Shown here piece by piece: positions 1 to 64,000 of a DNA stretch of 64,000 bases (positions are counted from its first letter, which is position 1; each line of letters begins with the position of its first letter). A program made the position numbers and the translations under genes. The notes beneath the pieces are model-generated. The model had not been told where the DNA came from, did not search any database, and worked only from the letters and a program-made list of their open reading frames with translations. Source of the DNA: Leptolyngbya subtilissima AS-A7 (GTDB lineage Bacteria; Cyanobacteriota; Cyanobacteriia; Phormidesmidales; Phormidesmidaceae); NCBI RefSeq assembly GCF_039962255.1, contig NZ_JAMPKY010000014.1, positions 1 to 64,000 of the forward strand, read 5' to 3'.

Positions 1-2
1 TG

Positions 3-833
3 TTATCGATAATCAGTCGATTCAGCTAGCGCACGCCATTGCGCCGTTTCTTGCTCGACGTAAGCGTTTTTCTGAGCAATCGCTTGAAGGGTGTCGGTGC
101 CAAGCGGCAACCGTAGCGGTGGCGCATCCGCATTGGCAAGCTGAAGCATGGCTTGGGCCAGCTTGACCGGGTCTCCCGGTTGCTGGTAGCTCAGTTGGGA
201 GGCGATTTGACGAACCTTACCGACCGTCTCGGCGTAATCGGGAATCTCGGTAGCAGTGCGCTGGAGCGAACTGCCATCGAGGAAATTGGTGCGGAAGTAG
301 CCCGGCTCGACCACCGTGGCATGGATGCCCAGCGGCGCTAATTCATCGTGCAGCGCTTCGGTGATGCCTTCAACGGCAAACTTGGTTGAGGAGTAGACGC
401 CCCATCCCGGCGTAGAGCGATAGCCCCCAATCGACGAAAGGTTGATGATATGTCCAGAGCGGCGCTGACGCATGCTGGGTAGTACCGCACGGGTCATATT
501 CAATAGCCCAAAGACATTCGTGCGATAGACCCGCTCAACCTCTTGGGCGCTGGTTTCTTCAATGCCGCCCAGGATGCCGAATCCAGCATTGTTGACGAGG
601 ACATCAATCTGCCCAAAGCGTTCTAGTCCGGCTACCACGGCCGCCTGTACTTGAGCCTCGTCGGTGATGTCCAGGCTGAGCGTCAAGGCATTGGGGTTCG
701 ACTCGAATTGCTCCAGATCAGACGTTTTGCGAGCGGTTGCAATAAGTTGATCGCCTGCGGCCAGAACGGCTTTTGCGATTTCGGCCCCAATTCCACGGGA
801 CGCACCGGTAATGAACCATGTTTTTTGAGTCAT
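3..833 (-). CDS. SDR family NAD(P)-dependent oxidoreductase
   Basis: Complete 276-residue classical short-chain dehydrogenase/reductase. The cofactor-binding glycine motif GASRGIG is at residues 10-16, the structural NNAG motif at 81-84, the catalytic serine near 133-134 and the YSSTK active-site motif has Y147 and K151. Length and motif spacing are those of the classical SDR family, which oxidises or reduces alcohols and ketones with NAD(P)(H) in the cytoplasm. The substrate cannot be read from the sequence. The start ATG is followed at once by the Rossmann strand TWFITGAS, leaving no room for a longer N terminus. It stands alone, transcribed toward the window edge, with about 900 bases of non-coding DNA upstream. 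Confidence 0.93.
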   Translation of the reverse strand: MTQKTWFITGASRGIGAEIAKAVLAAGDQLIATARKTSDLEQFESNPNALTLSLDITDEAQVQAAVVAGLERFGQIDVLVNNAGFGILGGIEETSAQEVERVYRTNVFGLLNMTRAVLPSMRQRRSGHIINLSSIGGYRSTPGWGVYSSTKFAVEGITEALHDELAPLGIHATVVEPGYFRTNFLDGSSLQRTATEIPDYAETVGKVRQIASQLSYQQPGDPVKLAQAMLQLANADAPPLRLPLGTDTLQAIAQKNAYVEQETAQWRALAESTDYR

Positions 834-997
834 CGGTCTATCTCCTTTATTGCCTTATCCTTTCATTGCCTTTCGGGCATGGGTTCATAGTAGGTTTTGG
901 TGCAAGGGTTATAAATACACAGACCTTGCAGATCATTGCCTAATTGTCTCAAGCAGGAGAGCGGCGCTCAGAAGCATCCTCTCGAGTAGGGGCAGCC

Positions 998-1090
998 AAC
1001 CGCTGAGCGGGATGTCTATGACACACCGCTCAGCGGTTACAAAGAGCTGCCGAGAGATCGTGATGCTGCTTTGTGGCGCGGGGCAACTAG
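998..1090 (+). repeat. Dispersed structured repeat, copy 1 of 3
   Basis: The 3' half (about 1041-1090) is nearly identical to segments at 5763-5812 and 14673-14723; all share GTGATGCTGCTTT followed by a GGCGCGG-CAAC end. The 5' half has a long hairpin, AACCGCTGAGCGG pairing with CCGCTCAGCGGTT. The other copies have a shorter hairpin here with different bases, so pairing is kept while sequence changes. No protein is encoded. It could be a small non-autonomous mobile element or a structured RNA. Confidence 0.6.
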
Positions 1091-1194
1091 CCTGAACCAA
1101 TATCCAAAAAATGCTGAGCCTTTTGTTTGGTGTCTCGGTCTTGCGTATTTGCATACTATGGCCTCGGCTGGATTCTGCCCCCTTCAACGCCTGT

Positions 1195-1627
1195 TGCCAA
1201 ACGCTAGGCCGTCCTGATGCCTTAGGGTTCTGTGGCTCCCTGGCCGTTTCCGGCCAGACCTCAGTTAGACTCCCCTAGCCTCAATGACTGTCAAAGGGGT
1301 AGACCTTCCCAGGTAAGAACGTGAACTGTCAATGCACCGCCGCGTCATTTACCGTATCCTCCGAACCAAAAGGCTTCGTTGTGTTGTGCCAACTCGCCCC
1401 GGGAACTCGGCCTTCTATGACGTTTCTGTCCGTCGGCCCGCACTTTTGCCGCTAGCTTCCTATGCTTTCGGCAGGCTGCGCCAACAGACCCTTGCTCGCG
1501 GAAACGCCCTTGCCTTAAGCTAGTGGTTGTCCATCTCTCGGCTCTTATGACTTTCGAGCATTTGGAAAGCTGGTCCTCCCACAGGGGACTTTCACCCCAT
1601 TAGTTCACGCCCGTGCTGGGCGTACCC
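1195..1627 (-). mobile_element. Group II intron fragment (5' domain I region, no maturase)
   Basis: Read on the minus strand, the sequence from about 1627 downward resembles the 5' part of bacterial group II introns: GTACGCCCAGC, then GGGGTGAAAGTCCCC, then ACAACCACTAGCTTAAGGC, GGAAGCTAGCGGCAAAA and TTCTTACCTGGGAAGGTC. These are ribozyme segments that normally precede the reverse transcriptase/maturase gene. No maturase reading frame follows, and no domain V hairpin is seen within the window, so this is a truncated, probably inactive copy. The left limit is approximate. Identification is from remembered similarity to intron 5' regions, not from a model search. Confidence 0.6.
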
Positions 1628-1738
1628 AATGCGTTGGTGCGGATGGTACAGAGTTTATTAGTGGGCATTCAAGGCGCTCTGCCGCCGCACAACTTCTTCG
1701 TTAGCCTGCTAAATATGTTGTTCAGTTTTCCTAAGTAC

Positions 1739-1767
1739 TTGACATTTTTTAGATAATTGAGTTAGAG
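1739..1767 (+). promoter_or_regulatory. Possible sigma-70 type promoter of the thrS leader
   Basis: TTGACA at 1739-1744 is a perfect -35 hexamer. With a 17-base spacer the -10 would be TTAGAG (1762-1767), which is weak; GATAAT at 1752-1757 is a better hexamer but too close. The position, 31 bases before the first leader peptide, suits transcription of the attenuator that follows. Confidence 0.35.
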
Positions 1768-1797
1768 AACATATATCAAAACAGAACTTCTCCCGCC

Positions 1798-1860
1798 ATG
1801 AGAGTAGCGATCGCCCTTACTACCACTACCACCCCAACTATCCATCTAGGAGGGTCGTAA
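1798..1860 (+). CDS. Thr-rich leader peptide 1 of the thrS attenuator
   Basis: A 20-codon reading frame (ATG to TAA) with five consecutive threonine codons (ACT ACC ACT ACC ACC, 1819-1833) and a sixth shortly after, then Pro-Thr-Ile-His-Leu-Gly-Gly-Ser-stop. The two Gly codons form GGAGGG at 1849-1854, exactly complementary to CCCTCC (1898-1903) in the following terminator. A ribosome stalled on the Thr run would leave GGAGGG free; one finishing at the stop would cover it. It lies upstream of a threonyl-tRNA synthetase gene. No strong ribosome binding site is visible, so translation is inferred from design and from repetition in leader 2. Confidence 0.7.
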   Translation: MRVAIALTTTTTPTIHLGGS

Positions 1861-1894
1861 GGCGCTGCACACAAATACAGTCTTACTACTTTAG

Positions 1895-1930
1895 TTGCCC
1901 TCCAGACAGAATCTGGGGGGCAATGTTTTT
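1895..1930 (+). terminator. Attenuator terminator 1 of the thrS leader
   Basis: A 12-base-pair stem with one T-G pair, TTGCCCTCCAGA (1895-1906) against TCTGGGGGGCAA (1912-1923), with a 5-base loop, followed by TG and five Ts. This is a textbook intrinsic terminator inside a leader rather than after a gene. Its 5' arm can instead pair with GGAGGG in leader peptide 1. Confidence 0.8.
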
Positions 1931-1948
1931 GAATGGAAAGGAATGCTC

Positions 1949-2017
1949 ATGTTACTGATGATGCTGCTTGCAATAAATACTAATACCACCACTACCATCA
2001 CGCCAGGAGGGACGTGA
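1949..2017 (+). CDS. Thr-rich leader peptide 2 of the thrS attenuator
   Basis: A 22-codon frame (ATG to TGA) with seven Thr codons, four of them consecutive (ACC ACC ACT ACC, 1985-1996). It ends Ile-Thr-Pro-Gly-Gly-Thr-stop. A plausible ribosome binding site, AAAGGA, lies six bases upstream of the ATG; an in-frame ATG at 1943 is less well spaced. As in leader 1, the Gly-Gly codons spell GGAGGG (2006-2011), complementary to CCCTCC (2049-2054) of the next terminator, and the stop codon sits just after it. The repeated architecture with different surrounding sequence argues for selection on function. Confidence 0.75.
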   Translation: MLLMMLLAINTNTTTTITPGGT

Positions 2018-2045
2018 CGATTAGATTGCATATGCAATTTTTTCT

Positions 2046-2077
2046 AAACCCTCCGAGCCAAGATTGGAGGGTTTTTT
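2046..2077 (+). terminator. Attenuator terminator 2 of the thrS leader
   Basis: Stem AAACCCTCC (2046-2054) with GGAGGGTTT and a run of six Ts (2072-2077), only 36 bases before the thrS start codon. Just upstream, ATTGCATATGCAAT (2025-2038) followed by Ts is a short palindrome that could act as an RNA polymerase pause hairpin. The 5' arm CCCTCC is complementary to GGAGGG in leader peptide 2, giving an antiterminator alternative. Confidence 0.8.
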
Positions 2078-2112
2078 GTTGCCAAATTACTTTTACATCA
2101 GGAGAAACTAAA

Positions 2113-3354
2113 ATGGCGGATCACCGTGAACTTGCAAGAGATATGGACTTGTTTCATTTTGAGGAGCATAGTCCGGGAATGGTGTTTTGGCACTCCCAAG
2201 GGTTTCAGCTTTTTCGCAGCATTGAAAACTTGATGCGACAAGTTTATCAAGCCTATAACTTTGAAGAAGTGCGATCGCCCATTGCGCTGAGCCGATCACT
2301 CTGGGAACGTTCAGGGCATTGGGAAAAATTTCGCAAGGGGATGTTTGTGGTGGGCAGTGGAGAGCCAGAGGCAGACAATGACTCAGCTCAATCCATCCTC
2401 AACCCTGACTATGCGCTCAAGCCCATGTCTTGCCCTGCCCACATCGCCATTTATCAGTCCCACAAGCGCAGCTATCGAGAGCATCCCATGCGATTGATGG
2501 AGTTTGGCATGTGTCATCGCAATGAACTCTCTGGAACCTTGTCGGGCTGTATGCGACTACGACAGTTTGTTCAGGATGATGCTCATATCTTCTGCCGAGA
2601 ATCTGATGTGCAGCATGAAATCGGCAATTTCCTCAAAATGGTGCAGCAGGTCTACGCTGCCTTTGGCTATGACCACTTTTCCTTGCAAATTTCTCTGAGA
2701 CCTGAGCAACGGCTTGGCTCTGATGACCTCTGGGATCGCGCTGAGTCGTTGTTAATCGAAGCCGTTCAATCACTAGGGCACAGCTACCAATTAGCTCCAA
2801 AGGAAGGAGCATTCTACGGGCCAAAACTCGAAATTAGTTTGCAAGATCAGTTGGGGCGATCGTGGCAGTGTGGCACGTTTCAAGTTGATTTTAACCTTCC
2901 TCAGGTGTTTGAGTTAGCGTTTGTGAATGAACAGGGAGAACTGGAACGACCTGTCATGCTGCATCAGGCAATTTTAGGGTCGCTAGAGCGGTGGATCGGC
3001 ATTTTGTTAGAACACCATCGCGGTGTCCTCCCCGTTTGGGCCGCCCCGACACAGATTGCGATCGCCTCTATTTCTAACAAGGCATCTGTCTGGGCAGAAA
3101 CGATTTTCTCTCGGCTCAAGCAACTGGGGATTAGAGTAGAACTTCACAATCAAGATCGAACAATTAGCAAGAAAATTCGGGACCTCTCCAAACGCAGGGT
3201 TCCGTTGATTGCGATTGTGGGTGAGCAGGAAGCTAAGAGCCAAACGTTGAACCTTCGACGTTTGGGTGCTGTCGAACAACAAGAAATCAGCCTTGCTCAA
3301 CTTGAGCTTATGTTGGCAGATCTTGCCATGCCGAGCGTACGTTTGTCATCCTGA
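2113..3354 (+). CDS. thrS: Threonyl-tRNA synthetase lacking the editing domains
   Basis: A 413-residue class II synthetase that charges tRNA-Thr with threonine. The catalytic core and the C-terminal anticodon-binding domain are present. The zinc ligands of threonyl-tRNA synthetases are recognisable as the Cys of MSCPAH, the His of DDAHIFC and the His of MLHQAILGS, and motif 3 is GSLERWIGILLEH. Usual enzymes have about 600-640 residues; here the N-terminal TGS and SAD editing domains are absent, so mischarged Ser-tRNA-Thr would not be cleared in cis. The start at 2113 follows AGGAGA with good spacing; the in-frame extension back to 2014 runs through the terminator hairpin and is rejected. An editing-impaired second enzyme induced by zinc stress is known in Anabaena (T2). 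Here the leader suggests control by tRNA charging. Confidence 0.93.
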   Translation: MADHRELARDMDLFHFEEHSPGMVFWHSQGFQLFRSIENLMRQVYQAYNFEEVRSPIALSRSLWERSGHWEKFRKGMFVVGSGEPEADNDSAQSILNPDYALKPMSCPAHIAIYQSHKRSYREHPMRLMEFGMCHRNELSGTLSGCMRLRQFVQDDAHIFCRESDVQHEIGNFLKMVQQVYAAFGYDHFSLQISLRPEQRLGSDDLWDRAESLLIEAVQSLGHSYQLAPKEGAFYGPKLEISLQDQLGRSWQCGTFQVDFNLPQVFELAFVNEQGELERPVMLHQAILGSLERWIGILLEHHRGVLPVWAAPTQIAIASISNKASVWAETIFSRLKQLGIRVELHNQDRTISKKIRDLSKRRVPLIAIVGEQEAKSQTLNLRRLGAVEQQEISLAQLELMLADLAMPSVRLSS

Positions 3355-3438
3355 TTACCAGAAGAAGATACGCAATTGCAAGCTGCAATAAGATTTAAAG
3401 GTTATACCTGAAGTGTTATCAGATTATCGAGCTGGAGA

Positions 3439-4176
3439 ATGAACACAGCGAAAGATCACTATGATCAGCAGATTGCCTCTGTTTATAGTTGGATGACGGG
3501 TGCTCCAGAAACAGCACTTAAACGCAATCATGACCTTTTCCGTCAGCTTGGGCTTGATTCAACACCACGGGGATTAGCCATCGATTTAGGAGCAGGATCG
3601 GGATTTCAATCCATTCCATTAGCAGAGTTGGGATTCCCAGTCGTTGCTGTGGATTTTTGTGCAGCGTTATTGTCAGAATTGAGTGCTCGTGCCAAGTATC
3701 TTCCTGTCCGCACGGTTCACGACGACATTCTTAACTTCTCCAAGCATGTCAAAGAGCAAGCGAAGGTCATTGTTTGCATGGGCGACACGCTGACACATTT
3801 GGAGTCATTGAGTTCAGTCCAGTCTTTACTCTTGAACATAAAATGTGCATTGGTTAAAGATGGTAAACTGATTTTGACTTTCCGTGACTACGCTTCTGCA
3901 GAGCCTGACAGAACACAGCGTTTTATCCCTGTCCAAAGTGATGAGTCTACAATTCTCACCTGTTTTCTTGAGTATCATGAAGACTTTGTGGAAGTCTACG
4001 ACCTACTTTATCGAAAGATTGGAGAACAATGGATATTGAATGTTAGTTCTTATCCGAAGTTACGCATCAATAAAAACTGGATTTTTGATCAGCTACAAAA
4101 AGAAGGATTTCAAGTGGTTCGGAATGAAACAATCAATGGAATGATATGTATTGCTGCCAATGCACTGGAACTTTGA
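3439..4176 (+). CDS. Class I SAM-dependent methyltransferase
   Basis: A 245-residue protein with the SAM-binding motif I as IDLGAGSGFQSIPLA near residues 48-62, followed by the acidic strand end VVAVDF and the VIVCMGDTLTHL segment typical of small-molecule methyltransferases. It probably methylates a small molecule in the cytoplasm; the substrate is unknown. It follows thrS by 84 bases on the same strand and precedes a P-loop kinase, so the three may be co-transcribed. The local sequence is poorer in HIP1 octamers than the genes further right, which fits a transferred segment. Confidence 0.82.
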   Translation: MNTAKDHYDQQIASVYSWMTGAPETALKRNHDLFRQLGLDSTPRGLAIDLGAGSGFQSIPLAELGFPVVAVDFCAALLSELSARAKYLPVRTVHDDILNFSKHVKEQAKVIVCMGDTLTHLESLSSVQSLLLNIKCALVKDGKLILTFRDYASAEPDRTQRFIPVQSDESTILTCFLEYHEDFVEVYDLLYRKIGEQWILNVSSYPKLRINKNWIFDQLQKEGFQVVRNETINGMICIAANALEL

Positions 4177-4275
4177 AGTACACTGGGTTCTAGCAAAAAC
4201 TATTTGCGTCCGGTGATTGCGCACGTTAGGTTGCCAAATTGCAAGAGTATGACAGAGTTACTGAGATGCAAGAGT

Positions 4276-4905
4276 ATGGCAGGAACAGTTAACAAACGAT
4301 CATCAAGTTTTGTAGTTGCTATCAGTGGGCCCTCTGGAGCAGGAAAAACTTCTCTGGTGCAGAAAGTGACCTGCTTGTTAGAGGACGCTGTATCTTTCTA
4401 TTTCGATGACTATGTCTGTGTATCAAAGTATCCTTCAGACTTCTCTCAGTGGATTAGAGAAGGGGCTGATCTTAATCAGTGGGAAACTCTACAGCTCCTC
4501 GAAGACTTACAAGCATTACGGCATGGAAAGGCCATTTCTTTGCCCGAGAATCAAGAAATAATTCAATCAGCCAGCTTCATTGTGATCGAAGAGCCGTTTG
4601 GTAGAGAACGCGCCAAGATGAGCGAACTAATTGATTTTGTAGCATATATCAACCTTCCGCTAGAAGTTGCCTTGGCACGTCGATTGCTGCGAGACATTGA
4701 ACAGTGTGTCACTGAAAGAAAGCAAGATATCCTAGCAGCCTATCTCAAAGAATATCTGACAGAATATCTCAATGGTGGCACTCGAGAACTGTATTTTGAA
4801 GTAAGTACAAGAGTTTTGCAGAATTGTGATTTGATTCTAAATGGGGTCAACTCTTTGGATGAGTTAGCGAATGAAATAGTGACTGCGATCAAAACAAGGG
4901 TGTAG
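4276..4905 (+). CDS. P-loop kinase of the uridine kinase/AAA type
   Basis: About 209 residues with a Walker A motif GPSGAGKTS close to the N terminus, the segment YFDDYV resembling the substrate loop of uridine kinase-like enzymes, a Walker B-like FIVIEEPFG and an arginine-rich lid-like region ARRLLRDIEQ. It most likely phosphorylates a small molecule or nucleoside; the substrate is unknown. The start is uncertain: a TTG at 4204 and ATGs at 4249 and 4276 are in frame, and 4276 places the P-loop where family members have it. The duplicated GCAAGAGTATG around both ATGs is notable. It is on the same strand as the methyltransferase upstream. Confidence 0.75.
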   Translation: MAGTVNKRSSSFVVAISGPSGAGKTSLVQKVTCLLEDAVSFYFDDYVCVSKYPSDFSQWIREGADLNQWETLQLLEDLQALRHGKAISLPENQEIIQSASFIVIEEPFGRERAKMSELIDFVAYINLPLEVALARRLLRDIEQCVTERKQDILAAYLKEYLTEYLNGGTRELYFEVSTRVLQNCDLILNGVNSLDELANEIVTAIKTRV

Positions 4906-4929
4906 GTTGCCTAATAAGGATCTGGATCT

Positions 4930-4965
4930 AACCACCTTCGTCAACCCCGATAAATAGAAGTGGTT
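4930..4965 (+). terminator. Hairpin downstream of the P-loop kinase gene
   Basis: AACCACCTTC (4930-4939) pairs with GAAGTGGTT (4957-4965) with one bulge. There is no T-run, so this is a weak terminator candidate or a transcript-end stabiliser. Confidence 0.35.
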
Positions 4966-4970
4966 GTCGC

Positions 4971-5057
4971 ACCTAACCCTTCGCTGCAACGGGCAGCATC
5001 AAGATCCTAGCTGTGTCCCAAAGATTACTAACCATCGTTGAGCTTCACCGTTAAGGC
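4971..5057 (+). other. attC-like imperfect inverted repeat before the GNAT gene
   Basis: Begins ACCTAAC, which fits the integron core RYYYAAC, and ends GTTAAGGC, one base off GTTRRRY. Inside, TTCGCTGCAACG near the left end is an imperfect reverse complement of CGTTGAGCTTCACC near the right end. The 87-base length and the position next to a stand-alone acetyltransferase gene resemble a gene-cassette junction. No integrase is visible, so this may be a relic or chance. Confidence 0.3.
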
Positions 5058-5080
5058 GCACAACAACCAACGAGGCAAGA

Positions 5081-5572
5081 ATGATCATTACAGGCGTTCG
5101 TGAAAGTGAGAGAGAAGAGTTGCTCAGTTTGGCGGTCAGCACAGGTCTCTTTACGCCCGAAGATGCAGAGGGGCTGCTCGGTGGAATCTTAGACGGGCTT
5201 GCGGCTGGAGGGCTCCCAGAAGGCCACATGGCTGTGGCCTGTCGCAAGTCACACGACAGTGAGGCCATAGGCTGGTCCTACTATGCACCTGACCCGTATG
5301 CAGAAAATATACTGAATGTGTGGTGGATTGGTGTAGCTCCAGAGCATCATGGAAGCGGTGCAGGACACGTTCTTCTGTTGCACATAGAGAAAGAAGCAAG
5401 AGATCAAGGGGTGCGCGTTGTAGTTATTGAGACAAGCGATCAAGCCCCTATGGCTAGAGCTCGTAAGTTCTACGACAAGCAGGGATATGCGGAGAGGGGT
5501 CGGATCCCAGATTTCTATGGGCAAGGAGATGCAAAAGTCATCTTTTCGCGCTCACTTGCGAGTGCGCCCTAA
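5081..5572 (+). CDS. GNAT family N-acetyltransferase
   Basis: A 163-residue single-domain acetyltransferase expected to move an acetyl group from acetyl-CoA to an amine. The core strand-turn is seen as WWIGVAPEHHGSGAGHVLL at about residues 80-98, containing the acetyl-CoA pyrophosphate-binding pattern (Q/R)xxGx(G/A) in degenerate form (H-H-G-S-G-A). The C-terminal strand-helix has ARKFYDKQGYAERGRI, typical of GNAT proteins. The substrate is unknown. The start follows a GAGG at about eight bases. It is a single-gene unit, with an attC-like inverted repeat upstream and a dispersed repeat downstream, so it may have arrived by transfer. Confidence 0.88.
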   Translation: MIITGVRESEREELLSLAVSTGLFTPEDAEGLLGGILDGLAAGGLPEGHMAVACRKSHDSEAIGWSYYAPDPYAENILNVWWIGVAPEHHGSGAGHVLLLHIEKEARDQGVRVVVIETSDQAPMARARKFYDKQGYAERGRIPDFYGQGDAKVIFSRSLASAP

Positions 5573-6166
5573 CGCCGACAATTAACCTATTTCCTGAAGT
5601 ATGGACTTTAACTAGGCAGAATGGCACGGCTAACAGGTAGCTGAGGTGACTTTTGATCAAGCCGAGTGCTCAATGGCCTTGACTTGCTGAAGGCTTGTGG
5701 GTTGAGTAGTTGCCTGCGCGTGCAGCTAGCCAATCTGGCTTAACCCCATGCCTGTACTCACGAAAGAGCTGCTAAGAGGGGTTGTGATGCTGCTTTGTGG
5801 CGCGGGACAACCATTCCGCCACGTCTTTTAGCTATTTGGCTCGAACTGCTTCTAGTTTTACCAGCGAGCATAGGGCGACGGAAACGTCGCCAAAAACCTT
5901 ATTAGCTTTTGCCCAGTAGTTCACGAGTCCTCAGAAAAGCTGTGCGTTGGCCAAATCTGTCGTTTTAGTCAATGCTTGGATTAGAACTGTTCAAATGAGC
6001 TTGCCAGCCTAAATTCTCTTCTGCTCTATATCCCTCACCCCCGGATTGTTGATTAGAGCAGGCGGTGGTAGCCTCAAAAGTCGTGAAACCCCTCTTGCTG
6101 CTTAGGATGCTTGATTAAGCCATAAAGGGGGCAACTCATTTTGCAAATTAACTGATAGGTGCAGCT
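5573..6166. other. Intergenic region before the ABC operon
   Basis: No gene is seen here. It contains the dispersed repeat at 5701-5812 and a small perfect hairpin GGCGACG-GAAA-CGTCGCC at about 5874-5891. The last 100 bases presumably hold the ABC operon promoter, but no convincing hexamers, metal-regulator box or riboswitch was identified. Confidence 0.5.
5701..5812 (+). repeat. Dispersed structured repeat, copy 2 of 3
   Basis: Starts GTTGAGTAGTTGCCTGCGCG and ends GGCGCGGGACAAC. The ends are complementary (AGTTG-C-TGCGC with GCGCGGGACAAC), enclosing a hairpin AGCC-aatc-TGGCT, then CCCATGCCTGTACTCACGAAAG. Very similar to the copy at 14613-14723 over its full length and to 998-1090 over the second half. 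Confidence 0.7.
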
Positions 6167-7792
6167 ATGGCATTACGTCTCAAACTGCCCGCCTGGTCTA
6201 TAGGGGTGCTCCTCCTGGGGCCAATTCTGACTGGATGTGCTTCAAATTCAACTGAGCCAAGTGCTACTGCGCCAGCCTCCAATGCTTCTGCAGAGCAGAT
6301 AGTCCTGGCGATTGGAGGAGAGAGTGAGGAAGGGTATGACCCCACGTTAGGCTGGGGCCGCTACGGTTCACCCCTGTTTCAGAGCACCTTGCTGCAGCGC
6401 GATGAAAACCTTGAAATCGTCAATGATCTGGCGACCAACTATACGGTCAGCGAAGACGGCAGAACCTGGACGGTGACGATTCGCCAAGACGCTCAGTTTT
6501 CTGATGGGGAGCCGCTGACAGCAGCCGATGTTGCCTACACCTTCAACAAGGCAGCAGAGAGCGGCGGCCTGACCGATGTAACGGTACTAGAAGAAGCTGT
6601 CGCCACTGACGACTACACGGTAGAGCTGCGGCTGAAGCAGCCCCAAAGCACCTTCGTCAACCGCCTGATCACCGTAGGCATTGTGCCGGAGCACGCCCAT
6701 GGTCCTGACTATGCTCGCAACCCCATTGGCTCTGGCCCCTATCAACTCGTCCAGTGGGACGAGGGGCAGCAGCTGATTGTCGAAGCCAACCTCAACTATT
6801 ACGGCGAAGCTCCTGGGATTGGGCAACTCGTTTTTCTATTTACTGAAGAAGACGCGGCCTTTGCGGCCGCCCAGGCGGGACAGGCCCAAGTGGTCAGCGT
6901 GCCCCAGTCGCTGGCGGTGCAGAGCATTGAGGGCATGAAGCTCTATGACGTTGCCAGCGTGGATAACCGGGGGCTGATGTTTCCCTTTCCTGACGAGGGG
7001 AGTAAGACTACGCCAGACGGTAAACCGGTGGGTAACGCCGTCACCTCAGATCGGGCAATTCGGCAGGCGGTGAACTACGCCGTCGATCGGCAGGCGCTGG
7101 TAGATGGAGTGCTGGAGGGTTATGGATCGCCCGCCTACGGCCCAGTCAGCGGCCTGGCTTGGGAGGAACCGAACGCCAATATCGACGATGCTGACCCTGA
7201 GCTGGCCCGTCAGATCCTAGCAGACGGGGGCTGGAGCGACAGCAATGGCGATGGTGTCGTTGAAAAAGATGGCTTAAAGGCCGAGTTCACCCTACTTTAT
7301 CCGGCCAGTGACAGCACCCGTCAGGCCTTGGCGTTGTCGGTCGCGGAGATGCTTAAGCCCGTGGGCATTCAGGTCAATGTCGAGGGCAAGAGCTGGGATG
7401 AGATTACCCCCCTAGCGCACAGCAACGCGGTGCTGTTTGGCTGGGGTAGCCACGACCAGACGGAGATGTACAACCTCTATCACAGCAAGGCGGCCCAGGG
7501 CGATTTTTACAACGCGGGCTACTACGCTAACCAAGCCATCGACCAAACGCTAGATTTGGCGATGGGTGCCCCTTCAGAGGCAGAAGCGATCGCATTCTGG
7601 AAAGCCGCCCAGTGGGATGGCCAGCGAGGGTTCACGGCCAAGGGCGATGCCGCTTGGGCCTGGCTGGTCAACCTTGACCACACCTACTTTGTCCACGAGT
7701 GTCTAGACATCGGTCAACCCCAGGTTGAGCCCCACGGCCACGGCTGGCCGATCACCGCCAACATCGCTAGCTGGACCTGGACATGCAATTAA
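6167..7792 (+). CDS. ABC transporter substrate-binding lipoprotein (NikA/DppA/CntA type)
   Basis: A 541-residue extracytoplasmic solute receptor of the SBP_bac_5 family. The N terminus has a hydrophobic stretch ending in the lipobox LTGC (Cys near residue 24), so it should be lipid-anchored on the outer face of the plasma membrane. The family signature appears as DGRTWTVTIRQDAQFSDGEPLTAADVAYTF in the first third. The C terminus has a histidine-rich VEPHGHGWPI segment and an HEC motif, which favour a metal or metal-chelate ligand over a peptide, but this is inference. It overlaps the next gene by 10 bases, and the five genes through 11186 form one operon of the Nik/Dpp/Cnt layout. Confidence 0.88.
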   Translation: MALRLKLPAWSIGVLLLGPILTGCASNSTEPSATAPASNASAEQIVLAIGGESEEGYDPTLGWGRYGSPLFQSTLLQRDENLEIVNDLATNYTVSEDGRTWTVTIRQDAQFSDGEPLTAADVAYTFNKAAESGGLTDVTVLEEAVATDDYTVELRLKQPQSTFVNRLITVGIVPEHAHGPDYARNPIGSGPYQLVQWDEGQQLIVEANLNYYGEAPGIGQLVFLFTEEDAAFAAAQAGQAQVVSVPQSLAVQSIEGMKLYDVASVDNRGLMFPFPDEGSKTTPDGKPVGNAVTSDRAIRQAVNYAVDRQALVDGVLEGYGSPAYGPVSGLAWEEPNANIDDADPELARQILADGGWSDSNGDGVVEKDGLKAEFTLLYPASDSTRQALALSVAEMLKPVGIQVNVEGKSWDEITPLAHSNAVLFGWGSHDQTEMYNLYHSKAAQGDFYNAGYYANQAIDQTLDLAMGAPSEAEAIAFWKAAQWDGQRGFTAKGDAAWAWLVNLDHTYFVHECLDIGQPQVEPHGHGWPITANIASWTWTCN

Positions 7793-8781
7793 AACCAATT
7801 CTGCTGTTTTTCAGCTACAAGCTGGTGCGGCTGGCGCTGCTGCTGGTCGCCGTAGCAGTGCTGACCTTTGGGCTGATGAGTCTGTCACCGATTGATCCGG
7901 TGCAAGCCTATGTTGGGGCCGACATGCTGCAGGTCAGTGCCACTCAGCGAGAGCTGATCGCCCAGCGCTGGGGCCTGGATCAGCCAATGATTGTGCGCTT
8001 TTGGGACTGGTTTGGGCAGATCATTCAGGGCAACTGGGGCACCTCAATGGTGTTTAACCAACCGGTTTTGCAGGTGATCGGCCAGCGGTTTCAGGTGTCG
8101 CTACAGCTGCTTGCGATCGCATGGCTCGTTTCTGGTCTGCTGGGGCTAGTGCTGGGTGTGCTAGCCGGAGCCTTTGAGGGCACCTGGATTGACCGGGGCA
8201 TTCGCCTCTATGCCTACACCCTGGCCTCATCGCCAACATTTTGGGTGGCGCTGCTGCTGCTGATTTTCTTTTCGGTGTCGCTGCGGCTTACCCCAATTTG
8301 CTGTGCCGCTCCGCCCGGTGTGCTGGCCCAAAACGTTACTTTCTGGCAGCATCTGCACCACCTACTGCTGCCCGCCCTCGCCCTGAGCATCATCGGCATT
8401 GCCAACATTGCCCTGCACACCCGCCAGAAGCTGATCGATGTGCTGCACAGCGACTATGTGCTGTTTGCCCGCGCTCAGGGCGAAAGCCTTTGGGGCATCT
8501 TGCAGCACCACGGACTGAGGAACATCCTGCTGCCCGCATTAACCCTGCAATTTGCTTCTCTCAGTGAGCTGTTTGGTGGCTCGGTGCTGGTGGAGCAGGT
8601 GTTTGCCTATCCGGGGCTGGGGCAGGCGACCGTGCAGGCGGCTCTGCGCAGCGATGTGCCGCTGCTGGTGGGCATCGTTTTCTTCAGTGCCCTGTTTGTC
8701 TACGCCGGAAATACCCTGGCCGATTTGTCTTACCAGGTGATTGACCCACGTATCCGCATTGGCGGCAGGAGGACCGCATGA
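7783..8781 (+). CDS. ABC transporter permease (NikB/DppB type)
   Basis: A 332-residue inner membrane permease with an N-terminal transmembrane helix (LLLVAVAVLTFGLMSL), the family DPVQAYVG segment and several later helices. The cytoplasmic EAA loop that docks the ATPase is visible as ARAQGESLWGILQHHGLRNILLPALTL. It forms the first half of the membrane channel for the importer encoded by this operon. Its start overlaps the receptor gene and its stop overlaps the next permease (ATGA), indicating translational coupling. A CysCys pair within the third quarter (ICCAAPPG) is a local feature of unknown meaning. Confidence 0.9.
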   Translation: MQLKPILLFFSYKLVRLALLLVAVAVLTFGLMSLSPIDPVQAYVGADMLQVSATQRELIAQRWGLDQPMIVRFWDWFGQIIQGNWGTSMVFNQPVLQVIGQRFQVSLQLLAIAWLVSGLLGLVLGVLAGAFEGTWIDRGIRLYAYTLASSPTFWVALLLLIFFSVSLRLTPICCAAPPGVLAQNVTFWQHLHHLLLPALALSIIGIANIALHTRQKLIDVLHSDYVLFARAQGESLWGILQHHGLRNILLPALTLQFASLSELFGGSVLVEQVFAYPGLGQATVQAALRSDVPLLVGIVFFSALFVYAGNTLADLSYQVIDPRIRIGGRRTA

Positions 8782-9638
8782 CCACCCTTGCACCTCCTCA
8801 GATCCGCGCTGCCAAACAGCGGAGCAATCGGCGGCAACGAACTCTTTGGACCATTGGGCTGTGTGCCTTCTTTTTAGCGGCCATCATCTTCAGCACCTGG
8901 GTGATTGGCGATGCTGGACTTAGCCCGGTATTGACCCAGCGCAACCAGCCTCCCTCCTTAGCCCATCCCTTTGGCACCGACTGGCTGGGGCGAGACATGC
9001 TGACGCGATCGCTCCACGGCATGTCCCTTAGTCTGCGGGTGGGTCTGCTGGCCGCCACCTCCAGTGCGCTGATCGCTACTTTGCTGGGGTTGGCGGCAGG
9101 CACGTTGGGCGGCTGGGTTGATGCCGTCATCTGCTGGATTATCGACGTGTGCTTTAGCCTGCCCCACCTGGTGCTGCTGATTTTAGTTGCCTTTGCGGTC
9201 GGGGGCGGAACGCGGGGCGTAATCATTGCCGTAGCGCTGACCCACTGGCCTAGTCTGGCCCGCGTCATTCGGGCAGAGGTGTTGCAGGTCAACAGCTCCG
9301 ACTACGTGCAGCTCTCTCACCGGCTGGGTCGCTCTCCCGCCTGGATTGCCCGCCACCACATGGTGCCCCACGTCATTCCTCAGCTGCTGGTGGGGCTGAT
9401 TCTGCTGTTTCCCCATGCCATTTTGCACGAGGCAGCGCTGTCGTTTATCGGCATTGGCATTTCGCCCCACCTGCCCGCCATTGGCATCATTTTGGCGGAG
9501 TCGATGCGCCACCTATCTACCGGCTACTGGTGGTTGGGGGTGATGCCCGGTTTGCTGCTGCTGCTGTCGGTCAAAGCCTTTGACTGGCTGGGCGAAAATT
9601 TGCGGGCGTTGCTTGATCCGAAGACGAGTCAGGGGTAG
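8778..9638 (+). CDS. ABC transporter permease (NikC/DppC type)
   Basis: A 286-residue partner permease. It has an N-terminal membrane helix near residues 25-42, then the conserved segment HPFGTDWLGRDMLTRSLHG that marks DppC/NikC proteins, and an EAA loop SHRLGRSPAWIARHHMVPHVIPQ. The last third is hydrophobic, with LSFIGIGISPHLPAIG typical of the family. It pairs with the upstream permease to form the channel. The ATGA overlap with the upstream gene and the 2-base gap before the ATPase gene support a single operon. Confidence 0.9.
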   Translation: MTTLAPPQIRAAKQRSNRRQRTLWTIGLCAFFLAAIIFSTWVIGDAGLSPVLTQRNQPPSLAHPFGTDWLGRDMLTRSLHGMSLSLRVGLLAATSSALIATLLGLAAGTLGGWVDAVICWIIDVCFSLPHLVLLILVAFAVGGGTRGVIIAVALTHWPSLARVIRAEVLQVNSSDYVQLSHRLGRSPAWIARHHMVPHVIPQLLVGLILLFPHAILHEAALSFIGIGISPHLPAIGIILAESMRHLSTGYWWLGVMPGLLLLLSVKAFDWLGENLRALLDPKTSQG

Positions 9639-9640
9639 CT

Positions 9641-10570
9641 ATGCTGTCAGTTTCAAATCTCAGCGTTACGTTTACTCAGTACGAGCAGGGGCTGCGCCGC
9701 AAGCAGCTAACAGTGATCACTGACCTAGATTTAGAGGTCAAAGCCGGAGAAGTGGTGGCGGTGGTGGGCGCTAGCGGGTCGGGTAAGAGCCTGCTGGCCC
9801 ACGCCATTTTGGGCATTTTGCCGGAGAACGCGACCGTCGGTGGCACGATGCTGTTTCAGGGTCAGCCGCTGACGCCCCAACGGTGTCAGCAACTGCGCGG
9901 CAAGGCCATTGCTCTGATTCCTCAGTCAGTGGGCTATCTCGATCCGCTCATGCAGGTGGGGAAGCAGGTGCAGCGGGTAGCTCAGCTCAACGGGCTGGCC
10001 AAATCAGCGGCTCGAACGGCGGTGAAGCAAACCTTTCAGCGCTACGACCTGCCGCCCCAGACAGGTCGCTGCTACCCGTTTCAGGTCTCAGGGGGCATGG
10101 CACGGCGGGTGCTGGTGTCTACGGCGGTGGTCAGTCAGGCCGATCTGGTCATCGCCGACGAACCCACGCCTGGCCTGCACCCGGATGTGGTGATCGAAAC
10201 GCTAAACCACCTGCGGGAGCTGTCTCAGGAAGGGCGCGGGGTGATTTTGATTACCCATGACATCGAAGCGGCGCTGCTGATAGCCGATCGGGTAGCGGTG
10301 TTTTACGCCGGCACGACGGCAGAGATTGCTTCGGCTCAGGACTTTGCCACCGGGAACTTGCGCCACCCCTACACCCAGGCGCTCTGGCGATCGCTGCCCC
10401 AAAACGATTTCACGCCGGTGCAGGGTAACCAGCCCAGCCCTGAGGCGCTGCCGGTAGGCTGCCTGTTTAGCGATCGCTGCCCCTGGATGACAGAGGCCTG
10501 TCTGCCAGAGCGACCAGTGCTGCGGATGGTACGAAGTGGTTTAGTGAGGTGCATTCATGCTGACCGGTGA
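9641..10570 (+). CDS. ABC transporter ATP-binding protein (NikD/DppD type)
   Basis: A 309-residue ATPase. Walker A is GASGSGKS (about residues 47-54), the signature motif is VSGGMARRV and Walker B is LVIADEPTPGLHP. The C-terminal extension contains GCLFSDRCPWMTEAC, the Cys-rich oligopeptide/dipeptide ATPase C-terminal motif that sets DppD/NikD-type subunits apart. It powers import by the permease pair. It overlaps the second ATPase gene by 14 bases. Confidence 0.9.
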   Translation: MLSVSNLSVTFTQYEQGLRRKQLTVITDLDLEVKAGEVVAVVGASGSGKSLLAHAILGILPENATVGGTMLFQGQPLTPQRCQQLRGKAIALIPQSVGYLDPLMQVGKQVQRVAQLNGLAKSAARTAVKQTFQRYDLPPQTGRCYPFQVSGGMARRVLVSTAVVSQADLVIADEPTPGLHPDVVIETLNHLRELSQEGRGVILITHDIEAALLIADRVAVFYAGTTAEIASAQDFATGNLRHPYTQALWRSLPQNDFTPVQGNQPSPEALPVGCLFSDRCPWMTEACLPERPVLRMVRSGLVRCIHADR

Positions 10571-11186
10571 AGACCTTTGGTTTCGCTATGCGCCCCAGCT
10601 GCCCTGGGTGGTGCAGGCTCAGTCTCTGGCCGTGAAACCGGGTGAAGTGGTCGGACTAATGGCCCCTTCTGGTTTTGGTAAAACAACTCTGGCCAAGCTG
10701 CTGGCGGGCTATTTGATGCCCACCCGCGGCAGGGTGAGCTTAGACGAACAGCCGCTTCCCGCCCGGCGGTACTGCCCAGTGCAGCTCGTTTTTCAAAATC
10801 CGGAGCTGGCGGTCAACCCGCGCTGGCGCATTGACCAAATTTTGCGCGAAGGCCATCCCCCCCAGATGCATCAGCTCGATGCCCTAGGCATTCACCCTGG
10901 CTGGCTCAGCCGCTACCCCCATGAGCTGAGCGGCGGTGAGCTGCAGCGAATTGCGATCGCCCGCACCCTCAACCCTCAAACTCGCTACCTGATCGCCGAC
11001 GAAATGACGGCCATGCTCGATGCCAACACCCAGGCGCTGATCTGGCAGGCCGTTTTGGCCTACACCCATTCCCATCAGATCGGGGTTTTGGTAGTCAGTC
11101 ACGATTGGCCTCTGATGAGGCGGCTGTGCGATCGAATCCTCGATTTGGCGGCCACACAAAACCACAGCACCCTAATTTCTCAGTAG
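10557..11186 (+). CDS. ABC transporter ATP-binding protein (NikE/DppF type), short form
   Basis: A 209-residue ATPase with Walker A APSGFGKTT, signature LSGGELQRIAIARTL and Walker B YLIADEMTAMLD. The usual DppF glutamate after the Walker B Asp is present (ADEM). It is shorter than most DppF subunits and lacks the Cys-containing C-terminal extension, as in several NikE proteins. It is the last gene of the importer operon. Directly after its stop, on the other strand, lies a remnant of a metal-pumping P-type ATPase. Confidence 0.88.
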   Translation: MLTGEDLWFRYAPQLPWVVQAQSLAVKPGEVVGLMAPSGFGKTTLAKLLAGYLMPTRGRVSLDEQPLPARRYCPVQLVFQNPELAVNPRWRIDQILREGHPPQMHQLDALGIHPGWLSRYPHELSGGELQRIAIARTLNPQTRYLIADEMTAMLDANTQALIWQAVLAYTHSHQIGVLVVSHDWPLMRRLCDRILDLAATQNHSTLISQ

Positions 11187-11426
11187 CCGCAGCCTGCTCA
11201 GCGTCGAGCCTTCGTGCCCCAGCACGCCCAAGGGCAGCGTCAGATTGCCTGCAAAATTCGAAATCAGCAGAAGTACGACAAACCCAAGGGCAAACACTAT
11301 GTTTTGCTTGACCACGTTCTGGGCCCGACGGCCTAGCCGAATCGCGTGCTCTAGGTGCTCCAAGCGATCGGCCATCAGCACAACGTCTGCGGTTTCAAGC
11401 GCCGCGTCGCTGCCTGCGGTTACGCC
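11172..11426 (-). pseudogene. Remnant of a heavy-metal P-type ATPase (C-terminal end only)
   Basis: The minus strand encodes GSDAALETADVVLMADRL, then LGRRAQNVVKQNIVFALGF, then NFAGNLTLPLGVLGHEGST, which is the hinge and last two membrane helices of ZntA/CadA/CoaT-like P1B ATPases. Nothing of the upstream pump (CPC motif, DKTGT) is present. The end reads GHEGST-LSRLRLL where relatives have about four more residues after the GST, consistent with a small in-frame loss. This is a decayed fragment sitting beside a putative metal importer. The N-terminal border is approximate. Confidence 0.75.
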
Positions 11427-12026
11427 TAACCACCAAGCCGAGGGCAGCTCCATTGGCCTTGGCGAAATTGAGTCAAGGGTCACGCAAATTAGGCGGCGGG
11501 TGAAGATTTTGGGAACTCAGTGGGACGAAGACAACGTGCAGCGGGTGCTGCGACAGCAGTGCGCGTATTTAAACAATTACTTCTCAAAATGAGTCTTGCA
11601 AGACTGGGCTGCCCCCGTTCACCGGGTGCATTATCTTGCTCTGACGCAGATGTTGCAGAAGGTCAGTTGTGTTGCAACAGCCTAAGGCAGCGAACGCTAT
11701 TGAGTACTACTTAATCGATGCGATGCGATTGAAGTTTAATGGGCTATCACTAATAAATAAATCTGGCTTTTGACCTCAGAAACTAACTTAGTTTTTCTTC
11801 TGCTTACCTTAAACAAAATGAATCGATGGTTAAGTTTAGCTTTAGAGGAAATTAACGCTGTTAAATGTAATTAAAAATGTAAGTTCGTCTGAGAAAAAAC
11901 AATTAATCTACGCCTTTTGGAAGAGAGGCGAGCAAAACCATTAAGATACTCTAAGCATGCTTGAATCGCGATGTTTGAATCAGTTTTGCGCTCATTTATC
12001 ACAATCAAAATAATTGAGAGACAAAC
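11427..12026. other. Intergenic region upstream of the Na/Pi cotransporter-like gene
   Basis: No gene could be supported. From about 11700 the region becomes AT-rich and presumably carries the promoter of the gene at 12027. A short open stretch at 11500-11592 (ending LNNYFSK) may be debris of another gene but was not recognised. Confidence 0.4.
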
Positions 12027-13289
12027 ATGTTTATCTTAAAGCAACTAAGCCGCAAACTATTCAGCTATTTGAGTCTTGTACTTTTAGTTTTAACATTACT
12101 CGTTTTTCCACCTGAGTTTCCTACTCAGTTTTCATTTTTGAATTTGCCTGCTATTGCATCTAGCGTCAGTGCTCAGACGACTCAACCTGGAGATAACGAG
12201 TCTGAATCTAGTGCTCCTCAACAACCTGAGCTTCCTTTGAGCCAGGAAAAACAAGGGGAAAATTCGATCGGCTTCTTCAAAATGATAATGGGTGCGCTCG
12301 CAGGTTTAGTGTTGTTTATTTATGGTGTTACGCGATTAGCTGAGGGATTAGAAGACATGGGAGAAGAACGGATGAAACGCCTCCTCAGCAAATTCACTAC
12401 GAATCGCTTTGCAGGGGTTGCAACTGGAGTCGTCGCCACAACATTCTTGGAATCATCATCCGTCACAATTATTCTGGTGATTGCGATGGTAAGTGCTAGC
12501 ATTCTTACCTTTGTACAATCCCTTGGGGTTGTACTGGGTTCCAATATTGGTACAGCAGTCGGAGCACAAATTATTTCTCTCAATATCGAATTGTATGTTC
12601 CTATTTTAATGTTTAGCGGTCTGCTGGTGTTCTTCTTAGGCAGAACGGTCCGTATTAAATCTATTGGTATCGTTTTGCTCGGGTTTGGATTGATGTTTTA
12701 CGGGCTTGAAGCGATCAACTCAGCCATGGAGCCGTTTCGAGATTACGAACCGTTCTTAAACTGGATGGAAAGGCTGGGTCGTAATCCCATTCTAGGGGCT
12801 TTGGTGGGGGCTATCTTTACGGTGATTATTCAATCTTCTTCAGCCACAGTCGCGATCGTAGTGACATTAGCAGGCTCCGGTTTAATTGCTTTGCCTGCTG
12901 GAATTGCAATTATGCTGGGTGCAGAAGTTGGAACCTGTGCTGATACTCTGATTGCTACGATTGGACGGGGAAGTGCTGCGTTGCGAACGGGTCTATTTCA
13001 CCTCTTATTTAACCTCAGTAGTGCCGCTGTGGGAATTCTTTTAGCGCCACAACTAGCTCAATTAGCTCAAACAATTTCTGGTGATGACGTTGGACGGCAG
13101 ATTGCGAATGCTCAAATGCTATTTAATATCATTGGCGCTGCTGCTGTCATCGGTTTTTTGCCAATCATTGCACGGGCGCTAGAAAAGCTAGTTCCAGAAA
13201 CTGATGCAGATCGTGAACGGCAGCAACGCCAGCTCGAAAAACAGCAAGCGAATGCTAAAAACCCGCAGGCTGAACCTCTCACTCGTTAA
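12027..13289 (+). CDS. Na/Pi cotransporter family membrane protein
   Basis: A 420-residue membrane protein with two copies of the Na_Pi_cotrans repeat. The first contains TTFLESSSVTIILV and GSNIGTAVGAQI; the second contains TVIIQSSSATVAIVV and GAEVGTCADTLIA. The QSSS motif is the substrate-coordinating signature of the family; the first repeat has ESSS instead. An N-terminal hydrophobic stretch (residues 12-28) is followed by a Ser/Gln-rich linker, so the protein may carry a signal sequence. It probably moves phosphate or a similar anion with sodium. The C terminus is Gln/Lys-rich and without the PhoU-like domain of longer relatives. It is a single-gene unit followed by a hairpin. Confidence 0.88.
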   Translation: MFILKQLSRKLFSYLSLVLLVLTLLVFPPEFPTQFSFLNLPAIASSVSAQTTQPGDNESESSAPQQPELPLSQEKQGENSIGFFKMIMGALAGLVLFIYGVTRLAEGLEDMGEERMKRLLSKFTTNRFAGVATGVVATTFLESSSVTIILVIAMVSASILTFVQSLGVVLGSNIGTAVGAQIISLNIELYVPILMFSGLLVFFLGRTVRIKSIGIVLLGFGLMFYGLEAINSAMEPFRDYEPFLNWMERLGRNPILGALVGAIFTVIIQSSSATVAIVVTLAGSGLIALPAGIAIMLGAEVGTCADTLIATIGRGSAALRTGLFHLLFNLSSAAVGILLAPQLAQLAQTISGDDVGRQIANAQMLFNIIGAAAVIGFLPIIARALEKLVPETDADRERQQRQLEKQQANAKNPQAEPLTR

Positions 13290-13318
13290 ACATGCCTTAT
13301 ACCTTAGCCAAGGCTTCT

Positions 13319-13350
13319 GAGCTAAGGGGCTTCAATTAGCTCCTTAGCTC
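13319..13350 (+). terminator. Likely terminator of the Na/Pi cotransporter-like gene
   Basis: GAGCTAAGGGGCT (13319-13331) pairs with AGCTCCTTAGCTC (13338-13350) around a 6-base loop, 30 bases after the stop codon. The downstream T content is low (TTCATGG). Confidence 0.55.
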
Positions 13351-13415
13351 TTCATGGTCCACTAGCCTTAATTCAGTGCCACTCAGGATACAGCGTGCTT
13401 TCTAAGAGACAAAGC

Positions 13416-13682
13416 TCAGTCTGGAGAGCGATTAACCAGCAGGTCAAACTGACCTCTTCCCACATCCAGCTTGTCTTGATCTTCCTGCACAATTTCATCA
13501 ATGTTTTCTACTCCGGAATCTGCCGAAGTTTGAGATGAGTCCTCCTGCTGCATCTTGTTTAGGGTCTCGTCACCCAGGGGTTGACGAGTCTGGCTTGTGG
13601 TTGGTGGCTGCATGACACTTTCGAGCCCCAAAGGTTTTTGGCTATCGTTATCTAAATTTTTGTTTTCCACTTTTAATACCAC
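13416..13682 (-). CDS. Small hydrophilic hypothetical protein
   Basis: A possible 88-residue protein starting with GTG, rich in Gln, Asp, Glu and Ser, with no membrane segment and no recognised domain. It looks largely disordered. No clear ribosome binding site precedes the start. It is convergent with the Na/Pi gene. Its composition is plausible for a real protein, but there is no independent support. Confidence 0.35.
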   Translation of the reverse strand: MVLKVENKNLDNDSQKPLGLESVMQPPTTSQTRQPLGDETLNKMQQEDSSQTSADSGVENIDEIVQEDQDKLDVGRGQFDLLVNRSPD

Positions 13683-13875
13683 TAAATTCTTATTTTTATA
13701 CTTGCTCTAGTGCTCTAATTTTTTATCAATCTAAAGTCGGATTAATTTGGCTCTAAATGTACATTTGAAATTAATGTTCGATGGCTAAACATCTCAAACC
13801 CATTTTCACTTGCTATGAAGACTCCCTTATTTTCACCGCTGGAGGCACTGGTCTATTAAGAAGAGATGCAAAGAA

Positions 13876-13897
13876 CCCCTAGCAATAAGGCTAGGGG
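13876..13897 (-). terminator. Terminator for the small minus-strand gene at 13920
   Basis: CCCCTAGC (13876-13883) and GCTAGGGG (13890-13897) form a perfect 8-bp stem with a 6-base loop. On the minus strand it is followed by TTCTTTG, 22 bases after the stop codon of the coding remnant, giving it the form of an intrinsic terminator. Confidence 0.6.
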
Positions 13898-13919
13898 CTG
13901 AGGTGAAATTTTGCTAAGG

Positions 13920-14090
13920 CTATTGTGCCTCAAGCTGCTTCAGGACAGCGATCGCGCTTTGGATGCCCCCATAGGCTTTATCTATCAATGCGGCCTGGGT
14001 TTTGTCGGCGGGTTCAGTATGCAGGATGCGGTTGAGAATTTGCTCTAGGGTCTGAATGTCGGCGTCTATTTGATACCTTACCAGTGTGGT
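13920..14090 (-). pseudogene. Small hypothetical gene without a start (remnant)
   Basis: The minus strand is open for 56 codons and encodes YQIDADIQTLEQILNRILHT, continuing with a helical, well-coded sequence that ends ...AIAVLKQLEAQ. It is followed by a good terminator and uses GCGATCGC naturally, so it looks like real coding DNA. The frame opens after a TAG with no ATG, GTG or TTG available at its 5' end, which suggests loss of the N terminus. Function is unknown. Confidence 0.4.
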
Positions 14091-14270
14091 CTAACCTGAA
14101 CTATCCCATTGCTCTAAGGGCGGTGTTGCTGAGGGTTTGCGCGTTTTTTGCCCAAACCTTGGCGTACTATGGGCTCCTGCGCGATCGCCCCGATGAGGGG
14201 CATAGCAATGGTGGTCTATCCAAAGCTAACCCTAGGTAGAGTGTTGACTTGTGATTCTGCTGCTCTCAGC

Positions 14271-14474
14271 TCACGACGATTTACCTTGGAGCTTTTGGAC
14301 AGTGCTCCAAAAAGCGTTCTCAAGTTGGGATGATACAGCTAGACCATCTAGTTCTCTCATCAACGCTTCAGCAGTCCCCGTGTCCCCGTCGTTCGAGGCT
14401 TGGGTATAGGCTTCTAGCAAAATACAAAATTCGTTGTTCACCGTTTGCCACCGCTCTGGTACTGCGTCAGGTTG
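14271..14474 (-). pseudogene. Small hypothetical gene, start lost or GTG at 14441
   Basis: The minus strand is open for 67 codons encoding QPDAVPERWQTVNNEFCILL, then LEAYTQASNDGDTGTAEALM and a helical C-terminal end. An AGGAG sits just upstream, but no ATG follows it in this frame; an in-frame GTG at 14441 would give 56 residues. Either that is the start or the original ATG has been lost. No family was recognised. Confidence 0.35.
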
Positions 14475-14612
14475 ATTTCTCCTCTACGAGATAACACTTG
14501 TAGTTATTGAGGAACCATGACCGAACGGCGGATTTCACAGGAAGTCTTACTAGTGGTGCTGACTGCGCTGGCAATCAAGCACCTGTACTAAAGAAGGCGC
14601 TGGGCAGGGTGG

Positions 14613-14723
14613 GTTGAGTAGTTGTCTGCGCACGCAATCAGCCGATCTGGCTTACCCCATGCCTGTACTCACGAAAGATCTGCCAAGAGAGACTGTGATG
14701 CTGCTTTACGGCGCGGACAACTA
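14613..14723 (+). repeat. Dispersed structured repeat, copy 3 of 3
   Basis: Starts GTTGAGTAGTTGTCTGCGC and ends GGCGCGGACAACTAG. The termini pair over 12 bases (AGTTGTCTGCGC with GCGCGGACAACT, one G-T). Nearly the same as 5701-5812 throughout. It retains the CCCATGCCTGTACTCACGAAAG and GTGATGCTGCTTT blocks. Confidence 0.7.
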
Positions 14724-14824
14724 GTCTAGGCCACTTTTCGCCCTGCCCCTGCTATCGCACCCACATGCTGAGTACCATAAGCTCAGCACCGGCGATCACT
14801 ATGCGGTAATGAGGTGTCCAAATT

Positions 14825-15048
14825 GTGGAGACGGTGGACGCCAGATCAGCGACAGCTACAGGGGAAATTGCCTTAAGGTTGAGGCTGTGGGAGCAATTGA
14901 CCGGCCCCAAGACAGAAGGCGGCAAGCGCATCGTGGCACAGAATGCTAATAAGCATGGCCAGCGATCGCGAGCGCTATCGAGCGCCAGCAGCAGTTTAAC
15001 GCTGCACTGAGAGAGCTTAGAGGATTGCTCGATGGCTTAAGTATTTAG
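14825..15048 (+). pseudogene. Frameshifted remnant of a TGPKT...NAxKHG family gene
   Basis: One frame encodes LRLWEQLTGPKTEGGKRIVA followed by QNANKHGQRSRA, a pattern found in small hypothetical proteins. The sequel ERQQQFNAALRELRGLLDGL lies in another frame from about 14980 to a TAG at 15046. Joining the two restores one continuous helical protein, so a frameshift near 14970-14985 has broken the gene. Function of the family is unknown. Confidence 0.45.
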
Positions 15049-15151
15049 GCTACGGTTGACCCCGGTGCAAATGCCCCATGCCCCCAGGGAGAGTTCCCAG
15101 GCGGGCACTAAGGCGGCAGCCATGCAGCAATCATCATTTAAAGGCAGGGTC

Positions 15152-15700
15152 ATGGAAACGGCAAAAATCTACGATGAGGCACTCCAACTTTGGGGTGCAG
15201 AGGCAGTGGTCGCGATCGCCCTTTGCGAGGCAGCTGAGCTAACGGCTGCGATCATTCAGCATGAATTGCAGGGGTGCGACGACCTCTCCGTCAAGGAGAA
15301 GATCGTCGATGTTTCAATTATGTCGGAGCAACTTGGTCTAATCTGCAGCCCAGCCGCTGCTCTACTCTTGCCAGAAGGAGCGACACCCACGCTTTTGCTA
15401 ACCAAGGCCATGAGCATCTTTGCTCAGCCTAGCTCCCTCAATTCGGCGAGTACTCAAGAGGCTCTTCGCAGCCTCCTGAGTGCGTGTGACATGTTATGGC
15501 CCGACCGCGAATCCACTGAAGAATTTCGGCAGATGAAAGCAGATAAGCTGGGTCGTCTTTATGAGAAAGTTTGCGCTGAAACCAACCGGCAAGCACTGGG
15601 AATTGCCGAGCAGTCAACCACCTCTGAGAATCATTTAGGTGTAGCTTTCACCGAAAACTTAAACACATTGCCGCTCCAGCTCCAAAAAACTGGTGCCTAG
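15152..15700 (+). CDS. Hypothetical protein
   Basis: About 182 residues from the ATG at 15152, preceded by a GGCAGGG. An in-frame ATG at 15056 would add 32 residues of low-complexity sequence and is less likely. The protein is mostly helical: METAKIYDEALQLWGAEAVV, then an Ala-rich helix with CEAAELTAAIIQHEL. It loosely resembles small phage- or plasmid-associated hypothetical proteins, but no family was recognised. It is followed by a strong hairpin. Confidence 0.5.
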   Translation: METAKIYDEALQLWGAEAVVAIALCEAAELTAAIIQHELQGCDDLSVKEKIVDVSIMSEQLGLICSPAAALLLPEGATPTLLLTKAMSIFAQPSSLNSASTQEALRSLLSACDMLWPDRESTEEFRQMKADKLGRLYEKVCAETNRQALGIAEQSTTSENHLGVAFTENLNTLPLQLQKTGA

Positions 15701-15709
15701 TCAGCCAGC

Positions 15710-15751
15710 TTCGCTGTCGCTGGTGCTGTGGCTAGCACCAGCGGCAGCGAA
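15710..15751 (+). terminator. Strong hairpin after the hypothetical gene at 15152
   Basis: An 18-base arm TTCGCTGTCGCTGGTGCT (15710-15727) pairs with AGCACCAGCGGCAGCGAA (15734-15751) with one mismatch and a 6-base loop. No T-run follows, but the position, nine bases after the stop codon, suggests a transcript end. Confidence 0.55.
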
Positions 15752-16258
15752 ACTCCCCTAGCGACTCCCAATTTCACTGAAGCGAAAATGAAAGGCTGCC
15801 CAGTGGTGAGCCGCTATAGGTAAGGCTGGAGCGATCGCCAGGGTCTGACGCTATGCAATGCAGCCGGAGGGCAACCGGCCCACAGTGGCGACTGGTTTCC
15901 GTTGCTCAATCATGCTCTGAGCCTGTCGTTCAACTTCAACTTCTTGACCTGATTTATATCTCGGCGAAGTAACCGAAGAGGGATTAATCTTAAGCCTCCC
16001 CAGACGACTTTAGTGGCAGAGCCTGTCTCTAAAAACTGGCCTATTGATTAGGGGCAATTTCAACTTGTGACGGAGCATTGCACCGGCCAGTACCCTCTAC
16101 AGTGAAAGCCACACTGGAAGGGGGAAAAAGATCACTATCCTGGCTCGGTCGCTGGTCGCGTGAGCAGGGGTATGACCTGCAGGCAAAACCATTTTGATGG
16201 CTGGGTCCCACGCGGATTAGGGCTGGCATGGCACGTCAGCTAGTTAAGGCCTGTGCTC
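15752..16258. other. Intergenic region, no gene seen
   Basis: About 500 bases with no supported gene, RNA or repeat. Short open stretches exist but none has coding character. Confidence 0.4.
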
Positions 16259-16342
16259 GGCTGGCGATTTGCGCGGGATGATGCCGAACTGGAGCGGGCG
16301 CGCACCAAACTGACGCAGAGGAAACGGCTGGCAGAGATCTGA
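16259..16342 (+). pseudogene. Short C-terminal coding remnant before the erythromycin esterase gene
   Basis: Encodes GWRFARDDAELERARTKLTQ and RKRLAEI then a stop, 18 bases before the next start codon. The charged helical sequence reads like the end of a real protein, but nothing upstream continues it. It may be the 3' scrap of a deleted neighbour. Confidence 0.3.
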
Positions 16343-16359
16343 TAAAGAGGTGAAGAACC

Positions 16360-17698
16360 ATGCCTAACGATACAAGCACAACCCTTGCCGATACTGTGCG
16401 GCAGGTCGCCCACCCCCTGAGGGGAAATGCTTCAGATTACGATCCGTTGATGAATTGGGTAGGGGATGCTCGTCTGGTGCTGCTGGGCGAAGCCACCCAC
16501 GGCACCCACGAGTTTTATGCCCAACGGGCAGAAATCACCCAGCGGTTAATTCAGGAAAAAGGCTTTACAGCGGTGGCCGTAGAGGCAGATTTCCCCGATG
16601 GCTACCGGGCGAATCGCTTTATTCGCGGCATTGGGGAAGATTCAACGCCTGAAGAAGCCCTGCGGGGCTTTCAAAAGTTTCCAACCTGGATGTGGCGCAA
16701 TACCGATGTCGTGCATTTTGTGGGCTGGTTACGGCAGTACAACGAGGCTTTGGCGGCCGACAGGCCCAAGGTTGGCTTCTACGGGCTCGATCTTTATAGT
16801 CTGTATGCCTCTATGGGCGAGGTGCTCAAGTATTTGGAACAGGTTGATCCAGAGGCGGCCCAACGGGCTCGCGATCGCTATGCCTGCTTCGAGCAGTTTG
16901 AGCAAGATTCTCAGGAATACGGTTTTGCGGCCAGCTTCGACTTAGAAGCATCCTGCCGCGATGAAACCGTGAATCAGCTGCGAGACTTGCAGCAGCAAAC
17001 GGCAAAATATCTCCAAAGCGACAGTCAAATGGCGGCAGATGAGTTCTTCTATGCCGAGCAAAACGCGCGGCTGGTGAAAAACGCTGAGGAGTATTATCGC
17101 TCAATGTTTCAGGGTCGAATTAACTCATGGAACGTGCGCGATCGCCATATGGCAGAAACCCTAGAGCAATTGATGGCTCATTTGGAGCGCCAAGGCAATC
17201 CAAGCAAGATCGTAGTTTGGGAACACAACTCCCACTTAGGCGATGCCCGCGCTACCGATCTGGGACGAGTCGGGGAATGTTGGCCAGCTGGTGCGCGAAC
17301 GCTACGGCAATGAAGCGGTTCTAGTTGGTTTCACGACCTACACGGGCACCGTGACGGCAGCCTCCAACTGGGGCGACCTACCTCAATTTAAGCCGGTTAA
17401 CCCAGCCCTTCCAGACAGTTATGAGGCTCTGTTTCACGACACCGGCTTGCCCCGGTTTCTGCTGAACTTGCGGGATCAAAACCAGGCCGTTACCGAACTG
17501 AACCAGAACCGGCTAGAGCGGGCCATTGGTGTGATTTATCGACCTGAAACCGAGCGCAGCAGCCACTACTTCTATGCCCATCTGCCCGCTCAGTTTGATG
17601 CTATCATTTACATCGACGAGACCCAAGCCGTGCAGCCCCTCGATCTGGCTCCGCCTGAAACAGGGGAGATTCCCGAAACGTTTCCCTCAGCCCTTTAG
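16360..17698 (+). pseudogene. Erythromycin esterase family protein, broken by a frameshift
   Basis: The first frame (16360 to about 17275) gives VLLGEATHGTHEFYAQRAEI, a P-rich YRANRFIRG segment and KIVVWEHNSHLGDARATDLG, all hallmarks of EreA-like hydrolases. The second frame (about 17270-17698) continues with NVGQLVRERYGNEAVLVGFT to the natural C terminus. Relatives read G-E-W-N-V-G-Q across the join. The DNA GGGGAATGTTGG would read that way if GAATG were present twice, so loss of one 5-base direct repeat unit by slippage explains the break. Intact, it would be a hydrolase of about 445 residues. Confidence 0.85.
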
Positions 17699-18125
17699 AG
17701 CATTGCGGTTTGACTAGCAGCCAGCAACGCTGCAAACAAGCCAAACTCCAGCAGGGGAGACAGTATAAACCAATCTACTTGGATGTTGAGTACTACTCAA
17801 CACCTCTAACCTTTGAATATGTGGGGCCTACAGGGGTGTCGTTGGTATTTGTTGAGCAGGTTTTTACTGCTTCATTCCAACCTGCCCATTCTCAATGGGC
17901 AAAAAGCCAAAAATAAAAACACCAGGTTCTAAGTGATCGATAGATCACTATGACCGCTTACACCATACAGAGAGAGAGAATCAGGTAGATCACTTAAGTG
18001 ATCTACCTGATCTATAGTTCAGGTATGCTTACCCATAGATCGCTTGCAGGTCTATGGGCGAAGAAGCTCTGTACCAGCTGAAAAATGTCCAGCTGAGTGT
18101 CAAGTTTGTTCTGTTGAACCCTAAA
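17699..18125. other. Intergenic DNA left of the transposon
   Basis: No gene is supported. It contains a 30-bp perfect palindrome (17981-18010) and further GATCAC/GTGATC repeats around it. The base composition is more AT-rich than the esterase gene. Confidence 0.45.
17981..18010. repeat. Perfect 30-bp palindrome
   Basis: TCAGGTAGATCACTT is followed immediately by its exact reverse complement AAGTGATCTACCTGA, with no loop. A related TAGATCACT lies 36 bases upstream and TGATCTATAG follows. It could bind a dimeric protein or be a remnant of a mobile element end. Confidence 0.7.
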
Positions 18126-18435
18126 TGTACAGTGACACGTTATTTGTCATCGGGTCAAATTGGTGTCGTCAGCCTAAAACCCTTTATTTTCCTGCGTTTC
18201 AAGTGCTGCCCTAGGTATTTTAGCTCTCTTCATGGTCTGTGGATGCGTGACACATAGACTGTCGTCTTCCGAAAAAGTGCCACACTGCTTGTCGGCTTTC
18301 TTCAAAGCCCAAATTAGACGAGTGACAGAATGAGTGTCGCTTTCTGCTCAAATGACATACAATACGCATGAACTACTTACCCTGCTTGTCCTAACGATTG
18401 AAGTAGTTGCCTTTTTTGATTACGAGGACTAGCGT
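18126..18435 (+). repeat. CAST left end, outer copy (tnsB side)
   Basis: TGTACAGTGACACG-TTATTTGTCATCG is followed by further TGACA/TGTC sites at about 18250-18290 and 18320-18350, then by AATACGCATGAACTACTTAC and CGATTGAAGTAG. The same blocks precede tnsB at 22664-22861, but this copy has about 130 extra bases in the middle. It ends where a tnsB start would be expected. It matches the right end better than the inner copy, so it is the likelier functional end. Confidence 0.8.
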
Positions 18436-18815
18436 GGCGGGGTGACCCATCAACGACTCGCGGCCTGGCGCGTGAGCAGAGTTGATAAGTATGTAGGCAA
18501 CACCGGCCAAGAGGCTATGGATGACGTGGTCATTGTCTACTGTGCTTATGGGCCGCTGCTAGAGAATGAGAATCCTTGGGTAGAAACGGGCTCCGGCGAT
18601 CGTCTCTCCCGATTCCTTTGGGGGTGATGTGGCAGGTTATGAGGCATGGAAGTCTCGCCAGGTCGTGACGGTTTAAGCCTGTTAAGGGCCTATTGGCCTT
18701 TTCTCTGAACGCGCTGATCGCCCAAAACGATACTGGCTCAAGCTGTTGATACCCACAGGCTGAGTTGTGTCCCACCTGCGAGGATCGGGTGCGTGGCACG
18801 ATTGCGACGTCCTAT
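18436..18815. other. Region between outer CAST end and the ROCO gene
   Basis: No gene could be supported. A 61-codon open stretch from 18442 has no recognisable similarity. The DNA may be debris from the gene that replaced the original tnsB copy behind this end. Confidence 0.4.
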
Positions 18816-21770
18816 TTATTCTAGGTAGCCTTCTAGACCTGCGACTAAGACTTTGGCAACGGGATGATCGATTGCTTCTTCAAAGGCGGTTTTGCCTGCT
18901 TGTTTGAGGGCGTTGAGGGCGCGACTTTGAATAGTGGTGTTGCCTTCGAGGGCTTCAAGGACTCTATCGGAGAGTTTGCGCTTGCCGGATGGGGTGGTGG
19001 TGTCGTAATCGGCGGAAAGTTGATTAATTAGGGCTTTGATATCTTGGGCGGCTTGGGCAAGGTTTTGCGTGTTGACGATTTTGTTGCCTGCGATCGCATC
19101 ACCTTCAACGGTGTGAATCTGCATTTTGTTGCCTGCAACTTTGTCACCCACGACTTTGTCGCCATCGATGCGATCGCCCTGCCAGATTTTATCGTTACTC
19201 ATAGCTTGCTCCTGTTGATTTTTGTTATTAATGGGAACCGTTAGTGCAATATTAACTGTTGAATGATCTTGTGAAGGGCGATTGCGCTTCCGCTTTTTTC
19301 CTGACAATTTCTTAGGGAACAACTCAGATTCAAGAAATTTACCGATCGCATCATCGATCAAACTAAAGACATCGACTTTGAGATAAGGAGGTTTGTCACA
19401 TTCAATTTCGTAGGTTTTATTTTGAATTCTTTCTTGTAATTTTTGAAGTACATACGCATGGGGATTTTGAGAACCTTTGCAAGCTTGGCAATTGCAGGGG
19501 ATTAATTCTTGATAGCGAAGTCTTTCGTAAGAATCGTGGATTTTATTAAATTCGTGGCGAATGCGGGTAAGTAGTTCTTTCTTGGGAAAACCGGACACAC
19601 GAATACAAATTTCGTTTTTATAATAGGCTTCAATAACTTCAGCACGGGCATTTTCATCGGCAAGAATGACGCCATCTTTCCAAACGAGGTCGCGTTCAAT
19701 TAACCTGTGCATTTCGACGACAAAGCGAATGAGCATTCCCTTGGGCATGAAGTCATAATGGTAACGCAGGATTAGATTGTCGTTTTCATTCCAAACGTAT
19801 TCGGGTTGGTTAAGAGATAGAAGCTGGGGGGCGATGTAAGTGCGGGGGCGATGCGGGATTTCGTAGCAGAGTTTAAACCGCATCATCAGCTGCAATAGTT
19901 CATCGCGCATATCTGTATATTGATCGTCTGCCCAGATTTCTGCTAGGTCGTCGTGGCTGAAATGTCCAAGGGTTTGTTGGACTCTTGGGGTGTCGAGAAC
20001 TTTGTAAACAGCGGTGGTGCCCCATTCGGGTTTGAGGATGATCCAGTTTTTGAGAATGGGGTCGTCTTGGAAGTGGAGACAAACACCGAGGTCATGAAGA
20101 TATCCACTGAGTTGGAGTTTGTCTTCACGGCGTTTGAAGCCGTTGATATCGCAGAGCGATAGGAATTCGGATTGGGTCATGTAATCTCGAGGGTCTGCTT
20201 CAAGTTCTTCGCGAACTCGCACCCAGGTTTTAGGCAGGGGTTGCCCAATATGGGGGAGCTGACCAATGTGGTGTTTGACAGCATTGAGGATTTCGGCAAG
20301 TCCGCGATTGTTGGGGTTGGCAAGGTTAGTGGGGAGGATTTTTTCGAGTTTAGGAAAGCGTCCGCGCAGTTGATTTTCGTTGATTTGACAGAGGCGGTCT
20401 TGTTTTTCGTTTTTAACAATTAGTATGGGACTAGCTTCACTGAGGAGTTCGACGACTTCGAGCCAATAGTTAAAGTCAGTGTTGTCTTGTCGGGTATCGG
20501 CGACAAGGAGATACAGAGATCGCTTGGTGAGAAAGAATTGGTGGGTAGTATGATAAATTTCTTGCCCTCCAAAGTCCCAGATGTTGATGCGGAAAGAGTT
20601 ACCACTGGTGTGAGGAAAGTCAAAACGGAGAACATCAATACCTTCAGTCGATTTCTCGGGAGTGGGACTGCCTTCAAGTTTGAGCTTATAGTTGGAGTCA
20701 ATAAGTTTATTAGCAAGGCTAGTTTTTCCCACTCCGCCTTCACCAATAATAAGGAGCTTGGCTTCGTAAATATAATCAGTGCTCTCTTCTAAACGTTGCA
20801 GATAGTAATCACGGACTATAAGCCCACCTTTGATTACAATTTCGGGAGGCAGCTGAGTTAGAGTATTGCCCCCTAGATTTAAAGACTTTAAATTTGTTAA
20901 ATGCCCGATCTCCTCTGGTAACACCGTGAGTTGGTTAAAACGAAGGTCGAGGGAGGTGAGGTCGATTAACTGGCCGATCTCCTCCGGTAACGCCGTGAGT
21001 TGGTTAGAGCGGAGGCTGAGGGAGGTGAGGTTGGTTAACTGCCCGATCGACTCCGGTAACGCCGTGAGTTGGTTAGAGCTGAGGTCGAGGAAGGTAAGGC
21101 TGGTTAACTGGTCGATCCACTCTGGTAACGCTGTGAGTTGGTTAAAGCGGAGGTTGAGGGAGGTGAGATTAGTTAACTGCCCAATCGGCTCCGGTAACGC
21201 CGTGAGTTGGTTAGAGCTGAGGTTGAGGGAAGTGAGATTGGTTAACTGCCCGATCGACTCCAGTAACGCCATAAGCTGGTTAGAGCGGAGGTTGAGGGAG
21301 GTGAGGTTGGTTAACTGCCCGATCGACTCCGGTAGCGCCGTGAGTTGGTTAGAGTGGAGGGTGAGAGAGGTGAGACTGGTTAACTGCCCAATCGACTCCG
21401 GTAGCACCGTGAGTTGGTTAGAGTGGAGGGTGAGAGAGGTGAGGCTGGTCAACTGCCCAATCGACTCTGGTAACGCTGTGAGTTGCTTAGAGTGGAGGTT
21501 GAGGGAGGAGAGGCTGGTTAACTGCCCAATCGACTCCGGTAACGCTATGAGTTGGTTATGGCTGAGGTTGAGGGAGGTAAGTTTGGTTAACTGCCCAATC
21601 GACTCCGGTAACGCTGTGAGTTGGTTATAGCCTAAGTTGAGGGAGGTAAGTTTGGTTAACTGCCCAATCGACTCCGGTAACGTCGATAGCCCCATTCCAG
21701 CCAGAGCCAGTTCTTCCCACTGTTCCTCGGCAGCCTGGGCGATAAGGGATAGTACTAATGGGCGTTCCAC
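18816..21770 (-). CDS. ROCO-type leucine-rich repeat GTPase
   Basis: A 984-residue protein starting with GTG. Residues about 25-310 are roughly a dozen 23-residue leucine-rich repeats of the form LTSLNLxxNQLTALPESIGQ. A Roc GTPase domain follows, with P-loop GEGGVGKTS, switch II motif DFGGQE and base-specificity segment VKNEKQD (NKxD-like). Then comes a COR-type region. The C terminus (about 860-984) has a run of GDKVxGDKVAGNK-like short repeats and a helical end. Bacterial ROCO proteins are signalling or defence-like NTPases that act in the cytoplasm. It lies between the two CAST left ends, so it is cargo or a later insertion. Confidence 0.9.
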   Translation of the reverse strand: MERPLVLSLIAQAAEEQWEELALAGMGLSTLPESIGQLTKLTSLNLGYNQLTALPESIGQLTKLTSLNLSHNQLIALPESIGQLTSLSSLNLHSKQLTALPESIGQLTSLTSLTLHSNQLTVLPESIGQLTSLTSLTLHSNQLTALPESIGQLTNLTSLNLRSNQLMALLESIGQLTNLTSLNLSSNQLTALPEPIGQLTNLTSLNLRFNQLTALPEWIDQLTSLTFLDLSSNQLTALPESIGQLTNLTSLSLRSNQLTALPEEIGQLIDLTSLDLRFNQLTVLPEEIGHLTNLKSLNLGGNTLTQLPPEIVIKGGLIVRDYYLQRLEESTDYIYEAKLLIIGEGGVGKTSLANKLIDSNYKLKLEGSPTPEKSTEGIDVLRFDFPHTSGNSFRINIWDFGGQEIYHTTHQFFLTKRSLYLLVADTRQDNTDFNYWLEVVELLSEASPILIVKNEKQDRLCQINENQLRGRFPKLEKILPTNLANPNNRGLAEILNAVKHHIGQLPHIGQPLPKTWVRVREELEADPRDYMTQSEFLSLCDINGFKRREDKLQLSGYLHDLGVCLHFQDDPILKNWIILKPEWGTTAVYKVLDTPRVQQTLGHFSHDDLAEIWADDQYTDMRDELLQLMMRFKLCYEIPHRPRTYIAPQLLSLNQPEYVWNENDNLILRYHYDFMPKGMLIRFVVEMHRLIERDLVWKDGVILADENARAEVIEAYYKNEICIRVSGFPKKELLTRIRHEFNKIHDSYERLRYQELIPCNCQACKGSQNPHAYVLQKLQERIQNKTYEIECDKPPYLKVDVFSLIDDAIGKFLESELFPKKLSGKKRKRNRPSQDHSTVNIALTVPINNKNQQEQAMSNDKIWQGDRIDGDKVVGDKVAGNKMQIHTVEGDAIAGNKIVNTQNLAQAAQDIKALINQLSADYDTTTPSGKRKLSDRVLEALEGNTTIQSRALNALKQAGKTAFEEAIDHPVAKVLVAGLEGYLE
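20890..21690 (-). repeat. 69-bp tandem repeats encoding the leucine-rich repeats
   Basis: About a dozen 69-base units in near-perfect register, with blocks such as GTTAACTGCCCGATCGACTC and GGTAACGCCGTGAGTTGGTT recurring almost unchanged. The high DNA identity between units implies recent expansion or gene conversion. The antisense strand is also open through this stretch, which is a by-product of the repeat. Confidence 0.85.
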
Positions 21771-21777
21771 GGGGCGT

Positions 21778-21842
21778 TCCCAAAGATACTGTGGTTATTC
21801 TGGCATTCCCAAAGATACTATGGTTATTCTGGCATTCCCAAT
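21778..21842. repeat. 29-bp tandem repeat, about 2.3 copies
   Basis: CCCAAAGATACT(G/A)TGGTTATT followed by CTGGCATT occurs twice in tandem, and a third partial copy begins CCCAATCATAACT. It lies between the ROCO start and the decayed integrase, probably at a recombination junction. Confidence 0.7.
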
Positions 21843-21849
21843 CATAACT

Positions 21850-22617
21850 ACCCATTGCTTGGGGTTCAGGAGCCAGCGGCATCCGGTCGACAACTTGAAG
21901 CGCACACAGTCGGTGTAGTGGCAGTAGTAATAATTCTCTGCAAAGCCCTTCAGAATGCCCTGCATTTCATCCTTGGTAAAAGCCTTACGCTTTTGCTGAG
22001 GCGGATTTCTGAGTCGCATATCTGCCCAGGGGTTATCTGTTAGCAGCCCCTTCTCAATACCCCCAGAGCCATGCTGAATCCAAAAGATCCAGTCGCTCTT
22101 TAGCTGTTCTGGGTGCCAAGTTCTCCATGAGGTAGGCAATAAATTCCGGGGCCTCATCTTTTTCAACAGCGCGATCGCCAAAATACTATTTCAACCAAGT
22201 CACCAGGCCTCGGTACTTTTCAAGAGTACGAGTCTGCATCTGTTTAGCCTTCCACTCGATATACCGCTTGAAGAGGCCAACCGCCTCGCTCGCCTAGAGC
22301 TGCTGGCTGCGATCACCCTTGTACCTGGACAACTTTGGGTCACAATCGCCGAAAACGATGTCCAGAGGAATCTGATTAGCTCGCTGCTGCGCTACCGCCA
22401 GATTCACCGGGTCATGGCGTAGGCCCAGGCTCATCGTCTTGCGCTGCCCCTGGTGCCGCCACCTCAGGCGAATCCAGCAGTCTATGTCCTCAATTGAAAC
22501 TTCACCTTTAGGAGTTCTAGCCATTTTGGGTACCCATTCTGTACCCATCGAAGTGCTAAAACCCTGATTGTTCCGTTTAAATTCGTTAAGCACATACCCA
22601 TTCTTGGGTGCGATCAC
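21850..22617 (-). pseudogene. Decayed tyrosine recombinase (phage-type integrase)
   Basis: The N-terminal part (22294-22617) encodes the arm-type DNA-binding region, with KGEVSIEDIDCWIRLRWRHQ and KTMSLGLRHDPVNLAVAQQR. Further left on the same strand follow the SAM-like core-binding region (ending near 22100) and GLLTDNPWADMRLRNPPQQK with EMQGILKGF and FKLSTGCR, the start of the catalytic domain. Several stops and frame changes separate the pieces, and the catalytic R-H-R-Y half is missing. This is a dead integrase, marking an island that once integrated here. Confidence 0.75.
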
Positions 22618-22663
22618 ACCTAATGAGCAATCGCTAAATGCCTTGGAACGTAAGCTTTTCAGG

Positions 22664-22861
22664 TGTACAGTGGCTCACTATTTATCATTGGGTCAAATTA
22701 ATGTCTTCAGCCTGAATCAAAGCCCAAATTAGACGAGTGACGGAATGAGTGTCGCTTTCTGCCTAAACAGCGTACAATACGCATGAACTACTTATTCTAC
22801 TTGTCGCAACGATTGAAGTGGATGAGGGTTAGTTGGCTTTTTGGATTAGAGGGCTAGCTCA
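22664..22861 (+). repeat. CAST left end, inner decayed copy adjoining tnsB
   Basis: Begins TGTACAGTGGCTCACTATTT, a damaged version of TGTACAGTGACACGTTATTT, and then matches the outer end in GGGTCAAATT, GCCCAAATTAGACGAGTGAC, AATGAGTGTCGCTTTCTGC and AATACGCATGAACTACTTA. It runs directly into the tnsB start codon, so it also carries the tnsB promoter region. About 130 bases present in the outer copy are missing. Confidence 0.8.
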
Positions 22862-24586
22862 ATGGTGTTGGATATATCCCAAAGGGATTTGGAGCAGCCG
22901 ATAGAAGAAGTGCTTTCTGCTCAGAGAGACCCTGATCAATCGGAAGGCATCACGATTGTTGAACAGTTAGACGAAGAGGCCCAACGCAAGCTGGAGGTGA
23001 TTCAGTCGTTGCTAGAGCCATGCGATCGCGCCACCTACGGAGAAAAGCTGCGAGAAGCGGCTGACAAATTAAGCTGCACTGTCAGAACGGTGCAGCGGTT
23101 AGTTAAGCGGTGGGAGGTTGAAGGGGTTTCAGCTCTGATGACCTCTGGTAGAGCTGACCAGGGTAAGCACCGAATCTCAGAGTTCTGGCAAGACTTCATC
23201 ATTAAGACTTACGAGGCAGGCAACAAGGGCAGTAAGCGCATGAAGCCCAAGCAAGTTGCCGTCAGAGTGCAGGTCAAGGCGCGTGAAATAGGGGATAAAA
23301 AGCCTCCTAGCTACAAGACCGTGCTAAGGGTACTGCAGCCCATTATTGAGCGGAAGGAAAAAGCTAAGAGCATTCGTAGCCCAGGGTGGAGGGGATCGAC
23401 GCTATCGGTCACGACTCGCGAGGGGCAAGATCTCTCGATCGAATACAGTAACCATGTGTGGCAGTGCGATCATACCCGCGCCGATGTAATGCTGGTTGAC
23501 CAGTACGGAGAGGTGCTGGGGCGACCTTGGCTGACAACTGTTATCGACACCTACTCACGCTGCATTATGGGCATCAACCTGGGGTTTGATGCGCCTAGCT
23601 CTCAGGTGGTAGCCCTGGCTATGCGACACGCTATTTTGCCGAAACGACACGGGCCCGAGTACAAGCTCAACTGTGACTGGGGCACGTTTGGCAAGCCCGA
23701 CCATTTCTATACTGATGGCGGTAAAGACTTTCGCTCTAATCATCTCCAACGCATTGGGGCAGATTTAGGGTTTGCCTGTCATTTGCGCGATCGCCCCTCG
23801 GAAGGTGGTGTCGTGGAGCGGCCTTTTCGCACGTTGAATGATCAGTTGTTTTCAACCTTACCAGGATACACCGGGTCGAATGTTCAGCAGCGGCCCAAAG
23901 ATGCCGAGAAAGAGGCCAGCCTCACCCTGAGAGACCTAGAACACCTGATTGTGCGGTTTATTTGTGACCAATACAATCAAACCCTCGATGCCCGCATGGG
24001 TGACCAGACCCGCTTTCAGCGCTGGGAAGCAGGGCTACCGAAGGTGCCAGAGCTGCTCGAAGAAAAGCACCTAGACGTGTGCCTGATGAAAGAAGGTCGT
24101 CGCACGGTGCAGCGGGGTGGTCACCTGCAATTTGAGAATTTGATTTATCGGGGAGAAAACCTAGCCGGGTATGGCGGGGAGGTGGTTTCCATTAGGTTTG
24201 ACCCTAACGACATCACCATGGTGCGGGTTTATCGCAAGGAGGGGACAGGGGAAGTTTTTCTAACCCGCGCCTACGCTCAAGGGTTGGAGGCTGAACAGCT
24301 TTCCTACGAAGAGGCCAAGGCTAGTAGCAAACGCTTGCGGGCCAAGGGTAAGACGATCAGCAATGAGTCAATTTTGCAGGAAACGGTGGAGCGAGATGCT
24401 CTGGTTGCGAAGAAAAGCCGGAAGCAACGACATAAGGAAGAGCAGGCGCTAGCAAAACCTGCAAGAGTTTCTGAGTCAAAACTAATTGAAGTGGATTTAG
24501 AACAGGAGGAGCCTACGGATGAGGTTGATCTGGCCTTAGATGCCTTTGAGCCGATTGATTTTGACGATATTCGCGGAGCATGGTGA
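22862..24586 (+). CDS. tnsB: TnsB-type DDE transposase of the V-K CAST
   Basis: A 574-residue transposase of the Mu/TniA/TnsB group that cuts and joins transposon ends. An N-terminal helix-turn-helix region (KLSCTVRTVQRLVKRWEVEG) precedes the retroviral integrase-like catalytic core. The catalytic acids are the Asp of VWQCDHTRAD, the Asp of FYTDGGKDF and the Glu of GGVVERPFRTLN. A beta-barrel region and a charged C-terminal tail, which in this family contacts TnsC, follow. No TnsA endonuclease gene is present, as expected for V-K elements, which can form cointegrates. The gene overlaps tnsC and is preceded immediately by a transposon end. Confidence 0.95.
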   Translation: MVLDISQRDLEQPIEEVLSAQRDPDQSEGITIVEQLDEEAQRKLEVIQSLLEPCDRATYGEKLREAADKLSCTVRTVQRLVKRWEVEGVSALMTSGRADQGKHRISEFWQDFIIKTYEAGNKGSKRMKPKQVAVRVQVKAREIGDKKPPSYKTVLRVLQPIIERKEKAKSIRSPGWRGSTLSVTTREGQDLSIEYSNHVWQCDHTRADVMLVDQYGEVLGRPWLTTVIDTYSRCIMGINLGFDAPSSQVVALAMRHAILPKRHGPEYKLNCDWGTFGKPDHFYTDGGKDFRSNHLQRIGADLGFACHLRDRPSEGGVVERPFRTLNDQLFSTLPGYTGSNVQQRPKDAEKEASLTLRDLEHLIVRFICDQYNQTLDARMGDQTRFQRWEAGLPKVPELLEEKHLDVCLMKEGRRTVQRGGHLQFENLIYRGENLAGYGGEVVSIRFDPNDITMVRVYRKEGTGEVFLTRAYAQGLEAEQLSYEEAKASSKRLRAKGKTISNESILQETVERDALVAKKSRKQRHKEEQALAKPARVSESKLIEVDLEQEEPTDEVDLALDAFEPIDFDDIRGAW

Positions 24587-25419
24587 GCATGGTACAGGCA
24601 AAGGCGTGGGCTGAGGCTCTAGGTGAATCTAAGCCTGATGAGGCCTCCTTGCAGGCTGAAGTAACTCGCTTACAGAAGAAAAAGGTTTTGCCTCTGGATC
24701 ACGTCACCAATCTCCATGATTGGCTGGACGGAAAGCGAAAAGCTCGGCAGTCGTGCCGTATTGTTGGAGAATCCAGAACGGGTAAGTCGAGTGCCTGTGA
24801 GGCGTATTTTTACCGGAACAAACCCACACAGGAAACCGGTAAAAAGCCGATTGTCCCTGTTGTCTACATTCAGCCGCCGCAAAAGTGCGGGTCAAGGGAG
24901 CTATTTAAAGAGATAATCGAATTTCTCAAGTACCGGGTGGCTAAGGGGACAGTCTCAGATTTCCGGGGGCGGGCGTTTGAGGTGCTGAAGGGCTGTGAGG
25001 TGGAGATGATCATCATTGACGAAGCTGATCGCCTTAAGCCAGAGACCTTTGCTGATGTTAGGGACTTCTACGACAAGCTGGCGATTTCGGTGGTGCTGGT
25101 GGGCACTGATCGGCTGGATACAGTGATCATGCGGGATGAGCAGGTGTATAACCGCTTCCGAGCCTGCTACCGTTTTGGCAAGCTGTCTGACGACGATTTC
25201 GTCAAAGCAGTCAAGAAGTGGGAGCAAAACGTTTTAGCATTGCCAGTGGCTTCTAACCTGACTAGCAAGCCGATGCAGACAATTCTAATAAGAGCTACGG
25301 CGGGGTACATTGGCCGGATGGATGAGGTGTTGCGGGAGGCAGCGATTCGCGCTCTGAGCAAGGGGCTGAAAAAGATCACAAAAGCGGTACTGGAAGAGGT
25401 AGCCGATGAGTACAAGTAA
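24580..25419 (+). CDS. tnsC: TnsC-type AAA+ transposition regulator
   Basis: A 279-residue AAA+ ATPase. Walker A is GESRTGKSS (about residues 63-71) and Walker B is MIIIDEADRL (about residues 141-150), with sensor and arginine-finger regions following. In V-K CASTs, TnsC filaments bridge the Cas12k-TniQ target complex to TnsB. It overlaps tnsB by seven bases and its stop codon shares a base with the tniQ start, so the three are translated as a coupled set. The length matches compact V-K TnsC proteins rather than Tn7 TnsC, which has over 500 residues. Confidence 0.95.
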   Translation: MVSMVQAKAWAEALGESKPDEASLQAEVTRLQKKKVLPLDHVTNLHDWLDGKRKARQSCRIVGESRTGKSSACEAYFYRNKPTQETGKKPIVPVVYIQPPQKCGSRELFKEIIEFLKYRVAKGTVSDFRGRAFEVLKGCEVEMIIIDEADRLKPETFADVRDFYDKLAISVVLVGTDRLDTVIMRDEQVYNRFRACYRFGKLSDDDFVKAVKKWEQNVLALPVASNLTSKPMQTILIRATAGYIGRMDEVLREAAIRALSKGLKKITKAVLEEVADEYK

Positions 25420-25922
25420 TGGTTGATACAGGTATTCAGCCCTGGTTGTTCGAGGTGGAACCCTATGAGGGGGAGAGCCTGAGCCATTACTTGGGGCGGT
25501 TCAGGCAGCAAAACCATCTGACTCCAGGTGGGCTAGGGACGATGGCTGGTATTGGGGCAGTGGTAGCCCGTTGGGAGAAGTTTCATTTGAACCCTTACCC
25601 GACCCAGACGCAGTTTGAGGCGTTAGGGAAGGTGCTGGGGCTTTCGGCTGAGCGGCTATGGGGGATGCTGCCGCCTCAGGGGGAGGGGATGCAGTATAAG
25701 CCGATTCGGCTGTGTGGGGCCTGCTATGGGGAGAACCCCTGCCACCGGATTGAGTGGCAGGCCAAGTCGGTGTGGCGATGCGATCGCCACAGTTTCAAGC
25801 TCCTCACTAAATGTCCGAACTGCGAAGCCAAGTTTAAAGTTCCAACCCTTTGGGAATGTGACTACTGTAGTCAATGTCATCTTTCATTTGAGAAAATGAA
25901 AGAGTTTCAGAAGACAGGGTAA
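25419..25922 (+). CDS. tniQ: TniQ/TnsD-type target adaptor, short form
   Basis: A 167-residue TniQ. The N-terminal segment WLFEVEPYEGESLSHYLGRF is the family signature, and the C terminus has zinc-binding Cys/His motifs (LCGACYGENPCHR, CDRH, CPNC, CDYCSQCH). The small size is typical of V-K CASTs, where TniQ links Cas12k to TnsC. It starts at the ATG that overlaps the tnsC stop. It is the last of the three transposition genes and faces the cargo operon that converges from the right. Confidence 0.94.
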   Translation: MVDTGIQPWLFEVEPYEGESLSHYLGRFRQQNHLTPGGLGTMAGIGAVVARWEKFHLNPYPTQTQFEALGKVLGLSAERLWGMLPPQGEGMQYKPIRLCGACYGENPCHRIEWQAKSVWRCDRHSFKLLTKCPNCEAKFKVPTLWECDYCSQCHLSFEKMKEFQKTG

Positions 25923-25944
25923 GCGAATCCATGAACGGGACTAA

Positions 25945-28900
25945 TTATGTAGGCTGAGAATAAGTTATGACCAAATAAGTCTCATCCGTTATTTCATACA
26001 GGTCTGATGTTACCAACTGGAGGAAATCCATACCTTTGTCAAATAGGACTTTGCATGTTGTTCCAGACTGATAGGAAATCTCAAGCTCTCGTCTGTGGGG
26101 AAATGGTGGAGAATGGCGTCGGGAATATGGCCGCATTTTGAGTTGGCAACTATCCAGATGCTGTCTTAGTGTGGATTCTACTTCAGAACGACGTTGCCCA
26201 TCCCTATATTTGTTTTCATCGTAGGACTCCTGGATATGCACCTGTACTGAAAAATTAGATGTTGCTCCCATTCTCAGAAACTGAGCTAGTACTTTTGCTC
26301 CTAATTCGTTCAGATAGCGATCGCTGTATTTCACAGAAGTTATCGTGTCCTTGGCTAGGATTGCCTTAAATCCTAAGCATTTTTGAAGAGTTTCTAAATC
26401 CATTTGCCCCCAATTAGGTTCGGGAAAAATAACTTCAGTTTGAGGATCATCGAGGTCCTTGGCAGATATCTGAGATGCCTGGCACCCCAATATATTCAGA
26501 CTCTGTTTAACAGAATCTACCCCTCGTTGGCTACGGGTTTGGAACCATTCGATGGGTTCTCCAGTATCAGCTAGACGCATCTGGAGGGCTACGCGGTTTG
26601 AAGACTGGCTACTGACACAGAGTGTGGGCTGCATGTCAGATTGAATTTGTCTGATCACCACCAATCCTTGATCGATCCACTGGGATAGCCGCTTGCGTAA
26701 AACCTGAATTTCGTCAGGCAATAGTTTTCCTGGCTTGCTGCCTAGGCCCTGTTCCGGTAACTGGCTCACGATCAGATTGAGCTGGGTGTTTTGCTTAGCG
26801 AGCGATCGCACCAATTTGGTCAGCAATGCCAGATTAAACGGGGGCGTGATCTCTGGTAAGTAAAGGATGGTTTCAGCACGGGCGTTGTCACAGTAGCCGA
26901 GTAGACGCTCGGCTATAGCCGTTAAAGGCATTCGATTCGCATCTGGGGCAAAGGCTTGAAGATCAGGGTCAGGGTTGATCTGTTCTACTAAGAAACGTAA
27001 AAACTCAGCAACTGGGCGACGAGCCAACTCGTGGTGAAAAGCCTGATTAATATAGGTGCGAAGGCAGTCATAGCAGCTGCTGCTGCATCCGCAAGATTCC
27101 ACTAGCTGATAGGCCCGTTGAAGAATCTCTTCAAACTGAGCAGCAATTCTCTGGCTATAGCCAGCTCCCCCTGGTACGTTGTCGTAGATAACGATTTCAG
27201 CCACGCCCGAGCCCTCATTATCCGGCGGTCTGAATAGTCCGTCCAACTCTGCCCTGGGTACATCGATGACCTGGGCGGCTGCCGCTAACAGGGCGTAGGT
27301 GAGCGATCGCCAGAACCCTGTACCACCTGATGGGGATGTGACGACGGATTCATCGATGTCTGACTGGATCCTGTCTCCGGTATTAAGGTGAATCACCTCT
27401 TCAAACAAGGGAGGCGGATTGGTTCTGCGAGTAAATCGGATCTTGAGTAGGTCACTGGAGAACTCATGCCCTAGGTGAACTCGCTGGTACCAGCCCGTGC
27501 AGATTTTGCCGGTGACGGGATGAGTGTGCTCCCGTTCTCCCTTACGACGATTAACGTGGGTTTTGGGCAAGCCGTCACTCAAATCCCTACCACAACGCTC
27601 ACAAAGGGCAAATCCTAAGTTTTTAAAGCCCCAACCCCCTTGGTTTGCCAGAAAGAATTGCCCCCCACGGCTCAGTTGTAACTCGTACAGGTGGTGGGGA
27701 TCAATGTCGTTCTGTTCCCCTGCCTGGGCCAGAAAGACTTGGGACGTTGGTTGTCGTAGGGGCTTAAGGTAGGGGGTAACCCTTGGGGTCACGCTCCAAT
27801 CGGTCGTAAACGACTTGGGTACTTTGTAAAATCGGCTGCTCTGTTCCATGCCTTTGACGGGCTCCTGGCAGGTAGGGCAGTCGTCATGCTGAAACTCTTG
27901 CGCCTGAGACTCAAAGAAGTTGCAGTGAGGGCAAACCCAGTAATACCGACTATCCAGATTATCGGGCCGCAGAATGCCAACGCTGGTGTGTACCCGGTCA
28001 TCTACCACAATGTCTTGGCCAGGGGCGTATTCTGCCAGGGCCATGCGCCGATCCCGTTGGAGGCGATGTTTTCCTTGGGTAGAATAAGATTGTCCCCGGC
28101 TGTCTTGAGTCAGCAGTTGAACGACATCGATAGGAAAGCCATAAATGGGCAGAATGCTGGCTTTGGCCAATTCTTCATGCAGTTGTCGCTTTTGAATTTT
28201 GCGAAGTTCATCTTCGATGCGATCGCGCTTCACCTCTAATGCCCGACGCACTTTAGATTTGGTTTCTCCAAGAATATCGGTTTTAAGGGTAGTGAGCAGT
28301 TCCGCCAGCCCATTCCAGTCTTTGAGCTGCTCCACTTGAAAGTCATCAAGCTCCCTACGGAAATCATCCAAAGTCCCTTCAACCGTTTGCGGGCTATCCA
28401 ACAGATGTAACCATGCGGCCAAAAGCTGCCTAGCAGGTTGGCTGCTCAACCACTCCTGGAACTGAACAGTCAGAGCACTGCTTGATAGCGCAGTAATGGG
28501 TTGAAAGGCATTGTCGCTTTCTTCATCAGGTAGATCTAAGAAGGCACTGATTTTGACATGCTCGGCCCCCGTTTGGCATTCAGATCTTAGAAACTTAGCC
28601 AAAAGTTCTGCTCGCAGATGGCGCTGCTGAATTTGAAAATTACCCGTATCTAGCCGAGGCACCTGATTACGGCCATTAATCAACTCAGCGGGTTGGTCAA
28701 AATAATAGCGATCGTGGGGGCGGCGCTGACCATACATGAGACTAATGGCCACCCCATCGGTACGACGACCTGCCCGCCCAGCCCGTTGTTGGTAATTGCT
28801 CACATGGGGTGGGAAGTTACGCATTGCCACGGCCTGCAATTCTCCAATGTCAACCCCCATTTCGAGCGTGGTTGAACAACTTAGTAGATTGATTTTGCCT

Positions 28901-31900
28901 TGGCGAAAGCGGCTTTCCCGATGGGCTAGTTCCCCAGTGCCCAGTTGGGCAGTGTGCTCCTGGGCGCGGAGGGGAATAATCTCTCGGTTTTGAATGATGT
29001 GGCGGTAGTGATGTTCCTCAAAGGTTGACGCCTCCGTTGAGGTGGTGCCCCAAGGTTGTAGCTGCCCACCACAGCGGGACGCCAGGCAGTGATCTAACGC
29101 TAGATTAGAAAATTGTCGAACCTCAGTCAGGCCTGGTACATGAAAGATCTGTTGGCAGGAATCGCACTTATACCAGTCTGTCTGGGTCTGGTGCAAAGAA
29201 AACAGTTCCCAATTCAGCTGCCGACCATCTCCAAAACCCTTGAGATAGCCTTGGTGTTTTAGCTCATCAAACAACCACAGCAAGTTTTCCTCAGCGGGAA
29301 AGTTGCCTTTGAAAAAATTGAAGTAGAACGAAACAATTTGATTTTGAACCTTGGTTGGCTGCCCCTGCTTAGTTTTCCGCCAGAGAAATCCAAGGGCATC
29401 AGACGAATCATTTGGATCCCTTCTGAGTTTGATATACCGCTTTGAACGTCCCTGGGTACTCAGTCGAGCTGGCTGCCCACCTTCAACCCCTCCCGTCTCA
29501 GGAAAGTAACGAGATGCCCCTTCCATGTCAGTGGCTCCTAACAACCGAAGGATGTTGGTCAAGCCAGTTAAGAAAATTTTGGCTTCAGCCTCGTCTATTT
29601 CAAATTTTTGTGCAGTATCCGCCACTAGGGTTGGATCATCGTCCCAGTCGATATAGCAGGCCAGTAATCCTAGAGCTTCTATAGAGAAGCGCTTCGCTGA
29701 AGGTAAACCAAACTCACGTAGCATTAGCTCCTTAGCTCTTTTTCGTGCCTGCTCTTTACAGTTTTTTGGATTTTTTCGGTCATGAGTTACCTCGTCAATA
29801 GGATCTCTCACAACATAGCTACGATGGTGAAATTCTGATTCACGGTCAGGATGGGGAATCGAGACCTCTAAGAAACGATGAATAATTTCTTCCTGAACTT
29901 GAGTGACTGAGGCACTGCCATCTTGCTGAACTTCGTCAAAAGCCCGCCAAACCATCTGCCGATAAAGGGCTTCAGTGTGAGTCCGTTGAAAGTCTGAGGC
30001 AAAAAACGAGGCATCCTGCCGACCATCTGAGAAGGTTAAGATCTTGCGCTGACTGAAGGTGCCATTAGCTTCTCCAGGTTCTGGCAACAGCTCAAATAGA
30101 CTGTCGAGCATTACCTCCAGCGGAGCATCAGTATAAGAAACAAACCGTCCAATCGCAGACATTTGCGATCGCCCCGCACTACAAGCTGGGCATTTAGTTA
30201 AGTAACCGCCTTCTAAATTCTTAGCTTTGGGTGGTATGTGCCAGTGCAGTCTATATGCGTTTTCAGGCGGGGGCGATGCCTCTGGAGTACTATTTTTAGC
30301 ACTACCAAGCCACCCATCAGTGTGATTACCCTGAATTGAAAAGGTTCCGATCAGAGCATTTTCAGAATTCTCGCCGTCTTCTGCGACTTCGTCACCCTCG
30401 TCATCAGTGATGCTGTCTAGGGCTCCTGAGGTTAAAACATAAATGCGATCGCTATTTTCAGCTGCCTCTAACGCACGGGGAACTGGCAGCAGTTCTTTTT
30501 GGTGACCGTGAAAGGCCAACGCATAACCTTGCCCGCATTTACGACAACTGGAGAGTTCCAGCACGGGGGCATGGCACGCATCACACTCAGTCTTGCTGCT
30601 GAGAAACAACTTGCCATAGCGGCGAGGGCGATCCCTAAACCGTTCATCGATTACCGCACCAAGACAATCGGGATTAATACAAGCGTGCAACCCTTCTACA
30701 CTGCGAAACAGCAGGTGAAGTCTCACCGGCAAGAGCGGTAAATCCTCTGGATCCAAACGGGCCAGAGTACCCAATTGCACAAGGTGGGCCAGAGCCTGTT
30801 CTACCCTAGTTTCTTCTTGGGTATCTAGACTGCCATCCAAATGAGTGGGAATCAACCAAAGGTGGGGGGATCGGGCTAGCCAGTTCCAGGGCTTTGGTCC
30901 CTGGCTGAGTAAATTAACTAAGCGGTGGACTACTGGATGACCTTTCAGGGCAAACCAAAGGAACTGATGGGCATCACCTTCAGCGTCCTGCTCAGCCTGT
31001 TGCAAGACATCGTAGGGCACCAAGTAGCTCAGACAGTCTTTCCAGGTTTCTAGGGAATCCTCAAGGGCCGGTAACTCCAGATCGCATAGGAGTTCGTACA
31101 GATCTTCTTCGGCGAGCCCTTCTGGCAAGATGTAGGCATCTCCTAGCCGTTCTGCAACGGTCACCCGGTCTCCCCAAATCACTTGCTCAAAAGGCTCGCC
31201 AAATAGTTCTTCGGCAAAGTCCGTGATGTGGTCAAAGGCTGCTGCGTCATTGCGATCGCCTAAGGTGGCACTGGTAGCGATGCAGCGAATTTGCCCCTTT
31301 GCCTTCAATCCTATAGCGGCTTTGAATCGTTTGAGCAGCATAGAAACTTCAGTACCCGTGGATCCGCTATAGGTGTGAGCTTCGTCAACCACCAGCATTT
31401 TGAAATTGGGCGATCGCTCAAAAATTTGCTCGCGCTCCACCGGGCGAATCAGCATGTGCTCCAACATGGAATAGTTGGTCACAAGAATCTGGGGCGGGTT
31501 TTCCCAAATTTCCCTGCGGGAGATAGCTTGAACACGCTGAACTCGTTCCACTACAGCTGTAATCAGGTCGTCTACACGACGGCGCTTCATCGCCTCTCGT
31601 TGGTTCTCTGGCAGTAGTTTCAGCAGTTCTTCCTTCTCAGTGGCCTGCAACTCTTCCTTCAGGGCAGACAATGCCTGGGCTGGCTCAGTTTGTGTGCGGC
31701 TGGTGTAGAACCCAAATCGAATCAGTTCCTGATCATCGCTTTGTTGAGAAAGCAGCTGCCGCAGGCGTTTCACCTGGTCGTTAACCAGTGCATTCATGGG
31801 GTACAAAATGAGAGCCTGCACCCCTGGGGCATGTTCTTTTAGCAGGCAATCCAACATAGGAATCAGAAAACACTCTGTTTTTCCGGAACCTGTGCCGGTA

Positions 31901-32220
31901 GCGACAACAATGTTTTGCTGTTTTCCTACTACCTTCTCAATGGCGTGCTCCTGGTGCTGATAGAGGGAGCGAGTAGGGTTAAAAAGTTTGATCAGTTCGG
32001 GATGCAGTAACCCATCGTCTACCAGGTTCTGGATGGAACAGGTAGACCTGTAAGGCTGTGCCCCTTCAAGGTAAGGCTGCTGATAGATATTGCCAGGTGC
32101 TTCCAGCAGTTTCCTAAACCCAAGACGAAGATGGGGATCGCGTAAGGGGTAAGCGGTCAGCAGGTAGCGAATTAGATCCTCGCGGGGTTGCCGCGCCGCA
32201 TCCACTGGGTTCAGATACAT
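25945..32220 (-). CDS. Very large DEAD/DEAH helicase with DUF1998 (DruE-like)
   Basis: A 2091-residue superfamily 2 helicase. Near residues 100-130 is VVATGTGSGKTECFLIP (Walker A), later VVDEAHTYSGSTGTEV (DEAH box) and SATLGDRND; the second RecA domain has LSCSTTLEMGVDIGELQAVA and QRAGRAGRR. Zinc-ribbon pairs occur in the insert (CDACHAPV, CRKCGQGY). The C-terminal DUF1998 region ends in CGCSSSCYDCLRTY. The architecture and size match the DruE helicase of Druantia and related DUF1998 helicases used in phage defence and repair. It is the last gene of a four-gene minus-strand run headed by a WYL regulator. Confidence 0.87.
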   Translation of the reverse strand: MYLNPVDAARQPREDLIRYLLTAYPLRDPHLRLGFRKLLEAPGNIYQQPYLEGAQPYRSTCSIQNLVDDGLLHPELIKLFNPTRSLYQHQEHAIEKVVGKQQNIVVATGTGSGKTECFLIPMLDCLLKEHAPGVQALILYPMNALVNDQVKRLRQLLSQQSDDQELIRFGFYTSRTQTEPAQALSALKEELQATEKEELLKLLPENQREAMKRRRVDDLITAVVERVQRVQAISRREIWENPPQILVTNYSMLEHMLIRPVEREQIFERSPNFKMLVVDEAHTYSGSTGTEVSMLLKRFKAAIGLKAKGQIRCIATSATLGDRNDAAAFDHITDFAEELFGEPFEQVIWGDRVTVAERLGDAYILPEGLAEEDLYELLCDLELPALEDSLETWKDCLSYLVPYDVLQQAEQDAEGDAHQFLWFALKGHPVVHRLVNLLSQGPKPWNWLARSPHLWLIPTHLDGSLDTQEETRVEQALAHLVQLGTLARLDPEDLPLLPVRLHLLFRSVEGLHACINPDCLGAVIDERFRDRPRRYGKLFLSSKTECDACHAPVLELSSCRKCGQGYALAFHGHQKELLPVPRALEAAENSDRIYVLTSGALDSITDDEGDEVAEDGENSENALIGTFSIQGNHTDGWLGSAKNSTPEASPPPENAYRLHWHIPPKAKNLEGGYLTKCPACSAGRSQMSAIGRFVSYTDAPLEVMLDSLFELLPEPGEANGTFSQRKILTFSDGRQDASFFASDFQRTHTEALYRQMVWRAFDEVQQDGSASVTQVQEEIIHRFLEVSIPHPDRESEFHHRSYVVRDPIDEVTHDRKNPKNCKEQARKRAKELMLREFGLPSAKRFSIEALGLLACYIDWDDDPTLVADTAQKFEIDEAEAKIFLTGLTNILRLLGATDMEGASRYFPETGGVEGGQPARLSTQGRSKRYIKLRRDPNDSSDALGFLWRKTKQGQPTKVQNQIVSFYFNFFKGNFPAEENLLWLFDELKHQGYLKGFGDGRQLNWELFSLHQTQTDWYKCDSCQQIFHVPGLTEVRQFSNLALDHCLASRCGGQLQPWGTTSTEASTFEEHHYRHIIQNREIIPLRAQEHTAQLGTGELAHRESRFRQGKINLLSCSTTLEMGVDIGELQAVAMRNFPPHVSNYQQRAGRAGRRTDGVAISLMYGQRRPHDRYYFDQPAELINGRNQVPRLDTGNFQIQQRHLRAELLAKFLRSECQTGAEHVKISAFLDLPDEESDNAFQPITALSSSALTVQFQEWLSSQPARQLLAAWLHLLDSPQTVEGTLDDFRRELDDFQVEQLKDWNGLAELLTTLKTDILGETKSKVRRALEVKRDRIEDELRKIQKRQLHEELAKASILPIYGFPIDVVQLLTQDSRGQSYSTQGKHRLQRDRRMALAEYAPGQDIVVDDRVHTSVGILRPDNLDSRYYWVCPHCNFFESQAQEFQHDDCPTCQEPVKGMEQSSRFYKVPKSFTTDWSVTPRVTPYLKPLRQPTSQVFLAQAGEQNDIDPHHLYELQLSRGGQFFLANQGGWGFKNLGFALCERCGRDLSDGLPKTHVNRRKGEREHTHPVTGKICTGWYQRVHLGHEFSSDLLKIRFTRRTNPPPLFEEVIHLNTGDRIQSDIDESVVTSPSGGTGFWRSLTYALLAAAAQVIDVPRAELDGLFRPPDNEGSGVAEIVIYDNVPGGAGYSQRIAAQFEEILQRAYQLVESCGCSSSCYDCLRTYINQAFHHELARRPVAEFLRFLVEQINPDPDLQAFAPDANRMPLTAIAERLLGYCDNARAETILYLPEITPPFNLALLTKLVRSLAKQNTQLNLIVSQLPEQGLGSKPGKLLPDEIQVLRKRLSQWIDQGLVVIRQIQSDMQPTLCVSSQSSNRVALQMRLADTGEPIEWFQTRSQRGVDSVKQSLNILGCQASQISAKDLDDPQTEVIFPEPNWGQMDLETLQKCLGFKAILAKDTITSVKYSDRYLNELGAKVLAQFLRMGATSNFSVQVHIQESYDENKYRDGQRRSEVESTLRQHLDSCQLKMRPYSRRHSPPFPHRRELEISYQSGTTCKVLFDKGMDFLQLVTSDLYEITDETYLVITYSQPT

Positions 32221-32238
32221 GACTTCACTTCCTTTTGA

Positions 32239-33174
32239 CTAAACTAGAACACAGCCCAACCGCTCTAGGGCAGCTTTTACCCTGGGTTGGTTTTGAGGCT
32301 CAATTAAACGAATGCGATTGTGATCAGACTCAGCTTTAGACAAGCGCCAAATCAGTTGGGCGTAGGCCTTTGGCAAGTAGGTATCGCGCAAATCCAAACG
32401 TCCAGGTTTTGCATCTAGAGCAATCTGAAGGGGCTGATTAACCTGCTGATCGAGTTTGAACATAACCAAGTAAGCAGCGTTTGGAGCAAGCTCGAAAAAC
32501 TGTCCGTCTTGTAGCCACAAAAACTCCCCTTCAGGAGTTCGTAGCAGGTACAGCGACGAAATGCTGGCCAAGTGCTCGAATCCCACAATCGGTTTCCAGC
32601 GATCGCGTTGAGTGCCACCGATAGGTTGATAGCCAACAATGGAGTCAAACCCTTGGTAAGTGAAAAATGGATTCTCAAGACGTTCCTGCCCTCTTAAACT
32701 CCAAGCTGCGGGTATCTCTGGCAGAGGAAGTTGACTAATCGATTGCTCGATAGTCAGACAATTGATGCCTGCTTTAAGAAGGTGCTCTTGAATCCAAGGA
32801 AAGCTTTGTTTCTGGGGCCTCAGTAGGGTTCGAGATACAGGCTGTCCGGTATTGAGCATTTGATGGGCCAATCTTAAGTAAGCGCGATCACCCGTAAACT
32901 TCAGGCCAACTAAATTTTCTGGGCTCTCGACCATAACAGTAGGCCGAGCCATACAGGCCCGTTTACCAATGCCAAGCAGAACTTCTCCCTGAGCTTCTAG
33001 ATTATGCAACTCAGCATCAATTTTGGCTGGGGTTAGGCTAGGTTCACTGAAAGATGGTGGCGCACTATGTTTTAGAAGTCCCATTAGCTGGAATCGTGTC
33101 AATGTCTGTGGTAGATGAGGTCTACCAGGAGCTCGATGATGGCTTAAAACCTGGATAATCTGCTTATTTAGCAT
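32239..33174 (-). CDS. Hypothetical protein of the DUF1998-helicase operon
   Basis: A 311-residue soluble protein of unknown family. The N-terminal 90 residues are helical and rich in basic residues, perhaps a winged-helix-like start (PHLPQTLTRFQLMGLLKHSA). The remainder mixes beta strands with FFTYQGFDSIVGYQPIGG and a C-terminal YAQLIWRLSKAESDHNRIRL. It sits 18 bases upstream of the helicase start and 9 bases after the 810-residue gene, so it belongs to the same transcript and probably to the same defence complex. Confidence 0.8.
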   Translation of the reverse strand: MLNKQIIQVLSHHRAPGRPHLPQTLTRFQLMGLLKHSAPPSFSEPSLTPAKIDAELHNLEAQGEVLLGIGKRACMARPTVMVESPENLVGLKFTGDRAYLRLAHQMLNTGQPVSRTLLRPQKQSFPWIQEHLLKAGINCLTIEQSISQLPLPEIPAAWSLRGQERLENPFFTYQGFDSIVGYQPIGGTQRDRWKPIVGFEHLASISSLYLLRTPEGEFLWLQDGQFFELAPNAAYLVMFKLDQQVNQPLQIALDAKPGRLDLRDTYLPKAYAQLIWRLSKAESDHNRIRLIEPQNQPRVKAALERLGCVLV

Positions 33175-33183
33175 GAGTAGTAA

Positions 33184-35568
33184 TTAGCGATTTATAAGAT
33201 TAATTTTTCGGTAGAGTCTTTTTTCGACTGATGAGCACATTTCCTTAAAAACTGGCTCATATTTCTGGTCACTAAGCCGGACAATCACAAATTCTGAAAG
33301 AGCCTTATCATAGGAGATAGAGACTACTCTAGCTAATCCCTCTGCCTGAATCTGTGAAGTCAGCAATTGCTGCAACTGCTTTGCCTTGCTCCTGCCTATC
33401 TCGATCCAGTAAACCGATGCCTTAACAGGTGGAACATCTATGGGAGCTGAGGAAGATTTCGATGCAGGTAAATTTTCAGGTTGGTCGAGAGACCAAAGTT
33501 CCTTATTAAGGTTAAAAGACAATAACTGGTAGCTCTTTCCCTCGCGGAGCCATGTAAGAGAGTAACGATCCGCCTCTGCCAGCACATCCCTGAATGAAGC
33601 TAGATTAATTACCACGTTACCCAATCCATCGACCTTTCTTAAGATACTGACTTTATCTTCTCCATTGGTCATCTCAAAATCTAATTCTTCTAAAGGCCAA
33701 AGACCTTTGATAGTTAATTCTTCAAGCCAAAAATCCTGACTTTCTAGACAATCAGCTGGAAATTTTTGGATTGTATTTTTCCGACGATCAAGGATATTGA
33801 CGTCTTGAACAGAAGGTAAGTGGCTAAGCTGACAATCTTCTTGGATCTGAAAAGTTTCTGACCACTGTGTATTGCTACTCCATAACCGAATATTGTAAGT
33901 TCCGGAGGTTTGAATCCACTGGCGCAAATCTATCTCCTGCCAACTTGTACTAGCTGCGATAGTGATTTGTTCATTAGGTTGGGTAATAGCCTCACGTTGC
34001 TGTAAATCTTCAATTAGTATGTTTAGGGTTTTAGCAAGAACCCCTGGAGGATGCCAAAGGGTAGGTGTACCGAGGAAGCTGACGTAATGACTTTTTAGGT
34101 AAATTCCTTGCAGTTTTGGCTGTAGATAGCTATTTTTTTGCCAATATATTTTTTGGGTGACAGCTCCCCGCCGCAAGGTAATCTCTGCACTATTTCCCGT
34201 TCGCTGGATAAGATGACCGCGCCAACCTTGGAGACTACAAGGTATAAAACTGTCAATCAGCTCTATATTTCCTCCGTATTCTCTTTCTACATTGTTAGGT
34301 GTGAATAGGATGATCTCGGAAGAAATTTGGAGTTGTTCGGGCGATCGCCATTCCCCCGTATCAGCATCAAAAATCAAACAAAGCTGCTCTGGTTGAATGC
34401 CAGGATGATGCCATTCGAGCAAGACCGTATCATTGTGAGACCGTAACTGCCAAGCCCATTGCTCAGCAGATTCAGTAAGGGTCTGCCATAGTCCAGGGAT
34501 TTTAACAACCCCAGATCCTAGGTCGATTGACCCTTCCCAGCTTCCCTCAAGGATCGTGCAGTATTCTGCCTGTAATTGTTTCCATCCCTTCCGATGAATT
34601 TCTTGCTCTGGCAGCACTAGCTGAATATCAAAAGAGTCAGTGATATCCAGCACAAGAGATAATGGTTTTCTACGCTGACTAATGATAGATGAACCGACGA
34701 TTTTCTTTCTTCGCGGGGTTAAAACGTTAATCAGACTATCCCAGCTGCGAAGGAAAAATGTATTAGGCAGCGAATAGTTTTGAAGAATTCGAGTTCGCTG
34801 GAGTTCATCCCGTAGAATTTTGGGGGATTCGCCTCTCCGCTCAAGTTCGTGGGCAACAGCAGCTAAGCCCTGTAGTAAGGTGCCAGAGATGGGGTCGGCT
34901 TCTTCTTCATTGTCTTCAGGGCAGCTGCTTCTCAAAAACGTGAGCAGCCGACCTCGATTGGGAAACCTATGCTGGCATATATCGCAAAGTAGTTGAGCTA
35001 AGTCAACAGGGTCTGCGTGGGCTATATCCCACCAGTCATAATCCAATGCCTGAATTAGGTCTGCGAAATGTCCTAAATTTTGACAAGGAATACCGCTTTG
35101 CAGCCACAGGCTAGATACGTAACGATTAGCTTTGCTAGATTTGACGAGACCTAGCTCCTTAATTCCTTGCCAAACAACTTGTTGTAGAGCATGGGTGGTT
35201 CCTTGGCCATAATGAATATTTAACCGAGCGCAAAGTCCCTGCCAATAACCGTGGTTCCCATCATCGTAGTAAGCATACTCTGAGAGAGCAAAGGTCAAAA
35301 GTTTTATCCAGTTCGTCTCATACTCACCGAAATAGCGGCGGAGTTGAGTTGATGTTACAGACTCTAATCTGCCGAGATTTTCTCCAACGATGTCTAAAAT
35401 CTCTTCTGTAGATTCTCTCTCAATTCCAACACTGCCAAGAAAACGTTGCCCTGACGGCAAACGTTGGTGACCCCAATGGTTTTGAATTCTCTCCCAAAAG
35501 CGATTGGCAATGGCCCTATTCGAGAGATTGATGAAAGGTCTTCCTGTGTCAGAGGTAGCAAGAGTCAT
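33184..35568 (-). CDS. Large hypothetical protein of the DUF1998-helicase operon
   Basis: About 794 residues from the ATG at 35568, chosen because a GAGTG lies about seven bases upstream and the 16 extra residues from 35616 look unconstrained. The N-terminal third is helical with ERIQNHWGHQRLPSGQRFLG and YYDDGNHGYWQGLCARLNIH; the remainder is beta-rich with many short strands. No motif was recognised. It may match a large accessory subunit of Druantia-like systems in position and size, but that is inference from context. Confidence 0.78.
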   Translation of the reverse strand: MTLATSDTGRPFINLSNRAIANRFWERIQNHWGHQRLPSGQRFLGSVGIERESTEEILDIVGENLGRLESVTSTQLRRYFGEYETNWIKLLTFALSEYAYYDDGNHGYWQGLCARLNIHYGQGTTHALQQVVWQGIKELGLVKSSKANRYVSSLWLQSGIPCQNLGHFADLIQALDYDWWDIAHADPVDLAQLLCDICQHRFPNRGRLLTFLRSSCPEDNEEEADPISGTLLQGLAAVAHELERRGESPKILRDELQRTRILQNYSLPNTFFLRSWDSLINVLTPRRKKIVGSSIISQRRKPLSLVLDITDSFDIQLVLPEQEIHRKGWKQLQAEYCTILEGSWEGSIDLGSGVVKIPGLWQTLTESAEQWAWQLRSHNDTVLLEWHHPGIQPEQLCLIFDADTGEWRSPEQLQISSEIILFTPNNVEREYGGNIELIDSFIPCSLQGWRGHLIQRTGNSAEITLRRGAVTQKIYWQKNSYLQPKLQGIYLKSHYVSFLGTPTLWHPPGVLAKTLNILIEDLQQREAITQPNEQITIAASTSWQEIDLRQWIQTSGTYNIRLWSSNTQWSETFQIQEDCQLSHLPSVQDVNILDRRKNTIQKFPADCLESQDFWLEELTIKGLWPLEELDFEMTNGEDKVSILRKVDGLGNVVINLASFRDVLAEADRYSLTWLREGKSYQLLSFNLNKELWSLDQPENLPASKSSSAPIDVPPVKASVYWIEIGRSKAKQLQQLLTSQIQAEGLARVVSISYDKALSEFVIVRLSDQKYEPVFKEMCSSVEKRLYRKINLINR

Positions 35569-35767
35569 AGTGGCACTCAAAAAATGCTGACCGACGACTC
35601 TATAGCAAAAAGCCAAGGAACCATCAGTTGCTTCATCTTATTGAAGGGTGCCCGACAGCTCCAAAGAAATCTCGAGACTATGATTTCACATAGAAAATAC
35701 CTCAAAGTTCTATTAATCAAGGCTTTCTGAAGCCTTAGTCAGCTCTCCGGTCAATACTTTCTTTTTA

Positions 35768-36946
35768 TCAGCCAAGTTCGGAGTACAACTTTACTTGTTG
35801 TTGAACAGCCTGCTGGTGCTGTTCAACCAGGTATTCCGGCGCTCGCACCTGGGCCTGCCCCATAAAGCGATAAACCCAAAAGCTAAATTCTCTCAATGAC
35901 CGGGACGGCAGCTTCACCACATAGTCCACATACTCAGTTTTGCGATTGAGCGAGCCGGGGGGATAAGGCTCAATCTGCTGGCTGGGGTGCCGTAGGGGGC
36001 CTTCAGCGATAAACCCCATCACCTGTGGAAAGAATCTCACCCTGACCTCAACCAGGTCTAGTTGACCCAAGAGCTCTTGCTGTTGTGCTTCGGGATCGCC
36101 GAGAAATAGCCCCCACCCGTTTTCTAACAGCTCGTGGGCTAACCTTAGATTTCGACGCTGAGTGGTCAGACTACGGCCTCGGGGGTCAAGGATAGTGCAT
36201 CGGTCTTCTAACCGGTCAATACGTGAAATGGCCAGGTGACCATTGTCGCAGGTCTGATGAATGAGGTACCAAGCGATATCGTAATAGAGCAACTGTAGGG
36301 GCCAGACATCAAAGGACTCGGCTTTATTTTCAAACCAGGGGCTAGCCTTACGGTGTAACCGAATTTTCTGGCCTTTGGTGATTGCAGATTCAACGGTATC
36401 CAAACAATCGAAGAGGTTGCGATCGCCAAAAGCTTCGGCAATTTTAACTGGGTCAGTTTCTACAATAGAGCGGTTGAGCTGTGCCCGCACCGGGTAAAAC
36501 AACTGCTCTTTAGACTCAATTCCCTTCAGTCGGCGGATGAGACGGTTGTAGAGTTCCTGAGTTTGCACATCTCTCTGGTACTCAGCTTGGGAGTGGAGGG
36601 CGTTGAGGGCTGCCGTTAGCTCTGGTTCGCCCATGACTCCAGTGCCCAGAAAATAACCCCAGCGGTACATCTGCTTCCCCAAAATGCCTATGGAACGCAG
36701 AAATGCCAGATCCTTGTGAATGCTGTGAGTGGAACACTTAATCGTGACGCCTTCTTGCTGAGCAACTGCTAGCAGGTAGGCTTGAACCTCTTCAAGAGCG
36801 TTATGGTGCTTATCGGGTTGTTCAGCCTTGTCTAGATGCCCAACGCCAGGGTGTCGCAGCAGCGTGGCAATTAAGAGCATTAACCGCGTGAAGGCACCGT
36901 CATTAAAATACTTAGACTGTGGCGACTGCGACTGTTTTGTAGGCAT
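35768..36946 (-). CDS. WYL-domain transcriptional regulator
   Basis: A 392-residue regulator. The N-terminal part is winged helix-like (FTRLMLLIATLLRHPGVGHL, then HSIHKDLAFLRSIGI). The central WYL domain contains YYDIAWYLIHQTCDNGHLAI and SRIDRLED, and a WCX-like C-terminal region follows. WYL proteins sense nucleic-acid-type ligands and often control defence islands. It heads the minus-strand operon, about 200 bases upstream of the 794-residue gene, and is divergent from hsdR, so it could control both directions. Confidence 0.87.
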   Translation of the reverse strand: MPTKQSQSPQSKYFNDGAFTRLMLLIATLLRHPGVGHLDKAEQPDKHHNALEEVQAYLLAVAQQEGVTIKCSTHSIHKDLAFLRSIGILGKQMYRWGYFLGTGVMGEPELTAALNALHSQAEYQRDVQTQELYNRLIRRLKGIESKEQLFYPVRAQLNRSIVETDPVKIAEAFGDRNLFDCLDTVESAITKGQKIRLHRKASPWFENKAESFDVWPLQLLYYDIAWYLIHQTCDNGHLAISRIDRLEDRCTILDPRGRSLTTQRRNLRLAHELLENGWGLFLGDPEAQQQELLGQLDLVEVRVRFFPQVMGFIAEGPLRHPSQQIEPYPPGSLNRKTEYVDYVVKLPSRSLREFSFWVYRFMGQAQVRAPEYLVEQHQQAVQQQVKLYSELG

Positions 36947-37188
36947 GCTATTGTCGTTTGCTCTAAAGCCAGTATTTGAACCTTAGCCTAGTCAGCCCGC
37001 ATAACAAGCAATCTTTATGCTTCACAGGGGGATCTGCCTAATTTTCTTTAATACTGGCAATAGTTAGCCGCATTTGCTCCGGTTTGGGTAGGCTTGTGGA
37101 GAAGAAAGTAAAGATAACCCAGGCTATGTCCCATGCTTAGTAACGGGGCACCCTGACAAAGTAACCAGTTTTTTGCACCTAGGAAACC

Positions 37189-39462
37189 ATGGCTGGCTCT
37201 AGCGAAGCAGATGCGCGAATAGCAGTAGACCAGCGCCTTCGAGAAGCAGGTTGGGACTTAGCGGATAAGCTTCAAGTGCGCACTGAGGTTACCATCAGCG
37301 ATTTAGGGCCTGCCGTGGTACGCGAGGCAGGGGGCGACTATTTGGGTAAAGCGTCTGTCAGGGGGCGCGGCAGAGCTGACTACGTACTGTGTGATCAACG
37401 GGGTCGAGCCTTAGCGGTAATTGAAGCTAAGCGTCAAGCATTTGAGCCCTACCAGGCTAAGCAGCAAGCGTTGCCCTACGCCCAGGCCATTGGTGCGCCT
37501 TTCATCTTCCTGAGCAATGGGGAGCTGATTTATTTCTGGGACTATCAAAACGACGATGCTCGGGTTGTTGATTCTTTCTTTTCTCAGCGAGATTTAGAGC
37601 GGTTGGTGGAGATGCGATCGCACCGCCAGCCTTTGGCCACTATCGAAATTCCTAGCTACTACCTCAGCCAGGGGGAGACCCATGAGGTGCGCCCATATCA
37701 GCAAGACACCATGCGAGCTATGGATCAAGCGCTTGAACTGGGCAAGCGGCGGTTCTTAATTGAGTTGCCCACAGGCACCGGCAAAACCGACTTGATCTGT
37801 TTGCAGCTAAAGCGCCTCATTCAGGCAGGCTATGCCGAAAAAATTCTGTTTTTGGTTGATCGCGAACAGCTGGCGAAACAGGCCATTGGTGCCCTGCAAG
37901 ATCTATTGGGCGAATACGGCAGCTACTGGCTCAAGCCAGGTGTAGTGCGGCAAGAAAAACAGATCACCGTTTGTCTACTGCAAACGATGATTAGTCGATA
38001 CAAAGAGTTCACCAGCGGCTATTTCGATGTGGTCGTGGCAGACGAATGCCACCGCTCGATCTACGGGGTCTGGCAGAAGTCGCTGACCCACTTTGACGCT
38101 TTCCACATAGGCCTGACCGCTACCCCGGCAGACTATATCGAGCGCAACACCTTTGAGTTTTACCAGTGTGTCAATGAGAAGCCCGATTTTGCCTATCCCA
38201 TTCAAGAAGCTTTTGCCAAGGGCTACCTGGTGCCCTACCGCTTTGTCACTGGCATTACAACGCTGATTGCAGAGGGAGCTGAGGTAGATGAGGTTGACTA
38301 TGACCCCTCTGGCTTTGAGCGGAAGTGGACGAATGAAGACACGAACCGCAAGATGATGCAGGAATTTGACCGGCTTGCCTGGGAGAATTACCAAGATTCA
38401 GCACCTGGTCAAGCTGTGGGGCCGGGTAAGACCATTGTGTTTGCGATCACTAAGCACCACGCCAGCCGATTGACGCGCTATCTAAATGATCTACACCCAG
38501 AGCACAACGGCCAATATGCCGAGGTGATTACGAGCGATGTTGCCAGTGCCGATGAGCTAATTCGTCGATTTAAATACGAGACTTACCCTCAGGTGGCGGT
38601 GAGCGTTGACATGCTCAATACCGGCTTTAACTGCCGCGAGGTACTGCATTTGGTTATGTGTCGCCCCATTCGCAGCCCTATTTTGTATCAGCAGATTCGA
38701 GGTAGGGGCACCCGCATTGCGCCCAAAATTGATAAGCAGCAGTTTGTAATCTACGACTTCTTTAGCAACCATCAGTATTTCAACGACAGCGATACCGAGA
38801 TTTTTGCTGGGCCAGGTACCGGTAGTGGCTCTAGTGGTGGTGGCAGACCCCGTAACAGCCGATCATCCATTGAACTGGTCGAGCTAGGGCTGGCTGACCA
38901 CTGGCAGGAGGTGGTTCGATACATCGAAATTGGCCCCGAAGGAGAGAGGGTCGATAAACGGGACTATGTGGAGCAATGGGAAACCATCATTCGATCGCAG
39001 CTCGATATTGACCCCATTCTTCAAAAGATTCGCAACAATGAGTTGCTGACTGAGGCAGAAGAAGAACAGCTCACCAGCCACCTCAATAGCTATCAACTCT
39101 ACTTCAACCAAGAGAACCTGCGGAAAGCCTACCGCGATCGCGACCTTACTAAGAGCTTAGTGGACTTTATCAAAGTGGCGCTGGGCACCGCCAAAGTCAA
39201 AACCCGCGACCAGGTCTTAGATGAGAACTTTCGGGCCTGGCTGGTGTCGCGAGCCTTCTCGCCAGAGCAGGCTATTTATCTATCGACGTTAAAGAATCGG
39301 GCGATCGCCAAGGGCCGTCTAGAGATGGCCGACCTCTTTCAGCCCCCGCTCTCAGTGCTTGATGCCGCTAGTCAGGGAATTCTACTATTTGGGGAAGAGG
39401 GTTTACAGAACATTTTCGATGAGTTTAACCGAGCCATCTTTCCAGACAGAGCAGTAAGTTAG
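37189..39462 (+). CDS. hsdR: Type I restriction enzyme, R (motor and nuclease) subunit
   Basis: A 757-residue HsdR. The N-terminal nuclease has GRADYVLCDQRGRALAVIEA (D...ExK, about residues 65-85). Helicase motif I is LPTGTGKTDL and motif II VADECHRSIYG, followed by GLTATP (motif III) and QIRGRGTR (motif VI). With HsdM and HsdS it cuts unmodified DNA after translocation. The compact form without a long C-terminal extension resembles the EcoKI/DEAD-HsdR subgroup. The methylase and specificity genes follow on the same strand but are separated by extra genes. Confidence 0.93.
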   Translation: MAGSSEADARIAVDQRLREAGWDLADKLQVRTEVTISDLGPAVVREAGGDYLGKASVRGRGRADYVLCDQRGRALAVIEAKRQAFEPYQAKQQALPYAQAIGAPFIFLSNGELIYFWDYQNDDARVVDSFFSQRDLERLVEMRSHRQPLATIEIPSYYLSQGETHEVRPYQQDTMRAMDQALELGKRRFLIELPTGTGKTDLICLQLKRLIQAGYAEKILFLVDREQLAKQAIGALQDLLGEYGSYWLKPGVVRQEKQITVCLLQTMISRYKEFTSGYFDVVVADECHRSIYGVWQKSLTHFDAFHIGLTATPADYIERNTFEFYQCVNEKPDFAYPIQEAFAKGYLVPYRFVTGITTLIAEGAEVDEVDYDPSGFERKWTNEDTNRKMMQEFDRLAWENYQDSAPGQAVGPGKTIVFAITKHHASRLTRYLNDLHPEHNGQYAEVITSDVASADELIRRFKYETYPQVAVSVDMLNTGFNCREVLHLVMCRPIRSPILYQQIRGRGTRIAPKIDKQQFVIYDFFSNHQYFNDSDTEIFAGPGTGSGSSGGGRPRNSRSSIELVELGLADHWQEVVRYIEIGPEGERVDKRDYVEQWETIIRSQLDIDPILQKIRNNELLTEAEEEQLTSHLNSYQLYFNQENLRKAYRDRDLTKSLVDFIKVALGTAKVKTRDQVLDENFRAWLVSRAFSPEQAIYLSTLKNRAIAKGRLEMADLFQPPLSVLDAASQGILLFGEEGLQNIFDEFNRAIFPDRAVS

Positions 39463-39509
39463 ACACTATTGCAGATTCAAAATGTGTTTAGTTATATCGA
39501 ACCAAATTT

Positions 39510-40325
39510 ATGAGCTTATTTGAAATTGTTAATGAACTAAAAACTGATCAGCTTGTGTCGGTATCAAACACCCTTGGGATTGAAAAAAGCAAGAAAGATG
39601 GAGATTTTACTGAAGCGGCAAAAAGAACTCATCTTAAAAGATATATAAAGCTTAAACTGACAGAATTTTATCGCTTCAAGCAAGAAGGAGAGTTTTATGG
39701 GTCTTATCAAATCCTTGCTCTCTGGAGAGATTATACGCTTAAGATTTTCAAGAAGAAAAAAGTAAAGCCAGAGAATAAGGCCAGGCAAGAAAGTATTATT
39801 GATGAGCTTGAAAGGTTGACCTCTCGTGATGATCTAAATGACTCTGATCGAGTAGTTAGCATCGTTCGAGACATTTTACTTCTTCTCTGGGAAGAATCTA
39901 GCAAAAAGGAAAAAGAGAAGTTTATAGATATAGTAAAAAAAGAACTAGAAAAACACAATCTAAAATTTACAGAAGATCAACTTAAAAAGTCGATGCACTT
40001 TTTGCTAGTGGGCGGGATTGGCGGAGTTGCTCCGGTTGCAGTGCCCTTAGTAGCAGGTGTTATGCTTCAACAGCTTACAAAGGGTTTCATGGGTTGGTTG
40101 CTTGTAAGTGTTATGGGCCAAAAAGCCCTTCAAGTCGCTGTGCTTGGAGCAATAGCTGGACCTGTTGGTTTGGGAATTGCCCTTGGCACTGGTGGACTCA
40201 GTATTGCCCTTTCAATACTGAAGTTTAAACGTAAACAAGATAAGCTTCGCTTTGTACAAGCTGTTTTATCCATTTATGCTTATCGATATCAAAATCAAGT
40301 TGAACAGAGGAGAAAAGTTAGTTAA
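39510..40325 (+). CDS. Putative membrane-active protein in the type I R-M operon
   Basis: A 271-residue protein. The first 150 residues are charged and helical (AKRTHLKRYIKLKLTEFYRF, many Lys and Glu). Residues about 165-240 are a Gly/Ala-rich hydrophobic region, MHFLLVGGIGGVAPVAVPLV and VLGAIAGPVGLGIALGTGGL, resembling glycine-zipper membrane helices as in UPF0174/YaaW-like proteins. It is AT-rich compared with hsdR and hsdM, so it was probably inserted later. Its stop is followed directly by the next gene (TAAATG), indicating a two-gene unit. A role as a membrane-damaging effector is a guess. Confidence 0.75.
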   Translation: MSLFEIVNELKTDQLVSVSNTLGIEKSKKDGDFTEAAKRTHLKRYIKLKLTEFYRFKQEGEFYGSYQILALWRDYTLKIFKKKKVKPENKARQESIIDELERLTSRDDLNDSDRVVSIVRDILLLLWEESSKKEKEKFIDIVKKELEKHNLKFTEDQLKKSMHFLLVGGIGGVAPVAVPLVAGVMLQQLTKGFMGWLLVSVMGQKALQVAVLGAIAGPVGLGIALGTGGLSIALSILKFKRKQDKLRFVQAVLSIYAYRYQNQVEQRRKVS

Positions 40326-41318
40326 ATGAGCTATCAATATTTACTTCAATTACCTCAACATCTAGAACCTGCTTTGAAGGCAGGCAAGATCTTTGTGGAA
40401 AGCGGGGTTGCCAGGGACATTAGCAATAAAGCTATAGTCGCTCATCTTGAAATGGTTGCACCTCAAGCGATAGGTGCCCTTGGCATGTCAAATCCGTATG
40501 CAGCTCTAGCCGGCATAGCACTCAAAACAGTAAGCGACACAAGCAAGCTAAACAAAATAATCAGTCTCACCCAAGAAATAAAGATGCTAAGTACTGTTAA
40601 CTTAGCTATTTCAGGTGTAACTCTAGGGGTAGTCGTTGCTGGTTTCGCTATAGTTTTGCATAAGTTAAATAAGATTGATAAGAAGCTAGACAAAATCAGC
40701 CTTCAAATTCAAGCATTGGATGTGAAAGTTTCTGATCTTGTGAAAAATGAGACGAGCAAGCTCATAGCCGATGTAAAGCGCTATGTCAAACACTGTATTA
40801 CGCTGATTCATCAGTTAGAGGATTTGGGTTGGAGTGAGCATTTGGATACTGAAACATCAAAGCTTCTTGACAACATTGAGGTTTTGGTGGAGAGAATCCT
40901 TGGCAAATATCTTGACCGGGATGGCATCAATGTTTCTCTTGAACTCGCCCAATGCCTACAAGGTGCATATGCCAACTTACTCAAAGCATATTTAACAAAA
41001 CGCTACTTGCAGCAGAAAAGTCTCGATTATCCGGCTTTGAGGCTTCAAACCTTAATCAGTTTCTCGCAACAACTTTGTGCCCCAGAGCTTTTAGATGAGC
41101 TTTACGAGGAATACTTGGTCAGCAAAGAACACCGATTTAGCGAGGCGGAGATTGATATTATTTTGGCTCTTTACCGATACGGTTGTCAGCAGACAAGCAA
41201 TAACGTCAACGTTCACTATGAAATCCTGAAGACAACCCCAGTCAGACAGTTCAAGGGCTGGCAGAAGTTGCTGAAGGCTAGTGACCAACCGCTAATTTGG
41301 CTTGAGCATCGGTCTTAA
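40326..41318 (+). CDS. Hypothetical protein with membrane helix and coiled coil
   Basis: A 330-residue protein. An amphipathic N terminus with small residues (GALGMSNPYAALAGIALKTV) precedes a transmembrane helix VNLAISGVTLGVVVAGFAIV near residues 90-110. This is followed by a coiled coil, LHKLNKIDKKLDKISLQIQA, and a helical C-terminal half. No family was recognised. It begins one base after the preceding stop and ends 35 bases before hsdM. Together with the preceding gene it looks like a two-component membrane module embedded in the restriction operon. Confidence 0.75.
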   Translation: MSYQYLLQLPQHLEPALKAGKIFVESGVARDISNKAIVAHLEMVAPQAIGALGMSNPYAALAGIALKTVSDTSKLNKIISLTQEIKMLSTVNLAISGVTLGVVVAGFAIVLHKLNKIDKKLDKISLQIQALDVKVSDLVKNETSKLIADVKRYVKHCITLIHQLEDLGWSEHLDTETSKLLDNIEVLVERILGKYLDRDGINVSLELAQCLQGAYANLLKAYLTKRYLQQKSLDYPALRLQTLISFSQQLCAPELLDELYEEYLVSKEHRFSEAEIDIILALYRYGCQQTSNNVNVHYEILKTTPVRQFKGWQKLLKASDQPLIWLEHRS

Positions 41319-41353
41319 CTGTAGAATTGCACCACAAATGACAAGGGTAGACC

Positions 41354-42994
41354 ATGGATCAGGACATCCGCCGCAAGCTAAACCAGATCACCGATACCCT
41401 GTGGGCGGGCGGCGTCACTAACCCTGTCACTTACATTGAGCAGCTTTCTTACCTGATCTACTTAAAGCTGCTGGATGAGGAGGAATCGAGCCGTGAGCTT
41501 CAGGTTCGGTTGGGCGGGGCCAGCAAGCTACTGTTTGATAAACAGGCTGAGCGCTATCGCTGGTCGAAATGGCGGTTCAAGAGCGGTACCGATCTGCGCG
41601 ACTTTTTGCGCGATGAAGTGTTTCCCTATATGGCGTCTTTGGTAAAGGATGCACCTAGGGTAGCGGACTACTTTCGGGATGCTGTCTTAGAAATTGTGGA
41701 CCCTAACGTGCTGAAGGAGGTAATCGACGAGCTAGATAGCCTCAACTTTCAGAAAATGGGGCCAGATGTAAAGGGAGACATCTTTGAATATTTGCTTACC
41801 CACCTGGGGCAGTCGGCCTTAAATGGTCAGTTCCGTACCCCTCGGCAGATTCGAGCGTTCATGGTGGAAATGGTGGATCCTGACTTTGGCGACACCATTT
41901 GTGACTTGTCCTGCGGGACAGCGGGCTTTTTGATTGATTCGGTAGATTACTTGCTGGCTAAGTACAGCGAAAAACCGATTGAAATACCCATCTACGGCGA
42001 AGACTGGCTAGAGAAGCGAGGCCAAACCCTGGCGGAAGCTAAGCAAGCGATTCCTAACCTGCAAACCTACCGGAAGGGCATGGGAGATAAGCTCCCCAAC
42101 TGGGAGATGCTGGAACAGTCGATCTACGGGTACGACGTCTCTCGCCAGATGATGCGGATTGCGATGATGAACCTGGTGCTGCACAACATCCCCAATGCCC
42201 GGTTGAAGCGGGCGAATGTGCTGTCTGACCAGGGCGGGCTGACAGAGGATGACCTGCACCGCCGCTATAAGGTCATGCTGGCCAATCCGCCCTTTGCTGG
42301 GCAACTGCCAAAAGACTCTATTCGTGGCGATTTGCCCACCAACTCTAAAAAGAGCGAGCTGCTGTTTTTGGGCGCGATGATGCAGTCGTTGGCTCCTGGG
42401 GGTCGCTGCGCCATTGTGGTGCCTGAGGGGGTGTTGTTTGGCTCTACCAAGGCCCACACAGACCTGCGGCGCAAGCTGGTGGAAGAGTTTAACCTACTGG
42501 CGGTAGTGTCGTTACCGGCGGGGGTGTTTAAGCCCTACACGGGGGTGAAAACGGCGGTGCTGGTATTTCGCAGCCCCTCTGAGGGTAGCCAGCAGGTGAC
42601 AGGCAAGGTCTGGTTTTATGAGGTGAAAAACGACGGCTTTGACCCTGACAAGATAACTGGCGGTGGTCGTCCCGAAACCCCAAACGCAAACGATATCCCC
42701 GAATTGTTGAGCCAGTGGAAGACCTACAAACGCTCTGGTTTTAAGGAGCCACCTGGCATTGAGGGGGGGACGCTGCTAGAGGCGGGCAGCACAGAACCTA
42801 AGTGCTGGTGGGCTGAGCTGAGCACAATTGAGGAGAATGACTACAATCTGGCGGCGGGGCGCTATAAGCCCCAGGTGGCCGAAGCGGTATCTGATGACGA
42901 CCCGGCGGAGCTAATTCGCGAGGTACTGGAGATTGAGAAGGAGATTACGATGGGATTAACGAAGCTGCTTAAAGAAGTGGAGCCCGCTGGGTAG
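41354..42994 (+). CDS. hsdM: Type I modification methylase, M subunit
   Basis: A 546-residue N6-adenine DNA methyltransferase. The N-terminal HsdM_N domain starts RRKLNQITDTLWAGGVTNPV. Motif I is DLSCGTAGFL (about residue 184) and the catalytic motif IV is ANPPFAGQL (about residue 310); the family more often has SCGTGGF in motif I. It methylates the recognition site set by HsdS and is part of the restriction complex. Codon use and HIP1 content match hsdR, unlike the two genes between them. Confidence 0.95.
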   Translation: MDQDIRRKLNQITDTLWAGGVTNPVTYIEQLSYLIYLKLLDEEESSRELQVRLGGASKLLFDKQAERYRWSKWRFKSGTDLRDFLRDEVFPYMASLVKDAPRVADYFRDAVLEIVDPNVLKEVIDELDSLNFQKMGPDVKGDIFEYLLTHLGQSALNGQFRTPRQIRAFMVEMVDPDFGDTICDLSCGTAGFLIDSVDYLLAKYSEKPIEIPIYGEDWLEKRGQTLAEAKQAIPNLQTYRKGMGDKLPNWEMLEQSIYGYDVSRQMMRIAMMNLVLHNIPNARLKRANVLSDQGGLTEDDLHRRYKVMLANPPFAGQLPKDSIRGDLPTNSKKSELLFLGAMMQSLAPGGRCAIVVPEGVLFGSTKAHTDLRRKLVEEFNLLAVVSLPAGVFKPYTGVKTAVLVFRSPSEGSQQVTGKVWFYEVKNDGFDPDKITGGGRPETPNANDIPELLSQWKTYKRSGFKEPPGIEGGTLLEAGSTEPKCWWAELSTIEENDYNLAAGRYKPQVAEAVSDDDPAELIREVLEIEKEITMGLTKLLKEVEPAG

Positions 42995-43168
42995 GTGCTG
43001 ATATACCGTCTCCGTTTCGAAAAATAAATCTTTATTTAGAAAATCTGGCTCTATGGCAAGCGAAAGACAAAGCTACCTGGGTTAAGTCTCAGCTAAATAA
43101 AAAGTGTCCAATAAGCCGAAATCTTTTTGTTGCATAAAGACGTTCTTTTGGCAAATTTTGAGGTAAAG

Positions 43169-43516
43169 ATGGCACCTGATCAAGCCGACCAACGAACCGG
43201 TCAATTTAGCACTTGGATTTCTGGGGTAGTGATATTTTCCTTGGTTATTTGGCTCACTCTTTTAATTCCTCGGGCTATTATTCTGATGATTGCATATGAA
43301 GTAAAAAATGCAGGAGATAAGAGTATTATTGTAAACACCGCAGACGACTGTAATGGAGGCTTAAGACATCAGACACAGGGCGAGTGCCTTGTAGGCTTTT
43401 CCAAACATGAAAACTATCAATCTGTTCGTACGATGATTATTACTGGACAATATCTGGTCTCTGTTACAGCTGCTATCATACTTGCATCTCTTGTAAAAAC
43501 TGAAGATAGCAACTAA
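43169..43516 (+). CDS. Small membrane protein, hypothetical
   Basis: About 115 residues from the ATG at 43169, which has a strong GAGGT five bases upstream; the longer frame from 43127 lacks such a site. Two hydrophobic segments are visible: ISGVVIFSLVIWLTLLIPRA near the N terminus and YLVSVTAAIILASLV near the C terminus, with a Cys-containing loop (DDCNGGLRHQTQGECLVGF) between them. The two Cys could form a disulfide outside the membrane. It lies between hsdM and hsdS and is of unknown function. Confidence 0.65.
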   Translation: MAPDQADQRTGQFSTWISGVVIFSLVIWLTLLIPRAIILMIAYEVKNAGDKSIIVNTADDCNGGLRHQTQGECLVGFSKHENYQSVRTMIITGQYLVSVTAAIILASLVKTEDSN

Positions 43517-43837
43517 TATCACATCTTATTTTCGTCCTTAATTGAATGGGAAAAACGCCATTTTATTCTGCAAATTCAACTGCATTTGGAGCCGGGAATA
43601 TTTATTCTTCATGCGCTTTACCTCCGAGTAAATAGCACGACAGATAAATTTCACAGTATATTAGGCCATGAGATCGCGCTTTACCAGAAGAGAACCAGTT
43701 AAGAGGCTGTATTAAGGCGCAACAACTCGGAAATAATTAAATCTTGCACCACATATAAAATTGCTTGCCAGGTTTCGGCACTTGGCAAGCAACGCACAAT
43801 CTAAAGACTTGAAAGATACGAAATCAATAAGGAAAAA
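43517..43837. other. Intergenic region before hsdS
   Basis: AT-rich, with no gene seen. It contains a hairpin at 43761-43792 and presumably a promoter for hsdS. The separation of hsdS from hsdM by more than 800 bases is unusual for type I systems. Confidence 0.5.
43761..43792 (+). terminator. Hairpin upstream of hsdS
   Basis: TTGCTTGCCA (43761-43770) and TGGCAAGCAA (43783-43792) form a perfect 10-bp stem with a 12-base loop. No T-run follows, so it may be a terminator of the upstream small gene or an mRNA structure. Confidence 0.4.
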
Positions 43838-45118
43838 ATGAACTGGCTAGAAGTAAGTCTTGGGGCTCTAGTTAAAATCAAGGGAGGCGGAACCCCTAGT
43901 CGCAAAATTCCAGAATACTACGAAGGTGAAGTCCCTTGGGCAACAGTCAAGGACTTGAAGGGAATGTATATATCTGAGACACAAGAATACATCACACAGG
44001 ATGCTATTAAAGATAGTGCTGCTAACTTAATTCCTGCTGGCAATATCATTCTTTGTACCCGCGTTGGACTAGGAAAAGTTGCAATTAATACTATTGACAT
44101 TGCGATAAATCAAGACTTGAAGGCTTTGTTCTGTTGTGAAAGTTTGCTACCTAAGTATCTACTCTATTACCTAAGCTCACTAACTACGTTAATTCAGTAT
44201 CAAGGGGCTGGGGCCACCGTGAAAGGTATCACTATTGAGCAAGTCAAACACTGGCCTATCCCCTTGCCACCGATCGCAGAACAAAGACGCATTGTAGAAA
44301 TTCTCGATCAGGCCGATTCGCTACGAAAGAAGCGGGCGGAAGCCAACGTCAAAGCCGAGCGCATCTTGCCAGCCCTCTTCATTAAAATGTTTGGCGATCC
44401 AAAAGAGTGGGATGAAAACAATTCAATCAAGCCTCTTGGTGAGTTAGTAGAGTTTCAGAGTGGTGGCACACCTTCTAAAAAGAAGCCAGAATACTGGGAA
44501 GGTCAGATCCCGTGGGTTTCTCCAAAAGACATGAAAAAGGATCTTTTGCTAGATGCAATGGATCATATTTCTGAGCTAGCGATAGAAGAGACTCCTGCCA
44601 AGTTGGTCCCTAAAGACTCAGTTTTAATCGTTGTAAGAGGTATGATTCTCGCTCATACTGTGCCTGTCGCCTTAGCAGGTGCTGAATTGACAATCAATCA
44701 AGATATGAAGGCTCTTATTCCCAAAACGGATGAGATTAATTCTCTTTATCTTTTCTCGGCTTTGAAAGCTTCTCATTCACGATTGCTGGCACAAGTTGGT
44801 ACGGCAGGTCATGGTACTCGAAAGCTAGATACACGTTTTTTGATTGAATTGCCTATCATGATTCCCTCAAAGTCCAAATTAAAAACCTTTGAAGCAGCCT
44901 TGGAGATAGGTAAGAAGGCTACTGGGCAAATAAACTACACGGCCTCGAAACTCGAAGCCCTCTTTCAAAATCTGCTTCACCGAGCCTTCTCTAGCGATCT
45001 CACCGCCGAGTGGCGTAAGGCCCATATGGCCGAGCTGTTTCAAGAAATGGAGCACCAAGCCAAGGTACTGGGCCTAGAGCGTGCAGTAGAGTATGAGCAG
45101 TTGGGAGTGTTGGAATAG
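43838..45118 (+). CDS. hsdS: Type I restriction-modification specificity subunit
   Basis: A 426-residue HsdS with the standard two half-subunits. Target recognition domain 1 starts LGALVKIKGGGTPSRKIPEY and domain 2 starts LGELVEFQSGGTPSKKKPEY; the shared start reflects the internal duplication. The central conserved spacer contains PLPPIAEQRRIVEILDQADS and a long helix, and a second helix lies at the C terminus. Each half reads one part of a bipartite DNA target and binds HsdM. Its 3' end is richer in HIP1-like codons than the target domains, as expected from domain exchange. Confidence 0.93.
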   Translation: MNWLEVSLGALVKIKGGGTPSRKIPEYYEGEVPWATVKDLKGMYISETQEYITQDAIKDSAANLIPAGNIILCTRVGLGKVAINTIDIAINQDLKALFCCESLLPKYLLYYLSSLTTLIQYQGAGATVKGITIEQVKHWPIPLPPIAEQRRIVEILDQADSLRKKRAEANVKAERILPALFIKMFGDPKEWDENNSIKPLGELVEFQSGGTPSKKKPEYWEGQIPWVSPKDMKKDLLLDAMDHISELAIEETPAKLVPKDSVLIVVRGMILAHTVPVALAGAELTINQDMKALIPKTDEINSLYLFSALKASHSRLLAQVGTAGHGTRKLDTRFLIELPIMIPSKSKLKTFEAALEIGKKATGQINYTASKLEALFQNLLHRAFSSDLTAEWRKAHMAELFQEMEHQAKVLGLERAVEYEQLGVLE

Positions 45119-45153
45119 CTAGCCCTGAGTCGCAGGTAACGCGGGATCGTTTT

Positions 45154-45408
45154 ATGGCAGAGACCACTACACTACATCCCCTTCAGACCAATACCTGGGT
45201 CAAAGCCTCTTGGATGGTGAACACGGCAGGTCTAGAGGTCATTGCCTTTGAGGTAGCCGAGGGGCATAACGGTTGCATTGAAACCTCCCAAGCATTACCC
45301 AACCTTAAGATTGTCTTGGTGAATAAAGCTCTAGGCCGTTCTGCCGCTGAGGACAACAGTACGATTGAGCGCTGTCTGCTGGCGCAATTTGGAAACCCTA
45401 ACCTATGA
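45154..45408 (+). CDS. Small hypothetical protein coupled to the ATPase gene
   Basis: An 84-residue protein, MAETTTLHPLQTNTWVKASW and so on, with a mixed alpha/beta composition and no recognised motif. Its stop overlaps the start of the next gene (ATGA), and it begins 36 bases after hsdS, so it is probably part of the same transcript. It could be a small partner of the ATPase that follows. Confidence 0.55.
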   Translation: MAETTTLHPLQTNTWVKASWMVNTAGLEVIAFEVAEGHNGCIETSQALPNLKIVLVNKALGRSAAEDNSTIERCLLAQFGNPNL

Positions 45409-47270
45409 CCGCCAGCGCCATTACCGCCCTGCACCTGGGTAACTTCAAAGCCTTTGCCAACCTTCAGCGGATACCCCTTAAGCCGCTGACGTTGATCTAT
45501 GGGCCAAACAGCTCCGGCAAATCGAGCATTATCCATAGCCTACTGCTAGCCCGCCACGGTCTAGAAACTGGCGAACTCGACGCCTACAGTACCAGCATTG
45601 GCGGTGATGCGGTCGATTTGGGTGGCTTTGGCCAGTACGTGTATCGACGCGATCGCACCAACCGGGTGGAATGGGGCCTAGAGTTAGACCCCCGCCAGCT
45701 CTCTGGGCCGCTAAAAGAGTTTTTGCAGCCAATTGACTCCCTAACCGTCTCTATCACAATCGGCCTTGATGGCGACGAGGTGCGGGTGCAGTCGTTTTCT
45801 TTAGAAGGCGATGGCGACGAGATTATCTATATGAGTGCCCGCCGAGGCGGAGAAATTTTGCGGTGCGATCGCCTTAACTACGACCATCCCATCATCGCCC
45901 AAATTATTGATGCCACCGTTGCCACCCAAACCACGGCTACCCAAATCACCGATACAGACCGAGAGGCCATCAAAGCCGCAATTAACGAGCTAGCGCCAGA
46001 GATTACGGCCCAAGCCTTAAACTGGCTGCCCCCAGGCATTATCTTCAATCTGGAGGAAGGTGAACCAACAAAGCCGAAAAAGAACTGGAAGCTAAGGGGT
46101 GTCCTATCGGCAGCTGTTGCTGCTGGGGCCATCACTGGTCCCGTAGGGATGACGCTGGGAGCAGCAACGTTAGCCGGGGCAGCAGCCTTCACCCGAGCTA
46201 TGTCGCCCATTGGCTCGGGGGGGTCGGGCGATCGCCAGCAGGATTTAGTCACTGTGCTTCAGTTCTGGCTTATTCGCCGCCTGCACGACCTAATCTTGGG
46301 CATTTCTCAGGCGATCGAGTCCGACTTCAAACATTTTCGATATCTTGGTCCGTTTCGCTCCTACCCACCGCGCCATTTTGGAGCAGCGCGCCAACAAGAC
46401 CCCAACTGGGATGCCGGGGGCGGAGCTGCCTGGCAAACCTTACTGACCAACGCCAAAGTTCGCGAAAAGGTAAACTACTGGCTATCTGATCCAGAGCGAA
46501 TGAAAACCCCTTATGAACTGGTTTTACGAGAGCTGATTGCTGGTTCTGACCTAGCTGCCGACCTGCTGCCCCTAATTAACGAAGGATTTCAACAGCTCGC
46601 CGTTAAGCTCATTGCTCATGCCTCAAGCTTCGGCAGCGAAACGCAGTCTGAGGTAGAGCGGCTGATGGGTGATTTTGAAGCCTCCCCAGCCCATGAGGTA
46701 CACACCCTGCCCGAAATTGAAGAACTCGTCTCCATCCTCTTAGATACCGAAGAAGTATCCGAGAGCTGGATTAAACAACTCACCGCCGCCAGCAGTGAAC
46801 GCACCGTTAATTTAGTGCTGGTTGATCAACGCTCTCAAACCCCCGTTAGCCACCGCGATGTGGGCATTGGAGTCAGCCAGGTCATGCCCATTTTGGTTTC
46901 CTGCTACGCCCTAGAGAAGGCCAAAGTGGCGATCGAGCAACCCGAGTTGCACTTACACCCTCGTCTACAATCCGAGCTGGCCGACGTATTCATCGAGTCG
47001 GCACTGGGAGAGCAAAAAAATACCTTCATTCTTGAAACCCACAGCGAGCACCTGCTGCTGCGGATTATGCGCCGGATGAGGGAAACCTATAGCGGTACCC
47101 TCCCTGAGGGCTGCCTACCCATTACCCCAGAGGATGTCTGCGTGCTCTATGTAGACCCGGCTGGAGCCTCTAGCATTGTGCAAGAAATGCCCCTAAACCC
47201 ACGAGGAGAATTAGTCAGAGCGTGGCCCGGTGGCTTCTTTGAAGAAGGCTTAGACGAGGTATTTGCCTAG
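45405..47270 (+). CDS. AAA15/OLD-like ATPase (DUF3696 type)
   Basis: A 621-residue ABC-like ATPase. Walker A is GPNSSGKSS (residues 30-38). The signature/Walker B region near residue 508 is VAIEQPELHLHPRLQSELAD and the H-loop region has ETHSEHLLLRI. The middle carries an unusual Gly/Ala-rich hydrophobic stretch, AAVAAGAITGPVGMTLGAAT, not expected in this family. Such ATPases act as sensors in defence systems (OLD, PARIS, Septu-type) in the cytoplasm. The next gene starts three bases after the stop and encodes a PLD-like protein, suggesting a sensor-effector pair. Confidence 0.87.
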   Translation: MTASAITALHLGNFKAFANLQRIPLKPLTLIYGPNSSGKSSIIHSLLLARHGLETGELDAYSTSIGGDAVDLGGFGQYVYRRDRTNRVEWGLELDPRQLSGPLKEFLQPIDSLTVSITIGLDGDEVRVQSFSLEGDGDEIIYMSARRGGEILRCDRLNYDHPIIAQIIDATVATQTTATQITDTDREAIKAAINELAPEITAQALNWLPPGIIFNLEEGEPTKPKKNWKLRGVLSAAVAAGAITGPVGMTLGAATLAGAAAFTRAMSPIGSGGSGDRQQDLVTVLQFWLIRRLHDLILGISQAIESDFKHFRYLGPFRSYPPRHFGAARQQDPNWDAGGGAAWQTLLTNAKVREKVNYWLSDPERMKTPYELVLRELIAGSDLAADLLPLINEGFQQLAVKLIAHASSFGSETQSEVERLMGDFEASPAHEVHTLPEIEELVSILLDTEEVSESWIKQLTAASSERTVNLVLVDQRSQTPVSHRDVGIGVSQVMPILVSCYALEKAKVAIEQPELHLHPRLQSELADVFIESALGEQKNTFILETHSEHLLLRIMRRMRETYSGTLPEGCLPITPEDVCVLYVDPAGASSIVQEMPLNPRGELVRAWPGGFFEEGLDEVFA

Positions 47271-47272
47271 CC

Positions 47273-48220
47273 ATGCTGGTAGAGTACGCCCTAGTTCCAG
47301 ACGTGCTGAATGCGACCTGCTATAGCAGTCCTGAGCTATGCGAGGCTCATTTACAAATTCTCAAGCCCATCCTGCTCGAAGAAGCCTTGATGCGCGACCT
47401 ACGAGGAGGCGAGTGGTGGAATTACCTGCGAGATTGGATTAAGGCATTACCTGAACAATGCCACCCCAAAGCCAAAGAACTGCTGAAAAAGCTCAAGCAG
47501 AAAGAACGCATTCGCACAGTATCCTTCTGTGGACCGCAGCAACCTAGCTGCCCTGCCGCCTGGCTAGAGGAAGCCTTGGCCTCTCATAGCTGGCAAAATT
47601 TAGTGGGAGTTATTACCCTCTCCGAAGTCGCCCGCCAACATCGCGATAACCCTCTCATTACCTCTATCGACAAGCTCAACAACGCCGACTGGCTAAGAAG
47701 ACGCGAGTCTTCGATTGAAATCCCCAAACAGAGCAGCACCTATCTTCAGCATCTGCGGCTGTTGCTCAACCACGCCAACTCAATTCTCTTTATCGATCCT
47801 TATCTAGATCCGACACAGTCCCACTATCAAGAATTCCATTTCCTCCTCAAAGCTATCAACCAAAAAGATATTTCTCCCTTGATTGAGCTGCATGTAGCGG
47901 CTAAAGGGATAGATAGGAATGGGGGCGATCGCAGTCAGTTCTCCCTAGCAGAGTGGAAATCTCGATTCCACCCATTGCTTCATGCTTTGGAAGAGTCTGG
48001 TCTAGGGGCAGAGGTCTTTATCTGGGAATACTTTCACGACAGATTCATCCTTACTAATCTAGCTGGGATTACGCTAACAGGAGGTTTAGATGTTATTCAG
48101 GATCCAAAAGCACGAGTAATCTGGAGCCGCCTACCCAACAGCCTTCGCGACGAAAAGCAGAGAGATTTTGCCCTCAACTCCCCCAAACACACCCTGAAGT
48201 ATCGCTTCAAACTGGCTTGA
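47273..48220 (+). CDS. PLD-like putative effector paired with the ATPase
   Basis: A 315-residue protein. The C-terminal half has FIDPYLDPTQSHYQEFHFLL and, near residues 250-265, EYFHDRFILTNLAGITLTGG, a variant of the phospholipase D HxK/R motif with Asp and Gly after it, as in PLD-like nucleases of defence loci. The N-terminal half is helical and unrecognised. The gene starts three bases after the ATPase stop. A nuclease or phosphodiesterase activity is inferred. Only one HxR-type motif is seen, so dimerisation would be needed to make an active site. Confidence 0.75.
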   Translation: MLVEYALVPDVLNATCYSSPELCEAHLQILKPILLEEALMRDLRGGEWWNYLRDWIKALPEQCHPKAKELLKKLKQKERIRTVSFCGPQQPSCPAAWLEEALASHSWQNLVGVITLSEVARQHRDNPLITSIDKLNNADWLRRRESSIEIPKQSSTYLQHLRLLLNHANSILFIDPYLDPTQSHYQEFHFLLKAINQKDISPLIELHVAAKGIDRNGGDRSQFSLAEWKSRFHPLLHALEESGLGAEVFIWEYFHDRFILTNLAGITLTGGLDVIQDPKARVIWSRLPNSLRDEKQRDFALNSPKHTLKYRFKLA

Positions 48221-48417
48221 TTGAATCTTTTGGGAGAACAAAATCAAAGATAGTATTTTTCATTCTTACTCAAATAGCTTTATATCCCCCTATTACGAAG
48301 AGATGAGGAGTTGCGCGCAAGCCAGCCAAATACTCCCTTTTTGTAGGAACTCAGTATAGCTTTGGCTAAATTAGGCACATGCAGCACCGCAGTGTCACCC
48401 GCGAGGAGCCAAAGTCC

Positions 48418-50877
48418 ATGAGCACCCCTATTTCCTTCAATCCCGAACAGCAAAATGTTATTCGCCACATCGAAGGTGGTCTGCTCGTTTTGGCTCCCGT
48501 TGGCACCGGCAAAACCTCTGTGCTCTCAGAACGGGTAGCCGAAGCCATTAAGCGTGGTATTTCTCCTGACCGTATTCTCTGCCTCACCTTCACTAACCGA
48601 GCAGCCATGGAAATGGGCGATCGCCTAGCCCAATCCTTGCCCGACGTTCGTCGCCAGCTCACCATCAAAACCTTTCACGGCCTCTGCGCCTGGATGCTCC
48701 GCATAGAAGCCCAGACCATCGGCCTACCCGCTGACTTCGTTGTCTACGACGACAACGACTGCTTCGACATCTTGAAGTCACTATCTTGCTTGGAAAAAGA
48801 CCGAGATGTTTGGAATTTGATGGGCATCATCACTGATTGCAAGTCTAAAGCGCATCAGGATCAGCTCTCTCTAAAACTAACCCTAAGTGACCTATTTACC
48901 TCACTTGATGACCGTATCCGCCCGATCGCTCTCAAGTATCAAAAGACCCTCAGTGATCGTCATGCCCTCGACTTTGCCGATCTGATCTTCTTCACCCGGT
49001 CAATGCTGCATCACATGCCAAAAGTTGCTGAACGCTGGGCCAACCGCTTCAACCTGGTGCAGGTAGATGAAGTTCAAGATACTCACCTGGGTGAATACGA
49101 AATTGTCAGCCACCTGGCGCGCAAAAGCGGCAACCTGGCTCTAATTGGCGATCTAGATCAGACTATCTACGCCTGGCGTGGCTCTGAGCCAGCGGTTGTC
49201 TTAGAGCGCTTTAAGGTCGAGTTTAACTCGACGGCCTACTCTCTCTCCCTCAACTATCGCGCTACACAAACCCTGTTGCAGGCTGCCTCTGCCTTCGCCA
49301 ATGAGTTTAACGAACGCCACACCTCTATTGAACCGTCTCCGACCTGTGCGATCGGCGAAAAGATTATGGTTTACACCGCTGCCGACGAAACCAAGGAAGC
49401 TGAATGGATAGCGAGGCAAGTAGCAACCTTGGCCGGGAATTCTCCCAATTTTCGGTACAGCCGCTTAGCTGTACTCACACGCACCCATGCACGGGCTCAA
49501 TGCATCGCATCTATCTTCGCTAAAGCTGACATTCCTTGTGTCACCGTTGAGCAATACCAGTTCTTCATGCGTAAGGAAGTCAAAGATGTCTTGGCTTATC
49601 TACGCTTCATTACTAATTCCTTTGATGCCGGTGCATTCAAGCGGTTAGTCACCACCCCTAGCCGAGAGATTGGCCTAACCACCCTCCGCTCAATTTATAG
49701 GGAGGGCCAACCCTGCGGATTTCGCGTAACCGATTTGGCCCTACCTCAACCGTTTGTGAATGATGACCCTCTAGGAGCTGTCACGGAGGCTTTTCTCCAC
49801 GGCACCATGGTCGTCTTTGATGTTGAAACGACAGGTACTGCCGTTGGTAGCGACATTGTTGAAATCGCAGCCGTCAAGTTAGTGAACGGTCAACCCATGG
49901 ACCAGTTTCATGCCTATATTTCGGATGCTACCGATGTCGGTGACTCCGAGCAAATCCATGGCTACGACAATGATTTCTTAACGCAAAATGGCCACCCTGC
50001 CCAAGCTGTACTGCAAAGCTTCTGCGAGTTTGCCGGTAAATCGCTGCTAGTCGGTCACAATGTTGGGTTTGACATCAAAATGGTGATCGCACATGCCCAA
50101 AAGGTTGGTATTCAGGCCCCCATCTGGCAGTGGGCCGACACCTGGAACCTAGCCAATCGATTCCTCAGGGCTGAAAGCTACAGCCTCGAAAACTTAGCCA
50201 GCCAGCTCAACCTAGCCTCTACGCCTAACCATCACGCCATGGATGATGTGCTGACTACAGTGCAGCTATTAGGTCATCTAGTGCCACTAATTCAGGAGAC
50301 TGCCAGCGATCGCGTAGCAATATACTACAAGTATGGAGAAAAATTTGCTCCCCTCGCCGACGAAATTGCCCACTGGAAGGCTCTCAGTCAAACCATTCGA
50401 CCAGCTCAGCTCTTGATCCATATCCTCAACAGTTCAGGCTTGGCAAGTCTCTACGGGCAGGCCCCTGACCGCGTGCAAAATCTTAAGCAACTAGTAGTCA
50501 TCTTTCGTACCCAAGATGACGCTGCTCTGCATCCAGACACTGCTCTAAGAAGCATTCTAGAGTTTACGGCACTAGCTAAAAATTTAGACCACATTTCAGA
50601 GCAGGACAATCAAGCTGTCATTATTACAGCCCATCAATCCAAAGGGTTAGAGTTTGACCACGTCTTCGTTGCTGGGATGTCTGACGGCGAGTTCCCAGGG
50701 TTCTACAGCATTGAGAATGGAAATGTAGAAGAAGAGAAACGTCTCTTCTACGTTGCCCTAACACGGGCCAAAAAGCGCCTTCATATTTCATGTTTTGCTG
50801 AAAATAGGTGGGGGTCTCAGTCTCCAAGCCAGTTTTTAGCGGCCTTACCACCAGCACTAGTTGAACTAAGTTTTTGA
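48418..50877 (+). CDS. UvrD/PcrA-type helicase with inserted DnaQ-like exonuclease
   Basis: About 819 residues from the ATG at 48418, which follows GAGGAG by nine bases; an upstream in-frame ATG at 48379 is less well placed. Helicase motifs are APVGTGKTS (I), VDEVQDTHLGEYE (II), SLNYRATQTL (IV) and, near the C terminus, TAHQSKGLEFDHVFVAGMSD (V) and LFYVALTRAKKRL (VI). Between them, at residues about 465-625, is a complete DEDDh 3'-5' exonuclease with FDVETTG, GHNVGFDIKM and HHAMDDVLTTVQLL. A single polypeptide that unwinds and degrades DNA would suit nucleic-acid defence or repair. It stands alone between the ATPase pair and cas12k. Confidence 0.88.
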   Translation: MSTPISFNPEQQNVIRHIEGGLLVLAPVGTGKTSVLSERVAEAIKRGISPDRILCLTFTNRAAMEMGDRLAQSLPDVRRQLTIKTFHGLCAWMLRIEAQTIGLPADFVVYDDNDCFDILKSLSCLEKDRDVWNLMGIITDCKSKAHQDQLSLKLTLSDLFTSLDDRIRPIALKYQKTLSDRHALDFADLIFFTRSMLHHMPKVAERWANRFNLVQVDEVQDTHLGEYEIVSHLARKSGNLALIGDLDQTIYAWRGSEPAVVLERFKVEFNSTAYSLSLNYRATQTLLQAASAFANEFNERHTSIEPSPTCAIGEKIMVYTAADETKEAEWIARQVATLAGNSPNFRYSRLAVLTRTHARAQCIASIFAKADIPCVTVEQYQFFMRKEVKDVLAYLRFITNSFDAGAFKRLVTTPSREIGLTTLRSIYREGQPCGFRVTDLALPQPFVNDDPLGAVTEAFLHGTMVVFDVETTGTAVGSDIVEIAAVKLVNGQPMDQFHAYISDATDVGDSEQIHGYDNDFLTQNGHPAQAVLQSFCEFAGKSLLVGHNVGFDIKMVIAHAQKVGIQAPIWQWADTWNLANRFLRAESYSLENLASQLNLASTPNHHAMDDVLTTVQLLGHLVPLIQETASDRVAIYYKYGEKFAPLADEIAHWKALSQTIRPAQLLIHILNSSGLASLYGQAPDRVQNLKQLVVIFRTQDDAALHPDTALRSILEFTALAKNLDHISEQDNQAVIITAHQSKGLEFDHVFVAGMSDGEFPGFYSIENGNVEEEKRLFYVALTRAKKRLHISCFAENRWGSQSPSQFLAALPPALVELSF

Positions 50878-50960
50878 TTGTTTCTTTTCAGATAGAAAAT
50901 TAAAGGCCTAATCTAAATATGTTGCAGTACAATTGAACTAAATCTCGAAGCTTAGGCGCT

Positions 50961-52850
50961 GTGAGTCAGAAAACGATTCAATGTAAGCTTGTCGCCTCAC
51001 CCGCAACCCGGCAACACCTGTGGATGCTGGCCGCAAAAAAGAACACCCCATTAATCAATGCCCTCATTCAAGCCGTCGTCACCCACGACGATTTTGAGAC
51101 CTGGCGACTCAAGGGTAGGCACCCCACCGATGCCATCACCCAGCTTTGTAAAAGCCTGAAGACTGAGACTCCCTTCTCTGGCCAGCCTGCTCGGTTTTAT
51201 ACATCTGCTGAAAAAGCCGTCAACTATATCTTCAAGTCCTGGTTTACCCTCCAGAGTCGCCTCCAGCGCCAAATAACTGGCAAGCAGATGTGGCTAACTA
51301 TCCTCAAAAGTGATGAGGAGCTAACCGAGATGTGTGGCCAGGATTTAGACACTGTCCAGAAAAAAGCCGTTCAAATTCTGGCTCAGCTTGAAAAAGCTGT
51401 TGAGATAGATGAGACCGAGGGCAGCCAAGGCAAATCAAAAAAAGACGTGATTAGGGCGCAACTCTTCAAAAAGCACGATGGTGCCAAACAATCCTTAATC
51501 CGCTGTGCCACAGCTTATTTACTCAAAAACGGGGGCAAGATTCCCGACCAGTCGGAAGACCCCGAGAAATTTGCCTATCGCCGCCGCAAAGCCGAAATTC
51601 AGGTGCAGCGCCTTCAAGACCAACTCGAAGCCCGTATCCCCAAAGGACGAGACTTGACCGGGCAAGCCTGGCTCTCGACCCTACTAACTGCCACTACCAC
51701 CGTGCCCAGGGACAACCGCGAGCACAAGCAGTGGCAAGACAAGCTGCTGGCCCAGCCTCATACCATCCCCTTCCCCATCTTGTTTGAAACCAACACAGAT
51801 TTAGTCTGGTCTCAAAACCAAGCCGGTCGCCTCTGTGTGCGCTTCAGCGGGCTCAAAGAGCATACCTTTCAGATTTTCTGCGATCAACGGCAGCTTCCTT
51901 GGTTCCAGAGATTTCTAGAAGATCAAACAACCAAACGGGCCAGCAAAAACCAGCATTCCAGTGCCCTCTTTACCCTGCGTTCAGCCCGCATCTTTTGGCA
52001 AGAAAGCGATCGCAAGGGCCAACCCTGGGAAACCCACTATCTCACTCTATTCTGTACCGTTGACGTTCGCCTCTGGAGCGCCGAGGGCACCGAGGAAGTG
52101 CGCCAGGAGAAAGCTGTAGGGACCGCCAGAGCGCTGACCCGGATGAACGAAAATGGCAGCCTATCTGATACCCAGCAAAGCAAAGCAAAGCGGCTCACCT
52201 CTACCCTAGAGCGGATCAACAGTCCCTTCGACCGCCCCAGCCAACCCCGATTCCCAGGCCAATCCCATATCATCGCTGGCCTTAGTCTAAGCTGGGATAA
52301 CCCTCTAACTCTAGCTGTTTGGAACGCTAAGACCCAGGAAGTGCTGGTGTACCGAAGCCTCCGGCAGCTACTTGGGAAAGACTATTCCCTCTTTCTCCGG
52401 CAACGGCGAGAACAAGGTAAACAATCCCACGATCGCCACAAAGCCCAGCGACAGGGCAAGAACAACCAGTTTGGCACCTCTAACGTGGGGGAGCACGTAG
52501 ATCGCCTGCTGGCTAAGGCTGTGGTGGTCACAGCTCAGCAATACGGAGCGGGTAGCATCGCGATTCCCAAGCTGGACAACATCCGTGAGATTCTCAACGC
52601 CGAAATTCAGGCCAAGGCCGAGCAGAAGGCCCCAGGCTCCATAGAAGGCCAGAAACGCTATGCCAAGCAGTACAAAAGCAGCATCCACAAGTGGAGCTAC
52701 GGCAGGCTGCTAGATCAAATCGCGAGCAAAGCCGTCCAGAATGGGTTAGCCATAGAAGCCGTTAAACAGCCCTTGCAGCAGAATGCTGGGGAGATGGCGA
52801 AGGCAGTTGCGATCGCAGCCTATGAATCCAGACAGGCAATAGTATCTTAG
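50961..52850 (+). CDS. cas12k: Cas12k, RNA-guided target selector of the CAST
   Basis: A 629-residue type V-K effector starting with GTG. Its start, MSQKTIQCKLVASPATRQHL, and its overall length match Cas12k. The RuvC region is degenerate: HIIAGLSLSWDNPLTLAVWN has no Asp at the usual catalytic position, so it should bind but not cut DNA. Later segments include GTSNVGEHVDRLLAKAVVVT and GSIAIPKLDNIRE. With tracrRNA and crRNA it recruits TniQ, TnsC and TnsB to a site about 60-66 bp from a GTN PAM. The tracrRNA gene follows directly. No MerR-type CvkR regulator gene is seen beside it, unlike many V-K systems. Confidence 0.95.
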   Translation: MSQKTIQCKLVASPATRQHLWMLAAKKNTPLINALIQAVVTHDDFETWRLKGRHPTDAITQLCKSLKTETPFSGQPARFYTSAEKAVNYIFKSWFTLQSRLQRQITGKQMWLTILKSDEELTEMCGQDLDTVQKKAVQILAQLEKAVEIDETEGSQGKSKKDVIRAQLFKKHDGAKQSLIRCATAYLLKNGGKIPDQSEDPEKFAYRRRKAEIQVQRLQDQLEARIPKGRDLTGQAWLSTLLTATTTVPRDNREHKQWQDKLLAQPHTIPFPILFETNTDLVWSQNQAGRLCVRFSGLKEHTFQIFCDQRQLPWFQRFLEDQTTKRASKNQHSSALFTLRSARIFWQESDRKGQPWETHYLTLFCTVDVRLWSAEGTEEVRQEKAVGTARALTRMNENGSLSDTQQSKAKRLTSTLERINSPFDRPSQPRFPGQSHIIAGLSLSWDNPLTLAVWNAKTQEVLVYRSLRQLLGKDYSLFLRQRREQGKQSHDRHKAQRQGKNNQFGTSNVGEHVDRLLAKAVVVTAQQYGAGSIAIPKLDNIREILNAEIQAKAEQKAPGSIEGQKRYAKQYKSSIHKWSYGRLLDQIASKAVQNGLAIEAVKQPLQQNAGEMAKAVAIAAYESRQAIVS

Positions 52851-52914
52851 AACTAGAGCCTGCACTACAATAGGCCAAAAGCTTTGAACCTAGAAAACTG
52901 AATAACTGAATAGT

Positions 52915-53205
52915 TTAATAGCGCCGCGACTCATGCTTTGGCCTCTGAGTCGTGTGAAATAAGGGTTAGTTTGACTGTCGGATGACAGCCGTGCTTTCTG
53001 GCCCTGGTAGCTACTTGCCCTGATGCTGTCAGACGAAAGGCTTAGGCTTTTCCGAAGAGATTAAGTCGTAGTTGACGTGCTAGTAACCTCAATTATGGCG
53101 TAGGTGCGCTCCCAGCAATAGGGGTGCAGATGTACTGCTATAGCGGCTACCAAATCACCCCCGAGCAAGGGGGAACTCGCTCCAATACTGCGTTTGAGGG
53201 TCTTC
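52915..53205 (+). ncRNA. tracrRNA of the V-K CAST
   Basis: Contains the conserved blocks of V-K tracrRNAs in order: AATAGCGCCGC at the 5' end, AAGGGTTAGTTTGACTGTC, GTGCTTTCTGGCCCTGGTAG, CCCTGATGCTGTC, AGGTGCGCTCCCAGCAATAG, GATGTACTGCTATAGCGGCT and AATCACCCCCGAGCAAGGGG. Compared with the remembered Scytonema ShCAST tracrRNA, the hairpin between CCCTGATGCTGTC and AGGTGCGCTCC is about 55-60 bases longer. Both ends are approximate. It lies between cas12k and the CRISPR array on the same strand, as in other V-K loci. Confidence 0.9.
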
Positions 53206-53386
53206 CTCAGGGTGTAGTTATCCTGAGCGATCTGCGCAAAGTCTGAAGTGCCTATCAAATAGTCGTTCTAGGTCTTTGTAAAGGTCAAAAGATCCACTAA
53301 ATTAGTCAGTACAGTCGGGATAGATGAGCCGATTCGCTTAAATGACTTCTAAAAGCCTTGACTTGATTGCTTTTAAGGAGCCTGCG

Positions 53387-53568
53387 GTCACAATCAACTA
53401 TCCTGACCAGGGGAGGTTGAAAGTGGAAGAACACAAATGGACACCGCCGCCTTTTTAATTGTTACAATCAACCACCTTGAACAGGGGATGTTGAAAGTTG
53501 TGGCAGTGGAATCCCGCTCCTGGCAAAACTGGTATCCTTTCAACCACCCTTGACAAAGGTGGTTAAAG
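53387..53568 (+). CRISPR. Short V-K CRISPR array (three repeats, two spacers)
   Basis: Repeats of 37 bases at 53387-53423, 53461-53497 and 53532-53568, with spacers of 37 and 34 bases. The repeats end GAGGTTGAAAG, GATGTTGAAAG and GTGGTTAAAG, and share ...AATCAAC...TGA-CAGGGG in the middle; the third is strongly diverged. The ends match the GTTGAAAG terminus known for V-K repeats. No spacer matches elsewhere in the window. The small, degenerate array suggests it is no longer acquiring spacers; no cas1 or cas2 gene is present. Confidence 0.85.
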
Positions 53569-53622
53569 ATCAGATTCAGGCAAGGCTTAAGCGAGTTGAA
53601 AGAAGGCAGTGGATTGTGATTC
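53566..53622 (+). ncRNA. Homing crRNA unit targeting tRNA-His
   Basis: A diverged repeat (53566-53602) retains only the 3' GTTGAAAG. It is followed by the guide AAGGCAGTGGATTGTGATTC (53603-53622), which is identical to 20 bases of the tRNA-His gene (complement of 53818-53837); the next base differs. In the tRNA the match follows GTT, a GTN PAM. This is the delocalised homing-guide arrangement described for V-K CASTs, with its own target visible in the same window. Confidence 0.93.
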
Positions 53623-53689
53623 TTGCATGAATCGACATTTAACCACCGCAGCAAGGAAATAAACGACACTTATTCTGTCACCGCCTCTT

Positions 53690-53775
53690 TAGCGACAGCA
53701 GTATGTCTCGATGACACTAACTTGTCACTGATGACAGCAATGTGTCATCGATGACAAATAAAGTGTCACTGTACA
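53690..53775 (-). repeat. CAST right end (tRNA-proximal), multiple TnsB sites
   Basis: Read inward from the tRNA: TGTACAGTGACACTTTATTT, GTCATCGATGACACATTGCT, GTCATCAGTGACAAGTTAGT, GTCATCGAGACATACTGC. At least four TGACA...TGTCATC units are spaced about 20-25 bases apart, the TnsB-binding array. The terminal 12 bases are a perfect inverse of those at 18126. Confidence 0.88.
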
Positions 53776-53784
53776 TAAAACAAG

Positions 53785-53858
53785 GGCGGATGATGGGGCT
53801 CGAACCCACGAATGGTGGAATCACAATCCACTGCCTTAACCACTTGGCTACACCCGCC
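53785..53858 (-). tRNA. tRNA-His (anticodon GTG)
   Basis: Cloverleaf on the minus strand: an acceptor starting GGCGGGTG pairs with CATCCGC plus a terminal C, including an encoded extra 5' G opposite C73, the identity mark of tRNA-His. The anticodon arm is GTGGA-TTGTGAT-TCCAC with GTG at the loop centre; the T arm contains GGTTCGAGCCC. The gene is intact. The CAST ends nine bases beyond its 3' end, and its anticodon region is the guide target. Confidence 0.95.
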
Positions 53859-54072
53859 GTATTCGCGATACTTAATATAGCATCGATGATCACCTCAGTG
53901 CCACGACTGAACTAACTTTTATTCTGATCGTTTCCAAAGCCGAGATACCGTAGCGTAGAGCTAACCTGCAAACATTTGAAGGGACTGAGGTTCAGCCCGG
54001 TGAGGGTAGCTGTTTTTGCTGTTAGGCGACAAAGTTGTGCAGTATTGGGCTTTGTCTGTCTTTGGGTTTGCC

Positions 54073-54813
54073 ATGCCGGTTTCCATCATCATCCCCACTT
54101 GGAACGAAGCGGCTTGTCTGGGCCGTACCCTAAATGTCTTGCAGAGTCTCAACCCACCTCCGCGCGAAATTTTATTGGTGGACGGGGGCAGCCACGATCG
54201 CACCCTGGAGATTGCCCACTCTTGGGTCGATCGCCTGCCATTAACGGTGCTCCAAGCTCCCGCCCCGGGGCGATCGGTGCAGATGAATTGGGGGGCCGCT
54301 GCCGCCAAGGGCGACGTGCTGTGCTTTCTTCACGCCGACACCCTCATTCCCGACGACTTGGTACAGGTAGTAGAAAACACCTTAGCTAACCCGACGGTAG
54401 CTGGTGGTGGGTTTATTTCTCTAATGGCTGGACCGCAAAAAACTCGCTGGGGTATTTCGCTGCACAATGCCCTCAAAACCTACTATGCGCCGCTACTGTT
54501 TCGGCCCCATTTATTTATGCGTGGGCTGCGCTTGCTGTTTGGCGACCAGGTCATGTTCTGCCGCCGAGCTGACTTTATTGCCTGTGGCGGATTCGACCCA
54601 GCCCTGCCGATTATGGAGGAAGCTGACCTATGCCTCAAGCTTTGCCGCCTGGGTCGCTTGTGCCAGCTCAGCCGAGTCGTTCAATCCTCGGACCGGCGGG
54701 TAGCTGCTTGGGGAACTTTAAGGGCCAACGCCATCTATTTGATGATCGGGGTGCTGTGGGGCATTGGGGTACCTGCTACTACCCTAAAGCGATTTTATGA
54801 AGAGGTCCGCTAG
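54073..54813 (+). CDS. TIGR04283-type family 2 glycosyltransferase
   Basis: About 246 residues from the ATG at 54073; an in-frame ATG at 54016 adds 19 residues unlike the family, whose members begin near the first strand SIIIPTWNEA. The GT-A nucleotide-sugar fold shows LLVDGGSHDRTLEIA and the metal-binding LHADTLIP. Members of this group are annotated with arsenosugar biosynthesis, together with TIGR04282 proteins. A TIGR04282 homologue lies at 62954-63604, so both partners are present although nine kilobases apart. It is the first chromosomal gene after tRNA-His, divergent from it. Confidence 0.87.
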   Translation: MPVSIIIPTWNEAACLGRTLNVLQSLNPPPREILLVDGGSHDRTLEIAHSWVDRLPLTVLQAPAPGRSVQMNWGAAAAKGDVLCFLHADTLIPDDLVQVVENTLANPTVAGGGFISLMAGPQKTRWGISLHNALKTYYAPLLFRPHLFMRGLRLLFGDQVMFCRRADFIACGGFDPALPIMEEADLCLKLCRLGRLCQLSRVVQSSDRRVAAWGTLRANAIYLMIGVLWGIGVPATTLKRFYEEVR

Positions 54814-55201
54814 GTCGGCAAACGGATAAAATTCTCAAGCCGTTTGTATGAGAGTGACTTCATAGCGATGGCCCCTGTGTTTAGGCTACCCGGTCAGTAC
54901 TACCAGCAAAAATTGGGGGTAGTGCGTGGTATACAGCGCTCGCGATCAAAAGCAATACAGACCGTTCTGGTTACTTTGGCGACACTGTAAATCTTCAACA
55001 GCTAGACCAAAACCGACGACGCACAACCATTTCGACGGTTTAGCCAAGGCGAAAGAACTTCGCCACTGAAGATGTGTAAAGTTTCTTTACGTATTTCCGG
55101 GTTTAAATCTGCTTCACAAAGTTGGGCGTAGTTGGCATGAAAACCTTACCCAGCAGGGTTGACTTGAACAAGGTTCAAGTGCCCGGCATAGGAGCGTTTG
55201 C
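54814..55201. other. Intergenic region before the DUF4394/DUF4114 gene
   Basis: No gene is seen. A small hairpin GGCGAA-agaac-TTCGCC lies near 55049-55065. The last 100 bases should hold the promoter of the next gene, but no convincing hexamers were found. Confidence 0.45.
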
Positions 55202-57004
55202 ATGAGCCCCCTTGATGCTGAAGCCCCCAATTCTGAGATTCTCCCGGCCCCTACTCAGCCCCTTGCCTTTGTCGAAGCTAATGATGTTGGAGAACAGCCT
55301 GACGGTGCCTTCTCTGTCGTTGCTGATCTAGTACAGCCATTGGCGTCAATCTCTGGCAGCCTCTCTGGAGATGCCGATCTCTTTCAAATCTTCATTTCGG
55401 GCGAGCAGCCCTTTTCTGCAACGACGCTAAGTGCAGCAACCTTGCTCGGCCTGCCCATCGACAATGCGTTGGGGATCCCCAACAGCCTGCTGGAAGATCC
55501 CCAGCTCTTTCTATTCGATAGCGTGGGCAACGGCGTCTATGGCAACGATGATCTATTTGGCTCGGCCCAGGCAACCTTGCCCTCCAAATCAAGCTTGCTC
55601 ACTCCCGGCATTTACTACCTGGCCATTTCTGGGTTTGATTACGACCCCATCAGCACCGGTGGGGAAATCTTTCCCGACGAATCCTTAGATGGCGTTTTGT
55701 TGCCCACCGGGCCGAGTGCAGGCTCCCCGCTAGTGGGGTTTGCTGGCGAGGGTGCCTCTGGTGGTGCCTACACCATTGCCCTGACCGGTGCCCAAACCGT
55801 CGCGCCGACCCCGCCGCCCCAAGAATTTGACCTGTTGGGACTGACCGACGACAACCAGCTCGTGCTGTTTTCTACCGAAAATTTGGCTCAGACAACCCCG
55901 TTATCTGTGACTGGTCTTGAAGGCACCCTCATAGGCATTGATGTGCGTCCGGCCAACGGATTGCTCTACGGCCTCACAACCACCAACCAGCTCTACACCC
56001 TAGCCCTCAAGGGCAACGTGGCTGAAGCAACGCTGGTGAGCACCCTAGCTCAGCCCTTTGAAGGCGGGGCCGTTTCGGGCTTTGACTTTAACCCCGTGGC
56101 CGATCGCCTGCGTCTAGTGGGCGAGAACGATCAAAGCTTCCGCATCAATGTCGATACCGGTGCGGTGATTGCGGACGGAACCCTGGCCTTTGGCCCTGGA
56201 GATGCCAATGCTGGAGCTAACCCCAGGGTAACTGGGGCGGCCTACACCAACTCGTTTGCGGGTACCACAGCAACGCAGCTCTTTGACCTCGACGCTGAGC
56301 TCAACACTCTGGTGCTGCAAAACCCGCCCAACGATGGCACCTTGCGAACGTTAGGCGGGCTGGGTTTTGACCTTGACAGTTTGGGGGGGTTCGAAATTGT
56401 GGCCTCCTCGGCGGGAGACAACACGGCGTTTGTAGTGTCTGATGCGACCCTGTATGCCCTCAATCTTGAGTCTGGGGTGGCAACTAGTCTGGGGGCAATC
56501 GGCACCGACGACACGATCAATTTTCAGGGATTGACGGCCGCGCCCGCGATCGCCGACGTTGAGCCCTTACCCGAACTATTCGACCTGACCGGCTTTGACG
56601 GCAACGTGGCGATCAACGTGATTCAGCAGCTCTCCCGCGAGGCCTTTTTTGATAACGTGCTGGCTTTTTACGAGACCGATGCTCGAGGACAGGTGGATGG
56701 TCTGCTGCCCGGAGACGCTGGCTATGAGGCGGCTGTCGCCGCCAACCTGCTGGACGGCGTCGAGCTAATGGTTGGCAACAATCAAAGCATTGATGTGACG
56801 CTAAACCTCCCTGGCGGAACCTACTATGCGCCGGCATTGCTGATTGACGGCAGCCTGCAAAATCTGGCAACGGTGGGCGACGCGGCTCTAGGGCAGGCGC
56901 GCATTAAGCGTGAGGGCAATACGTGGCTATTTGAAGATGCCGGAGATTTTGACTTTAACGACCTAATCGTGACGCTCACCCCTGAGATCAGTGCGATCGC
57001 CTAG
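55202..57004 (+). CDS. DUF4394 and DUF4114 domain protein
   Basis: A 600-residue acidic protein with no obvious signal peptide at the chosen start. Residues about 20-200 form a pre-peptidase-like region (DADLFQIFISGEQPFSATTL). Residues about 215-460 are a DUF4394 beta-propeller-like domain (FDLLGLTDDNQLVLF, GFDFNPVADRLRLVGENDQS, LGGLGFDLDSLGG). The C terminus is a DUF4114 domain with a Ca-binding-like end, FEDAGDFDFNDLIVTL. Such proteins are typically secreted or surface-exposed in cyanobacteria. It is a single-gene unit. Confidence 0.85.
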   Translation: MSPLDAEAPNSEILPAPTQPLAFVEANDVGEQPDGAFSVVADLVQPLASISGSLSGDADLFQIFISGEQPFSATTLSAATLLGLPIDNALGIPNSLLEDPQLFLFDSVGNGVYGNDDLFGSAQATLPSKSSLLTPGIYYLAISGFDYDPISTGGEIFPDESLDGVLLPTGPSAGSPLVGFAGEGASGGAYTIALTGAQTVAPTPPPQEFDLLGLTDDNQLVLFSTENLAQTTPLSVTGLEGTLIGIDVRPANGLLYGLTTTNQLYTLALKGNVAEATLVSTLAQPFEGGAVSGFDFNPVADRLRLVGENDQSFRINVDTGAVIADGTLAFGPGDANAGANPRVTGAAYTNSFAGTTATQLFDLDAELNTLVLQNPPNDGTLRTLGGLGFDLDSLGGFEIVASSAGDNTAFVVSDATLYALNLESGVATSLGAIGTDDTINFQGLTAAPAIADVEPLPELFDLTGFDGNVAINVIQQLSREAFFDNVLAFYETDARGQVDGLLPGDAGYEAAVAANLLDGVELMVGNNQSIDVTLNLPGGTYYAPALLIDGSLQNLATVGDAALGQARIKREGNTWLFEDAGDFDFNDLIVTLTPEISAIA

Positions 57005-57114
57005 GCGACCGGTTCAACGGTCACTTGACCAATTGAAAAGCCTAGGAATCTACAGATTAGATGTCTAGGCTCAAGCCTTGTAATTCCTATCAACAATTAA
57101 GGGTTATTTCTGCC

Positions 57115-58338
57115 ATGAAGACCACGAACAAAGCCTTCAAAAAAGCCCTGTATGCCGCTGGGCTAGTGCTAGGGCTAGCGACCACCATTGGTGCTGGTGC
57201 AGTATTTGTCAATGCGTCTGACCACGATGACGGTGAGTCAGAAATCAAAGGGCGCAACCTGAATTTGACCGACTTGTATGTGTTTCGAGAAGTAGATCAA
57301 AACACCACCGCTTCGCCAGAAAATTTGGTTTTGATTATGAATACCAACCCCCGGTCTGTGGCGGGGCAGCAGTATTATTTCAGCACCCGCGCGAAGTACA
57401 AGTTTAATATTTCTCGAATTAGCGACAATGATGCTACACCGACAGGATTGTCTGACGTTGTTCTAGAGTTTGAATTTGGCCCGCCGAAGGGCAACAATCG
57501 CCAAGACTATAAGCTGACGGTAACAAAAGACGGCAGCAAAGACGTGGTTGAAGGACAGACAACCGCGCTAAAAGAGCCCCCAGTCCTAAACACAGGCACT
57601 GTCGATGGCTCAAAAGTTCAAGTCTTTGCAGGGCTGCGCGAAGATCCGTTCTTTTTTGATGTAGAGCAGTTCTTTCGGGTGCGGGCTGGGGCACTGGGCA
57701 AAGGGCCCGCGGTAGGGTTTCGCCCCCCTGAGGAAGCCGTGGACTTTACTAAGGGGTATAACGTCAATGCGATCGCCGTTCAACTACCGATCGAGCTGTT
57801 GCAGGGTTCAAGCAATGCCACGACCTTTGATGTGTGGATGACGGTGACACTGCCGGGGAGCAAAAAGTTTAGTCAGGTCGAGCGCCTAGCCCGCCCCGCG
57901 GTCAATGAAGGCCTAATTGTCACCAACGACTTCCTCAACACCCTCAACAGCGTTGACCCAGCCTTTGAGGCCGCAGCCTTAGCGGGTCAAGAACCAGCAG
58001 CCAGTGCGGCTGGCCCCATTGTCGGCGAGGCAAAACAAACCCTGCTGGCGCTCGGCAATAGCGATGCTAGAGCCGATGCCTTGCTCCAGGCGTTTTTGCC
58101 CGATGTTATGCGGATCGACACGACTGGGCCTAGCGGTTATGCCAATGCCCTAAATGCTAAGGGCAGCCCCATTGCCGGACGGCTGCTGACAGATGACGTT
58201 ATCGATATCACGCTCGCCGTACTTACCAACGGCGCGGTTACAAGCGACAACGTTTCCTATAGCGGAACACCCGGCAACCCAGCCCAGGGCCACGATCCTC
58301 TAGAGGCCTCTTTTCCCTACCTGGCTCCTGCTAACTAG
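57115..58338 (+). CDS. DUF4331 family secreted protein
   Basis: 407 residues from the ATG at 57115, which opens a classic signal peptide (KKALYAAGLVLGLATTIGAG, cleavage near AVFVNA-SDHDD). The mature protein starts ASDHDDGESEIKGRNLNLTD, the hallmark of DUF4331, followed by LYVFR and a beta-rich body. The frame from 57061 would place 18 residues before the signal and is rejected. Function is unknown. It is followed by a strong hairpin, then by a TPR protein and a NicO exporter on the same strand, an arrangement that may be functionally linked. Confidence 0.88.
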   Translation: MKTTNKAFKKALYAAGLVLGLATTIGAGAVFVNASDHDDGESEIKGRNLNLTDLYVFREVDQNTTASPENLVLIMNTNPRSVAGQQYYFSTRAKYKFNISRISDNDATPTGLSDVVLEFEFGPPKGNNRQDYKLTVTKDGSKDVVEGQTTALKEPPVLNTGTVDGSKVQVFAGLREDPFFFDVEQFFRVRAGALGKGPAVGFRPPEEAVDFTKGYNVNAIAVQLPIELLQGSSNATTFDVWMTVTLPGSKKFSQVERLARPAVNEGLIVTNDFLNTLNSVDPAFEAAALAGQEPAASAAGPIVGEAKQTLLALGNSDARADALLQAFLPDVMRIDTTGPSGYANALNAKGSPIAGRLLTDDVIDITLAVLTNGAVTSDNVSYSGTPGNPAQGHDPLEASFPYLAPAN

Positions 58339-58408
58339 CATTCGCCCGCTAGCTAATTAGCAAACACACCCAGAGCGATAGAGGAGCCTGTCTGTATCGT
58401 TCTGGTTC

Positions 58409-58448
58409 GCAGGTTGAAAGGTTTGAATGTTCACGCCTTTCAACCTGC
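58409..58448 (+). terminator. Hairpin between the DUF4331 and TPR genes
   Basis: GCAGGTTGAAAGG (58409-58421) and CCTTTCAACCTGC (58436-58448) form a perfect 13-bp stem with a 14-base loop, followed by ATTTAGATTCTTCTTTC. This is a probable terminator or attenuator. The GGTTGAAAG inside resembles the CRISPR repeat end by chance. Confidence 0.55.
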
Positions 58449-58507
58449 ATTTAGATTCTTCTTTCAACAGTCTCTACCTGAAATGACCAGCGCAGAACGC
58501 GACCGCA

Positions 58508-59842
58508 ATGGTATCCATTAAATCAATTACATCAGTCTCGAAGCGAACGTCTGCGTATCGAGCGTTGGGCCTGGGTCTGCTCGCGATTGGGACAGTCGCC
58601 CTAACGCAGGTTCCAAATTGGCAATGGCCGGGGTTCGGGCCTCGGACTGACTACAAATATGCATTTCCTGGCTTCCTAGATCGCCAAGATCAGCAAACCT
58701 TAGAGCAGTCGATTTCGTTCTACCAAGGCCAAGTCCAGAAGCATCCAACCGATGGGCTCGATCAAGCGACGCTAGCCAATCTTTACATTCAGATGGCCCG
58801 CGCCACGCGTAACGACAGCTGGTATTTGCTGGCAGAAAAGTCGGCCCAGCAATCGCTGGTCAATTTGCCCTTTGACAACAAGGGAGCCGTCTTGGCCCTA
58901 GCTCAGATTGCTGAGGCCCAGCATGACTTCACAACCGCCATTCGTTTAGCTAAAAGCGTGGGCCACCCCGACGCCCTAGGGCTTGTGGTCACGGCCAAGC
59001 TCGCCCTGGGAGAGGTTGAAGAGGCTGCTGCCGAAGCGAACAAGCTGGCAGAGCAGTATCCGTCGTTGGGTAGCCTAACGCTCAAGGCATTGGCTCACGA
59101 GGCCCAGGGGCAGGATGACCAAGCCCTGGCGGCTTTTCAGCAGGCGATCGCCGCGGAAGAACCCGATAACTCCGTCGGTTCGGCCCAGGCTCGCGTGTTT
59201 TTGGGGCGATTTTACGCTCAGCGAGGCAACCACAGCCTAGCTAAGGGCCTCTACCGAGAAGCGCTGCGAATCGTCCCCGACTACCCACTGGCCCATCTTC
59301 AGCTAGCAGAGTTGGCTACGGTGAAAGGCCAGTACCGCACCGCCAAATACCATTACCAAGCGGTCGGGGGACCAACGGCTCTGCACGGTTTGGCTCGACT
59401 GCAAGCCCTGCAGGGGCGATCGGCAACTGAGGCCTGGAAAGCTGCTGAAACTGAGCTGCGGCGCAATGTTGAGGGCAACGCCCTCGGGCACCGGCGCAAT
59501 TTAGCCCATCTGCTGCTGGAACGGGGTGACCCCGCCGATGTAGCAGAGGCAGTGGCGCTGATGGAAACCGAAACCGCTAACCGCCGCGATGCCCAAACCC
59601 TCGACACTTTGGCCTGGACGCTGGGGTCGGCGGGCCGATTGCCTGAGGCCCAGCAGGCACTTCAAGAAGCATTGGACCAGGGGGTGCGCAGTGCGGCGAT
59701 CGCCTATCGAGCCGGAGAAATTGAGCTGGCCCTGAATCATCCCGTCCAGGCGGCAGAATTTTTTCGCCAGGCGACCGAGATAGATCCCACGTTTACCCCC
59801 CAAACCCGGCAGCGGTTAGGCCTAACCAAACAGGAGAAGTGA
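58508..59842 (+). CDS. Tetratricopeptide repeat protein with N-terminal membrane anchor
   Basis: A 444-residue protein with one hydrophobic segment near residues 18-34 (ALGLGLLAIGTVALT), then a chain of TPR helices through residue 440, for example AQARVFLGRFYAQRGNHSLA and IAYRAGEIELALNHPVQAAE. It is probably anchored in the membrane with its TPR domain outside. Its stop overlaps the start of the NicO gene (TGATG), so the two are translationally coupled; the TPR protein may be an accessory to metal export. The substrate or partner is not visible from the sequence. Confidence 0.87.
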   Translation: MVSIKSITSVSKRTSAYRALGLGLLAIGTVALTQVPNWQWPGFGPRTDYKYAFPGFLDRQDQQTLEQSISFYQGQVQKHPTDGLDQATLANLYIQMARATRNDSWYLLAEKSAQQSLVNLPFDNKGAVLALAQIAEAQHDFTTAIRLAKSVGHPDALGLVVTAKLALGEVEEAAAEANKLAEQYPSLGSLTLKALAHEAQGQDDQALAAFQQAIAAEEPDNSVGSAQARVFLGRFYAQRGNHSLAKGLYREALRIVPDYPLAHLQLAELATVKGQYRTAKYHYQAVGGPTALHGLARLQALQGRSATEAWKAAETELRRNVEGNALGHRRNLAHLLLERGDPADVAEAVALMETETANRRDAQTLDTLAWTLGSAGRLPEAQQALQEALDQGVRSAAIAYRAGEIELALNHPVQAAEFFRQATEIDPTFTPQTRQRLGLTKQEK

Positions 59843-61338
59843 TGATTACCCAGCAGTTTCACCAGGATTTGCGCCGACTTCGCTGCCGCTGGTACAGTGC
59901 CTTGGGGTTGTTGGTCGCCCTCATCTGCATTGGGGTTGGGCTGGCGATCGCCCCGCCCGCCGCTGCCCACTGGGGAGATTTGGCCGCCGCTGAAATTGCC
60001 ACGGAAGGGACAGAGACGCGCATCGCCCTGACCTACCCAACTGGGTTGACCGCCTTTGCCGACGACGACAGCAGCGGACAACTCTCTACCGATGAACTGA
60101 TTCGTCATCAAGAGGCACTAACGCGACAACTTGAATCCGCGATCGCCCTCAAAGACAGCCGTAACCAATCGCCCCGGCTAACCCTCCAGCCCACCGTAGA
60201 CAGCGCCTCTGCCAACGCCAGGATTGCCCCCGGCAGCCACACCACGCTGCAACTGTTGTATTCCTGGGCAGAGCCGCCCTCGGGGTTGGCGATCGCTTAC
60301 ACCTTGTTTCCGCCCGATGCACCCGAGGCTAGCTGTCTGGCCACCATTGCCCAAAACGGGCAGGTCACCAACCATGTCTTTACCCCTCAAGATCCCAACT
60401 TCACCGTGAGAACCGCAGGCTCAGCCGCTTTGGGCAGCAAAGCCTGGTTTGTCACGCTGCTCGGGGCATTCTTGTGGGGGGCTGTGCACTCGCTGTCGCC
60501 GGGACACGGCAAAACCCTAGTGGGGGCTTACTTGGTAGGCGAACGGGCCACCTCTCGCCACGCCTTGTTTTTGGCGCTGACAACCACCGTAACCCACACC
60601 CTTGGTGTCTTTGCCCTAGGGCTGATCACTCTGGCGGCGGCCCGCTATGTGCTGCCCGAGCAAATTTACCCCTGGCTGAGCCTGCTCTCAGGAGCCATGA
60701 TTGTCTGCATCGGCGCCAACTTGATTACCCAGCGGCGTCGGCGATCTAGCCATCAACCCAGTGCCCATATCCACGCTCTCGGTGAACTGCCTCACGCCCA
60801 CCACGGCATCCATACCCACGCGCCTAGGGAAGCTCATGTCCACGCCCACAACAATTCCCACGGCCACGAGCACCATACCCACGCCAATCCTCATCATGTC
60901 CATGGGCATCACTCCCACGCTCCCGAGCACCTCGGTCACGCTGACCCCCATGCTCATGCCCACGATCATCACCACGACGGACACTCCCACAGCCACTTGC
61001 CTGTGACGCCCGACGGCACCGCCATGTCTTGGCGCAGCCTGCTCATGCTGGGCTTGTCGGCGGGGTTGGTGCCCTGCCCAGCGGCCCTGGTGTTGCTGCT
61101 GGGGGCGATCGCCTTTGGCAATCCGGTTTCGGGGTTGCTGCTAGTGGTGGCTTTCAGCCTAGGGCTGGCCAGCGTTTTAGCGGGTTTGGGTCTACTGCTG
61201 GTTTCGGCCAAACGAGTGTTTAAGCAGGTGCCTGTGCCTCGCCTTCAGTCCTTGCAGTGGCTACCGCTGGCCAGCGCGATGGGCATCACCATTATCGGTC
61301 TGGGCATTTCGACCCGATCGCTCATGCAGCTGCTCTAG
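59842..61338 (+). CDS. NicO-family nickel/cobalt exporter with His-rich loop
   Basis: About 498 residues from the ATG at 59842, which has AGGAG at five bases. An N-terminal signal/anchor (LGLLVALICIGVGLAI) precedes an extracytoplasmic domain of about 170 residues. That domain contains an EF-hand-like loop, FADDDSSGQLSTDEL. The membrane part has the NicO signature AVHSLSPGHGKTLVGAY. Its large loop of about 75 residues is exceptionally His-rich (residues near 310-390). The second half has GLVPCPAALVLLLGAI. It should export Ni or Co. It is the last gene of the coupled TPR-NicO pair. Confidence 0.9.
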   Translation: MITQQFHQDLRRLRCRWYSALGLLVALICIGVGLAIAPPAAAHWGDLAAAEIATEGTETRIALTYPTGLTAFADDDSSGQLSTDELIRHQEALTRQLESAIALKDSRNQSPRLTLQPTVDSASANARIAPGSHTTLQLLYSWAEPPSGLAIAYTLFPPDAPEASCLATIAQNGQVTNHVFTPQDPNFTVRTAGSAALGSKAWFVTLLGAFLWGAVHSLSPGHGKTLVGAYLVGERATSRHALFLALTTTVTHTLGVFALGLITLAAARYVLPEQIYPWLSLLSGAMIVCIGANLITQRRRRSSHQPSAHIHALGELPHAHHGIHTHAPREAHVHAHNNSHGHEHHTHANPHHVHGHHSHAPEHLGHADPHAHAHDHHHDGHSHSHLPVTPDGTAMSWRSLLMLGLSAGLVPCPAALVLLLGAIAFGNPVSGLLLVVAFSLGLASVLAGLGLLLVSAKRVFKQVPVPRLQSLQWLPLASAMGITIIGLGISTRSLMQLL

Positions 61339-61413
61339 CGCCTGACCAAAGTTTCACCGTCAACGTTTTTGCTCACCGCCCGATTTGCCCCTTTCAATTA
61401 CAGGATGCACACC

Positions 61414-61695
61414 ATGCCAACTCTCCTGCGCTGGACAATGACCCTGCCCTTGGCGATCGCCTTTGTCTCACCCGCCCTGGCCAATCCGGCAGCCCCCCAG
61501 CAGGCCGAATCCGTCGTGTCGCTCTTTTGTTACATGGTTACCACCGACGGCCAAGTGCGCGACCTGTCATCGCTCTGCGGCAGCTCTGCAGATGCCACCC
61601 CTCAACCAGTAGTTCAAAACACCGAGCCTTGCTATTTCTTAGACAGCGATGGCAAACCCTGTACGGCCACGGGTAAACCCATCTTTAGCAATTAG
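61414..61695 (+). CDS. Small secreted Cys-containing protein
   Basis: About 93 residues. The signal peptide TLPLAIAFVSPALA ends in an ALA-N cleavage site; the mature part has four Cys (FCYM, SLCG, EPCYF, KPCTA). The start at 61414 has AGGA eight bases upstream; ATGs at 61405 and 61369 are alternatives. It is on the same strand as the NicO gene, 75 bases downstream, and may be a periplasmic accessory. The function is unknown. Confidence 0.7.
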   Translation: MPTLLRWTMTLPLAIAFVSPALANPAAPQQAESVVSLFCYMVTTDGQVRDLSSLCGSSADATPQPVVQNTEPCYFLDSDGKPCTATGKPIFSN

Positions 61696-62398
61696 CGCTA
61701 TTGGTCTGATCGTTTAGGCTCCAGTCGTAGGGCAGGTAGCGGATCTCAGTCAGAGCCGACAGGGGTGAACTCGGGCTCAGGTACGTGCCGATGTAGTCAG
61801 GCACCGAGGGGGCAACCCGCAAAAAGTCTTCGCCATACCACTTAAAGATCATGCTGCAGTAAAGCACTCCGGTCTCGGCGTCGTAGCGCACCTTGTCAGG
61901 ATTGTGGATGAAGCGGTGGGCGTCTGTTTCGAGCTGGGCCTCTACAATGTCGGGCCAGTAGGCTTCGTTGCGCAGAATCGGGCAACCCCCAGAGGCACAG
62001 ACTAGAGCAAAGTGTGTGCGTGGCTCTTTGAACTGGGGGCGCAGCAGGTCGTGTTCCAGATTGTTCAAGCTGACGGATTTGCCATCGAGCCTGTAGAGAG
62101 AGCGGCTGAAAAATCGCCAGAAGGCCAGCCAGTTGGGGATCCCTAGCACCTTGGGCAAAATCGAGTCGATGGGGTAGCGAGCGAGCACCTGCTGAATGGC
62201 GAGGGCGTTGTAGAGGTTGATGATCAGAGCCAACGATTCTTCAGAGGTTAGGCCATCGCGGCTGTCGGGCAACGAAGTCAGCCAGGCGTCCAGATCGGGA
62301 GCAGCCTCGCGCTGCCAGCGGGCGTAGCCAACCCGGCCCTTGTCATCGACGTAGGTCTGAAGCAGCGTATTCCAGGGGGTAAAATTCACCATGCCCAT
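61685..62398 (-). CDS. DUF547 domain protein
   Basis: A 237-residue protein with the DUF547 core: LIINLYNALAIQQVL (residues about 58-72), HFALVCASGGCPILRNEAYW (about 128-147) and a C-terminal IFKWYGEDFL. The Cys/Gly pattern in CASGGCP suggests a papain-like or metal-binding site, but no activity is established. DUF547 genes are neighbours of arsenosugar-type glycosyltransferases in cyanobacteria. It is divergent from the rhodanese gene and convergent with the small secreted protein, overlapping it by 11 bases. Confidence 0.85.
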   Translation of the reverse strand: MGMVNFTPWNTLLQTYVDDKGRVGYARWQREAAPDLDAWLTSLPDSRDGLTSEESLALIINLYNALAIQQVLARYPIDSILPKVLGIPNWLAFWRFFSRSLYRLDGKSVSLNNLEHDLLRPQFKEPRTHFALVCASGGCPILRNEAYWPDIVEAQLETDAHRFIHNPDKVRYDAETGVLYCSMIFKWYGEDFLRVAPSVPDYIGTYLSPSSPLSALTEIRYLPYDWSLNDQTNSANC

Positions 62399-62424
62399 CT
62401 CCTGCGCCTGACGCGTAATGCCTT

Positions 62425-62937
62425 ATGTTCTCAATGCCAGCCCCGACGGTGCCACTGCGGACCTTAGCGCAAGCCTTGGCCTGGTGGGTCGTAAGCCGCT
62501 GGGTACAGCGGGCGTTTCCGGGAGTGCCAACTCTAACGACTCAACAGCTGGCCGAATGGTTAAGCCAGGGCAGAGCACCTTCCCCTATTCTGCTCGATGT
62601 GCGCGGAGACGACGAGTTTGCCGTTAGTCACTTGCCGGAAGCCCACCGCGTCGCCAGTCTGGATGCGGCTCTGGCTTTGGGGTTAGACCGCGATCGCCCT
62701 ATTGTGGCCTACTGTTCAGTGGGCTATCGCTCGGCTCGGCTAGTGGAGCAACTGCAAGGGCTGGGCTACACCGAGGTCTATAACCTAGCGGGATCCATCT
62801 TTAAATGGGCCAATGAGGGGCGATCGCTGGTCAACCAAAATCAACCAAAACCCCAAGTGCATCCCTACAACGCCATCTGGAGAATGTTGCTCAAACCTGG
62901 CCTCGCCGCTCCCCTGAACAAAAACAATGGGGAGTAG
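62425..62937 (+). CDS. Rhodanese-like domain protein
   Basis: A 170-residue protein. An N-terminal helix (LAQALAWWVVSRWVQRAF) that may be a membrane-associated segment is followed by a single rhodanese domain, ILLDVRGDDEFAVSHLPEAH, with active-site loop VAYCSVGYRSARL (Cys in CSVGYR). It transfers sulfur or acts as an arsenate reductase-like or sulfur-handling enzyme. It is 26 bases from the divergent DUF547 gene and convergent with a TIGR04282 gene, fitting an arsenic-related cluster. An ATG nine bases downstream is an alternative start. Confidence 0.88.
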   Translation: MFSMPAPTVPLRTLAQALAWWVVSRWVQRAFPGVPTLTTQQLAEWLSQGRAPSPILLDVRGDDEFAVSHLPEAHRVASLDAALALGLDRDRPIVAYCSVGYRSARLVEQLQGLGYTEVYNLAGSIFKWANEGRSLVNQNQPKPQVHPYNAIWRMLLKPGLAAPLNKNNGE

Positions 62938-62953
62938 CCCAAAACAGCATTCT

Positions 62954-63604
62954 CTAGACGCCCCCGCTGACGATGCGCTCCCACTGGGGGAGGTCGGCAG
63001 GATAGTCAATATCGGTGAGGGGGGTTAGCAGCTCAATGGTGAGCCCTTGGGCCTTGGCGATCGCCAGAGTTTGCTCCAATACCCGGTCGGTGCCCCAGTC
63101 GATGTCTTTGAATAGAGCCATCTCCAGCTGCCGCAGCCCAATTAGATAGTAGCCGCCGTCGGTAGCAGGGCCGATCGCTACATCAACCCGCTCTAGTGCC
63201 TGGAGCGCGGCGGCGAGGTGATCGGTGCCCAGAGCGGGGCAGTCGCTGCCAATGGCGATCGCCCCAGGGCGGCCCAGATCAAAGCTTTGGCTAAAAGCAG
63301 CGATCAGGCGATCGCCTAGGGAACCCGAGCTTTGGGCGCAATAGGCGACGGCATTGCCCAGCCAGCCCTGCATTTGCGCCAGACTGCCCCCAGCGAAATG
63401 AACCTCCACCGTCAGGGGCAAATGCTGGGCGGCAGCGGTCACTTGAGCTAGCACATGCTCAGTCATTTGGCGCTGGAGCGTTGCCGCCCCCTCTGGTCCC
63501 AGGTGTGGAATCAGGCGAGTTTTGGTGCGTCCGGGCTCTGGGTAGCGGGTAAACATTAGCAGGCCAAAGGGCCTCTCTTTAGCGCTGGCATGTGGTTGAC
63601 CCAT
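62954..63604 (-). CDS. TIGR04282-type glycosyltransferase-like protein (DUF2064)
   Basis: A 216-residue protein with LLMFTRYPEPGRTKTRLIPH near the N terminus and GSDCPALGTDHL in the middle, both defining TIGR04282/DUF2064. A nucleotidyltransferase-like DGGYYLIGL segment follows. Members are linked to arsenosugar biosynthesis and usually sit with TIGR04283 glycosyltransferases, as is partly the case here (54073). It is adjacent to the rhodanese and DUF547 genes. The start ATG at 63604 is preceded by a clear non-coding stretch. Confidence 0.88.
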   Translation of the reverse strand: MGQPHASAKERPFGLLMFTRYPEPGRTKTRLIPHLGPEGAATLQRQMTEHVLAQVTAAAQHLPLTVEVHFAGGSLAQMQGWLGNAVAYCAQSSGSLGDRLIAAFSQSFDLGRPGAIAIGSDCPALGTDHLAAALQALERVDVAIGPATDGGYYLIGLRQLEMALFKDIDWGTDRVLEQTLAIAKAQGLTIELLTPLTDIDYPADLPQWERIVSGGV

Positions 63605-63657
63605 AGTGAAATTCCCCTGCGCTATCTGTGCTATTGCAAATGTCCATCAAATTAGGA

Positions 63658-63712
63658 CAGGAATCCTCTGGTAGGGGCATTGCACTGCAATGCCCCTACC
63701 AGAGGATTCCTG
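63658..63712. repeat. 27-bp perfect inverted repeat (cyanobacterial palindromic element)
   Basis: Left arm 63658-63684 (CAGGAATCCTCTGGTAGGGG then CATTGCA) and right arm 63686-63712 are exact reverse complements separated by one base. The GTAGGGGC...GCCCCTAC core is a form of palindromic repeat scattered through cyanobacterial genomes. Confidence 0.75.
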
Positions 63713-63841
63713 CTCAATATCTATCATGGGTCAATGTTGCTTCACAGGCCAAGCTGGGGCGATCGCGAGACAACGAGCTATCAATATTCCATTACCCAGC
63801 AACCCAGCCCCCTAGTCTAATCCCCACCAAAACAGCCCAAC

Positions 63842-63869
63842 AAAAAAGGCGCGGCCGAGGCCACGCCTT
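63842..63869 (-). terminator. Terminator of the HtrA-like gene
   Basis: On the minus strand, AAGGCGTGGCC-tc-GGCCGCGCCTT with one mismatch is followed by TTTTG, about 45 bases after the stop codon. A clear intrinsic terminator. Confidence 0.75.
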
Positions 63870-63912
63870 GATGCATCGGTTCCATCGTAGCGAGGGGAAC
63901 CCGGTAGATGCA

Positions 63913-64000
63913 TTAGCGAGTCGGTACGTTGCCAGGACGAACCGTAATGGTCTGCTCGCGGCCGTCACGTCGCAGGGTCAGGGCTAGATCCTGGCCGACG
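63913..64000 (-). CDS. HtrA/Deg-like serine protease, C-terminal end (partial)
   Basis: Only the last 28 codons are in the window, reading VGQDLALTLRRDGREQTITV then RPGNVPTR and a TAA. This is the end of a PDZ domain as found in cyanobacterial HhoA/HtrA proteases. The protein would be periplasmic, degrading or refolding damaged proteins. The catalytic part lies outside the window, so the family member cannot be named. Confidence 0.7.
   Translation of the reverse strand, partial: VGQDLALTLRRDGREQTITVRPGNVPTR

Follow-up and report, generated by a model that had tools for sequence, protein, structure and literature searches.

In the window, that is, the whole stretch of 64,000 nucleotides that was analysed, the region upstream of a short threonyl-tRNA synthetase (ThrRS) gene very probably is a double ribosome-mediated transcription attenuator which ties a mobile auxiliary ThrRS to the charging of tRNA-Thr. 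In each of two units a ribosome would translate a Thr-rich leader behind the RNA polymerase. When Thr-tRNA is scarce, this ribosome would stall on the run of Thr codons with its front edge just short of the sequence GGAGGG. The free GGAGGG could then pair with CCCUCC once the latter has been made, the terminator would come too late and transcription would continue. With ample Thr-tRNA, the ribosome would go on to the stop codon and cover GGAGGG, CCCUCC would join its own 3′ arm and transcription would end. Two such gates in series, both of which have to be passed, are expected to keep basal expression very low and to make the response steep. The sequences directly show the parts and how they are conserved and spaced, the alternative pairings and, in the searches made, no such arrangement ahead of any other gene. 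That the leaders are translated, that the choice is kinetic, that thrS responds to Thr charging and why there are two gates we infer from them.

Layout of the leader region

Direct reading of the sequence reveals two consecutive units upstream of thrS, each consisting of a Thr-rich leader peptide, a GGAGGG before the stop codon and an intrinsic terminator (Table 1). The leader region (1739-2115) presumably controls thrS. Tandem units with Thr-rich leaders, GGAGGG before the stop and terminators carrying CCCTCC had been claimed in the preliminary description, which proved to be exact on this point, and the arrangement is beyond chance. The pattern GGAGGGNNNTRAN{20,45}CCCTCC, that is, GGAGGG, a stop codon and CCCTCC, has exactly two matches in the 64 kb, namely both units, as compared with a mean of 0.01 in 100 shuffled sequences, none of which contained two matches. 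The terminator scan of the window returned three sites, both unit terminators and a weak one on the minus strand (shuffle mean 0.2), and the RNA fold z-scores at the two-unit region are -2.40 and -3.10. In both leaders a single codon lies between GGAGGG and the stop codon. Leader 2 has an alternative in-frame ATG at 1949 which is preceded by an AAGGA stretch. The start codon chosen for thrS matches the annotated 1224-nt plasmid genes.

Table 1. Features of the thrS leader region and gene (positions in the window)
Feature	Position	Strand	Description	Evidence
Candidate promoter	1739..1767	+	-35 TTGACA 1739-1744, 17-nt spacer, TTAGAG 1762-1767	conservation in orthologs
Leader peptide 1	1798..1860	+	MRVAIALTTTTTPTIHLGGS, 6 Thr in 20 residues; Thr codons 1819-1833 and 1837-1839; stop codon 1858-1860	
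Antiterminator strand, unit 1	1849..1854	+	GGAGGG, Gly-Gly codons	identical in 17/17 loci and both plasmid copies
Hairpin within antiterminator, unit 1	1857..1886	+	GUAAG 1857-1861 with CUUAC 1882-1886	folds
Intrinsic terminator 1	1894..1930	+	stem 1894-1924 (13 pairs), CCCTCC 1898-1903 in 5′ arm, T tract to 1930	
Leader peptide 2	1943..2017	+	MLMLLMMLLAINTNTTTTITPGGT, 7 Thr in 24 residues; stop codon 2015-2017	
Antiterminator strand, unit 2	2006..2011	+	GGAGGG	identical in 14/16 orthologous loci with unit 2
Hairpin between GGAGGG and terminator 2	2024..2039	+	GAUUGC with GCAAUU	folds
Intrinsic terminator 2	2046..2077	+	stem 2046-2074 (11 pairs), CCCTCC 2049-2054 in 5′ arm, T tract to 2077	
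Ribosome-binding site of thrS	2100..2104	+	AGGAG	sequence reading
thrS	2113..3354	+	413-aa ThrRS without TGS and editing domains, ATG at 2113	TIGR00418, 445 bits; Pfam

The candidate promoter is within the stretch kept in the orthologs. CTTGACA is found 5′ of leader 1 at all 17 orthologous loci, and both copies on Acaryochloris plasmids have CCTGACA in its place. A strict sigma-70 scan found no promoter site, the TTGACA at 1739-1744 included. Near position 1697 a group II intron boundary was recognized by eye.

Folding of the stalled and the stop state

RNA folds were computed with the ribosome-covered segments removed, for the stalled and for the stop state. Placing the stalled ribosome at the last permissive Thr codon gives the antiterminator a probability of 0.91-1.00 in 17/17 copies of unit 1 and of 0.79-1.00 in 16/16 copies of unit 2. 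A ribosome placed at the stop codon lets the terminator arm pair at 1.00 in all 17 copies of unit 1 and at 0.83-1.00 in the 16 copies of unit 2. In the folds the mutually exclusive antiterminator is therefore freed by the stalled ribosome and covered by the ribosome at the stop. When the ribosome is stalled, the partner of the unit-1 GGAGGG in the fold is 1898-1903. It had been proposed that pairing of GGAGGG with CCCTCC blocks the terminator, and both states fold in this way. In some cases a stall at an early Thr codon gives a poor fold (0.11 for -30 in unit 1 of locus G190 and 0.21 for -36 in unit 1 of locus G231).

When the full terminator is present and stalls from -30 to -12 are considered, the best antiterminator probability is below 0.5 in 16/17 copies of unit 1 and in half of the 16 copies of unit 2. 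The terminator thus wins at equilibrium in most units, and the switch would have to act kinetically, during transcription. Kinetic action in most units is an addition to the preliminary description. In the fold without any ribosome, GGAGGG is hidden (antiterminator probability 0.16 or less) in 10/17 copies of unit 1 and 3/16 copies of unit 2. Since only some units hide GGAGGG in this way, lack of translation does not turn every unit off.

The folds further predict a local hairpin in each unit (Table 1), which is paired in 84.7% of the cells for unit 1 and in 69.1% for unit 2 (16 sequences); neither hairpin covaries more than the shuffles. In unit 1 the alternative partner of GUAAGG is CCUUAC in the leader, and in the folds this pairing hides GGAGGG. 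It is found in 72.3% of the cells, a value reached by 11 of 500 shuffles, so that the pair counts lend it only modest support. The leader hairpin of unit 2 likewise shows covariation no higher than in the shuffles by the pair counts.

Conservation in other cyanobacteria

The units were compared at 17 orthologous loci, which represent six cyanobacterial families, and in two copies on conjugative Acaryochloris plasmids. Unit 1 is kept at all 17 loci and unit 2 at 16, and both plasmid copies have the two units. A Thr-rich leader precedes the ThrRS gene accordingly (17/17 for unit 1 and 16/17 for unit 2), and according to the alignment and a terminator scan an intrinsic terminator is present between leader frame and gene. 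For the terminator of locus G033, which was missed by the automated script for terminator 1, identification was by eye before it was aligned. Absence of the Thr codons or of GGAGGG in relatives had been named as a refutation of the attenuator, and the comparison gave the opposite result: the Thr runs persist, third codon positions being the most variable on average, and GGAGGG is retained as listed in Table 1. The two unit-2 variants of the hexamer, AGAGGG (G190) and GGAGAG (G571), are both without a compensating change. CCCTCC, which is common to terminator and antiterminator, is identical in 17/17 copies of unit 1 and 16/16 of unit 2. We therefore regard ribosome-mediated attenuation, built twice, as supported by comparative sequence analysis.

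The position of the Thr codons is informative. If a ribosome covers 12 nt from its A site, the codon 12 nt 5′ of GGAGGG is the last A-site position which leaves GGAGGG free. This codon encodes Thr in 17/17 copies of unit 1 (13 ACT, 4 ACC) and in 12/16 copies of unit 2. Thr codons are also present at -9 in 7/17 unit-1 leaders and at -6 in 8/16 unit-2 leaders, and these count against attenuation because a stall there would cover GGAGGG.

The outer pairs of terminator 1 covary in the orthologs, with 15 two-sided changed cells as compared with 4.4 in the shuffles (0/500 as high); this covariation mostly divides two related groups. The antiterminator does not covary more than the shuffles in either unit by the same pair counts. 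The pairing of GGAGGG with CCCUCC itself is free of covariation because it hardly varies.

Decay at two loci supports the attenuator reading. In unit 2 of G109 the end of the leader, GGAGGG and the terminator have decayed jointly. G225, a weak match to the covariance model, contains both units with a broken thrS remnant, and here GGAGGG is changed in both units. Of the thrS frames of the 17 orthologs, 16 are open to the end; the frame of G207 is interrupted once, by an in-frame TAG at codon 326 which may be a mutation or a sequencing error, and the retention of both hexamers at this locus counts against attenuation.

Two other explanations of the leader have to be weighed. The first sees here two ordinary premature terminators, with an RNA-binding protein or a trans-acting RNA determining how much readthrough occurs, and treats the Thr codons as incidental. 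Both terminators are indeed strong and would function without translation. This explanation, however, does not predict that Thr codons, stop position and a spacing of ribosome length are kept across six families, and no Rfam match in the leader region reaches the gathering score. We consider it very unlikely. The second attributes the stalling to arrest by the nascent peptide itself, in response to an antibiotic for instance, without any shortage of Thr-tRNA. In its favour, the residues before the stop codon are conserved, being mostly GGS, GGL or GGT, but GGAGGG itself requires the two Gly, and outside the Thr run the peptide is far more variable. This we judge to be most improbable.

Specificity and mobility

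A codon-blind search for the pattern in 388 genomes gave eight matches, all of them upstream of a short thrS, and none for the reversed control pattern. The matches were unit-2 copies only and came from eight of ten sampled genomes that carry a short thrS, so that unit-1-like elements may exist elsewhere. A search of genome contigs returned full-length-type ThrRS of 42-49% identity and no ortholog among the at least 80 loci listed; the loci from this search form the background set of full-length-type ThrRS. Upstream of 127 full-length thrS genes, Thr-rich short frames were found seven times on the forward strand and twice on the reverse strand as a control, and none of the seven forward peptides has Gly-Gly followed by a single residue at its C-terminus.

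Promoter, leader and thrS move together, and there is no conserved neighbour gene. The distribution of the short thrS is patchy, mobile and partly plasmid-borne. In searches of phage and plasmid proteins, ThrRS matches other than those on the two Acaryochloris plasmids have less than 60% identity. That the thrS of the window is an auxiliary, mobile gene alongside a full-length one is a further addition to the preliminary description.

The enzyme had also been called editing-less. This label is right, as Pfam recognizes only the domains tRNA-synt_2b and HGTP_anticodon and the alignment to the E. coli enzyme begins at residue 242. The hallmarks of a ThrRS are present, namely the catalytic core, the zinc ligands and the anticodon-binding domain, and the N-terminal TGS and editing domains are absent. 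In a tree the short enzymes form a clade separate from 14 full-length enzymes, among which Anabaena T2 was not identified.

Comparison with known regulatory systems

The attenuators of the enterobacterial amino-acid operons (thr, his and trp leaders) and of pheST are ribosome-mediated. The likeness to the region described here lies in a leader rich in the sensed amino acid, in overlapping antiterminator and terminator, and in the coupling of transcription and translation. Here, in contrast, two full units in series serve one amino acid, in cyanobacteria, and the antiterminator strand is a minimal one of 6 nt which coincides with a Gly-Gly codon pair near the stop. In 2010 Vecchione and Sello reportedly described, judging by the title of their work, a second, antibiotic-resistant TrpRS of Streptomyces coelicolor under ribosome-mediated transcriptional attenuation. 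This auxiliary enzyme, of the SCO3334 type, is said to have a single attenuator and to be a tolerant backup which is, as proposed, switched on under inhibition; it would be a precedent for an inhibitor-tolerant backup as discussed below. It concerns a different amino acid and phylum, whereas in our case there are two units and a truncated enzyme.

The same layout is also built by an unrelated device. In Bacillota, thrS and thrZ can be preceded by two or three antitermination units (T-boxes) in series which sense tRNA-Thr charging (PMC12452182, PMC2494555), and in the available text of PMC12452182 thrS is the only synthetase gene with tandem T-boxes. T-boxes bind uncharged tRNA directly, whereas here the translating ribosome would be the sensor. 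A count in 13 cyanobacterial genomes gave no T-box in the accessible part of PMC2494555. The T-box covariance model had no match in our region at the gathering score, nor up to E 5, and the Rfam scan returned nothing at or above gathering score in the leader region. Thr_leader (RF00506) scored 20.9 bits (E 0.13), below its 55-bit gathering score, the likeness being one of layout only.

Two leader frames with attenuators also occur in a single leader in Salmonella mgtCBR, one of them sensing charged tRNA-Pro (PMC3641672). As far as this source was available, its two units differ in the signal that they sense (ATP and proline), whereas both units here would read threonine. Predicted leader-peptide attenuators stand ahead of synthetase genes in the cysS uORF motif of Rhodobacterales (PMC8632094) and in bacilli, where hisS paralogs have histidine leaders (PMC2965389). 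These concern other amino acids and phyla, and the parts of the two sources at hand mention no tandem units.

According to the available text of a 2016 survey, there were no reliable data on an attenuation mechanism in cyanobacteria (PMC4833913). The preliminary description had remarked that such an attenuator was not known for a cyanobacterial synthetase gene, which agrees with this survey. The double thrS attenuator would therefore be a clear and conserved case of attenuation in cyanobacteria. The same signal would be read twice, in a layout that parallels the tandem T-boxes of thrS in Bacillota as they appear in the accessible text, and the gene is a mobile second synthetase. The proposal makes three questions testable, namely whether transcription and translation in cyanobacteria are coupled tightly enough for control by the ribosome, why there are two thrS gates in series, and whether natural ThrRS inhibitors are met by cyanobacteria at all.

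Possible purpose of the short enzyme

The enzyme could be an inhibitor-tolerant backup. A natural ThrRS inhibitor would poison the housekeeping ThrRS, and the attenuators would sense the uncharged tRNA-Thr and switch on the tolerant enzyme. We regard this as a possible but not yet a probable purpose. It is plausible because 9/17 short enzymes are changed at inhibitor-related sites at which 127 full-length enzymes hardly vary. Changes G463S, A460S and L489F occur in 4/17 and G308R in 5/17, and among the full-length enzymes G308 is found in 127/127, A460 in 127/127 and G463 in 126/127; position 489 is variable (L in 83, M in 42 and V in 2). G463S confers resistance to obafluorin and borrelidin on E. 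coli ThrRS, and the obafluorin-resistance enzyme ObaO, which protects the obafluorin producer (its fragment spans residues 241-637), has Ser there (PMC11252418). As a second ThrRS with Ser at this position ObaO resembles 4/17 of the short enzymes, but it is longer, and the other 13, the window's own included, retain Gly. G308 aligns with human G387, which is among the borrelidin-interacting residues (PMC4389257). The patchy, mobile and partly plasmid-borne distribution also fits. Against this, eight of the 17 enzymes, the window's own included, lack both G308R and G463S, the enzymes with substitutions are related in sequence, so that one or a few events may account for them, and in the available text of PMC11252418 L489M gave E. 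coli ThrRS no obafluorin resistance.

Still more tentatively, promoter, two attenuators and truncated inhibitor-tolerant ThrRS might be a mobile self-inducing tolerance cassette, moving as one unit, sometimes on conjugative plasmids, and switched on when the resident ThrRS is poisoned. If so, natural ThrRS inhibitors would be a recurrent pressure in cyanobacterial habitats, and tandem charging sensors of thrS would have arisen twice, as T-boxes in Bacillota and as ribosome attenuators here.

A backup for zinc limitation seems rather unlikely to us. On this account low zinc lets the housekeeping ThrRS fail, uncharged tRNA-Thr accumulates and the attenuators open. Zur control is known for Anabaena T2, the thrS2 product in a cyanobacterium with duplicated ThrRS, which has an impaired editing domain (PMC4787780), and Zur regulons include ThrRS paralogs (PMC2770081). 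Anabaena T2 has an editing domain besides its Zur control, as far as that source was available, whereas the short enzymes have none, and they retain all three zinc ligands. The neighbour scan covered 44 of the 58 listed nearest neighbours and three more at G190. The gene lies among COG0523-type zinc genes at 2/19 loci with at least some neighbours examined, and no such set was seen at the other scanned loci. In one case, A. marina plasmid pREC1, the neighbours are cobW, cysS and folE; reading by eye of the region 5′ of this cysS revealed no Cys leader of similar kind. In the other, G190, they are a CobW-domain protein, ALAD and GTP cyclohydrolase I. On plasmid pREC2 the genes nearby include one for a metal-binding protein and one for a Fur-family regulator.

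Organization of the leader region and thrS

The preliminary description had placed two Thr-codon units in tandem ahead of a threonyl-tRNA synthetase (ThrRS) gene, each with GGAGGG near a stop codon and CCCTCC in a terminator arm. Sequence analysis, the basis of all results given here, indeed shows both units. Each contains a short frame in which ACC and ACT make up most of a codon run, GGAGGG separated from the stop codon by a single codon, and an intrinsic terminator with CCCTCC within its 5′ arm; a small hairpin can form in the spacer between GGAGGG and the terminator. The succession GGAGGG, stop codon, 20–45 nt and CCCTCC occurs twice in the 64 kb, exactly at units 1 and 2, compared with 0.01 expected occurrences. 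A terminator scan rates terminators 1 and 2 as strong, with 13 and 11 pairs, respectively. The promoter upstream of leader 1 is a candidate, assigned from conservation alone.

Features around the leader region (window positions)
Feature	Position	Strand	Remarks
Group II intron segment	1318-1484	-	RF02001, 95.5 bits; just upstream of the thrS promoter
GTGCG-type 5′ end of group II intron	near 1697		by eye
Candidate promoter, unit 1 and unit 2	1739-2115	+	read from the sequence
thrS (short)	2113-3354	+	directly after the leader region
Methyltransferase and small kinase-like protein	3439-4905		3′ of thrS; methyltransferase best matched in NCBIfam by a daptide-type family, well under cut-off

The encoded enzyme of 413 aa scores 445 bits with TIGR00418. 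It was thought to lack editing, which is borne out: no domain is present beyond the class II core and that for anticodon binding, and the alignment to E. coli ThrRS begins at residue 242. The zinc ligands are retained. The same genome encodes a second, full-length ThrRS (608-aa frame), 38% identical to the short one. Among the genomes carrying the short gene, 16/17 have a full-length-type match as well, the exception being G390, a genome which is 83% complete.

Distribution and mobility of the short gene

Ten of 388 genomes sampled from the class carry the short gene (identity at least 74%); the remaining 29 of the 39 ThrRS matches in this search are full-length-type frames of at most 48% identity. 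At E = 1e-150 the short gene was retrieved from 6/63 genomes of the family, 4/36 of the family f24 and 7/291 of the order of genome G069. With overlaps between the searches, the total is 17 orthologous loci from six families. The thrS frame is open to its end at 16 loci; in G207 (locus L152) a single in-frame TAG at codon 326 interrupts an otherwise continuous frame, and both attenuator units look intact. Among named organisms, the thrS region has its nearest relative in Acaryochloris: blastn found two further copies in Acaryochloris marina MBIC10699, one each on its conjugative plasmids pREC1 and pREC2 (82.4% and 81.5% DNA identity). This agrees with a cyanobacterial window, as do the reaction-centre genes of family PF00124 in its genome; in 14 control genomes this family gave matches in Synechococcus elongatus only. 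On pREC1 (locus L216, 4093-7543) cysS is divergent to the short thrS, and cobW, folE and dacB are nearby, resembling a zinc-limitation gene set. In the plasmid collection 101 records, some of them chromosome-sized, match ThrRS with E values of 1e-60 or lower, eight of these from Klebsiella.

In a tree the 17 short enzymes form one clade (100/100) separate from 14 full-length enzymes. Host families are intermixed inside this clade, in which several inner forks are weak. Neighbour families recur at three of the 17 loci at most (frames of at least 90 aa in the fetched stretches, some of which are short), and the downstream methyltransferase is shared by the window and G017 only. Since the conserved block consists of promoter, leader and thrS, the gene seems to move between hosts together with its leader.

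Conservation and specificity of the two units

Conservation of the Thr codons and of GGAGGG in relatives was found. Unit 1 with leader, GGAGGG and terminator is kept at all 17 loci, terminator 1 of G033, which lies outside the pattern used, having been identified by eye and then aligned. Unit 2 is kept at 16 loci, and both plasmid copies keep both units. GGAGGG is identical in 17/17 unit-1 and 14/16 unit-2 leaders (AGAGGG in G190, GGAGAG in G571). The codon 12 nt ahead of GGAGGG is Thr in every unit 1 (13 ACT, 4 ACC) and in 12 of the 16 units 2. Counter to a clean design, Thr also stands at −9 in 7/17 unit-1 leaders and at −6 in 8/16 unit-2 leaders, where a stall would mask GGAGGG. Variability across the Thr run is on average highest at third codon positions, though not at each codon (mean entropy at positions 1, 2 and 3: 0.66, 0.75 and 1.04 in unit 1; 0.43, 0.55 and 0.97 in unit 2). 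ACC and ACT make up 182 of 197 leader Thr codons versus 608 of 916 Thr codons across 35 long frames in the window; a p-value for this bias is nominal, because the 17 genomes that supplied the leaders are related. For the same reason, the number of sequences does not equal the number of independent events. At four loci of the f38 group (L157-L160; G538, G578, G582 and G597) both units take a form of their own: the spacers differ, the C runs of the terminator arms are longer and the leader starts have diverged. These loci also encode the G463S enzyme.

A codon-blind pattern search matched eight of the 388 genomes, each upstream of the short thrS, and the reversed control pattern matched none. 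As written, the pattern matched unit-2 copies only and missed two of the ten sampled gene carriers (G190 and G109); unit-1-like elements elsewhere are thus compatible with this result. With strict filters a unit-2 covariance model retrieved 11 of the 388 genomes, that is, the ten gene carriers and G225. The model also recognizes unit 1 in four of its matched genomes as well as in G225 and both plasmids, suggesting an origin of the two units by duplication. A scan ahead of 127 full-length thrS genes gave seven Thr-rich short frames versus two on the reverse strand, and none of the seven has the Gly-Gly ending.

Folding and proposed mechanism

A ribosome stalled on the Thr codons had been proposed to free GGAGGG for pairing with CCCUCC, and one at the stop codon to cover it. 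We folded the RNA with the ribosome-covered parts removed, assuming that the ribosome covers 12 nt from the A site, and the two states separate as proposed. If the stall is placed on the final Thr codon at which GGAGGG stays free and the transcript stops at CCCUCC, the pairing probability is 0.91–1.00 in 17/17 units 1 and 0.79–1.00 in 16/16 units 2. Earlier stall sites in the Thr run mostly agree and some are poor (0.11 at −30 in unit 1 of G190). A ribosome at the stop codon gives a pairing probability of the terminator arm of 1.00 (17/17 units 1) and 0.83–1.00 (16/16 units 2). Without a ribosome GGAGGG is hidden in 10/17 units 1 and 3/16 units 2. Once the 3′ arm is present, equilibrium favours the terminator in most units, and the best antiterminator probability is below 0.5 in 16/17 units 1 and 8/16 units 2. 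Since the terminator wins at equilibrium, the choice in those units would have to be kinetic, the pairing being decided before RNA polymerase has left the stretch that separates the arms.

Terminator 1 shows covariation in its outer pairs (15 cells with changes on both sides, 4.4 in shuffles, 0/500 as high), a signal which largely separates two related groups. CCCTCC, shared by terminator and antiterminator, is identical in all 17 units 1 and all 16 units 2. Varying outer pairs next to a fixed CCCTCC are the prediction for a doubly used strand.

Two gates in series would multiply, which may give a lower basal level and a steeper response. The Shine-Dalgarno-like GGAGGG may also hold the terminating ribosome slightly longer. 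In Bacillota two or three T-boxes are described ahead of thrS, and of no other synthetase gene in these accounts (PMC12452182; PMC2494555). For cyanobacteria, reliable data on an attenuation mechanism are lacking according to PMC4833913; the literature we searched, mostly outside subscription journals, contained no cyanobacterial leader-peptide attenuator and no such leader for thrS.

Decayed copies

In G109 the whole unit 2 is degraded, with leader end, GGAGGG and terminator arm all altered, and unit 1 is intact; the remnant is still matched by the covariance model (57 bits). G225 has both units ahead of a thrS remnant with an internal stop, which keeps only about residues 1–56 and 106–131 (reference: G597 enzyme). 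Its unit-1 and unit-2 hexamers read GGAGAG and GGAGGA, respectively, and complementarity to the terminator arm persists over a shorter length. Not all loci fit a simple rule: G207 has both hexamers despite the stop in thrS, and G190 and G571 combine altered unit-2 hexamers with an open thrS.

Possible role of the short enzyme

Judged from the alignments, the short enzymes differ from the full-length ones at inhibitor-relevant sites. Gly463 is replaced by Ser in 4/17 short enzymes, together with A460S and L489F, and Gly308 by Arg in 5/17; neither of these replacements occurs in the enzyme encoded in the window. All 127 full-length enzymes keep Gly308, and all but one keep Gly463, the exception having Ala there (locus L032, a Sphingomonas MAG). 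G463S is reported to make E. coli ThrRS resistant to obafluorin and borrelidin (PMC11252418), and residues equivalent to 308 and 489 belong to the borrelidin pocket as described (PMC4389257), 308 being mapped here by way of the number given to the adjacent residue 309. The residue after the zinc ligand His511 is Gln in 17/17 short and Arg in 127/127 full-length enzymes.

The main alternative to a role in inhibitor resistance is a zinc role: two of 19 loci sit among cobW-type zinc genes, and on pREC2 genes for a metal-binding protein and for a regulator of the Fur family lie near the short thrS. The attenuator would answer to an inhibitor or to a zinc cause alike, because what is sensed is the outcome, uncharged tRNA. 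The closest functional parallel to the short thrS system is the auxiliary TrpRS of S. coelicolor.
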